This document shows, one piece after another, positions 1 to 35,775 of a DNA stretch of 35,775 nucleotides. Numbering within the stretch: position 1 is the first letter of the stretch; every line of letters begins with the position of its first letter. The notes beneath the pieces were generated by a model, which was given only the letters and a program-made list of their open reading frames with translations, ran no database searches and was not told the origin of the DNA. Origin of the DNA: a virus; IMG/VR virus record IMGVR_UViG_3300017763_000066, positions 1 to 35,775 of that record; one strand, written 5' to 3'. A program made the translations under genes and the position numbers.

Positions 1-522
1 TGAACTAGCAACATAAGACATACCACCATTTGTAAAACCATAACCACCTGCATCAGCACCACTTAACACTCCACTATTAAAAGTAGTTCCGTTAAGATTT
101 CCTGCAAGAAAAGAGGGTCTTACTGCTTGACCTATAATGTTTGCATTAGGTAAAACACCAGTAACCTTAGATGTAAGGTCTACTGCACTACTAGCTATCT
201 TTGCTGTACTAACTGCACTATCAGCTAACTTTGCTGTGCTTACAGAACCATCAGGGGGAACTACAGTTTGCAAAGCCTTACCAGAAAATATGACGTAGAT
301 GTCATCTGATGCTGCAACTGTGTAACCTACAAAACTTAATGTAGTACCATTAGTTGTATAAGATGTTGTTGGTTCTTGTCTTACATTGTTGATGTACAAT
401 TCTACTTCATTAGCATTAGCTACAGGATGACTCAAGGTAACTGAAGCACCTGATGCTCCTGTTAAATCTTGTTTAATCATAGAAGAGTACGAGTTTGTAG
501 ATTGATTGCCTATGTATGGCAT
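1..522 (-). CDS. tail fiber/spike protein, N-terminal part (runs off the window)
   Basis: The frame is open from an ATG at 520-522 to base 1, giving 174 residues without a stop, so the gene is cut by the window edge. A GGAG ribosome site lies 8 bases upstream of the ATG. The protein begins MPYIGNQS, a start common in marine podophage fiber and adhesin-like proteins. A beta-rich region follows (about residues 25-85, around VELYINNVRQEP), then a run of short repeated units (SVSTAKLADSAVSTAKIASS, about 95-115) like the stalk repeats of fibers. It follows the gp17-like fiber and a small accessory protein, so a role in the receptor-binding apparatus is likely. The C-terminal half is probably the open frame at 35453-35775 on the other side of the break. 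The fiber class is clear in style; the receptor cannot be predicted. Confidence 0.75.
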   Translation of the reverse strand, partial: MPYIGNQSTNSYSSMIKQDLTGASGASVTLSHPVANANEVELYINNVRQEPTTSYTTNGTTLSFVGYTVAASDDIYVIFSGKALQTVVPPDGSVSTAKLADSAVSTAKIASSAVDLTSKVTGVLPNANIIGQAVRPSFLAGNLNGTTFNSGVLSGADAGGYGFTNGGMSYVASS

Positions 523-533
523 ATGAACTCTCC

Positions 534-905
534 TTAGTTACTAATAGCTTTTACTGTTGAAATCCAAGCATCTACTGATGAAGCAGTATCTGATTGTACC
601 CAAAGTCTATCACCGTCTTGTACAACAATTTTTGCTCCACCATCTAATATCTGTAGAGCACCTCCACTTGCTATGGGTGCACCTTTGACTAGGTAATATG
701 TATCATTTGGATTGTTACTTGGGTCATCATCTGCATCATCATTATATGTAGTTATAAACACATCTACGTTAATTGCAGTTGTTGCTCTGTTTGCACAATG
801 AATACCTACTATGGTATCAAAGGTATCAAAGTCTGTTCCGTCAGGTGCATCTTGAGCAGAAGTTCCTACGTCTCTCATCTTATATCGTCTAAATAATTGT
901 GACAT
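534..905 (-). CDS. small fiber-cluster protein, probably virion-associated
   Basis: A 123-residue acidic protein with no signal peptide or membrane segment. It starts MSQLFRRYKMRD and looks beta-rich, with alternating hydrophobic residues in TIVGIHCANRATTAINVDVFI (about residues 31-51) and a compact C-terminal half ending in GDRLWVQSDTASSVDAWIS. An AAGGA ribosome site lies 6 bases before the ATG. It sits 10 bases downstream of the gp17-like fiber and 11 bases upstream of the second fiber gene, so all three are likely co-transcribed. Similar small beta proteins occur in fiber and baseplate clusters of marine phages, where they are usually called structural. I infer a virion or fiber-attachment role from position only and recognise no catalytic motif. 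Confidence 0.7.
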   Translation of the reverse strand: MSQLFRRYKMRDVGTSAQDAPDGTDFDTFDTIVGIHCANRATTAINVDVFITTYNDDADDDPSNNPNDTYYLVKGAPIASGGALQILDGGAKIVVQDGDRLWVQSDTASSVDAWISTVKAISN

Positions 906-915
906 TTCTATTTCC

Positions 916-2052
916 TTATAAAGCTATTGCCATTGCTATAGCCACACCTTTAGTTGCAAAAGAACTTGTGTCTGTAGCTTCTATGTTTGCCCAACTTGAG
1001 CCATTATAATATTTAAGTGTATTGGTACTTGTATTAAAGTATAAATCCCCTGCTTCTAATGCAGAGCCATCAGGGTCTTGTGTGGGGTCTGAAGGTGCTG
1101 CCCCATGATAAACATTAGAGAACTCAGTCTTAGAAGCTGCTGCTTGTTCTGCATAATACTTAGCTGAAAACAAACCACCTGCTACAGCTTCTGATGTAGT
1201 AAAACCAGTACCACCACCAACAGCCCATTGTTTAGATGAACCTAATGATTGTCCTGATTGTGTTCCTACAGCATATTCTTTAGCTGAGTATTCTGAGCCA
1301 TTTGCTGTACCTGTAGTATATGAAGCCCATTCTTTAGCAGAACCTTTACCATTTGTTCTCATAGAATAAGTACTTGTACCACCAGTTGCCCAAGACTTAG
1401 CTGAATCATCAGTAGTACCAGTCACTTCTGAATCTGTTTCTGTAGCATAGTTTTGTGCTAGTGTTGCATTGGCTGAAGCATTTTGAATAGCAGTAATATT
1501 AGTTGCATTTAAATTAATGTTTGTTGCATTATCTTTTACTGCATTAATGTTTGTTAAATTATTGTTAACTGCATTAACACTTGTTTTATCAGCCTCAGAT
1601 AACCATGTGGTTTCTAAATAATTCTTAGTTGCAACATCCTGTGCTGACGTTGGGTCAGCTACATTAGTTACTCTTAATGAGGTGGCATCAAACTGATTGT
1701 TAGAGTCAGAAACTGCAATAGAATCTTGGGCTATATCTATAGCTTCTTGAGCCATATTAAAGCCTTGGATACTATCGTTATCTAGGTCAGATTCCTTTAA
1801 GACAGAACCTGCAGCATAATCTACTATTCTTGCATCCTGACTAGTGCTTCTTCGTAAAACTATAGCAGCACCGTTAGCAGGTGGTGTGACAAAACTAATC
1901 GTACTAGCTGAAGGGAAACTGTAGTGGGTGGTAAGATTTAATACTGTTCCTGCCACCGTTACTACAACGTCTGAAGCAGCACGATAAGTAAATGGTATTG
2001 TGTAGTTTGTAAGTGTACCGTTTCCTGTGTACCTTTTGAGTGCGAAAGACAT
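916..2052 (-). CDS. T7 gp17-like tail fiber protein
   Basis: A 378-residue fiber whose first ~150 residues match the T7 gp17 N-terminal attachment domain in pattern: LKRYTGNGTLTNYTIPFTY, then VVVTV, the YSFPSASTISF strand, IVLRRST, IVDY..GSVLKESDLD, and a helical AQEAIDIAQDSI segment ending in ATKNYL. In T7 this domain binds the tail tube. The middle (about 155-210) is rich in N/T/A with NINAV.NN-type heptads, suggesting a trimeric coiled stalk. Residues ~215-310 carry several 'AKEWA.GT..G'-type repeats, seen in many marine phage fibers. The end has a short GDLYFNTSTNTLKYYNGSSW motif, common at phage fiber termini. It is shorter than T7 gp17 (553 aa) and lacks an obvious large tip domain. The second fiber gene may supply the tip, giving a branched or two-part adhesin. 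Confidence 0.9.
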   Translation of the reverse strand: MSFALKRYTGNGTLTNYTIPFTYRAASDVVVTVAGTVLNLTTHYSFPSASTISFVTPPANGAAIVLRRSTSQDARIVDYAAGSVLKESDLDNDSIQGFNMAQEAIDIAQDSIAVSDSNNQFDATSLRVTNVADPTSAQDVATKNYLETTWLSEADKTSVNAVNNNLTNINAVKDNATNINLNATNITAIQNASANATLAQNYATETDSEVTGTTDDSAKSWATGGTSTYSMRTNGKGSAKEWASYTTGTANGSEYSAKEYAVGTQSGQSLGSSKQWAVGGGTGFTTSEAVAGGLFSAKYYAEQAAASKTEFSNVYHGAAPSDPTQDPDGSALEAGDLYFNTSTNTLKYYNGSSWANIEATDTSSFATKGVAIAMAIAL

Positions 2053-2055
2053 ATT

Positions 2056-5000
2056 TTATTTCCTTAATACGTTAAATGGTAAATTAGATTTATCGTTACT
2101 TCCAGTTTCAGTCATAGCTTTATTAAATAAATCCTTTTGAAATCTTTGTTGTATTCCAGTTTCTTCAAGCATTAATCTTTGAAAAGCTAAATCTCTAAAC
2201 TCGTTTATTATTTTCTTAGACTCTTTAACAGCAGCCCCTTTATTTTTAGGTGTCCCTATAGGTAATGACATTAGAGGTTTTAGTCCCCTTACAGGATTTA
2301 ATTCTCTATAATATTTTACCCATCTACTGTATAAAGTTTCTTGTCCATCTTTTGTAGTTTGAGTACGTAAGTCAAATGGATAAGACTTATGTTTGTGGGG
2401 TATAGTAAAATGAGTATTAGTAGTTTGACCTAAACGATATAACCATTGTTCTACTTCAAGTTCATCCTTAGATAATCCTCTTTTTCTTTCTTCTTTAGTT
2501 ATTAAATCAAAATAATAAAGCATTGCTCTAGGATTACTTACTTTTATTTCCCTTCCTAAAGCTGAATATCTTTTAGGAACTAACTCATCAGTTGGATTTA
2601 TTCTATATCTAATAAATTGTTCTAAAGTAGCAGGGTCAGATAATACTGGGTCATTTTGCATAGACATTTTATACAAAGTATTAGGGTATAATGTCTGTAC
2701 TTTTTGACCTATAAATTTAATTATCTGTTCAGAACCTTCAGGGTCTTGTAAATCTTCTACAAGTTTGTATATAGAATTTACACCTGAAGCTAAGTTAGCA
2801 TCTTTAATAGACTGAGCAATAGAACCCACAGCTACTGATACAAAAGCCTGTAATTCATCATAAGCTGTTGCATCAATACGTTCTCCTTGTTCTGCTCTGT
2901 AAGCTAATACTTCTGCTCTTTCTAAAGCATTAACAATAATTTTTACAGGAGTAGAGAAAGGGTCAAAGTTACGATAGTTAAAGGAACTACCATCACTAAA
3001 CAACATATTGTAAGGTTCTAATGTACCTGCATTTTCACCTTGTCTTCTTAACTTATAGTTACTATCTTTAGAACCAGTAATGTTTCCTGTAGAGTACATA
3101 GCAAACACAGAACCTGCAATAGCATAAGAAATCATTGCTTCGCCTTGTGCTTTGATTTGTCTCATCTGTCCGTTTTTACCTTTAAGGTCAGATATAAAGT
3201 TAGGTGATATTAAATTTAAACCTGCAGTTAACCTAAAGCCCTCTTCAAAAACCCTTACAGGTGTTCTAAAGAATAACTGTCCTGCAATTCTCATTACTGG
3301 ATGTCTATTAATATAACCTTCATAACCTTTAGCTAACTGAGATAATGCTCCATTACCAGAGAAGTCTCTTTTAAAAAGAACATCTTGAACATAATCTCTA
3401 CCTACTGTATCTGTAGCTTCAGTAAAAACACTATCACTTTTTGCAGCTTCTTTTTTTACAAATCTTTCTAACTTAGCAGGGTCTGTAATACCCCTTGATA
3501 TACCTTGTTCATACAATATATCAAAGACAGATTCCTGTGGTTTATAAGCATTAGTTGTAGCTTTATCTACTTCTAGTTTTACAAAATCATCTAAAACTTT
3601 TCCTGTCTTACCTGATTTAGCACCTTCTTCTAAGGCTTGAGCAGTAGCATTACCTACAACATATCCTCTATAATGTATATTCTCAAAGAATCCATCTGTA
3701 GCTAACAATGCTCTTGGGAAAAATCTTAAAACACCACCACCATATTTTCTAGGTATAGTATTAAAGTTTTCTAAAAATCTCGCAGAGTCACCTGTTAACA
3801 TTGACCTTTCATATTTCCAAGCAGCTTGTGCAGCTTTTAATGCAGTAGGAATCATTGATACCATTGCAGAATATTCAGCAGTCATTGTCCTAAAGGATGA
3901 AGAATTTAAGTCACCTCTTAATAAATTATTCATAAAAGGTTTGTATATCATTTTTGCAAATGAAGGTACGGTGTTTATAACTAAGGTAGCAGGAGAGAAA
4001 ACAAAACTAATAATTACTTCATTTATAGCTTTTATAGGTTTGTTAAGTTGTCTATACAACCCTGAAATTAAACCTTCTCCCTCTAGTTCAGATTGCAATA
4101 AGATGTCTTTTTCTACTTCTAGTAATCTCTTTGTTTGTATGCTACTAGCTATATCACCTTTTTGATAATCCTTCTTTACCTTTAATTCAAGTTCTAATAT
4201 CTTTCTCTTTTGTCCTACTAATCTTTTATTATTAGCGACTGATTTTAAGTAAGCATCGTGTGCTTTTTCTTTAGAACCATGAAGTTGTATTAAGCCTTGC
4301 CATTCACTATTAGTTAAAAGGTCTTTACTCCTAATACTAAATTCTTGCAAGCCTCTCATTCTTCTTCCGACATCTGTATTAAATACATCTACTATTTCAT
4401 GTATGGGTACTAACACATTATCTACAAGGTCATTTACTTGTTGTTGTATATCTTGTTGAACCTTTGCATCTTTTGTAATAGATTGTACTTTCTTTAATTC
4501 ATGTATAGCTTCTCCAACTTCATCAGCAGCTTGTGCAGCACTCATGTGTAAAGCATCTGCTTGAGGTTGGTTTAACTCTTGTTTAGATATAAGAGAAGCC
4601 ACGTCTTCAGGAGTTCTTTTTTTAGCTACTCCACCTACAGTTTCAACCATTACATTAGTTATAGGTTTTATAATTCTTTTTAGTTCTTCTAAATTTTGCC
4701 TAAACCCTGCATCAATAGTTAACTCTTTACTTTGCTTACCCTTTTTAGTCTTTATAGTTTTAGTAAGAGATTCTTTAATTGCTATAGGTTTACCATCAGA
4801 AGTAACTTTTCTAACTTCATTAATTAATTTAGAAAGGGAATCATCTACTTGACCTGCAGTAGTAGTTTTATCAATACCGTTTGATGTAACGACTTCTTGA
4901 GTAACATCATCAGTTTTATCATTAACTAACTTATCAGCTTCTTTTTCTGCTACTTCTTTTAGTCCTTTAGAAGTTAATTTCTTAGATGCCATAGTGATAC

Positions 5001-5655
5001 CAGTACCACCTATGAAACCAATAGTTGCTCCTATTGTTCCCATTTTAGCAGTTCTACCTAAATCAATATCTTCACCTGATACAGAAGTTTCTACAACTTG
5101 TCTGTTTACATCATCAACTGCTGTATATATACCAGACTCAACGGATGCAATCATGCCTCCCTTTGTTGATTGTTTTAGTAATTCTTTAAAAGTTGCTTTA
5201 CTTGCTAACTTACCTGCCTGACTAATTCCAGTACCTATTCCAAATGTAGCTAAACCTAAGTAAGTTGTAGGGTCTAAAGCTACACCTTTAATAAATCTAC
5301 CTGTACCTGCTAAAGATAAACCTAAGTCATCATAAGAGTCCATCATGTAAAGCATTGCTCTTTGTTGCTCTTCTTCAGCATTAGATATTCGAGCAGCATC
5401 AAGAGTCATTTTAGGGATGTTGTAATTAAACCACCCCATAAAATTAATACCGTACTCTGCAAGTTCTCTATCGTCACCCTGAAAGTCTTGACCATTATTC
5501 ATCTTATACATAATACGAGAGGCTTGAACAAAGTCTTTATCCTCTATTAAATCCTCGTCATAAACAGAACCTTCAGTATCATTGTAAGTAGAAGTAAAAG
5601 TATTAGAAGTTGTCTCCTCTATGATTTCATTATAATTTTCATCATACCTAGGCAT
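2056..5655 (-). CDS. internal virion core protein, T7 gp16-like
   Basis: A 1199-residue protein, the largest in the window and close to T7 gp16 (1318 aa). It occupies the gp16 position directly after the gp15-like gene. T7 gp16 is ejected into the host envelope and helps pull DNA into the cell. Visible segments: an acidic N-terminus, two hydrophobic stretches near residues 115-145 and 205-225 (GTIGATIGFIGGTGITMA), long charged helical regions (about 270-520), and another hydrophobic segment around 545-570 (VIISFVFSPATLVINTVPSF). I see no convincing lytic transglycosylase motif in the N-terminal part, unlike T7 gp16. An AGGAG site precedes the ATG by 6 bases, and 8 bases separate it from the gp15-like gene. 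The assignment rests on size, order and composition, not on recognised motifs. Confidence 0.82.
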   Translation of the reverse strand: MPRYDENYNEIIEETTSNTFTSTYNDTEGSVYDEDLIEDKDFVQASRIMYKMNNGQDFQGDDRELAEYGINFMGWFNYNIPKMTLDAARISNAEEEQQRAMLYMMDSYDDLGLSLAGTGRFIKGVALDPTTYLGLATFGIGTGISQAGKLASKATFKELLKQSTKGGMIASVESGIYTAVDDVNRQVVETSVSGEDIDLGRTAKMGTIGATIGFIGGTGITMASKKLTSKGLKEVAEKEADKLVNDKTDDVTQEVVTSNGIDKTTTAGQVDDSLSKLINEVRKVTSDGKPIAIKESLTKTIKTKKGKQSKELTIDAGFRQNLEELKRIIKPITNVMVETVGGVAKKRTPEDVASLISKQELNQPQADALHMSAAQAADEVGEAIHELKKVQSITKDAKVQQDIQQQVNDLVDNVLVPIHEIVDVFNTDVGRRMRGLQEFSIRSKDLLTNSEWQGLIQLHGSKEKAHDAYLKSVANNKRLVGQKRKILELELKVKKDYQKGDIASSIQTKRLLEVEKDILLQSELEGEGLISGLYRQLNKPIKAINEVIISFVFSPATLVINTVPSFAKMIYKPFMNNLLRGDLNSSSFRTMTAEYSAMVSMIPTALKAAQAAWKYERSMLTGDSARFLENFNTIPRKYGGGVLRFFPRALLATDGFFENIHYRGYVVGNATAQALEEGAKSGKTGKVLDDFVKLEVDKATTNAYKPQESVFDILYEQGISRGITDPAKLERFVKKEAAKSDSVFTEATDTVGRDYVQDVLFKRDFSGNGALSQLAKGYEGYINRHPVMRIAGQLFFRTPVRVFEEGFRLTAGLNLISPNFISDLKGKNGQMRQIKAQGEAMISYAIAGSVFAMYSTGNITGSKDSNYKLRRQGENAGTLEPYNMLFSDGSSFNYRNFDPFSTPVKIIVNALERAEVLAYRAEQGERIDATAYDELQAFVSVAVGSIAQSIKDANLASGVNSIYKLVEDLQDPEGSEQIIKFIGQKVQTLYPNTLYKMSMQNDPVLSDPATLEQFIRYRINPTDELVPKRYSALGREIKVSNPRAMLYYFDLITKEERKRGLSKDELEVEQWLYRLGQTTNTHFTIPHKHKSYPFDLRTQTTKDGQETLYSRWVKYYRELNPVRGLKPLMSLPIGTPKNKGAAVKESKKIINEFRDLAFQRLMLEETGIQQRFQKDLFNKAMTETGSNDKSNLPFNVLRK

Positions 5656-5663
5656 ATCTACTC

Positions 5664-7889
5664 CTATGACTGTAATTCACTTAATTTTCTTTCTAAGGCT
5701 TTTTTACTAGATTCAGTAGTAACTTTATTTAACTTTGCTTTAATTGAGTTAATAAGAGTTTGTTTTGCAACCTCTTTATCTTTGTCATCTTTATCTTGTT
5801 TAGCTTTGTTATCTTTATCTTCCCATGCTTGTCTTGCTAGGTTTTGTTGTACTTTATTATTAAAGTTAGTCTCAAAGTTAGTCCATTGTTCTTCGGTAAT
5901 TTCATCATTTGAGAATCTAGTTAACTGTCTGTCATACTCTTCATCAGTTATCCCAGACATATTTACCTTTTGAGGTACACCTTTTGAATCTGTTATAACT
6001 TCATAATTAGGGTTAGGTTTTTGATTTAATGGAGTTTCACTAACTTTTTCTTTAGTTTTTGCTTCAGCTTCTACTTTTTTAGATTTAGCTTTAGCTTGTA
6101 CTTCATTAAATTTAGTTAACTCGTCACCTTCTAATGGAACATACTTTGAAATATTAAACACATCTTCAGGTTTAGTTCCTACAAATTTAGAAGGTTTACC
6201 ATCATTGATATTTTCTTGACTAAAAGTTTCATTAGTTCCAAGAGGTTTTGTTTTCCCCCCTACTACGTAACCTTGAAATGGTTCATCCTTTAACTGATTT
6301 TGAACATCTGGATTTTTACTAAATGTTACAACTGCATTTTGGTAGTCGGTTGCAGCCTTTCTCATATTAGTAATCATTTCTTTTATATAAGAAGCACTAG
6401 GTCTTTTACCTTTATTTTCTTCTAGCCATTTTCCTACGTCTAATTTAAGAGACTCTTCCATTTCCTCTCTAACATTTTGTGAAAAATTAAGTCCAAGACC
6501 TTGCGACTGTAATATCTTCATAAATGTAGAATTAGTTTTCATATTATCTGATATAGATTTCAGTTGCCTATCTATAGCACTTTTTACTTCAGGATTATTT
6601 TTTATACCATAACCACCCATTAAAGTTTTCAAATTCTTAATTATAGTAGTTACTTCTTTAGATTTAATATTAGTCATAGAACTTATCTTTTCTCTAAGTT
6701 CTTTTTCAGTTGGGACATAATTCTCTTCAAAACCAAAAGATGTAAAGTCATTCAAGAAGGCTGACTCTTTTATTTTATTTTGTATATCCGTAGAATTATT
6801 TAGACTATCACCATCACTAACATAAGTTTCAGTTTCTCGTGCAGTTGTTATAAACTTTTTAATGGCTACTGAAACTCTATCATTTAACCCTTTATATTTT
6901 TCCATTATTTTTATTAAATCTTTAGGGTCTTTAGACAGCATGGCATCTAACACTTCAGATTTACCTGCAATTATCTTTTCGTCTTCATCCCTCTTCTTTA
7001 ATGTTACTTGATACTCTGAATCTGTTCTTATTTCAGTTGATATACTTTCTCTGTAAGATTCAATAGTTTTTTTATTATCTTTATTTTTATATCTTTCTGG
7101 AATAGCATCTATTAATTCTAAATCATTAAATTTATCTGCCTGTCTTAGAATAGAACTAACAATAGTATCATTAAATTCTTTGTTACCTAAAGGTGTAAGT
7201 CTTTTGTCTTTCTTTTCAATGACACCATCAAAATATTCCTTAAATTTTTCTGCAGTTAGACTACCTATATTTTTTTGAATAAAAAGTTCTGTTTGTAAAT
7301 CAAGATAATCAGCAGCTTTTCCTTTATCAATTATTGCTCTTTGATTTGCCCACGACTTATTCCAACCTTGTAATGTATCATCAAATGTTTTTAATGAACC
7401 TGATAAATAAAAGTCATTACCTTGGTTTTTATCTAAAATTTCTTTTCTTTTTTTTGCAACTTCGTCTGCTAATAACTCTTTATTTTCTGTAACAGATGCA
7501 GGTAAACTTTCTTTCCACTCTTTTAATTCATTAAGAGTGTTACGACTACCCATATATTCTGACATATACATAGCTGTAGATTCTGACATCTCAGGGTACA
7601 ACTCACCTATTCTTACAGCATCAATAGTTTTGTTTTCTAAATCTTTTTTAATTCTTTCAGCATAAACAGACTTTTTAGTTTTAATAATTTCTTGTTGTTT
7701 TACCTCGTCATCATAGGCTTTCTTGTAGTTGTTTTCTGAAACAACTCCTAGTGATTTACTAAGTTCTAACAAAGTATTTGTTTTAGAAATTTGAGGTGCA
7801 CCACTAAAAGTGTCTAAACCTCTTGATTTAGGGTTACTTGTAAAAGAACCGAATCCTCGTACTGGTGTTGTTTGTATTCTTTGTACCAT
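5664..7889 (-). CDS. internal virion core protein, T7 gp15-like
   Basis: A 741-residue, highly charged and mostly helical protein, almost the same length as T7 gp15 (747 aa) and in the same position between gp14-like and gp16-like genes. In T7, gp14, gp15 and gp16 form the ejected core that makes the trans-envelope channel. The N-terminus (VRGFGSFTSNPKSRGLDTFSGAP) is flexible. Most of the rest is K/E-rich helix, and the last ~120 residues are strongly charged (KDNKAKQDKDDKDKEVAK), as in a coiled coil. There is no signal peptide or membrane segment. An AAGG ribosome site lies about 9 bases before the ATG. Function is inferred from synteny and size. Confidence 0.82.
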   Translation of the reverse strand: MVQRIQTTPVRGFGSFTSNPKSRGLDTFSGAPQISKTNTLLELSKSLGVVSENNYKKAYDDEVKQQEIIKTKKSVYAERIKKDLENKTIDAVRIGELYPEMSESTAMYMSEYMGSRNTLNELKEWKESLPASVTENKELLADEVAKKRKEILDKNQGNDFYLSGSLKTFDDTLQGWNKSWANQRAIIDKGKAADYLDLQTELFIQKNIGSLTAEKFKEYFDGVIEKKDKRLTPLGNKEFNDTIVSSILRQADKFNDLELIDAIPERYKNKDNKKTIESYRESISTEIRTDSEYQVTLKKRDEDEKIIAGKSEVLDAMLSKDPKDLIKIMEKYKGLNDRVSVAIKKFITTARETETYVSDGDSLNNSTDIQNKIKESAFLNDFTSFGFEENYVPTEKELREKISSMTNIKSKEVTTIIKNLKTLMGGYGIKNNPEVKSAIDRQLKSISDNMKTNSTFMKILQSQGLGLNFSQNVREEMEESLKLDVGKWLEENKGKRPSASYIKEMITNMRKAATDYQNAVVTFSKNPDVQNQLKDEPFQGYVVGGKTKPLGTNETFSQENINDGKPSKFVGTKPEDVFNISKYVPLEGDELTKFNEVQAKAKSKKVEAEAKTKEKVSETPLNQKPNPNYEVITDSKGVPQKVNMSGITDEEYDRQLTRFSNDEITEEQWTNFETNFNNKVQQNLARQAWEDKDNKAKQDKDDKDKEVAKQTLINSIKAKLNKVTTESSKKALERKLSELQS

Positions 7890-7902
7890 TTAATTAACCT
7901 TA

Positions 7903-8445
7903 TTAAGTTCTAATTTTCCAATTCTCAGCATCACCACTAAAATCAATTTGCCTGTTTAGACTTGAGCCTACTTCTAAAGCTGTGCCTAAGAAAGATGGGG
8001 TGTTTACTACTGGTAAAGCATTAAACCTGCTACTCATAGTTGAATAGGCTTTTGTCTTATCATCTTTTAATGCAGCAAATGTATTCTTAGTAGCTGTTAA
8101 ATTTCTGGTTTTAGTTGAACCTTCTTGATAATCTATCTCACCTAAAATACTATCTATTGATATACCTGCTACTCCTGATTCACCTGCAGAAGCTATTTGT
8201 GTTGCTTTTTTGTTTCTAGCATCCATGAATATATCTTGTTCAGCTTGAGTTGTAGCTACTCGTTCTTCGTCTTCTCTATCAGCAATCATTTCCATTTGTC
8301 TGTCGTAAGATGCTTGAGCATCATTAGCCATACGATAGTTTTGTTCTGTTTGAGCATCAGCCTGTTGTTTAGCCCCCATGTATCCCATAACTGCTGTACC
8401 GACTGATAAAGCAATTTGAATAGTTGCAGGATTAATTGGACACAT
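7903..8445 (-). CDS. internal virion protein, T7 gp14-like
   Basis: I place the start at the ATG at 8443-8445 (180 residues, beginning MCPINPATIQIALSVG) because GGAG lies 7 bases upstream; the frame stays open further upstream but without a ribosome site. T7 gp14 is 196 residues and has the same plan: a short hydrophobic N-terminal helix (IQIALSVGTAVMGYMGA, residues ~8-24), a long Q/E/A-rich helix (about 28-85), then a glycine-containing SAGESGVAGISIDSIL segment that is typical of marine gp14 homologues. It overlaps the upstream gp13-like gene by 14 bases and is followed by gp15-like. T7 gp14 is ejected into the outer membrane at the start of infection; the same role is expected here. Confidence 0.85.
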   Translation of the reverse strand: MCPINPATIQIALSVGTAVMGYMGAKQQADAQTEQNYRMANDAQASYDRQMEMIADREDEERVATTQAEQDIFMDARNKKATQIASAGESGVAGISIDSILGEIDYQEGSTKTRNLTATKNTFAALKDDKTKAYSTMSSRFNALPVVNTPSFLGTALEVGSSLNRQIDFSGDAENWKIRT

Positions 8446-8950
8446 TCTTCTTCTCCTTAATAAATAAATAAAAATCTTCTCCACCTGCTCCATAAGTACG
8501 AGAAGTTTTAATATCAAACCCAGACCATTGTAGCCATCTCATGCCTTGTGCATTTTGGCAATGAACCATGTTGTATAAGACATCATATTTGTCTTGTATT
8601 TTATCAATCCAATCTTTGCAATAACGTAGAAAGGGTCTTGAGTAATCTTCTAAATCACTAGAAGCTAACATCCAAGGTACACCATATTCAGGTACTTCTA
8701 CTGAGTCAGCTACACCAAACATAGCTATAACTTTAGATTCTTGTGTTTCAGATTTAGTTTCTAATATTGTGTAAACTTCAGCATTAGGTAATTCAAAAGA
8801 TTGCATTAATGCTTTAAAAGGTGTTGACCCCATTGCTGTTACTTCTACAACATCAGGTTTTCTCAAACGTGGTGCAAGAACTAAAGCATCCATAGGGTCA
8901 GCTTGTACAATACTCACTATAGTTGTATCATCTATCATGTATGTATTCAT
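8432..8950 (-). CDS. T7 gp13-like protein with GNAT acetyltransferase-type fold
   Basis: A 172-residue protein immediately after the tail tube B gene (start codon touches that stop), with an AGGAT ribosome site inside the upstream gene. The segment VLYNMVHCQNAQGMRWLQWSGFDI (about residues 126-149) has the GNAT-type turn-helix before the final strands. T7 gp13 has an equivalent segment at the same gene position (138 aa). In T7, gp13 is needed for assembly of the internal core and is not clearly an enzyme. Residues 30-75 form mixed alpha/beta structure. Acetyl-CoA binding cannot be confirmed because no clear Q/RxxGxG/A loop is visible, so this may be a structural derivative of the fold. Confidence 0.78.
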   Translation of the reverse strand: MNTYMIDDTTIVSIVQADPMDALVLAPRLRKPDVVEVTAMGSTPFKALMQSFELPNAEVYTILETKSETQESKVIAMFGVADSVEVPEYGVPWMLASSDLEDYSRPFLRYCKDWIDKIQDKYDVLYNMVHCQNAQGMRWLQWSGFDIKTSRTYGAGGEDFYLFIKEKKNVSN

Positions 8951-10993
8951 CTATATCCTCTGTGAATGTATGGTATAGAAACCTTCCCACTCAGCAGATT
9001 GAAAAGAACATGGCAAATAACTATCTGAAGTTATCTTTACTGTTACTCTGTCATTCTTAGATTGAATTGGAAATCTGAATGTTCCATCAGAAATGTTTAC
9101 GTCTTCAATAGTTGTTGATGGACTATTAATTACGTTACCACTAAATTCATATGTATTTGTACCTCTAGCTTCAGGTGTTACTTCTACTTTAAAGAAACCA
9201 GAGTCTTCGTAGTTAACTCTCATAGTTCTTAATTGTAATCTTCCTGATTGTACAGATTGTTTACCTTGGTTTTCTTTAACGTGTTGTTCTGAAAACTGGT
9301 ACTCGAATGTATAAGGGATTCCTATAGTTACTGTAGCTGCAGAATAATCTCCTGTAGCAGCAACTGTAGATGTTGTAGGTCTGGTTACTGTTATATCAGT
9401 ACCCTTCCTGCTTGACCATGCACCAGACTTTATTGCTTTGACTGTTCCGTCGTAGACGTATGGCAATGTCCAAGTTGTGATATTTGTTCCTGAATTGTAA
9501 GAACCTGAGACTGTAACTTTCCTGTCAACACGACTGCAGAAAGTAAGCCCAGAATCATTAGGATATTGAAGCTGTAATTTTTCAATGAATACTCCATCAC
9601 TTCTACTTATTACTATAAATAAATCGTTCTCTAATATTGTTACATCAAGTACACTTGAGCCTGTGTGCATATGCCACTCAGACCAACTTGATACTAGCTT
9701 AGTTGTTCCTTGCCAATACCATTTGTATATGTATAACTTAGAACGGTCTTCACTTGATAGCCCTACTAATATATCTTCATTAGATGAGGAGGCTAATTTA
9801 ACCACGTTTTTAGGTAAGTACTTAGGGCAATGGCTCGTGATTTCAGCAGCATCCACGATGACTGTATCACTCTCCACGTAATACTCACGAACAGACGTAA
9901 AGTCTCCTCGCTTAGACGTAAAATATAAGTAGTTCCCTGAAGCAACAGGCGAAACTTTTGTATCATTTTCAAACTCCGTACTAGGTACTATTGATATTGT
10001 TTTAGGTGTTAGTATTCCATTAGTCTCAATACTAAACTGTGTGTTGTCACTAAATAATGTTAGTGAATCATTAAAAGGAATTGCGTGTTTTAAGATAGAT
10101 ACTTTGGTGTGACTAACAGAAACATCTATAGGTGCATCATCTAAAACTGCAGTTACTGTTGTAGCAAAGAAATTAAAGAACTCGGCTGACTGACTAAAGA
10201 TAATATTTTCATCTGATAATAAACCTAGTCTATTTTTATAGAAGAATATATTATTAATATTTCTACCTACAAAAGAAGGATTAGGATTAGAATCTAAATC
10301 ACCTGCATCTCTATCAGCATATGTTTGTTTATCAAATGTAAATGAACCTGAAGTCAAAACTAAACTGTGAGGCATAGTAGTATTATCTAATTCATATATA
10401 ATCCCAGGCTTTACAGTTTCTTCATAAGTATTAGCACTTAATGCTTTTACAAAGTAATTATCAAAGTTATTATTTTGGTCACCAAGTATTTCATATACAT
10501 TACCTGTAGAAGCATTTGTAGGTAAATCAGCAAATTCTTGTACACTACTACTTACTGAACCAGATACTGTTGCAGTAGTCATGGCAACTGTCTTAGTTTT
10601 GTTAACAATAAAAGTAAAATCAGCTACTGTTACGAAAGCTAAATCTGTTTGTGGGTTATTACAATGTAAATAAGCTGTACCATTAGGTACGTTAACAGTT
10701 GCAGAATTACCTGCTAAATCAAAGGCTTGTATAGTGGCTGAACTGCTAGTTGCAGTAATAGCAATAATGTATTGATTAGCTTCATCACGATTAACAACGT
10801 GGATAGCTGCACCACTTACGGCTGAGTTTATAATTTTAGCAACGTGTTCTGTAGGTTGTCTTTTAATTAAGCCATCTATGATAGATGAAAAACCATTTAC
10901 TTGACTTTCCCCCTGTGTAGTCTGTCGCAACGTAGATGGTTGCTGACTAACCCCATTTAAGAGATTAGGTAGTCCTGTACTAACGAGAGGCAT
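8951..10993 (-). CDS. tail tubular protein B (nozzle), T7 gp12-like
   Basis: A 680-residue protein opening with PLVSTGLPNLLNGVSQQP, the signature N-terminus of gp12-type nozzle proteins, followed by LRQTTQGESQVNGFSSIIDGLIKRQPTEHVA. T7 gp12 is 794 residues. The rest is beta-rich, with the typical FVGRNINNIFFYKNRLGLLSDENIIFSQS region (about residues 240-270), which is conserved across the family. The C-terminus has strands and ends WEGFYTIHSQRI. It forms the lower part of the short tail and carries the fibers. An AGG site lies 7 bases before the ATG, and it is 4 bases downstream of the gp11-like gene. Confidence 0.95.
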   Translation of the reverse strand: MPLVSTGLPNLLNGVSQQPSTLRQTTQGESQVNGFSSIIDGLIKRQPTEHVAKIINSAVSGAAIHVVNRDEANQYIIAITATSSSATIQAFDLAGNSATVNVPNGTAYLHCNNPQTDLAFVTVADFTFIVNKTKTVAMTTATVSGSVSSSVQEFADLPTNASTGNVYEILGDQNNNFDNYFVKALSANTYEETVKPGIIYELDNTTMPHSLVLTSGSFTFDKQTYADRDAGDLDSNPNPSFVGRNINNIFFYKNRLGLLSDENIIFSQSAEFFNFFATTVTAVLDDAPIDVSVSHTKVSILKHAIPFNDSLTLFSDNTQFSIETNGILTPKTISIVPSTEFENDTKVSPVASGNYLYFTSKRGDFTSVREYYVESDTVIVDAAEITSHCPKYLPKNVVKLASSSNEDILVGLSSEDRSKLYIYKWYWQGTTKLVSSWSEWHMHTGSSVLDVTILENDLFIVISRSDGVFIEKLQLQYPNDSGLTFCSRVDRKVTVSGSYNSGTNITTWTLPYVYDGTVKAIKSGAWSSRKGTDITVTRPTTSTVAATGDYSAATVTIGIPYTFEYQFSEQHVKENQGKQSVQSGRLQLRTMRVNYEDSGFFKVEVTPEARGTNTYEFSGNVINSPSTTIEDVNISDGTFRFPIQSKNDRVTVKITSDSYLPCSFQSAEWEGFYTIHSQRI

Positions 10994-10997
10994 ATCA

Positions 10998-11603
10998 TCA
11001 CCTTATTGCTCTACGTGGTGCTCCACGAATTATTATTTTAGATACATCATAGTTATCAAGTAACATATTACTGTCTTCTGTCTGTGCTTCACATTGTTCA
11101 AAATAAACCATAGCTTCTGATTCATCTTTTTCTGTAAATCCACCTAAAGTATCTGAACCCATAAATCTACCTTGGAATCTTCTTGCAGACTTAACTGTAA
11201 CGTATCTCTTAACGTGCTCTGGTAAATCATTAAACTCTAATAGTAGAACCATATCTACATAATATGTACCTTCAAATGTTGTGAAGGAAAATTTCTTACG
11301 GTCATATAATCTTGTACCTCTTTGAACAACATCAACATCACTAGTAGAACCAGAAGTGTCTATTTTCACACAGTTACTAGGTACATTTAATTGTCCATCT
11401 GTATCTGGCACAATAGGATATTCATATTCAGTATTACAATGAAGTCCTTGAGATTGTAAAGACCTAGAAGTTTCATCTAATATTGACTTAGCAATAGATA
11501 CATCTACAAGTTGAGCATCATCTAAACTAGATACAGGAGACTCACCTATAGAAGCTAACATAATGTTAACTGCTTCAAGTTCTGTTGTTGGTGTAGTTGA
11601 CAT
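10998..11603 (-). CDS. tail tubular protein A (adaptor), T7 gp11-like
   Basis: A 201-residue protein (T7 gp11 is 196). It carries the family pattern TTELEAVNIMLASIGESPVSSLDD at the N-terminus, then a helix with LDETSRSLQSQG and the NTEYEYPIVPDTDGQLNVPSNC strands. This adaptor ring joins the portal to the nozzle. I chose the ATG at 11601-11603 because AGGA lies 6 bases upstream; a TTG two codons earlier is possible but has no better site. The gene starts just after the intrinsic terminator at 11615-11650, so its expression depends on readthrough past that hairpin or a promoter nearby, and it should be made in lower amounts than capsid protein. Confidence 0.95.
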   Translation of the reverse strand: MSTTPTTELEAVNIMLASIGESPVSSLDDAQLVDVSIAKSILDETSRSLQSQGLHCNTEYEYPIVPDTDGQLNVPSNCVKIDTSGSTSDVDVVQRGTRLYDRKKFSFTTFEGTYYVDMVLLLEFNDLPEHVKRYVTVKSARRFQGRFMGSDTLGGFTEKDESEAMVYFEQCEAQTEDSNMLLDNYDVSKIIIRGAPRRAIR

Positions 11604-11614
11604 AATCAATCCTG

Positions 11615-11650
11615 TAAAAAAAAGCGAAAGCCAAATGAATGACTCTCGCT
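11615..11650 (-). terminator. intrinsic terminator directly downstream of capsid gene (Tphi-like position)
   Basis: Read on the minus strand, a 10-bp stem (AGCGAGAGTC with GGCTTTCGCT, two G-T pairs) closes an 8-base loop and runs into eight T residues. It begins 10 bases after the capsid stop codon and ends before the gp11-like gene. T7 has its single phage-polymerase terminator, Tphi, at the same place between genes 10 and 11, so the position is conserved. It would set a high capsid to tail protein ratio. Confidence 0.9.
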
Positions 11651-11660
11651 ATGATTAAAA

Positions 11661-12614
11661 TTAAGCAGTTTGAATTTGTACTGCAGCCTCTGGACGTAGT
11701 GCACCATGACCCATTGCATACTTTGCAACCATTAGTGTACCTTGTCTTCGGATGTCGTACTCTGATTCAACAGCTAAATCCATTAACTTAACTGTACCTA
11801 CAGCAGAAGTATGAGCAATAATTGCAACTGTGTTAGATGCGTTAATTACCTGTGCTCCACCTGCACCACCTGCATCAACTCCAGTACCAGTTACGTTACC
11901 AGTTGGTAGATGAGGGGTCTTAATTAGGTTAATACCTGCTAACTGAGGGATTGTACCTTCAGCAATAGAACCTCTACCTGAGAAGTCTACATTAACAGCA
12001 TTAGTAGCATTAGCTAATAGGTAATACTGTTCAGGTTTTAGATAACAGAATCTTCCTTCTGATGGTACATAACCGTCATCTAGTGCTTCAGCAGCATCAA
12101 AGATTGAAGTAATCAATGAAGCAGCAGATGTATTAGCATCTGAATCTGTAATAATTGTACCTGCTTCGTAACCTGAGTCACCTACGTTTGCAGTTCCTGC
12201 AGCAGCTTGAAGCATAGTTTGAAGAACGTGCTTATCCATTTGGAAAGCTAGTGCTCTACCCATCTCTGACGAATATACAGAACGAACATCATAATGGTTC
12301 TTAGCTTCTTGAATATTTGCAATGAAGTGGTTAGAGATTAGAAGGTCATTAATAGTAATAACTTTCTCTGCGTGATTTAGGGCTGTGCCTGTTATCTCAT
12401 TTCCTGGGGTATGATATGCAGCAGAACTTCTACCCATAACTGGGAACTGTGCAGACTTACCTGATGCGATTGTACGTATCATGTGCTTGTCGGCTGTAAC
12501 AGTAGTCTGCTCGAAAGAAGTTAATACTTCCCCAGAGAACTGTTTAAGAAACATAGCATCAGCAGTACCAGTATTATTAACTTTACCGATATCTGATATA
12601 GTTGCGTTTGACAT
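11661..12614 (-). CDS. major capsid protein, T7 gp10A-like
   Basis: A 317-residue HK97-fold capsid protein (T7 gp10A is 345). Key stretches: DAMFLKQFSGEVLTSFEQ (about residues 19-36), RTIASGKSAQFPVMGRSSAAYHTPGNEI (about 48-75), and the central DKHVLQTMLQAA helix (about 128-139), all conserved in this family. AGGAG lies 8 bases before the ATG. It follows the scaffold gene after a 132-base leader and is followed by a strong terminator, which suits high expression. I see no frameshift signal for a longer gp10B-type form, though I could not test this fully. Confidence 0.96.
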   Translation of the reverse strand: MSNATISDIGKVNNTGTADAMFLKQFSGEVLTSFEQTTVTADKHMIRTIASGKSAQFPVMGRSSAAYHTPGNEITGTALNHAEKVITINDLLISNHFIANIQEAKNHYDVRSVYSSEMGRALAFQMDKHVLQTMLQAAAGTANVGDSGYEAGTIITDSDANTSAASLITSIFDAAEALDDGYVPSEGRFCYLKPEQYYLLANATNAVNVDFSGRGSIAEGTIPQLAGINLIKTPHLPTGNVTGTGVDAGGAGGAQVINASNTVAIIAHTSAVGTVKLMDLAVESEYDIRRQGTLMVAKYAMGHGALRPEAAVQIQTA

Positions 12615-12746
12615 ATAAATGTCTCCTTATTGTAAAAAGTTGAAATAAAAGTGCGTTCCAACATTCCTACCGTACACATGAGTATCCTCGCAAGGGTCTA
12701 GTCTTTGGTTTGATGTTTTGAACTTATAGCTTCCTTGTTAGGAAGA
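12615..12746 (-). promoter_or_regulatory. leader region upstream of capsid gene, with a hairpin
   Basis: This 132-base gap separates the scaffold stop from the capsid start. A short perfect inverted repeat (CTTCCT with AGGAAG, loop of 4, at 12730-12745) lies just after the scaffold stop and has no T-tract, so it is not a simple terminator. T7 has a strong phage promoter and an RNA processing site before gene 10, so this is the best place to look for the phage promoter. I cannot name the promoter sequence because no repeat consensus is evident to me. Confidence 0.45.
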
Positions 12747-13472
12747 CTATGATAATTTGCTTCGTCCTAGCTTCTTCTCTACCGTTGCTCTAAAAGCAGG
12801 GTCTTTAGAATAAGCAGGATTTTTCATATCGGTTGTAACTTGTGCCCAACTTTGGTATGTGTCCACAGACTCTGAGGGTCTACCCCCAACCAAATTTGGT
12901 TCTACTCCGACCATATTTTTGTAACGTGCATTTAATGCTTCGACTGCTAGTTTAGCTTGAGCCATATCTCCTGAATTAACAGCAAGATTAAAAGCATCTT
13001 TCTCAGCTTGATTCATATTATCGGCTGCCCATTCTGTCATCTGTGTGTAGTTCTCTTCTCCACCTACAGTATTAAAAATGTCACCTTTAATATTATCAGT
13101 TAGTGATTGTTGTCCTTGTATATATGAATCTACAATATTTTTAGGTATACCTTTAGATTCAAGTTCAGCATATGTTTCAGCAGATAACTCTCCGTTCTCC
13201 ATATACTCTTCACTCATAGCATCAAAATTTAAACCAACACTTTCGACAGCTTCTTTTGCTTCTTCTGTAGGTGTTGATTCAGTTTCTTCAACTGGTGTTT
13301 CTTCTTGTCTTGATTTAGTAAATTGCTTTTCCAGTTCTCCATAGGCTTTAGCCATATCTTCTGGAGACTTAAATTTTTCAGGTAACCACTCAGGACGTTC
13401 TTGTACTACCTCTTCTTCTGGTGCTTCGCTTCCTGTAATGTTACCTTCCATCTGTATTGTTTCTGTACTCAT
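12747..13472 (-). CDS. capsid scaffolding protein, T7 gp9-like
   Basis: A 241-residue, very acidic protein lying between portal and capsid genes, as gp9 does in T7 (307 aa). The N-terminus is rich in E and T and looks disordered, with a conserved-looking RPEWLPEKFKSPEDMAKAYGELEKQF segment (about residues 25-50) that is typical of podophage scaffolds. The C-terminus is basic (ATVEKKLGRSKLS), as expected for the capsid-binding helix-turn-helix end of scaffolds. Its ATG overlaps the stop of the preceding 51-residue gene (ATGA), so translation is probably coupled; the nearest AGG is rather far upstream. Confidence 0.9.
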   Translation of the reverse strand: MSTETIQMEGNITGSEAPEEEVVQERPEWLPEKFKSPEDMAKAYGELEKQFTKSRQEETPVEETESTPTEEAKEAVESVGLNFDAMSEEYMENGELSAETYAELESKGIPKNIVDSYIQGQQSLTDNIKGDIFNTVGGEENYTQMTEWAADNMNQAEKDAFNLAVNSGDMAQAKLAVEALNARYKNMVGVEPNLVGGRPSESVDTYQSWAQVTTDMKNPAYSKDPAFRATVEKKLGRSKLS

Positions 13473-13624
13473 AAGGGTTTATTGCCTTTTTTAATTAAAT
13501 TGCCATTGTCTTTAATATAAGTAACCCCTATTTCAGCTTTGTCTGTTCCCTGCCATTTAGGATAACTTTTCTCTTTAGGAGTTTCCTTTTTAGGTTCTAG
13601 TTCTTTTAGACTTTTTTCTGCCAT
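13469..13624 (-). CDS. 51-residue protein between portal and scaffold genes
   Basis: A short frame fills the gap between portal and scaffold exactly. It starts one base after the portal stop, has GAGGA 5 bases before its ATG, and ends in an ATGA overlap with the scaffold gene. The protein (MAEKSLKELEPKKETPKEKS, then YPKWQGTDKAEIG and a basic end) is lysine-rich and hydrophilic, with no membrane segment. The tight spacing and good ribosome site argue that it is real. Its position suggests a head-assembly or minor structural role, but I recognise no family. Confidence 0.75.
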   Translation of the reverse strand: MAEKSLKELEPKKETPKEKSYPKWQGTDKAEIGVTYIKDNGNLIKKGNKPL

Positions 13625-13625
13625 T

Positions 13626-15197
13626 CTATTCCTCTACAGTTTCTTGTTGATTTTGTTGTAACTTTTCTTCATTACTACCTTTAACAATTTCTTTAGCTAC
13701 AGATGGTGCTGCATCTTGCATAGTCTGCATCATCATTTGTTCTTGTTGTGCTTGTTGTTGCTGTTGCATTTCAGCTTGAAGTTGTTGTTCAGTCTTTATA
13801 AGACCAATAGTATCAATGCCATGACCAGTAGCTAGTCTTGCAACTAGGTCATTAAAGTTAATCATTTGTATTGCTTGTGGATTTGCTTGTGCTAATTGCA
13901 TCAAATCCTGAACATAACCTCTTAACTTGTTAAGGTCATTTCCTCTACCTAATGCTTCTACCCCTGTAACAATAACAGGTGTAACTGAACCTTTAGGTAA
14001 CTTAGGTATTTTCTTAGATGTAGACATCCTGTCCATTAATATATGAACAATAGGTAACTGCATCTCTTGAGACAGAATAGAATACACACCACCTAAAGCT
14101 GACTCTAATTCTTGAGCCATAAATCTTATCTCTTCGGCTGTAACTCTTTCTGCATCTCTTTGTATAGATGTATTTAATAAGAAAGCAAATGCTAATCTAT
14201 CTTCAATTCTCTTAACTGTTTCTAAGACAACTCTCAAGTCACTACTTTTTTCAGTCTGTAGTACTTTAACATCATCAGGAGAACCAACTATAACTGCACC
14301 ATTCTTAGCATTAGTTAGGTCACGTCTCTTTACAGATGCGTTTGGTCTAACTAAGAATACTAATTTAGATGAAGCTGCAGCAGCACTCACTATAGATTCC
14401 ATTAAGCCTTCTAGTGACTTTAGGTCACCAAGGTATTCTTCAACGTAAGACCTTCCATAGTCTTCACCATCTAGGTGAACCATACGTAAGGCTCTCCAAG
14501 GTAATAGTTCTTTCTTATAAGTTCCTTCTGAATCAGGAACTACCATACCTTCTACTTCTTGGTATATATAGTATTCGTCTTCTTTAGTTCTAGTTACTTT
14601 AGTATAAATCTTTATATCTTTTTCAGATGTATAATCTATACCATCCATACCTTCAGGTAATACTTTAGGAGATACAGTTTCTTCTACTATAACTTCTAAC
14701 AGTTCTCCGTTAGGGTCACGTTTACATACATAACTAGATAAAGGAAATACCCTTACTCCACCTTTTTTTGGTAGATGAAGTAACACATTACCTGATACTA
14801 TAAGATGCTTTAATGCCTCAAAGACATGAACTCTCATGGCAGAGTTTTCTATCTCTCCCATAACCTCACGTTCTACACCTGCTAAACCTTGTTCTATTTG
14901 TGCTCTTAACTGTCCATCTTGGTCTAATTCCATTTTGGTTTTTGTGTCCATTGCCAAACGGAAGAAAGGAGAGTTAGGAGGAAATAAAAGTAATAGTAGT
15001 TTAGAAGCTAAATTATTGACACCTCTAGCACCTGTACTTTGGAAAGGTTGGTATAAGTCTGTAGCAGAACTGAAACCTTCAGGTGTTATAAGGGATGGTA
15101 ATGTAAGTTCAGAACATTCTCTTGCTCTGTCTAAGTATATTTCCCTGTCCCCTGTAAATTTGTGATATCTTTGGGAGCATGAAATATTATTTATCAT
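13626..15197 (-). CDS. portal (head-tail connector) protein, T7 gp8-like
   Basis: A 523-residue portal protein (T7 gp8 is 536). The N-terminal motif YLDRARECSELTLPSLITPEGFSS..DLYQPFQSTGARGVNNLASKLLLLLFPPN (about residues 21-75) is the family hallmark. The helical stem and the AERVTAEEIRFMAQELESALGGVYS segment (about 356-380) are also as expected. The C-terminus holds a long glutamine-rich stretch (QQLQAEMQQQQQAQQEQMMMQ) like the barrel end of other marine portals. AGGA lies about 7 bases before the ATG. The twelve-subunit ring is the site of DNA entry and exit and binds terminase. Confidence 0.96.
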   Translation of the reverse strand: MINNISCSQRYHKFTGDREIYLDRARECSELTLPSLITPEGFSSATDLYQPFQSTGARGVNNLASKLLLLLFPPNSPFFRLAMDTKTKMELDQDGQLRAQIEQGLAGVEREVMGEIENSAMRVHVFEALKHLIVSGNVLLHLPKKGGVRVFPLSSYVCKRDPNGELLEVIVEETVSPKVLPEGMDGIDYTSEKDIKIYTKVTRTKEDEYYIYQEVEGMVVPDSEGTYKKELLPWRALRMVHLDGEDYGRSYVEEYLGDLKSLEGLMESIVSAAAASSKLVFLVRPNASVKRRDLTNAKNGAVIVGSPDDVKVLQTEKSSDLRVVLETVKRIEDRLAFAFLLNTSIQRDAERVTAEEIRFMAQELESALGGVYSILSQEMQLPIVHILMDRMSTSKKIPKLPKGSVTPVIVTGVEALGRGNDLNKLRGYVQDLMQLAQANPQAIQMINFNDLVARLATGHGIDTIGLIKTEQQLQAEMQQQQQAQQEQMMMQTMQDAAPSVAKEIVKGSNEEKLQQNQQETVEE

Positions 15198-15201
15198 TAT
15201 A

Positions 15202-15435
15202 CTATCCTACGTTTAATCCTGCACCTGTTGCTGAACCCCCTGAACCAATACTCAAGTCTGTTCTTAAAGATGTCTTACCTTTTTTCTTAGACTTAGTAGT
15301 ATTAGTAGACTTATTAACTTTACTAGCTTTATCAACTTGGTGTGGTGTTGAATCATAAATCTCTTGCTTAGTAGGCTCTTCTATTACTGGTGGTGGTGGG
15401 GGTGGTGGGGCAGGTCTTGACCTTGGCATACACAT
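15202..15435 (-). CDS. small proline-rich protein upstream of portal
   Basis: I chose the ATG at 15433-15435 (77 residues, beginning MCMPRSRPAP) because AGGA lies about 9 bases upstream and this start falls just after the previous gene's stop. A run of seven prolines (about residues 10-16) is followed by a K/S/T-rich basic linker and a glycine-rich end (SIGSGGSATGAGLNVG). Short 'MC...PPPPP' proteins before the portal recur in marine podophages and are annotated as hypothetical or structural. The role is unknown; a head or head-tail contact is plausible from position. Confidence 0.75.
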   Translation of the reverse strand: MCMPRSRPAPPPPPPPVIEEPTKQEIYDSTPHQVDKASKVNKSTNTTKSKKKGKTSLRTDLSIGSGGSATGAGLNVG

Positions 15436-15440
15436 GAATC

Positions 15441-15641
15441 TTAATCCTCGTTCTGTTGTTCTTCCCTCTTTTGTAATTCTACAAGCCAATTAACTACTGA
15501 CCTTTGTCCACCTTTAAACATGAGTTCTTCGATAGACATACCTAGTTCGGCAGATTTTTCTGGGAATACTTCATTTAATTTATCTACTAATTGGCTTCCA
15601 GTATAGGGTAAAGAATCTTCGTCTTGATTATTTAAAGCCAT
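15441..15641 (-). CDS. small hypothetical protein upstream of portal cluster
   Basis: A 66-residue acidic protein with AGGA 6 bases before its ATG. It has a helical pattern (SQLVDKLNEVFPEKSAELGMSIEELMFKGGQRSVVNWLVELQKREEQ) with regular hydrophobic positions, like a small helical bundle or DNA/protein-binding module. It begins 24 bases after the reductase gene and ends 5 bases before the proline-rich gene, at the border between metabolism and virion modules. No family is recognised. Confidence 0.72.
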   Translation of the reverse strand: MALNNQDEDSLPYTGSQLVDKLNEVFPEKSAELGMSIEELMFKGGQRSVVNWLVELQKREEQQNED

Positions 15642-15665
15642 GATAGTCCTCTTTATGAGAGGGCA

Positions 15666-17360
15666 TTAGGAACATTCCTTTTGCCCTGTGGTTGGGTCAA
15701 TAAAACAAGCCTCTGCTTTAGGCTTATCTTCTTTAACTTCATTTAAGATACCATATCTTTTACCTGCAGCACGAAAGGTTGTTATACCTTTACATCCTAG
15801 TTCCCAAGCATTTGTATATAGTTTCTTAAAGTCTTCGTAAGTAACATCATCACCTACATTACAAGTCTTACTAACAGCACTATCAATATACTTAGATGTA
15901 ATAGCTAGTACTTCTAAATGTTCTTGTGCACTAATTTCGTTAGCAGTTCTACTCTTAACACCTTGCGTGTAAGCATAGTCTTCTACTCGTTCTATCTGGT
16001 GTCCATCAAACTGTTGTATAGTTCTGTCATAGAACAATGAGTAAGGTGGTTCAATACCTGAACTCACGTTATCTGCAGTAAGAGAGATAGTTCCTGTTGG
16101 TGCAATAGAAGTTAGGTGAGAGTTTCTAATACCATTCTGTAATATCTTTTCTTTTACCCAATCAGGTAATGTCTGTATGTATTTACTTTTCATGTAATGG
16201 TATTGGTCATACAATGGGAAAGAACCTTTTTCTTTTGCAAGGTCTGCACTAGTTGCATAACAGTAGTCTCTTAATGTTGCCATTACTTTTTCTGTAAACT
16301 TATTAAAGCCTTCAGAAGCATATGGATAACCACACATCTCTGCAGCATTAGATAAGGCTGTAACTCCTAGTCCCATTCTTCTCTTGTTCTCAGCTTCTGT
16401 TCTTTGTTCTTTCAATGGGTATATAGTTCTATCGACTACGTTATCCATTGCTCTAACAACAGTAGCTATGTCACCTGTAAACAAACCAAAGTCAAACTTC
16501 TTGTCAGTTACATACTTAACTAAGTTAAATGAACCTAGAAGACAAGCACCGTATGGTGGCAATGGTTGTTCTCCACATGGATTAGTTGCAGCAATAGTTT
16601 CACAGTAATATAGATTGTTCATCTTGTTGATGGTATCTATAAATAAAACCCCAGGCTCTGCCCAATCCCATGTACTTCTCATTATCATATCCCACAAGGC
16701 AACAGGGTCTACTTCCTTGTAGACTTTACCTTCATAGGTTAGAGGAAAAGGTCGTTCTTCTTTTAGACATCTCATAAACTCATCTGTAACTCCAACAGAA
16801 ATATTAAATCCTGTTAATGAAGTAGAGTCATGTTTAGCTGTGATGAATTGCTCAATGTCTGGATGGTCAATTCTAAGTACACCCATCTGTGCACCACGTC
16901 TGTGACCTGATGATGCGATAGTCTGACAGATAGAATCATAGATACCCATGAAAGACACAGAGCCTGATGCCCTTGAGTCCAAAGATTTTATAAGGTCACC
17001 TCTTGGACGTAGCTTAGAGAAGTCATAACCTATACCACCACCACGTCTCATAGTCTCAGATGCTTCGGTGGCTCGTGCCATTATAGATTCCATAGAATCA
17101 TCAATAGTCCCAGACACAAAACAGTTAAATGCTGTAGTCTGTCTTGCAGCACCCATAGCATTTTGTACTCTACCTGCAGGAAGAAACCTCATGTTACGTA
17201 ACGCATCTTTGAAATCTTCAAAGTGTGTAGGTGAATCTTTCAATGCACCTGCAATACGAACTACCTTACTATAAAAGTCTTCTCCTGTTTGTCTGTATTT
17301 TTGTGTGTCTATTTCTTCTGATAATGGTAGTGTCATTCCATAATGCTGATTAGGTATCAT
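15666..17360 (-). CDS. nrdJ: ribonucleotide reductase, adenosylcobalamin-dependent (class II) type
   Basis: A 564-residue reductase that turns ribonucleotides into deoxyribonucleotides for phage DNA synthesis. Visible elements: first redox cysteine C80 in AFNCFVSG; phosphate-binding and glycine-rich region around RRGGGIGYDFSKLRPRG (about 106-121); catalytic loop NPCGE at 260-264 (C262, E264); second redox cysteine C273 in GACLLGSFNL; and a C-terminal GCKGITTFRAAGKR. The C-terminal cysteines C552 and C563 are ten residues apart rather than in a CxxC pair. There is no N-terminal ATP cone and no small-subunit or glycyl-radical activase gene nearby, which favours a stand-alone B12 enzyme. Its ATG overlaps the stop of the DUF3310 gene. 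The class is inferred from the motifs and the missing partners; the fold itself is certain. Confidence 0.9.
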   Translation of the reverse strand: MIPNQHYGMTLPLSEEIDTQKYRQTGEDFYSKVVRIAGALKDSPTHFEDFKDALRNMRFLPAGRVQNAMGAARQTTAFNCFVSGTIDDSMESIMARATEASETMRRGGGIGYDFSKLRPRGDLIKSLDSRASGSVSFMGIYDSICQTIASSGHRRGAQMGVLRIDHPDIEQFITAKHDSTSLTGFNISVGVTDEFMRCLKEERPFPLTYEGKVYKEVDPVALWDMIMRSTWDWAEPGVLFIDTINKMNNLYYCETIAATNPCGEQPLPPYGACLLGSFNLVKYVTDKKFDFGLFTGDIATVVRAMDNVVDRTIYPLKEQRTEAENKRRMGLGVTALSNAAEMCGYPYASEGFNKFTEKVMATLRDYCYATSADLAKEKGSFPLYDQYHYMKSKYIQTLPDWVKEKILQNGIRNSHLTSIAPTGTISLTADNVSSGIEPPYSLFYDRTIQQFDGHQIERVEDYAYTQGVKSRTANEISAQEHLEVLAITSKYIDSAVSKTCNVGDDVTYEDFKKLYTNAWELGCKGITTFRAAGKRYGILNEVKEDKPKAEACFIDPTTGQKECS

Positions 17361-17620
17361 CCCTGTTCCTCTTCCTTCTTAATAATAAAATCTATGTACT
17401 GTCTTGCTTTCTTTAAATCAGTAATGCCATTCTTCATCTGCCAACGCATGATGTACTTAATGATGTTACCTTCACAAAACCCTAAGTCATTTTCCATAAT
17501 GAAAGTTATAGGTTCTATCTTCCATTGACTGTAATGCTTGGGGTCTATTGGACTACTATCGTCTTCCTTTTCCATCTCTTCATTTATCCTTCTAACCATG
17601 TAGTTTGCATAAGACTCCAT
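17357..17620 (-). CDS. DUF3310 protein (T7 gp1.7-related domain)
   Basis: An 87-residue protein with the DUF3310 signature: DPKHYSQWKIEPITFIMENDLGFCEGNIIKYIMRW, then GITDLKKARQYIDFII. The PxHY and GNxIKYxxR motifs are the conserved core. In T7 the larger gp1.7 protein with this domain has nucleotide kinase activity, so a nucleotide-linked function is possible. It sits between the exonuclease and the reductase and overlaps both by a few bases, which fits a nucleotide-recycling unit. The small size leaves catalysis unproven. GGAG lies 9 bases before the ATG. Confidence 0.85.
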   Translation of the reverse strand: MESYANYMVRRINEEMEKEDDSSPIDPKHYSQWKIEPITFIMENDLGFCEGNIIKYIMRWQMKNGITDLKKARQYIDFIIKKEEEQG

Positions 17621-18351
17621 TAACTAGGACTCCACATATTAGGTACACCGTACTCGAAGTTATAATCTTCAAACCTTAGAATACGAGCAAGACGTGCTTG
17701 AGTTAACGCATCTTCTTTGGTGTGTCCTGCTTTGATGAAAGCATCTTCGACACTTGTCCAAGTAGGTACAGTAAGTATTGTTTTCGCTTTAACCTCGCCA
17801 ACTCCTCGTAGTCCTGAGTAGCCATCTGTAGTGTCTCCTGTTAGTGTTTGGAATAAATGATTGTAGTCTGCTTCTTCTTTAGTAATGTTTAGTAACTCAC
17901 CACTTCTCCATAACTTACATGGAATTGTTTTCAAGTCTTTGTCTTCAGATACAATAACTTTTTCACCTTCAATGAAACGGTCACCTGAAGTTGCCATGAT
18001 TCCTAATACATCATCAGCTTCTAAACCATGCCACTCTTCAGTATCATAGTTTTCTTCTATCCATTCCTTTAAGGCTTTGTAACAAACAGGTTTACGTTTA
18101 TCTTTACGGTTAGCTTTGTAAGTATCTAAGATGTCTTTCCTAAAGTTATCCTTGCCTGTGAAACAAAACACCAACTCATCTGCTGCTGTCTTCTCCATTA
18201 ATATATCTATGTATTGTAGGATTAACTGTTTGGCTTCCTTGGCATCAGCCCATAAAGACCATACGTCATCACCCCAATTAACTTCCTTCTCTACAGTAGA
18301 AGAGTATTGGTAGATAACAATGTCTCCATCAATTAGCAACGTCCTTTTCAT
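17620..18351 (-). CDS. 5'-3' exonuclease, T7 gp6-like (FEN family)
   Basis: A 243-residue FEN-type exonuclease (T7 gp6 is 300). Metal-binding acidic residues are clear: D8 and D10 in LIDGDIV, then GLEADDVLG (about residues 108-116), VSEDKDL (about 138-144) and TGDTTDGYSGLRGVG (about 171-185), with a helix-hairpin-helix DNA-binding turn. The basic KANRKDKRKP segment after DTYK fits the DNA arch. In T7 gp6 removes RNA primers, degrades host DNA for nucleotide recycling and helps make concatemers. It overlaps the upstream nuclease-like gene by 23 bases and has GGAG 8 bases before the ATG. Confidence 0.93.
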   Translation of the reverse strand: MKRTLLIDGDIVIYQYSSTVEKEVNWGDDVWSLWADAKEAKQLILQYIDILMEKTAADELVFCFTGKDNFRKDILDTYKANRKDKRKPVCYKALKEWIEENYDTEEWHGLEADDVLGIMATSGDRFIEGEKVIVSEDKDLKTIPCKLWRSGELLNITKEEADYNHLFQTLTGDTTDGYSGLRGVGEVKAKTILTVPTWTSVEDAFIKAGHTKEDALTQARLARILRFEDYNFEYGVPNMWSPS

Positions 18352-18859
18352 CCATTTTCTCCTTGAAAAGTTTAAGTGTGTCAGTTGAAAATAATTTAGA
18401 TAAGTTAACTAAGTACATCTTGGATGCCCAGTTATCACCACCCTTAATAACTTTGTGGTAATCTAGTTTCTCTACAATATTTTTAAGCATTGGTGTTGAG
18501 AAAACTAATGTGCAATATACTTCGTCATCAATAGATAAGTTGTGAAACCAATAGTCTGCTTCAGTAACATTTATACCTGAAGGTTTACCATATGATTCAA
18601 ACTCGATTGCGATGTTGCCTGACTTCTGCCAGATATTCTTTTCTGTTTTTACTTCAATCTTTTTTCCTTGAAGCATATCTTTGATTTTATCTTCAAAGAC
18701 TTTTCCATAAGCTAGGTCAATATCAAACTTCTTACGGTTCTTCTTAGTGGGTGTTAGCCCAGTTGCTTCCAACTTTGAACTCTCCGTCAAGTTGGCATCT
18801 GATTCCAAAGTGCTCTCCTGCTCTTTGAATAGATTTAACTGCGATTCTTCCGACTTCAT
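18329..18859 (-). CDS. predicted PD-(D/E)XK-type nuclease overlapping the DNA polymerase gene
   Basis: I place the start at the ATG at 18857-18859 (176 residues, AGGA 6 bases upstream), so the first 116 bases overlap the polymerase C-terminus in another frame. Residues ~1-38, made from the overlap, are S/E-rich and probably disordered. The folded part begins about where the polymerase stops. It shows DLAYGKVFEDKI (E56), then KIEVKTEKNIW with an ExK pair (E69, K71), then GNIAIEFESYGKPSGI and T.ADYWF, the layout of a PD-(D/E)XK nuclease core. A TTG near 18772 could give a shorter form. It differs from endonuclease I, which lies elsewhere. A role in host DNA breakdown, recombination or junction cutting is inference. 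Confidence 0.72.
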   Translation of the reverse strand: MKSEESQLNLFKEQESTLESDANLTESSKLEATGLTPTKKNRKKFDIDLAYGKVFEDKIKDMLQGKKIEVKTEKNIWQKSGNIAIEFESYGKPSGINVTEADYWFHNLSIDDEVYCTLVFSTPMLKNIVEKLDYHKVIKGGDNWASKMYLVNLSKLFSTDTLKLFKEKMDEKDVAN

Positions 18860-20489
18860 CTGAGTATCCTTTCTCAACTTCTACTTGGATTTCGTCATGT
18901 ATCCATGCTACTTGTTGTGCCTGTTTACATAACCCTGTTTCCTTTAGGGCATGGTCAAATTCTATTAACCATTGTTTGCATATCAATGCACCTGCTGATT
19001 GCAGTAGGGTATTGAGTGCTGCATACTCTGCTCTTACTTTGATACGTCTGCCATCAAGCCCAATCAAATATCCTTTTGTTGATGCCTGTTGTACTTTCTG
19101 TATTAAAGTATTGAGAGCAGGAAGTGCCTTCAAGAATCTTGCTTTTAATTTTGCTCCTTCTTTAGCAGAGCCACCGACAATCTGTCCCAGTTTTGCTGCA
19201 CCTCCACCGTATAAGAATCCATAAATAAATGTCTTGGCTTGGTTTCTTGTGGTAAGCCCTGCAGCTTTTTGATTCTCTGTGTGAATGTCCCCATGAACAA
19301 CCTTCTCGGCATAGTCTCCTCCATCATATTTAGCTATGTAATGTGCCAAGCATCTAAGTTCCAAACCAGAAACATCAATGCCTACTAATTCTTTTCCTAA
19401 AGATGGAATGAAAAGTGAACGACACTCCTTACCATACGGTACACCGTTGGCAGGTACTTGGGCTACGTTTGGGTATGCATGGGTTGCACGTCCAGTTATA
19501 GCCCCATTTGTATTTACAGAGCCATGTATGCGTGAGTCTTTCTCTACCTTTAACCATGCTTGGTTACCATCTCCAAGTTGTCCTAACCTTTTAAGTAAGG
19601 TGTAGTATTCAACAAGAAGTTTTGCTTCAGGATAATCTAGGTGTGATAGAACTTCTTCATCCACCTTGGGTTTACCATCATTGGTAAAGTCTTTTGGTAT
19701 CCATCCTCGAATAGTTTGTAAACGATTAGCAACATGGTCACGACTACTAGGGTTAAACTCTATGAGTTTTACTTTATGTGTAGGTACACCTTTCTCGTAC
19801 CCAAACTTTTTTGAATTTACTTTCGGAGTAAAAGGTGTCTTAACTTCCCAATCAGGGAAGACGGTTCTGAGTTTAGTTTCGAGTTCATGTTTTCTGGCTG
19901 ACAGTTCTGCATATAAAGAACCTGCAGCCTGTTTGTCAAAGGCAAATCCATAAGTCTCTTGCCTGTAAATAATTTCAGTAAGTTCATGCTCTAACTCCAA
20001 GGCTTGTTGCGAATAATTTTTTTCACTAATTCTATTCCATAACGTATGAGTAACATTACAATCTTGGATACAATAGTCCCACATCTCCTGACTGAATGTT
20101 TCCCATCCACCATCATAGTCATCTTTATAATCTCCAATCCTATGACCCCATGCTCGTAGACTATGAGAGCCTATAAGTTTGCTAGGGAAGTTTGTTCTTG
20201 TGAAGTCACCTTGCTTTATGTCTGCCCATATTAAACGTGTGCATACAAGTGTATCTCTTACAAGACCTTTAGGGTTAAACGTAGTCAGCTTCTTTAGTAC
20301 AGGTATGTCATACTTAATAACATTGTGTCCTATAATTAACTCAGCATCTTCTAATCGTTTAACCCCTTCTTCCCAATTATCTACATAAGATATAATTTCA
20401 TTTGTATCTATGTCCTTTAATATAAGACAATGGACTTTACTAACTGTATCTAACAGTCCATCTGTTTCTATATCGAATACATATCTCAA
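18744..20489 (-). CDS. family A DNA polymerase, T7 gp5-like, with TTG start
   Basis: A 581-residue polymerase (T7 gp5 is 704). The 3'-5' proofreading exonuclease is intact: D6 and E8 in FDIETDG, D61 in GHNVIKYD, D143 in YCIQDCN. Polymerase motif A is D372 in GIDVSGLELR; motif B is R415, K419 and Y423 in RNQAKTFIYGFLYGGG; motif C is H531-D532-E533 in WIHDEIQVEV. Tyrosine at 423 is the T7-type residue at the sugar-selecting position. The start codon is TTG, overlapping the TGA of the MazG-like gene, with GGAGGA 7-8 bases upstream; no usable ATG is near. The thumb region is short relative to T7, so use of host thioredoxin as processivity factor is uncertain. It copies the genome with the gp4-like primase-helicase. 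Confidence 0.96.
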   Translation of the reverse strand: MRYVFDIETDGLLDTVSKVHCLILKDIDTNEIISYVDNWEEGVKRLEDAELIIGHNVIKYDIPVLKKLTTFNPKGLVRDTLVCTRLIWADIKQGDFTRTNFPSKLIGSHSLRAWGHRIGDYKDDYDGGWETFSQEMWDYCIQDCNVTHTLWNRISEKNYSQQALELEHELTEIIYRQETYGFAFDKQAAGSLYAELSARKHELETKLRTVFPDWEVKTPFTPKVNSKKFGYEKGVPTHKVKLIEFNPSSRDHVANRLQTIRGWIPKDFTNDGKPKVDEEVLSHLDYPEAKLLVEYYTLLKRLGQLGDGNQAWLKVEKDSRIHGSVNTNGAITGRATHAYPNVAQVPANGVPYGKECRSLFIPSLGKELVGIDVSGLELRCLAHYIAKYDGGDYAEKVVHGDIHTENQKAAGLTTRNQAKTFIYGFLYGGGAAKLGQIVGGSAKEGAKLKARFLKALPALNTLIQKVQQASTKGYLIGLDGRRIKVRAEYAALNTLLQSAGALICKQWLIEFDHALKETGLCKQAQQVAWIHDEIQVEVEKGYSDEVGRIAVKSIQRAGEHFGIRCQLDGEFKVGSNWANTH

Positions 20490-20893
20490 ACTAAATCCTC
20501 CATGTTTGGTGGTTTATAATTCTTACCCTTCTGAACCTTACCCCAATCGTTTAGTTGAGGGATGCCATTGACTAACTTACTCATGTTAGATTGGTGTACT
20601 CTGTTGAAGGCTACTTGAACTGGAAGTCCAAAGGTAACTGCAAAGCCTGATACTACATACATCAAATCACATAGTTCTTTAAGAATGTTTTGTTTAGTTT
20701 CTTTGTTTATCTTTCCACTATTCTCTTTAAACTCAAAGATACTTTTCTCTACTTCATCTTGTAGTTCATTTAGTTCTTCTTTGATTAAGTTCATTCTTAG
20801 ATATAAGGCTTTCGGATTGTAAGGTATGTCAATATCTTGACCCATACATTTTTGAAAATCCCTGACGTATGTTTCTCGTAGGTTCTCTGACAT
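20486..20893 (-). CDS. MazG-like nucleotide pyrophosphohydrolase
   Basis: A 135-residue all-alpha NTP pyrophosphohydrolase. The metal-binding pattern is visible: KEELNELQDEVE (about residues 37-48) and KELCDLMYVVSGFAVTFGLPV (about 70-90), matching EExxE plus ExxD. The following VAFNRVHQSNMSKL is the usual substrate-side helix. Such phage enzymes hydrolyse non-canonical or regulatory nucleotides; the exact substrate is unknown. It is coupled to the polymerase gene by a TTGA overlap and has AAGGAAG before the ATG. Confidence 0.87.
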   Translation of the reverse strand: MSENLRETYVRDFQKCMGQDIDIPYNPKALYLRMNLIKEELNELQDEVEKSIFEFKENSGKINKETKQNILKELCDLMYVVSGFAVTFGLPVQVAFNRVHQSNMSKLVNGIPQLNDWGKVQKGKNYKPPNMEDLV

Positions 20894-20939
20894 TTTCTTC
20901 CTTTCATTTCTTCAGCTATTATAAATACATGTCCTAACA

Positions 20940-22607
20940 TTAGAACTCATCCTTCTCTTCATTAAACTCTAGTGTTGTCTCAGTCATTCTTCCTGTGTCT
21001 GGAGAATACTGAACGTGACAGGCAACTCCTGTATCACCACTAAACCTGTTCTTTAATACACGAACAGTAGTTAAGTTAGAGTCATCACCTTGTTGGTTTC
21101 TTTCAAGAGAGATAACCATGTCCGATAGTTGTGCAATAGCATGGCTACCTCTTAGCTGAGACAAAGATGTTTGTGCACCTTCTTCATGTCCTTTGTTTCC
21201 ATCAGGACGTTTGAGGTGTGATACTAATATCAAACCAACACCTGTCTCTTGTACTAAGGTTCTTAACATAGTCATTGCATTGTCTATCAATCGTCTTTCA
21301 TCACCATCCCCAAGACCAGAAACAACAATACTGAGATGGTCAAGAACAATCCAATCACATTCTGTTCCTTGTGATAGAAAACGTACTCGACTGAGGAGGT
21401 TATCAATAGAAGTGCTACCGTAACTATCGTAGAAAAATACCCTACCATTACCGATACAATTATTGTACGCATCAAGTAACTCAGACTCTTCGGTAGGAAC
21501 ATTACCAAGATGTAAAGGTTTGTTAAGGTGTAGCCCCATAAGTCCAAGAGCAGTTCTCTTAACGGTTTCTTCGAGCATAATAAAACCAACACGTTCTCCC
21601 ATTTTGATAAGGTTGTAACCTATCTCTCTGACAAGAGCACTCTTACCTATACCTGAACCTGCAGTTATAGTTGTAAGTTCTGACTTACGTAAGCCATGTG
21701 TCTTCTCATTGAGTCCAACAAAAGGATAGTCAACAGAGACAACTACATCTTCTTTAGATACGTCACCCCATAGGTCTTCTCCACTTACAATACCATCAGG
21801 TCTAAATGTTTTAGCTGACCATATGGCATCTATAAGTTCTTTGATTCTACCTTCGACTAACATATCGTTAGCATCCTTGAGAGGTAGTTGTGCTATCTTA
21901 GCTTTCCCAGGCTTTAGTACAGATGCACAAGCATGAGCAGCCGATTGTCCTGAATCGTCCATGTCAAACATAAAGATGACACTCTCAAACTTCTCTAACC
22001 ATTCGAGAGACTTTTGTACATCTCGCTTCGCACCTTGCGAACCATTCTTTATGGAGACAACTGCCCATTTATTTCCCTGTGCCTGACTAACACTCATGCA
22101 GTCTAGTTCACCTTCGGTAACGACAACCATCTTGCCACCGTCTCTCCACAGGTGTTGACCAAACAAGCCAACATCTTGTGATGAACCAATCCACTTAAAT
22201 GTCTTATCAGAAAACCTCAACTTCTGTGCTACTATCTTATTGTTATACTTGTAGTTCGCTACCTGACATGGCTTACCCATGTGAGTCGTAACTCGGTAGT
22301 CAAATTTAATACAAGTATCTTTATTTATTGCACGTCTGTTGAGGCTTTTGATTTCACCTTCCGAGAATATTGTTTCTTGTTCTTTATTATCTGTTGCGAG
22401 TACTTTGTGGAAACCAAACTTCTCGCTACTAGATTCCGTTGCTTCCATTTCGTTTCCTTTTTCATAATGACCACACCCAAAGCAGTAACCATGTCCATCA
22501 GAGTAACGTGCCAAGTTATCCTTGGAGTCACATTTAGGACATGGTTCGTGCATAATAAAAATTACATCACTCGTTTGAGTACTCGTCATCTGACCTGTAT
22601 TGTGCAT
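20940..22607 (-). CDS. DNA primase-helicase, T7 gp4-like
   Basis: A 555-residue bifunctional enzyme (T7 gp4A is 566). An N-terminal zinc finger has C23, C26, C42 and C45 (CPKC..CFGC). The TOPRIM primase centre has E165 in VTEGELDC and D215/D217 in FMFDMDDSG. The RecA-like helicase has Walker A GSGIGKS (317-323), the catalytic LEE (346-347), Walker B ending D423 in DWIVLDH, and RGSHAIAQLSD. The acidic C-terminus ends in Phe (EEKDEF), which in T7 contacts the polymerase. GGAG lies 7 bases before the ATG. It overlaps the amidase C-terminus by 41 bases in another frame. Confidence 0.96.
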   Translation of the reverse strand: MHNTGQMTSTQTSDVIFIMHEPCPKCDSKDNLARYSDGHGYCFGCGHYEKGNEMEATESSSEKFGFHKVLATDNKEQETIFSEGEIKSLNRRAINKDTCIKFDYRVTTHMGKPCQVANYKYNNKIVAQKLRFSDKTFKWIGSSQDVGLFGQHLWRDGGKMVVVTEGELDCMSVSQAQGNKWAVVSIKNGSQGAKRDVQKSLEWLEKFESVIFMFDMDDSGQSAAHACASVLKPGKAKIAQLPLKDANDMLVEGRIKELIDAIWSAKTFRPDGIVSGEDLWGDVSKEDVVVSVDYPFVGLNEKTHGLRKSELTTITAGSGIGKSALVREIGYNLIKMGERVGFIMLEETVKRTALGLMGLHLNKPLHLGNVPTEESELLDAYNNCIGNGRVFFYDSYGSTSIDNLLSRVRFLSQGTECDWIVLDHLSIVVSGLGDGDERRLIDNAMTMLRTLVQETGVGLILVSHLKRPDGNKGHEEGAQTSLSQLRGSHAIAQLSDMVISLERNQQGDDSNLTTVRVLKNRFSGDTGVACHVQYSPDTGRMTETTLEFNEEKDEF

Positions 22608-23013
22608 ACCATTCTCCTACATTAAATGTTGGACAATCTTTCTTAGATATGTCGTTGTGTCCAATGACCTTTGCGTTAGGGTATCTGTTTGTCAGAGTGT
22701 CAATGACTGCTCCGAAAGATTCCCATTGCTCTTCTGTGAAATTGTTTTCAGATGACTGACCATCTTCAGACAGTCCACCTATTAAGCAGACAGAAACAGA
22801 ACCAGAGTTGTAACCACTTGCGTGTGCTCCTACTTCTTCTATATGTCTACCTTCTTCTATCTCTCCGTTACGTCTAATAACAAAGTGATAACCTATCTTT
22901 AACCAACCACGTTCCCTGTGCCATCTGTCTATATCAGCAGCACTTGTATCCATGCTTGGTTTAGTTGCAGCACAATGCACAACTATAAAGTTAGTCTTAG
23001 TTCTTTTATTCAT
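22567..23013 (-). CDS. N-acetylmuramoyl-L-alanine amidase, T7 lysozyme (gp3.5)-like
   Basis: A 148-residue zinc amidase that cuts peptidoglycan (T7 gp3.5 is 151). Zinc ligands H13 (VVHCAAT), H119 (IGHNDIS) and C127 (KKDCP), and catalytic Y42 (GYHFVI) and K125, all match T7. The N-terminal tail before the first strand is about six residues shorter than in T7, where residues in this area help inhibit phage RNA polymerase, so the regulatory side may differ. It overlaps the primase start by 41 bases and the endonuclease stop by 4. It acts with the holin at 34214-34594 in lysis. Confidence 0.95.
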   Translation of the reverse strand: MNKRTKTNFIVVHCAATKPSMDTSAADIDRWHRERGWLKIGYHFVIRRNGEIEEGRHIEEVGAHASGYNSGSVSVCLIGGLSEDGQSSENNFTEEQWESFGAVIDTLTNRYPNAKVIGHNDISKKDCPTFNVGEWYAQYRSDDEYSNE

Positions 23014-23450
23014 ATTCCTAATACCTTAATTGCCTTCATCCTAGAAGGGGTTTGGTTTTCATTTATCCATTCGCTAGGGATACTTCTATCTGCATAGTCG
23101 AATCCATACTTGATACACCACATTGCATAGGTAGTCTTAGACTTAGTACCTAATCTTTTTTTGGAATTACTAAACACAAATCTAATATCAATCTTAGGGT
23201 GTTGTTCCTTTATGAGTTTATGTTTAGTTCTATCTGAACTAAGGAACTGTCCTTTTGTTTCTACTATGATTCCATTCGGTAATACAAAATCTGGTTTGTA
23301 TCTTGAGGTAGGTTTGTTGTAAGTGACCCAACCTTTAGGTTCATAACTAAACTTGATACCTAATGCGTTGAGTTCACTTGCAACTTTTTCTTCGAGTCCA
23401 CTACGATAACCTTTAGCCCTAGCGATTTTACTAAAAGTCCTCTTGTGCAT
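23010..23450 (-). CDS. endonuclease I (Holliday junction resolvase), T7 gp3-like
   Basis: The ATG at 23448-23450 gives 146 residues (T7: 149) and puts the catalytic set at E20 (YRSGLE), D54 (KPDFVLPNG), E64 and K66 (VETKG), almost the exact T7 numbering (20, 55, 65, 67). The open frame runs 30 codons further upstream inside the SSB gene, but no good ribosome site supports those starts; the chosen start also has only a weak one, so translation may be coupled to the SSB gene, which it overlaps by 20 bases. The enzyme cuts branched DNA and degrades host DNA. Confidence 0.92.
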   Translation of the reverse strand: MHKRTFSKIARAKGYRSGLEEKVASELNALGIKFSYEPKGWVTYNKPTSRYKPDFVLPNGIIVETKGQFLSSDRTKHKLIKEQHPKIDIRFVFSNSKKRLGTKSKTTYAMWCIKYGFDYADRSIPSEWINENQTPSRMKAIKVLGI

Positions 23451-24039
23451 CTGCAGTATCGAACCCACTTTGACTTGCCTCTGACGAGGCTTCATAACCT
23501 TCGGTTGCTTCAAAACCGTAGCTGTTTGCATTACCACCACCCTTTACTAATTCAATTATCTGTACTGCTTTTAGTCTCAGGCTTACACCTGCACCAACAG
23601 CACCGACATAGTAAGGAGCAAGGTCAGCACTAATCTTAATCTTAGAACCACCCCAGATGTCATCTACATCCCTGAGTAAAGTTCCTTTAGCATCAAAAAG
23701 TTTTGGAGAGATACGTACAGTCTTACCATCTTTAGTTTGTATCTGTGCTTTAGACTTAAACTTAAACAAGATGTTACCTGTCTCCTGTTCATCCCCATCT
23801 ACTTCATTGTAGTAAGGTGGGTCTTGTAACTTAATCTTCTTACCTTCAGGTGCTAGGGCTTTTGCTTTTTCCATAGCTTCATCTATCTTCTTGATGAGAG
23901 GTTCAGCTTCACTACTATGTAGCGAAAGGCTAACCTTGTATTCACCTAACGCATTAAACTTTGTGTCAGGATTAATCAACCAAGGATAGATTGCTCTACC
24001 TGCAGGTGTGACTATATTTTCGTATTGTATTTTATTCAT
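23431..24039 (-). CDS. single-stranded DNA-binding protein, T7 gp2.5-like
   Basis: A 202-residue protein (T7 gp2.5 is 232) with an OB-fold-like beta core (INPDTKFNALGEYKVSLSL at about 22-40; ILFKFKSKAQI at about 88-98) and the diagnostic acidic C-terminal tail ending in Phe (DTADAQEDF). In T7 that aromatic tail contacts polymerase and primase-helicase. The YEASSEASQSG linker before it is flexible. AGAGG lies 7 bases before the ATG. It follows RNA polymerase and precedes endonuclease I, as in T7. Confidence 0.92.
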   Translation of the reverse strand: MNKIQYENIVTPAGRAIYPWLINPDTKFNALGEYKVSLSLHSSEAEPLIKKIDEAMEKAKALAPEGKKIKLQDPPYYNEVDGDEQETGNILFKFKSKAQIQTKDGKTVRISPKLFDAKGTLLRDVDDIWGGSKIKISADLAPYYVGAVGAGVSLRLKAVQIIELVKGGGNANSYGFEATEGYEASSEASQSGFDTADAQEDF

Positions 24040-24085
24040 TATTAACCTCTTAATAGTTTCATTGGTCTAAGTGAGTGGGTATTAA

Positions 24086-26491
24086 TTATGCAAAGAAAAA
24101 GGAACTCTCAAGCACGTGGTCTAAAACAAGATTACCTTTAGTTGGTATTGGTTCTATCTCTTTGTGTCTGTGTTCAGGTAGAACTTCTAAAAGATAATTC
24201 CTAAACTCTTCTAGTACATCCATCTGTGAATACATCTCAACAAATGCAGTACGTAATGCACCCCACATTTCTTCAGCATCTGCAGCATGAGTACCATAGC
24301 TATCATGTACCATTGCAAAAGAATGTATGTCTAACTGCTTGGCAACATGAAGAGTAATCATCAGGTGACTAGCATCAATACTATGTACAAAGTTAGGAGA
24401 GATACCATTAGCCTGTCGGTTCTTATCTAACTTACCTGTCTGTGCATACACTCTAGGTTTAAATACTTTGCCAAGTAACTTGGTTTGTATCTGACTAGAC
24501 TTAACTTCTTGGTATGCCTGTAGCACAGGAAGATTACATGGTGTGTCCCACCTGATAGGTAGTCCTTCTGAAGATGCAACCCTTGCTGCTTTTTGTAACC
24601 ATGCCATAGCATCAGTTGCTGCATGAACAACCTCAGATATAGATTGCCATATCAACTTGGACAAGAAGGTTGCTGCTTTAAATACATCCTCACCGAATGG
24701 ATGTGAGATACCTTTGTCACGTTGCTCAACAATATAATCCATTACAAAATCTGTAAAAGAATATTGCTTACCACCATAAGGCAACACCATACATGGACGT
24801 TTGCAACAAGACCTAGATACACCATACTCAATCCACTTCTGTGCTAAATCATCTGGCATTTCTTTTAGCTTATGTGTAACTGTATCAGCTACCTTCTGAT
24901 AGATGTCTTGTGGGTCATCCATTGGTACAAGATTAACTTCTTTACCTGTAGTCTCTGACCTTAACATTGCTGCAAAATGTTGGAGTCCATTACAACTACC
25001 ATCAGCACAGACAGGAAGACTAGACTCAAAGTTCTCAGGGTCAGCAACAAGACCTTCCCATTCTTTACAGAAAGCTAAGAACTGAAAAGGTTTATCAGAT
25101 TCTTTAGCCCACCATAGGTCAGCCAATGGGTCTTTGGCACAGGATAGTATTCTCTCTTGGTTATCTTGCACCCAATCAATACGTTCTTGCAAAGATGATT
25201 TATCATAACCAAACATATTTGCCCCATGTATAGCTAAGTGACAAGCCCCTTGCTCATTTAATTTTTTTGCCTCAGAAAAAAGCAGTAGTCCTTTGGCAAA
25301 GTCTGTGCCCTGTGGGTTCAGATAGTTTGGTACTGCATAGATACGTCCTCTAAAATCTAACTGATACACCATGTAGATAGCCTTCTCATCTTTGAACTTG
25401 TCAGCTATCTGTATTGTCTTCCTTAACAAGAGTCTCTTTGATGCCATACGATTGTTCTCTGTATGTATGATGACTGCATTTCTTTTCCAATTAATCTTAG
25501 CTTGTTTATTGGTAGCAATATCATGTGGCTTGTTAGGAATTTCTGCGTTCTCTGATGGTGGTAAGCTAGGTAAAGCTATGCCACTATCCCATATGTCCTT
25601 CAGTACCTGTAAGACAAACTGATTGACCTTGAACCCTGTCTGTTGCATGGCATTAACTGCTCCATACACCATAGGCATATCGAAGTGCTTGAGTTCTTGT
25701 AGGTAGTTCTTGTTCTCAGTCTTAACAAGAGGTATCTGACGAACATGATGAGTGTGATAACCACCATCCGTAGGTGTAGTCCAATCTTTAGGTGGAACAA
25801 CACAAGGATAAAACTCAGGTCTGAGTATCTCTTGGAAAGCACTAAGGTCTTTGATTATCTTTAGTGTAGTCTCTGATGCCAACAAGAGTTGTCTTCTCTT
25901 GCCACCCTTCATCATACTCTTCAGTTCTAACAGACCTGTATTGACTATAGTTAAATCAAGTAAGGCATTACCCACCAATAGTTTCTCTCTCTGTGTCCAT
26001 GATGACCACTCTTGACCATCTCTTCTTGATGACTCAATTAACTTACGTCTCTTATAAGTATAGCCTGATGACCTCTTGTCTAGGTCTTTCTTGACTACCT
26101 TATACAGACGAGGATTGTTTTCCTCAAAGGTTCTTATCCTTAACTCATCTTCAATAGCCATACCTAAAGCTACTGCAGAACTACTATAGTCTCTCTTCCT
26201 AGTTATCTGTGATAGTGCCACCCTCAAGGTGATGACTGCTATGACTGATGGCTCTAGGTCATTCAACAAGACTGCTGATGTAGCTGACTTACCTGACCTA
26301 CCCTTCATAGAAGATTCTATATGCTCATTGATAGCTTCTTCTACCTTTAAGACTGTCTGTCTCAAGAGGTATTGACCATAGGTAGTTGTAGATTCTTGGG
26401 CTTTCTCTGCTTTTTGTAGGTTATTCTTGTGGAATCTGTGGATTCCTTCTTCTCGCATTTCACGTTCTAACGATACTTGTCGTGTGTCCAT
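24086..26491 (-). CDS. single-subunit phage RNA polymerase, T7 gp1-like
   Basis: An 801-residue polymerase (T7: 883). Catalytic residues are present: D497 in CADGSCNGLQHF, K564 in CKRPCMVLPYGG with Y572, and D730 in MVHDSYGTHAADA. The C-terminus ends FFFA, like the FAFA foot of T7. It transcribes the middle and late phage genes. The region that would form the promoter specificity loop (about residues 667-690, QIQTKLLGKVFKPRVYAQTG) is shorter and has different residues from T7, so the promoter must differ from the T7 consensus. GGAGAG lies about 5-7 bases before the ATG. It sits directly downstream of the attP site, an arrangement that matters for lysogeny. Confidence 0.97.
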   Translation of the reverse strand: MDTRQVSLEREMREEGIHRFHKNNLQKAEKAQESTTTYGQYLLRQTVLKVEEAINEHIESSMKGRSGKSATSAVLLNDLEPSVIAVITLRVALSQITRKRDYSSSAVALGMAIEDELRIRTFEENNPRLYKVVKKDLDKRSSGYTYKRRKLIESSRRDGQEWSSWTQREKLLVGNALLDLTIVNTGLLELKSMMKGGKRRQLLLASETTLKIIKDLSAFQEILRPEFYPCVVPPKDWTTPTDGGYHTHHVRQIPLVKTENKNYLQELKHFDMPMVYGAVNAMQQTGFKVNQFVLQVLKDIWDSGIALPSLPPSENAEIPNKPHDIATNKQAKINWKRNAVIIHTENNRMASKRLLLRKTIQIADKFKDEKAIYMVYQLDFRGRIYAVPNYLNPQGTDFAKGLLLFSEAKKLNEQGACHLAIHGANMFGYDKSSLQERIDWVQDNQERILSCAKDPLADLWWAKESDKPFQFLAFCKEWEGLVADPENFESSLPVCADGSCNGLQHFAAMLRSETTGKEVNLVPMDDPQDIYQKVADTVTHKLKEMPDDLAQKWIEYGVSRSCCKRPCMVLPYGGKQYSFTDFVMDYIVEQRDKGISHPFGEDVFKAATFLSKLIWQSISEVVHAATDAMAWLQKAARVASSEGLPIRWDTPCNLPVLQAYQEVKSSQIQTKLLGKVFKPRVYAQTGKLDKNRQANGISPNFVHSIDASHLMITLHVAKQLDIHSFAMVHDSYGTHAADAEEMWGALRTAFVEMYSQMDVLEEFRNYLLEVLPEHRHKEIEPIPTKGNLVLDHVLESSFFFA

Positions 26492-26615
26492 ACTGAACTC
26501 TCCATAAAAGTTGTCTACTATTGTCTATAAAACCTAACGTAAACAGGATTAAGATGCCCCTGAGAAGTCAGGGGACTTGTTAACTTTATGAAGTATTTGA
26601 ATTACTTAGAAGGTG
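26492..26615 (-). promoter_or_regulatory. leader of RNA polymerase gene with a 7-bp GC-rich hairpin
   Basis: Between the attP core and the RNA polymerase ATG, positions 26557-26574 form a perfect hairpin (CCCCTGA / TCAGGGG, 4-base loop). It is the only GC-rich element in an AT-rich stretch. On the minus strand it is followed by CATCTTAATCC, so there is no true T-tract. It could be a weak terminator of tRNA transcription in the prophage, a processing site, or part of the att region. Confidence 0.5.
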
Positions 26616-26667
26616 TGCCCAGAGACGGACTCGAACCGTCATGGCATTTCTGCCGAGGGATTTTAAG
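26616..26667 (-). other. attP core: 3' half of a tRNA-Leu(UAA) gene
   Basis: On the minus strand this 52-base stretch reads as a tRNA from the anticodon loop to the discriminator base. The loop CTTAAAA holds anticodon TAA. It is followed by the 3' anticodon strand TCCCT, a long class II variable arm (GGCA-GAAA-TGCC), a perfect 5-bp T-arm (GACGG..CCGTC around TTCGAGT) and the acceptor strand TCTGGGCA. No matching 5' half is present: the bases before the loop do not pair with TCCCT. The integrase gene ends 47 bases upstream. This is the standard arrangement for tRNA-targeting tyrosine integrases, where the phage copy restores the tRNA 3' end after insertion. The host tRNA identity is inferred from the fragment. 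Confidence 0.9.
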
Positions 26668-26714
26668 TCGAGTGACTTAGGATTACCAATCTATAATTCA
26701 GATACTTACACATA

Positions 26715-27746
26715 TCAGCCTGTCATATTGTCCATAAATTTGTCATCAGACTCTAACACTCTACTCGCATCTAAAAGATTTTGCGTATCTAGGTGTGCAT
26801 ATCTTAGAGTCATGTGTATAGACTTATGACCAAGCCATTGTTGTACAACTTGCAGTTGTATTCCTCGCTGAACAAGACGAGATGCACAGGTGTGACGTAA
26901 GCTATGTAAGACAAACTCTTTGTCATCTTGTAAACCCATGTCATCACGTAACCATTCCCATACACGTCTTATCTTGTCTTCTGTAAGATTAAATATAGGT
27001 TTGTTTTTTAGTCTGCCTTCTGTGTCAATACGAGTCTGTAATATATTCTTGACTCGTCTTGTCAACGGAACAGTACGAGGATGTCCGTTCTTAGTTTCCC
27101 AAACAGAAAGAGTTCCTTTGTCTAGGTCAACATCACGACAGGACAAACGTAAGCCCTCTCCTCTACGTAAACCTGTGTCCAACAGGAACAAGAAAAAATC
27201 TCTGCAGTCTGTTTCATTTTTTTCAGTTAACCTCTGAACAAGATAGGCTTCTTCTTCTTGGATTAAATATCTTAGTCTACCATTCTTAGTTGGTATCCAA
27301 TCAAGTTTAGGTTTCCTATCTAACCACCCTCTGTCTACTGCTAGATTTAGTGACTTAGATATACAAGCACTAATCTTGTTGAGTGATGATGCTGATGCAC
27401 CATTCTTTTTGAAGTGTTGGATAACGTCATCAATCAGAGTGGCACTTATGTCTGCAATAGGAACATGACGTCCCATGACATCAAGTATTTTATCTTGTCT
27501 ACGTATCTGAGTTAGACCCCAATCAGAGTCTGACCAATACTTATCTGCAGTTTTACGGAACAAGATTTCTGATGTCATACCTAAGACACAGTTTGCCTCT
27601 GGTAAAGGTAACCCATCTTCAATACATTTCATACAATGCTTCTCAAGTTTGACTGCATCATTCCTAGAGGAACATGACTTGCGAAACACGACACCCTTTT
27701 TACGAATGTCTACTTGCCAAGCATTTGCTATTTTTCTAATTGGCAT
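26715..27746 (-). CDS. int: site-specific tyrosine integrase
   Basis: A 343-residue tyrosine recombinase. The catalytic set is complete: R194 (TGLRRGEGLRL), K219 (TKNGHPRTVPL), H281 and R284 (HSLRHTCASRL), H307 (LGHKSIHMTLRYAHL) and nucleophile Y316. Residues ~1-50 form a short arm-type DNA-binding domain (IRKKGVVFRKS), and ~60-145 the core-binding helical domain. AGGAG lies 7 bases before the ATG. It is the last gene before attP and shares the direction of the early genes, so it could be made early in every infection. It makes this phage capable of lysogeny, unlike T7. Confidence 0.96.
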   Translation of the reverse strand: MPIRKIANAWQVDIRKKGVVFRKSCSSRNDAVKLEKHCMKCIEDGLPLPEANCVLGMTSEILFRKTADKYWSDSDWGLTQIRRQDKILDVMGRHVPIADISATLIDDVIQHFKKNGASASSLNKISACISKSLNLAVDRGWLDRKPKLDWIPTKNGRLRYLIQEEEAYLVQRLTEKNETDCRDFFLFLLDTGLRRGEGLRLSCRDVDLDKGTLSVWETKNGHPRTVPLTRRVKNILQTRIDTEGRLKNKPIFNLTEDKIRRVWEWLRDDMGLQDDKEFVLHSLRHTCASRLVQRGIQLQVVQQWLGHKSIHMTLRYAHLDTQNLLDASRVLESDDKFMDNMTG

Positions 27747-27781
27747 ATGATTCTCCTGTGGTTTGAGGTGCGTATAGTAAT

Positions 27782-28009
27782 TTAAAATAAAGGGTCAAAC
27801 AAGATACCTTTTTGCATTAATTTATGATAATGATTTGCTTGTGATTTGTAGAACTCTGCTCGTTGGGAGTTCTCGTCCCATTCAAAGTCATACTGAAGTT
27901 GACGTAGCTTTTTATATTCGCTTACTACGTCAACAAGATGTGTGTTTGTTGGTATTGGGTCAATGTACAAGTATCTTCTCCTCTCTAACTCTGTAATAGT
28001 CTTCTTCAT
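27782..28009 (-). CDS. small hypothetical early protein
   Basis: The open frame extends to 28057, but I favour the ATG at 28007-28009 (75 residues, beginning MKKTITELERRRYLYID) because the upstream extension is hydrophobic and overlaps the previous gene in another frame. No strong ribosome site is visible for any start, so the start is uncertain. The protein is charged, with tyrosines and histidines near its end (ANHYHKLMQKGILFDPLF). It lies 35 bases upstream of integrase. No family is recognised. Confidence 0.55.
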   Translation of the reverse strand: MKKTITELERRRYLYIDPIPTNTHLVDVVSEYKKLRQLQYDFEWDENSQRAEFYKSQANHYHKLMQKGILFDPLF

Positions 28010-28250
28010 TAGTATATATATCGTCATACTCATTAATATTACAAGAGTAGATAGCACAGTTAGTTATATTAGTAACATCATCAGTCCATACGTTTACATC
28101 ATAAGGCATATTCTCGTACCAAAATGAGTGCCAAGTATCACCAATGTCATCATTATGTATTGCCTCAGTTAATACTTTATCAACATAATAGTCAGCAATA
28201 GATTTAAAATGGTCATCTGTTTTATATTTGATTTCAATCAGGTTCATCAT
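27960..28250 (-). CDS. small acidic hypothetical early protein
   Basis: A 96-residue acidic protein with many D, N, Y and W residues (DDIGDTWHSFWYENMPYDVNVWTDDV at about 35-60). AGGA lies 5-8 bases before two adjacent ATG codons, so the start is 28250 or 28247. There is no membrane segment or known motif. Strongly acidic small early proteins of phages sometimes act as DNA mimics or host-enzyme inhibitors, but nothing here proves that. It overlaps the preceding zinc-ribbon gene by 17 bases. Confidence 0.68.
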   Translation of the reverse strand: MMNLIEIKYKTDDHFKSIADYYVDKVLTEAIHNDDIGDTWHSFWYENMPYDVNVWTDDVTNITNCAIYSCNINEYDDIYTNEEDYYRVREEKILVH

Positions 28251-28410
28251 CAGTCCTTTCTATAGGTAAATAAACGTCAACATGAGAGTTACAATTAGGG
28301 TTAGGACAAGAGAGGTTAGTGACTATACCTTCGTATGCATAGCCATCCTCCTCGCTTATATCATGGTCACCACCCCATATTAATTCAGTATTACAATGCC
28401 AACAGTTCAT
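28234..28410 (-). CDS. small zinc-ribbon protein
   Basis: The start is the ATG at 28408-28410, with AAGGA 5 bases upstream, giving 58 residues. The sequence begins MNCWHCNTELIWGGDHD and contains LSCPNPNCNSHVDVYLP, so two cysteine pairs (CxxC and CxxxxC) can hold one zinc. The CWHCNTELIWGGDHD opening recurs in small phage and bacterial proteins of unknown role. The frame continues upstream without support. It overlaps the preceding gene by 20 bases. A regulatory or nucleic-acid-binding role is possible. Confidence 0.78.
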   Translation of the reverse strand: MNCWHCNTELIWGGDHDISEEDGYAYEGIVTNLSCPNPNCNSHVDVYLPIERTDDEPD

Positions 28411-28630
28411 TAGTTTCCTTTCTGTTGCTATATCTTTTGATAATACCAACAAATTTAATACCATGTTCTTTACGTTCAGAAATATCATAAATAATAACGT
28501 CACATTCTTTATGAATATATCTTTTTAAGTGAGCATAAACTTCATCAAGTGTTTCAAAACCTTTATGCCAATAAGTTTTACCATCCCAAGTATCAATGGA
28601 ACATGAGTTATATTTTATTTTTTTATCCAT
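28391..28630 (-). CDS. small hypothetical early protein
   Basis: The ATG at 28628-28630 has GGAG 7 bases upstream and gives 79 residues (MDKKIKYNSCSIDTWDGKTY..). The fold looks alpha/beta: a strand, a helix (TLDEVYAHLKRYIHKE) and two strands (CDVIIYDIS, HGIKFVGIIKRY). It starts 3 bases after the upstream zinc-ribbon gene's stop. No motif is recognised; the neat alternation suggests a small folded domain. Confidence 0.7.
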   Translation of the reverse strand: MDKKIKYNSCSIDTWDGKTYWHKGFETLDEVYAHLKRYIHKECDVIIYDISERKEHGIKFVGIIKRYSNRKETNELLAL

Positions 28631-28632
28631 GT

Positions 28633-28791
28633 TTATTCTCCCCATATAAGGTTTGATGTTGGTTGTTTCTCTAGGCAACTAGGACATGAAACACTATCGT
28701 CATTTAAACCAAACATTTCACCTTGAAAAAAACTATTTTCATCTTCGTAATATTCTATGTGGTCACAGTAATCACATTGCATCTGTTCCAT
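28633..28791 (-). CDS. 52-residue zinc-ribbon protein
   Basis: This frame fills the gap between 28795 and 28630 exactly. ATG at 28789-28791 has AGGA 8 bases upstream; the stop falls 3 bases before the next start. The protein begins MEQMQCDYCDHIEYYEDENS and continues to SCPSCLEKQP, so two CxxC pairs about 30 residues apart form a zinc ribbon. It is acidic outside the cysteines. It is one of two zinc-ribbon genes in this operon. Tight spacing and paired cysteines make a real gene likely; function is unknown. Confidence 0.75.
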   Translation of the reverse strand: MEQMQCDYCDHIEYYEDENSFFQGEMFGLNDDSVSCPSCLEKQPTSNLIWGE

Positions 28792-28794
28792 TAT

Positions 28795-29031
28795 TTATTC
28801 CTTCCCAAATACTAATTTCCAAGTTTCTTCAATCTCATCATCAAGATTACCTTCTTCAATAAAATCTAGTTGGTCTTTGACGTATTGCATACGACATTGT
28901 TCAAGTGTCCAAAAGTCTGTTGCTACTTCTTCAAAAAACAATACAGGTTGAAGTTCTTCCTTGCTCATATTTAATGCTTGGTAATATAAAATATTAACCA
29001 ATGCTTTTTTATATCGTGTTTCTACTTCCAT
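28795..29031 (-). CDS. small acidic hypothetical early protein
   Basis: A 78-residue acidic, largely helical protein (YKKALVNILYYQALNMSKEELQPVLFFEEVATDFWTLEQCRMQYVKDQLDF). A strong AGGAGG site lies 6 bases before the ATG. It overlaps the previous gene by 23 bases. Its first helix resembles short helical phage proteins that bind host enzymes, but no family is recognised. Confidence 0.7.
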   Translation of the reverse strand: MEVETRYKKALVNILYYQALNMSKEELQPVLFFEEVATDFWTLEQCRMQYVKDQLDFIEEGNLDDEIEETWKLVFGKE

Positions 29032-29215
29032 TGTTTACCTCCTTATGAGTTTTTTCATTTTTAGCATTTTCTTCGTTCTCAATATCAGATAACCATTCAT
29101 CCCATAACTCAGCCAATTCATTTGGCATATCGTTCATTAAGAGTTCCATTTTAGGATTATCATTCCATTCAACAAAAATCTTTGTACTTACAATTGATTT
29201 TCTATATCTATTCAT
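29009..29215 (-). CDS. small hypothetical early protein
   Basis: A 68-residue protein with GGAG 6 bases before its ATG. The N-terminus is basic (MNRYRKSIVSTK) and the remainder acidic (MPNELAELWDEWLSDIENEENAKN), giving a bipolar charge pattern. It lies 3 bases after the preceding stop and overlaps the next gene by 23 bases. No motif is recognised. Confidence 0.68.
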   Translation of the reverse strand: MNRYRKSIVSTKIFVEWNDNPKMELLMNDMPNELAELWDEWLSDIENEENAKNEKTHKEVNNGSRNTI

Positions 29216-29218
29216 TGT

Positions 29219-29506
29219 TTACTCCACTTCAATACCAATTTGGTCTACGTCATTTATAGTTAACTTAATAGTATCTCCAACTTTGATGTACTTCTTCCAC
29301 ATAGGAAAAGCTATACGTCTATCTTTTCTACCCTTAGTCCTAAATAGTTTAAGAGTGCAATCATCTTCGTATATACCTCTAATCATGTAGTAAGCACCAT
29401 AAGTATTGAATGGTTCTTCACCAAAGTAATGCTCAAAGAAACCCATGACAGACTTGTTAGCATCTATACAAGACTTGTCATACATTGTTTGTGTTACAGT
29501 AATCAT
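29219..29506 (-). CDS. small hypothetical early protein
   Basis: A 95-residue protein with AGGA before the ATG, touching the previous stop. It has a helical N-terminus (KSVMGFFEHYFGEEPF) and a beta-rich second half (YYMIRGIYEDDCTLKLFR, RRIAFPMWKKYIKVGDTIKLTINDVDQIGIEVE), the latter like a small barrel. The VGDTIKLTI segment is typical of beta-barrel domains but is not diagnostic. Function is unknown. Confidence 0.7.
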   Translation of the reverse strand: MITVTQTMYDKSCIDANKSVMGFFEHYFGEEPFNTYGAYYMIRGIYEDDCTLKLFRTKGRKDRRIAFPMWKKYIKVGDTIKLTINDVDQIGIEVE

Positions 29507-29692
29507 TTAGTCCTCCCACCTATCTACACCACAAATTTCAACATCATGGTTTGGATTATTTTTTTTGACTATCTCTAAAATGTCATCTGCCATTCTACTC
29601 AAGTCAACAAAAAGTCTTTTAGTGCCATCATTAGCTTCTTCATACTCATCTTCTTGCATCTCATCAACATACTTGTCAATATCTATTTTCAT
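29507..29692 (-). CDS. first gene of the early operon, small acidic protein
   Basis: A 61-residue very acidic protein (MKIDIDKYVDEMQEDEYEEANDGTK..). It has an excellent GGAGG ribosome site and is the first gene after the candidate promoter and palindrome at 29717-29802. The second half (RLFVDLSRMADDILEIVKKNNP) is a likely helix. First early genes of T7-like phages often counter host defences or polymerase, and acidity would fit a DNA mimic, but this is only a guess from charge and position. Confidence 0.68.
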   Translation of the reverse strand: MKIDIDKYVDEMQEDEYEEANDGTKRLFVDLSRMADDILEIVKKNNPNHDVEICGVDRWED

Positions 29693-29716
29693 TTAGTCCT
29701 CCATTAAAGTTAATAC

Positions 29717-29762
29717 TTGTAGACACATGGAAAAACTATGAAGAAAAGCCATGTGTCTACAA
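29717..29762 (-). promoter_or_regulatory. 14-bp perfect palindrome, candidate operator or leader hairpin
   Basis: TTGTAGACACATGG (29717-29730) and its exact complement CCATGTGTCTACAA (29749-29762) are separated by 18 bases. On the minus strand no T-tract follows, so it is not a terminator. It lies where transcription from the promoter at 29774-29802 would begin, 25 bases upstream of the first early gene. It may bind a dimeric repressor or fold as a leader hairpin protecting the mRNA. Confidence 0.65.
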
Positions 29763-29773
29763 ATACAAACTTA

Positions 29774-29802
29774 CATATAGGAAGTGCTATATAAAATTAC
29801 AA
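29774..29802 (-). promoter_or_regulatory. candidate sigma-70-type early promoter
   Basis: On the minus strand TTGTAA (797-802 of the 29 kb block) and TATATG (774-779) are separated by exactly 17 bases and each matches 4 of 6 consensus bases. It lies upstream of the early operon, downstream of a strong terminator and beside repeats, which raises its likelihood. AT-rich DNA gives such matches by chance, so confidence is moderate. Confidence 0.5.
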
Positions 29803-29850
29803 GAGGGAACAAGAAAAAAAATTTATCGAGGGAACAAGAAGGGAACAAGA
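29803..29850 (-). repeat. three direct repeats next to the early promoter
   Basis: On the plus strand GAGGGAACAAGAA occurs at 29803-29815 and again, exactly, at 29828-29840; a third shortened copy GGGAACAAGA is at 29841-29850. On the minus strand the repeats (TTCTTGTTCCCTC) lie immediately upstream of the -35 element. Such placement is typical of activator or repressor sites. The spacing is 25 then 11 bases. Confidence 0.7.
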
Positions 29851-29946
29851 TGCAAAATATGTTGAATTTTTGGGAAATTTTAGAATATAGATTATTAACT
29901 TGTTAAATAAAATTCTCGAGCTGAGTTTTTTTAATTAATTTTAGGC
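29851..29946. other. AT-rich spacer between terminator and early control region
   Basis: This stretch, together with 29693-29850, makes a gene-free interval of about 300 bases. Apart from the promoter, palindrome and direct repeats given separately, I see only A/T-rich sequence and a CTCGAG-containing short palindrome near 29923-29933. There is no supported coding frame on either strand. Confidence 0.5.
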
Positions 29947-29982
29947 AATAAAAAAGGGCTAAAGAAATAATCTCTAGCCCTT
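29947..29982 (-). terminator. strong intrinsic terminator between two early gene groups
   Basis: On the minus strand a 12-bp stem (AAGGGCTAGAGA with TCTTTAGCCCTT, one G-T pair) closes a 5-base loop and is followed by TTTT-A-rich sequence. It lies 7 bases after the stop of the 38-residue gene. It should end the transcript of the 31098-29989 gene group before the next promoter. It is one of two clear intrinsic terminators in the window. Confidence 0.9.
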
Positions 29983-29988
29983 AATTTG

Positions 29989-30105
29989 TTAACTTTGACA
30001 GAAAAAAGTAGATAACCAACTATTTAACTCTTTTTCTGTAACATTATAATTATTATTTAAGTCAGTATCTTGAAATAATAACCATAAAATCATCTCATTA
30101 GACAT
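29989..30105 (-). CDS. 38-residue protein before the terminator
   Basis: A short frame begins at the ATG at 30103-30105 with AGGTGG 5 bases upstream and ends 7 bases before the intrinsic terminator. The protein is MSNEMILWLLFQDTDLNNNY followed by NVTEKELNSWLSTFFCQS. It has hydrophobic and polar faces, like a short helical hairpin. It starts 11 bases after the preceding gene. A good ribosome site and clean fit between neighbour and terminator support it. Confidence 0.62.
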   Translation of the reverse strand: MSNEMILWLLFQDTDLNNNYNVTEKELNSWLSTFFCQS

Positions 30106-30116
30106 TTAAACCACCT

Positions 30117-30383
30117 TTAATTATTTAAGTCAGTAAGAATGTAAACACCTTGTTTAATTTTCTTTTCTGTTTCTGGCTTATTCTCATTTAAAAATATATT
30201 TCTATATTTTCCTGTGGTTCTTGAATAATCCCAACTGTCATTATCAAGGTAAATTTTACCTTTGACCCTTTGAGCAATTATTGTGCTGTAACTTTGGAAA
30301 TATTCAACGTCGTTACTAACTGTAATAATAAATTGATTAGCAACTTTGTTACCCTTTGAACTTCTCATATTTGAAACTTTCAT
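30117..30383 (-). CDS. small conserved phage protein (DUF8033-like)
   Basis: I choose the ATG at 30381-30383 (88 residues, beginning MKVSNMRSSKGNKVANQFII) because AGG lies 7 bases upstream; an ATG five codons earlier has no site. The pattern SSKGNKVANQFII, YFQSYSTIIA, LDNDSWDYSRTTGKYRNIFL and KQGVYILTDLN recurs in small early proteins of many unrelated phages; I recall it as DUF8033. It is mostly beta with one helix. The molecular role is unknown. Wide phage distribution suggests a host-interaction or DNA-related task. Confidence 0.78.
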   Translation of the reverse strand: MKVSNMRSSKGNKVANQFIITVSNDVEYFQSYSTIIAQRVKGKIYLDNDSWDYSRTTGKYRNIFLNENKPETEKKIKQGVYILTDLNN

Positions 30384-30412
30384 TTTATAGCCTTTCATAA
30401 GTTAAAATTAAA

Positions 30413-30435
30413 TATTCAAGGTTTTAGAAGGTTAG
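30413..30435. repeat. left arm of a 23-bp perfect inverted repeat
   Basis: This arm (containing ATTCAAGGTTTTAGAAGG) is the exact reverse complement of 31149-31171. The two arms enclose about 710 bases holding two genes and a tiny membrane ORF. The match stops abruptly on both sides. Confidence 0.9.
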
Positions 30436-30457
30436 ACGACTTGAAGCCGTCCAAACC
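30430..30457 (-). promoter_or_regulatory. imperfect hairpin beside the inverted repeat arm
   Basis: GGTT..GACG on one side pairs with CGTC..AACC on the other, with a small bulge and a 9-base loop region. On the minus strand CTTCTAAAACC follows, so there is no T-tract. It sits at the inner edge of the 23-bp repeat arm and may be a processing or stability structure. Confidence 0.45.
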
Positions 30458-30471
30458 CTTTTAAAATGTAT

Positions 30472-30543
30472 TTAAGCTATGATTAGAATAAACCCAATAA
30501 AGCTAATTAATAATATAGTTTCTAATAATGCTCTAATAATCAT
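30472..30543 (-). CDS. 23-residue hydrophobic single-TM peptide (tentative)
   Basis: ATG at 30541-30543 starts one base after the preceding stop, with AGG 8 bases upstream. The peptide MIIRALLETILLISFIGFIL plus IIA is almost wholly hydrophobic, with R4 and E8 near the start, as in a single membrane helix. Very short membrane peptides occur in phage early regions and may alter envelope proteins. AT-rich DNA yields such frames by chance, so it is tentative. Confidence 0.4.
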   Translation of the reverse strand: MIIRALLETILLISFIGFILIIA

Positions 30544-30544
30544 A

Positions 30545-30775
30545 TTAAAACCTACTATCAACAAAACGATTTAAACCCCTTTTATTAAGAATGTATTCAA
30601 AAGCTATATCATAGCCTTTATTACCAAATACACTTTTAACAATGTTACAAATCTGCTCAGTACTAAAGCCATCATCAATTTTTTTGGCTTCTCTGATTAA
30701 ATCATCAACATAAGTTTTAACGTCAATGATTTCATTTGCTCCATCTTGGATTTTATTTGCTCTTTCATTTATCAT
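30545..30775 (-). CDS. small hypothetical protein inside the inverted-repeat module
   Basis: A 76-residue mixed-charge helical protein (MINERANKIQDGANEIIDVKTYVDDLIREAKKIDDGFSTEQICNIVKSVFGNKGYD..). The repeated amphipathic helices resemble small regulatory or coiled-coil proteins. Its ATG overlaps the stop of the upstream gene. No family is recognised. It lies within the segment bracketed by the 23-bp inverted repeat. Confidence 0.62.
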   Translation of the reverse strand: MINERANKIQDGANEIIDVKTYVDDLIREAKKIDDGFSTEQICNIVKSVFGNKGYDIAFEYILNKRGLNRFVDSRF

Positions 30776-31098
30776 TATATTAACCCTTCATTATCACTCA
30801 AAATATCAAAATGTTTTTTATTAGCAAAAACTTTAAGATTTTTATCAAGTGCCATTGTTGGTTTAGAAGGGCAAAAAGTCCTATTTCCTGCATTAGCTAG
30901 AAAATAATATTTGGATTTATAGCCATAATGGAAACCTAGTGATTGTTTACCTCGACTAAATCCAAACCTTTTTGTTTGTTGTCTTCTTGTTTTTGGTTTA
31001 GTCCATTTATCTAATAGACGATAACCAACACCAACAAAAGGCATTTTAGGATGTAAAGTTAATATTTGAAGAAATGATATTTTATTATTGTTTTCCAT
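30775..31098 (-). CDS. basic hypothetical protein inside the inverted-repeat module
   Basis: The ATG at 31096-31098 gives 107 residues (MENNNKISFLQILTLHPKMP..); the frame extends to a TTG at 31140, but that region forms a hairpin. It is very basic in the middle (KWTKPKTRRQQTKRFGFSRGKQS, about residues 33-55), with aromatic-rich strands after it (LGFHYGYKSKYYFLANAG), so nucleic acid binding is likely. The ribosome site is weak. No family is recognised. It is the first gene after the long gene-free region. Confidence 0.6.
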   Translation of the reverse strand: MENNNKISFLQILTLHPKMPFVGVGYRLLDKWTKPKTRRQQTKRFGFSRGKQSLGFHYGYKSKYYFLANAGNRTFCPSKPTMALDKNLKVFANKKHFDILSDNEGLI

Positions 31099-31119
31099 AG
31101 TTTTAGACTTTCTAAAATA

Positions 31120-31137
31120 CTTAACATTATTGTTAAG
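31120..31137 (-). promoter_or_regulatory. 7-bp perfect hairpin in the leader of the basic-protein gene
   Basis: CTTAACA and TGTTAAG (31120-31126 and 31131-31137) enclose a 4-base loop, 22 bases upstream of the chosen ATG. A second small hairpin GGTTA-TTGC-TAACC lies next to it at 31141-31154 and overlaps the inverted repeat arm. Together they form a structured leader. Confidence 0.55.
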
Positions 31138-31148
31138 CAAGGTTATTG

Positions 31149-31171
31149 CTAACCTTCTAAAACCTTGAATA
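31149..31171. repeat. right arm of the 23-bp perfect inverted repeat
   Basis: Exact reverse complement of 30413-30435 (this arm contains CCTTCTAAAACCTTGAAT). In a minus-strand transcript the two arms would pair and close a loop of about 710 nucleotides. Confidence 0.9.
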
Positions 31172-31400
31172 AATCACCAACAATGAGAAACAGACAGACT
31201 TTTAATTTAATCTGATAATTTTAAGATAATCATTAATAAGTAAATTACAAGTATTAAATGTAATAAAGTTTTCTTTAAGTTTATTAATTAGAAAAAAATA
31301 AAAGATAACCATTAATAATAGTAATTGGCTATTTAATCCCATGATAAAGCAATCATTCCTTAATATTTAATGGAATAATAAACAATTTATTTAGACAATC

Positions 31401-31440
31401 TTAAAGGATGCCTTCTTTTTTTAAGGATTTTTTAAGGATG
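31401..31440. repeat. three short AAGGAT repeats with T/A tracts
   Basis: TTAAAGGATG (31401-31410), TTAAGGAT (31421-31428) and TTAAGGATG (31432-31440) are separated by T-rich tracts. On the minus strand they read as ATCCTTAA units. Together with the neighbouring CTAAAG units they resemble the short repeat arrays beside T7 genome ends. Confidence 0.6.
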
Positions 31441-31522
31441 GTATGGGGTAAATTGGCAGCAGGACACTCGTATAAGCCCCTCAGATTTTTTTAGTAAAAC
31501 TAAAGGCTCATTTCTAGCCTCA

Positions 31523-31558
31523 TCTAAAGTAATACCTAAAGTAATACTTAAAGAAATG
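31523..31558. repeat. 12-base tandem repeat containing CTAAAG
   Basis: TCTAAAGTAATA (31523-31534), CCTAAAGTAATA (31535-31546) and CTTAAAGAAATG (31547-31558) form three head-to-tail units of 12 bases. The second contains CCTAAAG exactly, the seven-base unit I recall from the arrays that flank T7 terminal repeats. Confidence 0.75.
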
Positions 31559-31620
31559 ACATATCCCTATTACCTATATACTACCTATATAGTGGACTAT
31601 AGTTATACTATAGTGGGGTT

Positions 31621-31646
31621 TACCCCCCTATCTATGTGAGGGGGTA
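31621..31646 (-). promoter_or_regulatory. G/C hairpin just after the large terminase gene
   Basis: TACCCCC (31621-31627) pairs with GGGGGTA (31640-31646) around a 12-base loop, 8 bases after the terminase stop. No T-tract follows on the minus strand, so it is not a standard terminator. It may mark RNA processing, pausing or the packaging region. Confidence 0.5.
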
Positions 31647-31653
31647 TTAATTG

Positions 31654-33315
31654 TTATGGTCTATCTCTACCTTCATACAGGTTAGTCCAGTTGTCTGTAT
31701 TACCTTTCTTACCCATAGCTGCTTCCATGAATCTGTCTAACTCTTCTTCTAACAGTTCGTTCTTATGGTCTTGTACAGCCATGTCTATGTCTCTATCCAT
31801 AGTTTCAATCCAGTAAGCTACAGCTATACTTAAAGCATCTAACCTATCGTCATGTATAAGTGCACCTCTGTCACGTGTAAGTCTGGTAAGTTGATAGAAA
31901 AGTTTATACTTTAGTTCTGTCTCAGAGTTGTAGTCATCAAGTATTACCCTCTCATCTACTACAAGCCTGTGTTGATTGAGCATAGGTTCTAATGTATCAA
32001 TGATACGTTTCTCTTTTTGAACATTGTGTCTAACTTCTTCTATACTTACAGGATGCTTCTTAGCTAAAACAGGCTTTAATAATTGCGTAAACATTCCGTC
32101 TCCGAAGTTGCTTTCTACAATTATTTTGTTGACGTTCTGCGACTTGGCTACGTGAGTCAAGACTGCCAGAGAATCCTCTTGATAACCATTCTTCGTCCCA
32201 CCACAGGCTGTCAGATATAGTTGACCTTTCATCATCTTGACTACTGCGTAAGCTGTTTCGTCCTTTCCTCGTCCTGCAGGGTCTATGCTCATCACACTTC
32301 CGTCCCAGACAGCAGTCTCTGGGGATATCGTCATAGGATTGCACCAATAGTCTCCTTTTAATCCAATGTTAGGTAAATGCTTACATCCATCTAGTTGTTC
32401 TTTGCCTGATGCCCATTGTAGTTTTACTGGGGCTTCAGACCATGTAGAACAGCCAGACATAACCATAAGGTCATTTAGCTTTAGAGGATACTTATTGGCA
32501 TCAGAGAGGCTTACATCAAGCATAAACTGTAATGCAAATCCTGACTTACCATAAGATGCTTCTCGTTCTAGTAGGTCATCATCATCAAATCTTAATGGGT
32601 CTGTAGGTTTTCCTTCGTGTCCTTCTTTATCAGCAATGACAGGTGCTAGTTTTCTACCCATAGCTACCTTTAGTCGGTCATCAGGAAACCTAGAAGTCCA
32701 TATTCTAGTTTTATATCCACGTTCATCTAGTAAGTTATAGATGGACATTTCTGTTTGTGGTGTACCTAAGAACACAATACGTCCTTTAGGTTTTATAATA
32801 GCTTCAAATTCTTTAATAGTTTCTGCTAACTTGTCTCTCATCATTTGTGTCATAGAGTTGTTAGCTGACTCAACGTCATCTGCAATAATTAAATCAGCAC
32901 GACTTCCTGTTAACTGTCCAGTTACCCCTAGAGACTTCACAGACGGTGCGTGAGAGGCTTTAGCAGGTGCGACATCAAATGATATCTTAGACATTCTTTG
33001 TCCATCCTTGGGTCTTAAATGGGCAAGAAGAGGCATCTCATGTATTAACCTTAATGTAAAGGTACTAAAGTCATCTGCTCTAGTCTTTGATGCTGACACC
33101 ACAAGTATATTCATTTGTGGATTTAGAAATAATTGGTGACAAACATAAGCAGATGTAATCCACGACTTTCCTACACCTCGAAATGCTTCTATGACTTCAC
33201 GTCTTTCGTTGGTGTTCTGTAGATAATCTGCTATGTCGTACTGTATTGGTGTTGGGTCTGGTAGGTTTAGATGCTTCCATGCCATATACAGGAAGTTCTT
33301 AAAATCTTTTACCAT
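31654..33315 (-). CDS. terminase large subunit, T7 gp19-like
   Basis: A 553-residue packaging motor and nuclease (T7 gp19 is 586). The ATPase has Walker A AFRGVGKSW (about residues 43-51), the Walker B segment LIIADDVES (about 147-155) and a coupling LGTPQTE motif. The RNase H-like nuclease has SIDPAGRGKDETA (about 343-355), VESNFGDG and DDRLDALSIA near the end. I choose the ATG at 33313-33315 (GGAG 9 bases upstream); an in-frame ATT five codons earlier is not a likely start. The ATG overlaps the stop of the upstream basic protein by 7 bases. It cuts concatemers and drives DNA through the portal. Confidence 0.96.
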   Translation of the reverse strand: MVKDFKNFLYMAWKHLNLPDPTPIQYDIADYLQNTNERREVIEAFRGVGKSWITSAYVCHQLFLNPQMNILVVSASKTRADDFSTFTLRLIHEMPLLAHLRPKDGQRMSKISFDVAPAKASHAPSVKSLGVTGQLTGSRADLIIADDVESANNSMTQMMRDKLAETIKEFEAIIKPKGRIVFLGTPQTEMSIYNLLDERGYKTRIWTSRFPDDRLKVAMGRKLAPVIADKEGHEGKPTDPLRFDDDDLLEREASYGKSGFALQFMLDVSLSDANKYPLKLNDLMVMSGCSTWSEAPVKLQWASGKEQLDGCKHLPNIGLKGDYWCNPMTISPETAVWDGSVMSIDPAGRGKDETAYAVVKMMKGQLYLTACGGTKNGYQEDSLAVLTHVAKSQNVNKIIVESNFGDGMFTQLLKPVLAKKHPVSIEEVRHNVQKEKRIIDTLEPMLNQHRLVVDERVILDDYNSETELKYKLFYQLTRLTRDRGALIHDDRLDALSIAVAYWIETMDRDIDMAVQDHKNELLEEELDRFMEAAMGKKGNTDNWTNLYEGRDRP

Positions 33316-33566
33316 GCTTTGCAACTCCAATAACGTGCTGATGTTTTATCTTTGGCTGTAGAGCAGTTGTGTCTAGCACGAAAACTTTTTCTGTTAGAAG
33401 GTTGATTCTTTTTGATGCTCATATTAGGGTCACCAAACATAACCTTCTTAACTTTACCGTTGTTCATTACGTAGACTTTAGATTTCTTTCTACCGTAACC
33501 TGCTTCACCTTTGCCTATCCTAGATGGTTTACCTATGGATACACTTGCTCCTCCATATGTAGCCAT
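33309..33566 (-). CDS. small basic protein upstream of terminase (marine-phage type)
   Basis: An 85-residue strongly basic protein with a conserved-looking end: KKVMFGDPNMSIKKNQPSNRKSFRARHNCSTAKDKTSARYWSCKAW. The FRARHNC..ARYWSCKAW signature recurs in both T4-like and T7-like marine phages. Two cysteines and a histidine could bind zinc. The high charge suggests DNA binding, perhaps in packaging, given the overlap with the large terminase gene. The ribosome site is weak. No function is established as far as I know. Confidence 0.78.
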   Translation of the reverse strand: MATYGGASVSIGKPSRIGKGEAGYGRKKSKVYVMNNGKVKKVMFGDPNMSIKKNQPSNRKSFRARHNCSTAKDKTSARYWSCKAW

Positions 33567-33568
33567 GA

Positions 33569-33703
33569 CTAAGACTTCTTAGCTTTTTTCTTTGGAAACC
33601 CTGCCTTCATGTTTGCGTAGGCTTTTGGTGATACTGTTGATTTTGACTTAGGACGAGATGTCCCTGCCTTTTTTCTCTTGTTCATATTGTCATATAGTGA
33701 CAT
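33569..33703 (-). CDS. 44-residue lysine-rich protein
   Basis: ATG at 33701-33703 has GGAG 5-6 bases upstream; the frame ends 2 bases before the next gene. The peptide MSLYDNMNKRKKAGTSRPKS then KSTVSPKAYANMKAGFPKKK with a KAKKS end is very basic. The same 'AGTSRPK.KSTVSPKAYANMKAGFP' style is common in marine phages next to terminase genes. It overlaps the DUF1289 gene by 22 bases. A DNA-binding or packaging role is inferred from charge and position. Confidence 0.78.
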   Translation of the reverse strand: MSLYDNMNKRKKAGTSRPKSKSTVSPKAYANMKAGFPKKKAKKS

Positions 33704-33873
33704 CTGTTCTCCCACTTCTTTTTTCTAATTTTTGTGTTGGTTAAAATATCTAGTGCTTCTCTATCATCTGCTTGTTGCCATTTAGCAATCTCTGAGGCTG
33801 TCCTAAAACATCCTGTGCAATATCCGAAGTCTGGATTTACGTGACATTTCTGGGTGCATGGACTGTTAATCAT
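33682..33873 (-). CDS. DUF1289 family protein
   Basis: A 63-residue protein with the DUF1289 pattern SPCTQKCHVNPDFGYCTGCFRTASEIAKWQQADDREALDIL: four cysteines (C6, C10, C19, C22) and a following helix with EIxxW. The cysteines probably bind a metal. The family is mostly bacterial and of unknown role. The C-terminus is basic (IRKKKWENRC). Its ATG overlaps the small terminase stop by 4 bases, so it is translated with packaging genes. Confidence 0.85.
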   Translation of the reverse strand: MINSPCTQKCHVNPDFGYCTGCFRTASEIAKWQQADDREALDILTNTKIRKKKWENRCHYMTI

Positions 33874-34088
33874 TGTACTGAATCAAGTTCCTCATCAAAT
33901 GGTAAATCTTTTAGTATCTGCTGCATGACATTATCGTCAGTAGGCAATGCTGTCATGTCATTGTCTTTTAGGAATTGTCTAACTACATTCATTTCACTAG
34001 CCTTAGACTCTGGGTCACGTACTGTTTCCAAAAGTTTATATGCTAGTTCTTCATGTAGTTGTTCCATTAGCTTCTTCATTTTTGACAT
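33870..34088 (-). CDS. terminase small subunit, T7 gp18-like
   Basis: A 72-residue protein (T7 gp18 is 89). The helical pattern MEQLHEELAYKLLETVRDPESKASEMNVVRQFLKDNDMTALPTDDN, ending in LPFDEELD, is typical of small terminase subunits of marine podophages. It recognises phage DNA and hands it to the large subunit. AGGAG lies 8 bases before the ATG. It is separated from the large subunit by three small genes, as often seen in this group. Confidence 0.87.
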   Translation of the reverse strand: MSKMKKLMEQLHEELAYKLLETVRDPESKASEMNVVRQFLKDNDMTALPTDDNVMQQILKDLPFDEELDSVQ

Positions 34089-34213
34089 TTACATGACTCC
34101 TTCTTCTCTTTCATACGGTACACAATGTTTATACCTGTATTAACAAAAACACCTATTACTGTTAGGGTCTGTAGAAACAACCCAATTAAAACTAAATCTA
34201 TTACTGTCTCCAT
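34076..34213 (-). CDS. 45-residue single-TM protein, possible holin/lysis component
   Basis: ATG at 34211-34213 starts directly after the 3-TM holin's stop. The peptide METVIDLVLIGLFLQTLTVI then GVFVNTGINIVYRMKEKKES has one membrane helix (about residues 4-26) followed by a basic, cysteine-containing tail (KEKKESCKCQK). The layout is N-out or N-in with a charged tail, like small lysis proteins. It overlaps the small terminase start by 13 bases. The ribosome site is weak (GGAA, 9 bases upstream). The place matches T7 gp17.5 (holin). Confidence 0.65.
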   Translation of the reverse strand: METVIDLVLIGLFLQTLTVIGVFVNTGINIVYRMKEKKESCKCQK

Positions 34214-34594
34214 TTATTTTTTTCCAAACATCTTTGTTGCACCTTTGATTCCAAATGAAGCCGACACTATGACTCCTAAAGTGTACTGAAACCATACTGG
34301 TGTTTGCTCTAGTGCCATAAATCCTCTTTCGACATACTCAACTGTCCAAGGTAAGAAGCATAGTAGCAAGGGTATGCTAAACAAAATTGTTAAATACTCG
34401 TCTTTCCATGAGTCCTTTGAACCCTTTATGGCTTCTACATCCCAAGCAATTTCACCTGTGATTTGTTTTTCCATTAAGGATGTTTCTGCTTCTATCTTAA
34501 CTAGCTTTTGTTTTGCTTTGGCTTTCTTAGTTTCTACATAACCATCAACAGCACTTCCTGCTAGTCCTAATAGACCTGTTAGTATTTGTATCAT
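34214..34594 (-). CDS. holin, GTA-type 3-TM family
   Basis: A 126-residue membrane protein with a short hydrophobic N-terminus (IQILTGLLGLAGSAVDGYV), a charged middle helix (KKAKAKQKLVKIEAETSLMEKQI), then the family block SWKDEYLTILFSIPLLLCFLPW and VWFQYTLGVIVSASFGIKGATK. These match holins of the 3-TM family found in gene transfer agents and marine phages. It would open the inner membrane at lysis so that the amidase at 22567-23013 reaches peptidoglycan. AAGG lies 9 bases before the ATG. Confidence 0.88.
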   Translation of the reverse strand: MIQILTGLLGLAGSAVDGYVETKKAKAKQKLVKIEAETSLMEKQITGEIAWDVEAIKGSKDSWKDEYLTILFSIPLLLCFLPWTVEYVERGFMALEQTPVWFQYTLGVIVSASFGIKGATKMFGKK

Positions 34595-34797
34595 GTGAAC
34601 TTACCTTTTCTTAATTGAATACATTTGTACATTATAGCTTTCATATCTTTTAGTTCTTGTGCAATATCTTTACGCATCTCATAAACTCTTTCGATACATT
34701 GCTGTTCTGTATCTAGTTTGTACATAGTGTCCTCGAATGTAATACACATCTTTGGGTTTGCTATGGCACAAGCTACAACTAATGCTTTAAACATCAT
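34591..34797 (-). CDS. small cysteine-containing protein with hydrophobic N-terminus
   Basis: A 68-residue protein beginning MMFKALVVACAIANPKMCITFEDTMYKLDTEQQC. The first ~14 residues look like a short signal or lipoprotein-like segment (LVVACA), and cysteines follow at about 18, 34 and 59. The rest is helical and charged. Position next to holin genes suggests an envelope or lysis role, such as an outer-membrane spanin, but the lipobox is not convincing. It overlaps its neighbours by 4 bases on each side. Confidence 0.7.
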   Translation of the reverse strand: MMFKALVVACAIANPKMCITFEDTMYKLDTEQQCIERVYEMRKDIAQELKDMKAIMYKCIQLRKGKFT

Positions 34798-35246
34798 AAT
34801 GTTCCTTGTAAAAATTTAATCCAAGTAATCATTCCTATACCACCTAATATTAAGATAATAGTTACGACAGTTATGGTTAGGTTTCTTTCTTTTATCTTTT
34901 GTTGTATAGCTAATTCTTTTTTGATTCTGGCTCTTTCTGAAGCTATTTCAGACTGTAATCTTTCCCATTGTCCAGGTTTTCCATATAGAAGAAACATAGA
35001 ACGCAATTCGTTTCTCATGTCATCTAGCTGTTCTTTCTTGAAATGTTTTTCTATGGCTGAATCTTCTGCGAAGGAGAACCTACTGTTCTTCTTTTGGGTT
35101 TCTGCGAATTGAAGGTGGGCTTCACCTTGGGCATATTTTCCCACAGCATGAGAAAGTGAACTCAAATCTTTTCCAATTTGTATAGCTTTCATAATTGTAT
35201 TGTGCCCTGCAGTAATTGCAGCGAAAGCAGAAATTGGGTCTATCAT
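34794..35246 (-). CDS. membrane-anchored coiled-coil protein, possible spanin
   Basis: A 150-residue protein starting MIDPISAFAAITAGHNTIMKAIQIGKDLSSLSHAVG, a start common in marine phages. A charged helix (SAIEKHFKKEQLDDMRNELRSMF, YGKPGQWERLQSEIASERARIKKELAIQQK) leads to one C-terminal membrane helix (LTITVVTIILILGGIGMITWI, about residues 123-143). The topology (long helix plus tail anchor) fits an envelope-spanning or lysis role, but its membrane end is C-terminal, unlike a typical inner-membrane spanin. Ribosome site weak. Confidence 0.72.
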   Translation of the reverse strand: MIDPISAFAAITAGHNTIMKAIQIGKDLSSLSHAVGKYAQGEAHLQFAETQKKNSRFSFAEDSAIEKHFKKEQLDDMRNELRSMFLLYGKPGQWERLQSEIASERARIKKELAIQQKIKERNLTITVVTIILILGGIGMITWIKFLQGTL

Positions 35247-35258
35247 TTAGCTAACTTT

Positions 35259-35453
35259 CTATTTCATAATTATACTTATCATAAGGGCAACTACAGTTAT
35301 AGTACTTGCCATTATCATTGCTTCTATTCTCCACATACGTTTATCAAGTGCTACAAGTTTGTCATCTACCATTTTATAACGTAAGGCACACTCCTTCTCG
35401 TGGGCATCAAGTTCTAGTTGTACTTGGAGTTCAGGCTTCAGTTCCATTTTCAT
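35259..35453 (-). CDS. small XhlA-like membrane protein
   Basis: A 64-residue protein with a charged coiled-coil part (LDAHEKECALRYKMVDDKLVALDKRMWRIEAMI) and a C-terminal membrane helix (ASTITVVALMISIIM). This plan resembles XhlA-type proteins that assist holins. It starts one base into the fiber stop codon, with AGG very close, so translation is coupled to the fiber; an ATG two codons later (35447) is possible. It opens the lysis-packaging cluster. Confidence 0.7.
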   Translation of the reverse strand: MKMELKPELQVQLELDAHEKECALRYKMVDDKLVALDKRMWRIEAMIMASTITVVALMISIIMK

Positions 35454-35775
35454 TAACCTTTAATCTCCTGAGCCATTATAAAACTTACACCTCTTTCAGA
35501 TGACGTACTATCAGCATCACTACCAGTACGATTGATTTTAAAAGAGTTAGTACTACTAGAATTAACACCTAGTTTGTAAGTAATAGAAGACGTTGTTAAA
35601 GGCTCATCAAAATATGTTACAGTAGCAAATTCTGGAGTTGAGGTTGTATTAACATTATCTGGTCTACTATGACTACTAGCTGAAATTGCTATTCCTGACC
35701 TTCTATTTCCTATACTTCCAGTTGCTCCTAACTTTGTACTATCTCTATAAAAAAACCACATTGTATCCCAAGGAA
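35453..35775 (-). CDS. tail fiber/spike protein, C-terminal part (enters from window edge)
   Basis: The frame is open from the window edge to the stop at 35453-35455, so the visible ATG at 35761 is internal. The sequence begins PWDTMWFFYRDSTKLGATGS and shows a beta-rich receptor-binding or chaperone-like end (GIAISASSHSRPDNVNTTST, TVTYFDEPLTTSSITYKLGV, SERGVSFIMAQEIKG). The final MAQEIKG type of ending occurs in marine phage fibers. It is probably the C-terminus of the fiber that starts at 522. Confidence 0.75.
   Translation of the reverse strand, partial: PWDTMWFFYRDSTKLGATGSIGNRRSGIAISASSHSRPDNVNTTSTPEFATVTYFDEPLTTSSITYKLGVNSSSTNSFKINRTGSDADSTSSERGVSFIMAQEIKG

Follow-up and report, generated by a model that had tools for sequence, protein, structure and literature searches.

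A half tRNA gene lies between the integrase and RNA polymerase genes

The window analysed here is a 35.8-kb IMG/VR virus record (the whole stretch of DNA that was studied), with a GC content of 35.8% and T7-like genes for an RNA polymerase, a helicase-primase, a DNA polymerase A, a head-tail connector, a T7-type capsid and a terminase. Its single-subunit RNA polymerase, its T7-like replication and head genes, and the location of int directly upstream of the RNA polymerase gene place this marine-type phage among the integrase-bearing Autographiviridae. Pelagiphages provide the closest matches to the terminase (up to 67% identity), the connector (up to 58%) and the DNA polymerase (up to 56%), and the RNA polymerase is 44% identical to pelagiphage RNA polymerases. 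Also encoded, at 15666-17360, is a barrel protein of the ribonucleotide reductase large subunit (PF02867). The features in and around the int-RNA polymerase gap are:

24086-26491, minus strand: T7-type single-subunit RNA polymerase, 801 aa (PF00940, 7.8e-108; PHROG RNA polymerase)
26557-26574, minus strand: GC-rich hairpin (stem and loop CCCCTGA-CTTC-TCAGGGG) in the interval from attP to the RNA polymerase gene (fold z -2.6)
26591-26604, plus strand: P'-arm member of a pair of 14-bp inverted repeats, AAGTATTTGAATTA (repeat search)
26616-26669, minus strand: probable attP core, the 3' half of a tRNA-Leu(UAA) from anticodon loop to A73, no CCA (pairing-preserving covariation in variable arm and T-stem)
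26694-26707, minus strand: P-arm member of the same pair, AAGTATCTGAATTA, presumably an arm-type site for the integrase (repeat search, 93% complementary; kept in L003-L007)
26715-27746, minus strand: tyrosine integrase, 343 aa (PF00589, 1.1e-28; PHROG integrase, 2.7e-49)

The catalytic residues of the integrase (R194, K219, H281, R284, H307 and Y316) show no variation when the protein is aligned with six relatives. The half-tRNA core sits 45 bp from the int stop codon, and the 14-bp inverted repeat that lies on both sides of it, AAGTATYTGAATTA, is placed as expected of integrase arm sites, which we presume it to be.

On the minus strand, 26616-26669 reads GACTTAAAATCCCTCGGCAGAAATGCCATGACGGTTCGAGTCCGTCTCTGGGCA. 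It opens with the anticodon loop (CTTAAAA, anticodon UAA) and continues through the 3' strand of the anticodon stem (TCCCT), a 4-bp variable arm (GGCA/TGCC), a T-arm (GACGG-TTCGAGT-CCGTC, with a 5-bp T-stem and the loop TTCGAGT) and the acceptor strand TCTGGGC to the discriminator A (A73). CCA is absent, and the next bases are CACC. Identity to the tRNA-Leu(UAA) genes of two bacterial MAGs is 46/54 and 47/54; by chance, ~4e-14 such matches would be expected in the two strands of the whole window. The original prediction, made from the DNA letters, had placed an attP core consisting of half a tRNA-Leu(UAA) gene at 26616-26667. That half gene is real, with anticodon loop, variable arm, T-arm and acceptor strand intact; its location was right, but the tRNA-like match runs two bases further, to 26669. 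The 5' half is missing, as had been claimed: ARAGORN calls zero tRNAs in the window, the Rfam tRNA covariance model scores the core at 14.3 bits against a cut-off of 29, and a search for a 5'-half motif elsewhere in the window found none. Nor was a complete tRNA found in the window, a 35.8-kb record that is possibly incomplete. Pairing does break near the anticodon loop, but not exactly there as predicted: the 5' flank of the core could form two anticodon-stem pairs (G-C and A-T) before three fail, which puts the break 2 nt before the loop.

The core changes among near-identical phages while its helices are preserved

The integrase is encoded by ten viral contigs. Five of them (L003-L007), with integrases 98% identical, share the attP layout and have nearly identical arms. 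The core is less constant, differing from that of the window at 9/54 positions both in L003/L004 and in L006. Between the window and L003, the differences amount to 9/54 in the core, 1/45 in the P arm, 5/124 in the P' arm, 21/1032 in the integrase gene and 10/2406 (0.4%) in the RNA polymerase gene. The excess in the core is pronounced relative to the RNA polymerase gene (Fisher, p ~5e-11, window and L003) and modest relative to the immediate flanks alone, where p ranges from 0.002 (L003) up to 0.26 (L005) in pairs with the window.

Despite these changes, all variable-arm and T-stem pairs are kept across four phage variants and the two bacterial genes. In two pairs of the variable arm and one of the T-stem, both sides have changed with pairing retained, and none of 500 shuffles reached the covariation score of this set. 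Because every pair is kept while the core changes, the cores resemble halves of distinct, genuine tRNAs. The simplest way to account for this sequence variation would be exchange of the core with host genes. A broader reading, which we hold tentatively and lean slightly against, is that the attP core in this phage group is an exchangeable module, a 3' half of polarity opposite to that in the T7-like marine relatives examined, replaced from the tRNA genes of different hosts in a phage that otherwise hardly changes; the cores would then record past host changes.

Four other contigs keep the integrase without a recognisable site: in L008-L010 (integrase 94% identical) and L011 (89%), the attP segment is entirely missing from the gap separating int from the RNA polymerase gene. 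The corresponding positions are L008:8726-8780, L010:1665-1720 and L011:1969-2010.

A model for integration at tRNA-Leu(UAA)

The position of the core, its flanking arms, its conservation in relatives and the precedents described below support the predicted attP reading well, and we consider it very probable that the element serves a T7-like phage with an integrase (Autographiviridae) as its attachment site. In the model that we propose, the integrase would bind the arm sites on either side of the core, and the anticodon-loop regions of attP and of a host tRNA-Leu(UAA) gene would recombine with each other. Integration would thereby join the host promoter and 5' half to the phage-borne 3' half, rebuilding a working tRNA on the RNA polymerase side and stranding the host's own 3' half beside the integrase. 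Since the group carries the 3' half, the rebuilt tRNA would be transcribed from the host's own promoter. We infer that such recombination occurs, that crossover falls at this position and that stable lysogeny could follow.

Simulated junctions are consistent with this model. When the 5' halves of two bacterial (proteobacterial) tRNA-Leu(UAA) genes were joined to the phage 3' halves, 8/8 of the resulting attL sequences, covering all phage variants, were predicted as tRNA-Leu(UAA). No tRNA was predicted in the native attP or in the simulated reciprocal attR. The original prediction had also suggested a look for prophages at this site; among the viral contigs we found no attL, attR or prophage form, and in 5/5 viral copies the P arm is that of the phage.

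The hairpin at 26557-26574, whose stem is kept in relatives, may end the transcript of the rebuilt tRNA before the RNA polymerase gene, although this is conjecture. A strong intrinsic terminator after the core was considered and rejected: the hairpin is present, but its T-tract is weak and a terminator scan did not call it. The loop is CTTC or TTTC in the window, L007 and L003, and GAAG or GAAA in L005 and L006; judging by these letters, it looks as if the hairpin had been inverted.

Three other explanations were weighed against that of a functional attP. The element could be a phage-encoded tRNA gene, or part of a split tRNA, that is expressed in its own right, and its well-formed T-arm, variable arm and acceptor strand would suit such a role. 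Yet the window has no tRNA call and no 5'-half motif, which led us to discard a separate functional or split tRNA, and the core scores below the Rfam cut-off; we regard this explanation as extremely improbable. Somewhat less remote, but still quite unlikely, is that the tRNA fragment is a relic of a past imprecise excision and no longer an attachment site. The close relatives L008-L011, which have the integrase and lack the segment, would fit a relic, as would the failure to find a host match for the exact core. Against it, the arms hardly vary, the integrase is intact, and the core has changed without the loss of any helix pair, whereas a relic should lose pairing.

The third explanation accepts the attP reading and competes instead with lysogeny: integration may be site-specific but transient, without a true lysogenic state. 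The window shares its gene layout with P-SSP7 and S-TIP37, in which integration was shown experimentally and stable lysogens were absent; in S-TIP37, a related T7-like cyanophage, integration into tRNA-Leu requires both int and attP (PMC8776855). In addition, no MarR-like regulator or repressor was recognised among the ten early ORFs upstream of int, none of which gave a Pfam match above cut-off. A MarR-like regulator beside or upstream of int is usual in the relatives examined, although it is not a strict requirement. On the other hand, T7-like phages of Pelagibacter and Agrobacterium lysogenise their hosts, as cited in the LUZ100 paper (PMC10134795). We consider the choice between transient integration and lysogeny to be nearly even, tilting marginally towards lysogeny. 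With this attP, an uncultured group of T7-like phages joins those that are likely to be able to integrate.

The core does not identify the host

Half-tRNA cores are an established means of host assignment (PMC3861242), and the core had been expected to reveal the host lineage through a perfect 52-base match ending an alphaproteobacterial tRNA-Leu(UAA) gene. That expectation failed: the exact 52-mer had no match in ~85,000 species genomes or in the viral contigs searched, and comparison of the core with phage records likewise gave none. A degenerate pattern spanning all phage variants hit only two MAGs among the ~85,000 species genomes, one gammaproteobacterial and one of the Burkholderiales. 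Neither is exact, and the tRNAs of both differ from the phage core in the variable arm and T-stem. Of 398 genomes sampled in the phylum to which G001, the genome of L018, belongs, G001 alone came within 3 mismatches of a degenerate pattern, at 3 mismatches.

A SAR11 host of the HTCC7211 type was considered and is disfavoured, since the 5' half of its tRNA mispairs with the window at 2/7 acceptor positions and one anticodon-stem position; ARAGORN still calls the hybrid a tRNA. An alphaproteobacterial host is not supported by the core and is suggested solely by phage kinship. Moreover, because the core varies between near-identical phages, it would mark the host only at the time of core acquisition. 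A core that changes rapidly yet preserves its pairing calls for caution in reading host lineage from attP identity alone.

Half-tRNA and whole-tRNA strategies in T7-like phages

The use of a half tRNA as attP is already known from P-SSP7, S-TIP37 and pelagiphages. In P-SSP7, the int-RNA polymerase gap likewise contains half a tRNA-Leu(UAA), which stops at the anticodon loop (PMC8776855). There, however, it is the 5' half, and the rebuilt tRNA would lie next to the integrase and have phage DNA upstream of it, whereas the 3' half in the window would place it on the RNA polymerase side behind a host promoter. HTVC109P, HTVC120P and HTVC121P share with the window the int-attP-RNA polymerase layout, a half-tRNA core and integrases ~33-40% identical, but their cores are the 5' halves of tRNA-Leu, of tRNA-Arg and, reversed, of tRNA-Cys, respectively (Arg and Cys identified by eye). 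All four examined relatives with a tRNA half therefore carry the 5' half, and the group of the window alone carries the 3' half. Among tRNA-integrating elements generally, the 3'-half arrangement is common. The core of CRP-3, for example, overlaps the 3' end of tRNA-Met (PMC6918029).

HTVC200P, HTVC119P, LUZ100, S28-C10 and L012 have related integrases (46% identity for L012) and use the same tRNA species, with GACTTAAAA at the site after int. Unlike the window, they have a whole tRNA-Leu(UAA) gene next to int and share a core of only ~9-11 bp, an arrangement fitting the logic of tRNA-dependent lysogeny (PMC10865867). That strategy combines a ~10-bp core with a complete, isotype-matched tRNA encoded by the phage, neither of which is found in the window with its 54-nt half-tRNA core; phages of that kind replace the tRNA, whereas the phage described here would rebuild it. 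These comparisons suggest three solutions for T7-like phages that target an essential tRNA gene: a 5' half, a 3' half and whole-tRNA replacement.

The viral contig L012 is a candidate for tRNA-dependent lysogeny; at L012:1064-2300, a complete tRNA-Leu(UAA) lies immediately upstream of int, and GACTTAAAATC follows int. In more distant integrase relatives (L045-L063, 39-44% identity), the gap after int contains no tRNA half, only short dyads, which suggests diversified short cores. Some of these dyads resemble the anticodon stem-loops of other tRNAs, as in L062, where GAATTGAAATC is Ser-UGA-like.

Follow-up and report, generated by a model that had tools for sequence, protein, structure and literature searches.

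Paired arms around probable early genes of uncultured marine T7-like phages point to a long-range RNA helix

End-paired messenger RNAs and the genome setting

Messenger RNAs whose 5′ and 3′ parts pair, such as those of hok and icaR, are the nearest known kind to the element described here. A long 5′–3′ fold-back is known for the hok mRNA (hok/sok system of plasmid R1). RNase III cuts duplexes of about two helical turns, as in rRNA precursors and in T7 early mRNA, where the sites are local hairpins between genes. In icaR of Staphylococcus aureus, the 5′ leader is paired with a 3′ sequence more than 800 nt away, by a 7-nt UCCCCUG motif set against the Shine-Dalgarno sequence itself, and the resulting duplex blocks translation and is an RNase III substrate (PMC3868564). 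Long-range 5′–3′ pairing in bacterial mRNA has previously been a matter of few single examples. Here, it would be a conserved and covarying feature that several clades of uncultured marine T7-like phages, relatives of pelagiphages and roseophages, have in common. Such a conserved phage version of long 5′–3′ mRNA pairing, with new genes, appears to be new, and a narrow literature search found no description of this element.

As in hok and icaR, distant 5′ and 3′ segments of the same direction are complementary and their pairing is conserved; as in icaR, it is the 5′ leader to which the distant 3′ segment is complementary. Unlike both, the present element is situated in a phage operon. It further differs from icaR in its long arms, in the conservation of the adjoining hairpins, and in that the 3′ arm is predicted to pair with an arm masking the gene start, and not with the start. 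A gene for a tiny hydrophobic peptide, as in hok, is also present here (gene C), whereas the bracket formed by the arms holds one to three genes, and the 19–31 nt arms covary between phages. Compared with the hydrophobic toxin of hok/sok, gene C encodes a conserved hydrophobic peptide of 23 aa, and the short L077-type brackets, with about 290 nt between the arms, appear to hold only gene A. With the RNase III sites of T7 early mRNA the element shares double-stranded RNA (here predicted) in T7-like early transcripts, whereas its helix would close over hundreds of nucleotides of genes.

The window, i.e., the whole stretch of DNA analysed (positions 1 to 35,775 of IMG/VR record IMGVR_UViG_3300017763_000066), is a T7-like, pelagiphage-like genome in which the bracketed segment lies just downstream of the terminase gene. 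The order on the minus strand is terminase (31654-33330), bracketed segment, small genes, tyrosine integrase (26715-27746), RNA polymerase (24086-26491) and primase/helicase (20940-22607). Pelagiphages are the nearest cultured phages, and the gene order of HTVC019P is the same as that of the window. LUZ100 and the cultured pelagiphages and roseophages (Autographiviridae) also have terminase, junction, small early genes and RNA polymerase in this order, and several of these genomes have an integrase, as the window does. They differ from it in two respects: the bracket was absent from the cultured phages examined, and tblastn with gene A gave no match in 50,697 phage records (INPHARED). Just after its terminase, LUZ100 has the terminal repeat and the first of its host promoters (PMC10134795). 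By analogy with the LUZ100 and HTVC019P layout, the bracketed genes A, B and C are probably the first early genes.

A few other sequence elements were found in this region. The sequence around CTGAGGGGCTTATACG (window 31462-31494) is conserved in the closest relatives, about 160–200 nt past the stop codon of the terminase gene, and is possibly part of the genome-end region. A conserved motif, TTTGACATTGT / TCTCATTGTTGGTGA, occurs upstream of arm1 in one copy per locus, where present; a promoter at this motif was considered and rejected, as no fitting -10 box was seen. At window positions 29803-29851, GAGGGAACAAGA(A) stands in three direct copies.

The arms and the genes between them

Read along the minus strand, the segment comprises arm1, a leader, gene A, gene B, gene C, a hairpin and arm2. 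Arm1, the 5′ arm (TATTCAAGGTTTTAGAAGGTTAG; 31149..31171, minus strand), belongs to the gene A leader, and 73 nt separate its start from the gene A start codon. Arm2, the complementary 3′ arm (30413..30435, minus strand), is found just after gene C, and the next gene begins 14 nt past it, at 30398. The original prediction described a perfect 23-bp inverted repeat with arms about 710 bases apart, and indeed the arms, each exactly 23 nt long, show 100% complementarity and are separated by 713 nt. No further copy of the arm sequence, with up to three mismatches allowed, exists anywhere in the window (0 such matches expected). The 1.8 kb after the terminase gave a pairing score of 33.2, versus a maximum of 22.4 in 100 dinucleotide shuffles (mean 18.4, s.d. 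1.6) and 23.8 for the highest-scoring tile elsewhere in the 35.8-kb window. The earlier judgement that chance is a very unlikely origin was confirmed by these controls. A chance repeat or an assembly artefact would have nothing in its favour beyond the single contig and, given the shuffle controls and the independent contigs that carry arms of other sequence, is exceedingly improbable. A search of the window against Rfam returned no match above the gathering score.

The arms enclose three genes, each of them encoded by the minus strand, so the name of a two-gene module given in the original prediction is slightly inaccurate. Gene A (30775..31098) codes for a basic protein of 107 aa, gene B (30545..30775) for a protein of 76 aa and gene C (30472..30543) for the 23-aa hydrophobic membrane peptide (MIIRALLETILLISFIGFILIIA). 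In pairwise comparisons of the pelagiphage-like members, dN/dS values of 0.07-0.73 were obtained for gene A (0.36-0.73 in pairs with the window and 0.07-0.28 among the other members), 0.13-0.34 for gene B and 0.05-0.25 for gene C; because of these low values, the three ORFs are real genes under purifying selection. Gene A had earlier been taken as an ORF of 121 aa, which begins at TTG 31140 within the structured leader; its start is most likely the conserved ATG at 31098 (MENNNK...).

Gene A represents a new family of small basic proteins with nine invariant residues across 14 aligned sequences, and the protein of the window is 55–59% identical to those of close relatives. Neither gene A nor gene B had a significant match in Pfam or PHROGs, and no relative was found in the GTDB genomes searched. 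The AlphaFold model of the gene A protein is of low confidence (pLDDT 56, pTM 0.30).

Distribution and exchange of the segment among relatives

By our own count, arms are present in 33 related viral contigs besides the window. Arm sequences that can be told apart number about a dozen, and roughly six are unrelated to one another. The first set of relatives consisted of loci retrieved with the terminase of the window, in which the region downstream of the terminase was scanned. Inverted repeats of about 15–32 nt, different in sequence, occupy the same place in these loci, and where arms were present gene A lay between them. Loci of this set without gene A had no comparable arms there, except that L044-L051 have a hairpin pair of another kind and HTVC168P has a repeat in non-coding DNA. 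As an independent test of this prediction, loci were collected through gene A only, and L101, L106-L116, L161, L169, L171 and L173 all proved to have arms. The link between gene A and the arms is not strict. Many distant homologues of gene A are devoid of arms (L137, L146, L151, L157, L168, L175, L142 and others), which means that the gene can do without arms; for these distant loci a gapped duplex search was uninformative, as the method chains unrelated helices. The gene A family extends beyond the present phage group.

Besides these, HTVC168P (L087:39012-39304) and Eistla EXVC025P (L117:631-992), both cultured pelagiphages without gene A, share a different inverted repeat of 18–21 bp, TATCTTATACGGGTACCT / AGGTTCCCGTATAAGATA. 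Its arms are about 250–330 nt apart, in a non-coding stretch after the lysozyme gene and before the first early gene. In L044, L045, L046 and L051, which are related phages, a pair of similar hairpins (GTACACTCTGGTACACTC.. and ..GAGTGTGCTAGGGTGTAC) flanks differing cargo ORFs after the terminase. A GFHFGKRSxY-like motif was seen in distant gene A homologues of L142, L148, L153, L164, L172 and similar viral contigs, and the contigs with armless distant homologues reach 60 kb.

Exact arms enclosing a gene cassette could also be terminal inverted repeats, marking the ends of a small module of DNA that moves or inverts, as the original prediction had suggested, and some related phages without the A cassette carry other genes at that place. 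This origin is very improbable on several grounds. Inversion was sought among the relatives, and gene A has one and the same orientation between the arms in all arm-bearing loci; the position on the terminase side is constant in the terminase-fetched loci; no transposase is present among the genes, and no target-site duplication was seen. Moreover, the ends of the tract exchanged between the window and L047 do not coincide with the arms: the terminase DNA of the two is 99–100% identical, and the divergent tract stretches from about 31.5 to 29.9 kb, past both arms. The tile of this tract with arm1 and the leader is 86% alike, compared with 50–54% for gene A. Recombination seems to have exchanged the module along with the neighbouring DNA, and the arms do not seem to have moved it. 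Identity inside the mosaic tract (window 29880-31500 versus L047) is 28–86%. The gene after arm2 belongs to the phrog_21575 family in the window, and in close relatives a longer protein of 202–226 aa is encoded there.

Probable pairing of the arms as RNA and predicted folding of the leader

Independent variation of the two arms in relatives, named in the original prediction as a refuting outcome, was not observed: the arms vary together, and although their sequences change from clade to clade, complementarity is kept in nearly all cases. Duplexes of arm1 with its own arm2 have energies of -29 to -50 kcal/mol, compared with about -5 to -18 for arms of unrelated clades. Double changes within clades were found in L013 (A-U to G-C), L110 and L116. 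Transition mismatches between the arms, read on the coding strand, are biased towards G-U (14 G-U and 3 A-C, symmetric scoring, p 0.013), where 14:3 includes inherited changes and independent events counted by eye amount to about 10:3.

Smaller hairpins, noted earlier at both inner edges, are indeed present, one on the 5′ side and one on the 3′ side, and the local hairpins at both ends of the segment carry compensatory changes among relatives. In the leader, hairpin H1 (AAGGTTA-GCAA-TAACCTT; 31139..31156, minus strand) shares its 5′ strand with arm1, and H2 (GCTTAACAATAATGTTAAGT; 31119..31138, minus strand) shows compensatory changes, its covariation being under-counted as MAFFT misaligned it between L009/L011 and the others. 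The small hairpin H3 (TTTTAGA-AAG-TCTAAAA; 31101..31117, minus strand) is positioned just before the gene A start codon. The 3′ hairpin, AAGGGTTTGGACGGC-TTCAA-GTCGTCTAACCTT (30428..30460, minus strand), overlaps the start of arm2, and besides compensatory changes it has two G-U pairs fixed in 6/6 sequences.

Covariation of the arm pairs between clades, taken alone, also fits two opposed DNA sites recognised by a single phage protein of varying specificity, which might be a repressor, an integrase, a terminase or a replication factor, and an integrase gene is encoded in the window. We consider such sites improbable, as neither the excess of G-U on the coding strand, nor hairpins with compensatory changes and invariant G-U pairs, nor complementarity of arm1 to the bases before the gene A start would be expected of them; the L077-type loci, which likewise have two-copy, fixed-spacing sites around gene A, also count against them. 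RNA is favoured over DNA by the G-U bias and the compensated hairpins with their fixed G-U pairs, and by two further results. First, the covariation score of six pelagiphage-like sequences was above that of 500/500 shuffles, and sliding the partner lowered it from 0.140 to 0.044 or less (six close relatives), in a control that leans towards the tested structure, which had been derived from that very alignment. Second, the 775-nt RNA of the window folds at z = -6.65 (versus 20 shuffles). RNAalifold yields the long-range helix when given the joined ends only; with the GC-richer leaders, which align poorly, it shows little covariation support.

Overall, these comparisons point to a long-range RNA helix that closes the early transcript, in line with the looped transcript offered in the original prediction, and mobile or invertible DNA is not indicated. 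The pairing of the arms is well supported by sequence comparison; its role, described below, is an inference.

When folded alone, the leader is predicted in every locus to adopt a branched or extended fold in which part of arm1 is paired with downstream leader bases. In most loci these partners reach the gene A start codon or end 1 nt short of it; L041 and L077 differ. In the window, the pre-start segment (TCTAAAACT; 31099..31107, minus strand) can pair with arm1 at 31156-31164 to form helix P1. Pairing of arm1 with its own pre-start segment has a mean energy of -11.9 kcal/mol versus -6.9 across clades, and single-locus shuffle tests of arm1–start pairing gave 3 to 97 of 300, the result for L023 (97) being weak. 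Predicted arm1–start pairing amounts to 4–11 bp without arm2 in 14/16 loci and to 0.0-0.2 bp with arm2 in 16/16. The predicted accessibility of the gene A start rises clearly with arm2 in about half of the loci (~8/16), for instance from 0.23 to 0.51 unpaired in L021. In the window it changes from 0.40 to 0.30, because the pre-start bases re-pair in H3, and no clear rise is predicted for its closest relatives. Competition for arm1 between the pre-start bases and arm2 suggests a folding switch; prediction and comparison argue for the competition itself, and for an effect on translation only in part.

From gene direction and spacing we infer that one early transcript contains both arms, arm1 ahead of gene A, in the 5′ leader, and arm2 just after gene C. 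In the course of transcription, arm1 would first pair locally, including with the bases abutting the gene A start, resulting in a compact leader. Arm2, once transcribed, would capture arm1 via pairing of about 19–31 nt; the A-B-C mRNA would be closed into a loop with paired ends, and arm1 removed from the start region. The effect would be a timed post-transcriptional control of the early genes, by exposure of the start site and/or by a closed, protected mRNA. We lean slightly towards the view that the two arms together make up a single long-range RNA helix and that capture of arm1 by arm2 controls or protects the early genes. A more specific proposal, which we put forward tentatively and with some doubt, is a hitherto undescribed phage RNA element with a metastable, branched leader structure, in which arm2 captures arm1 when the transcript is completed, so that only full-length mRNA with closed ends would yield the new family of basic early proteins encoded by gene A.

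The helix may instead form for processing, with a cut by host RNase III that releases or stabilises the A-B-C mRNA and with no translational switch. Arms of 19–31 nt around whole genes suit this enzyme, which cuts the icaR 5′–3′ duplex (PMC3868564); the gene A start of the window is predicted not to be freed by arm2; and arm2 comes just before the next gene, with no terminator found near it, ahead of that gene, in the window. Such processing would leave unexplained that arm1 pairs better with its own pre-start bases than across clades, and we regard it as unlikely, though as a rival of some weight. Under the preferred reading, capture of arm1 by arm2, the arms would offer a concrete point of RNA control, open to experimental test, in viruses that infect highly abundant bacteria of the ocean. 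A further variation of the leader was observed in L041, where it is about 99 nt longer than in L043, with a long stem predicted for the additional stretch.
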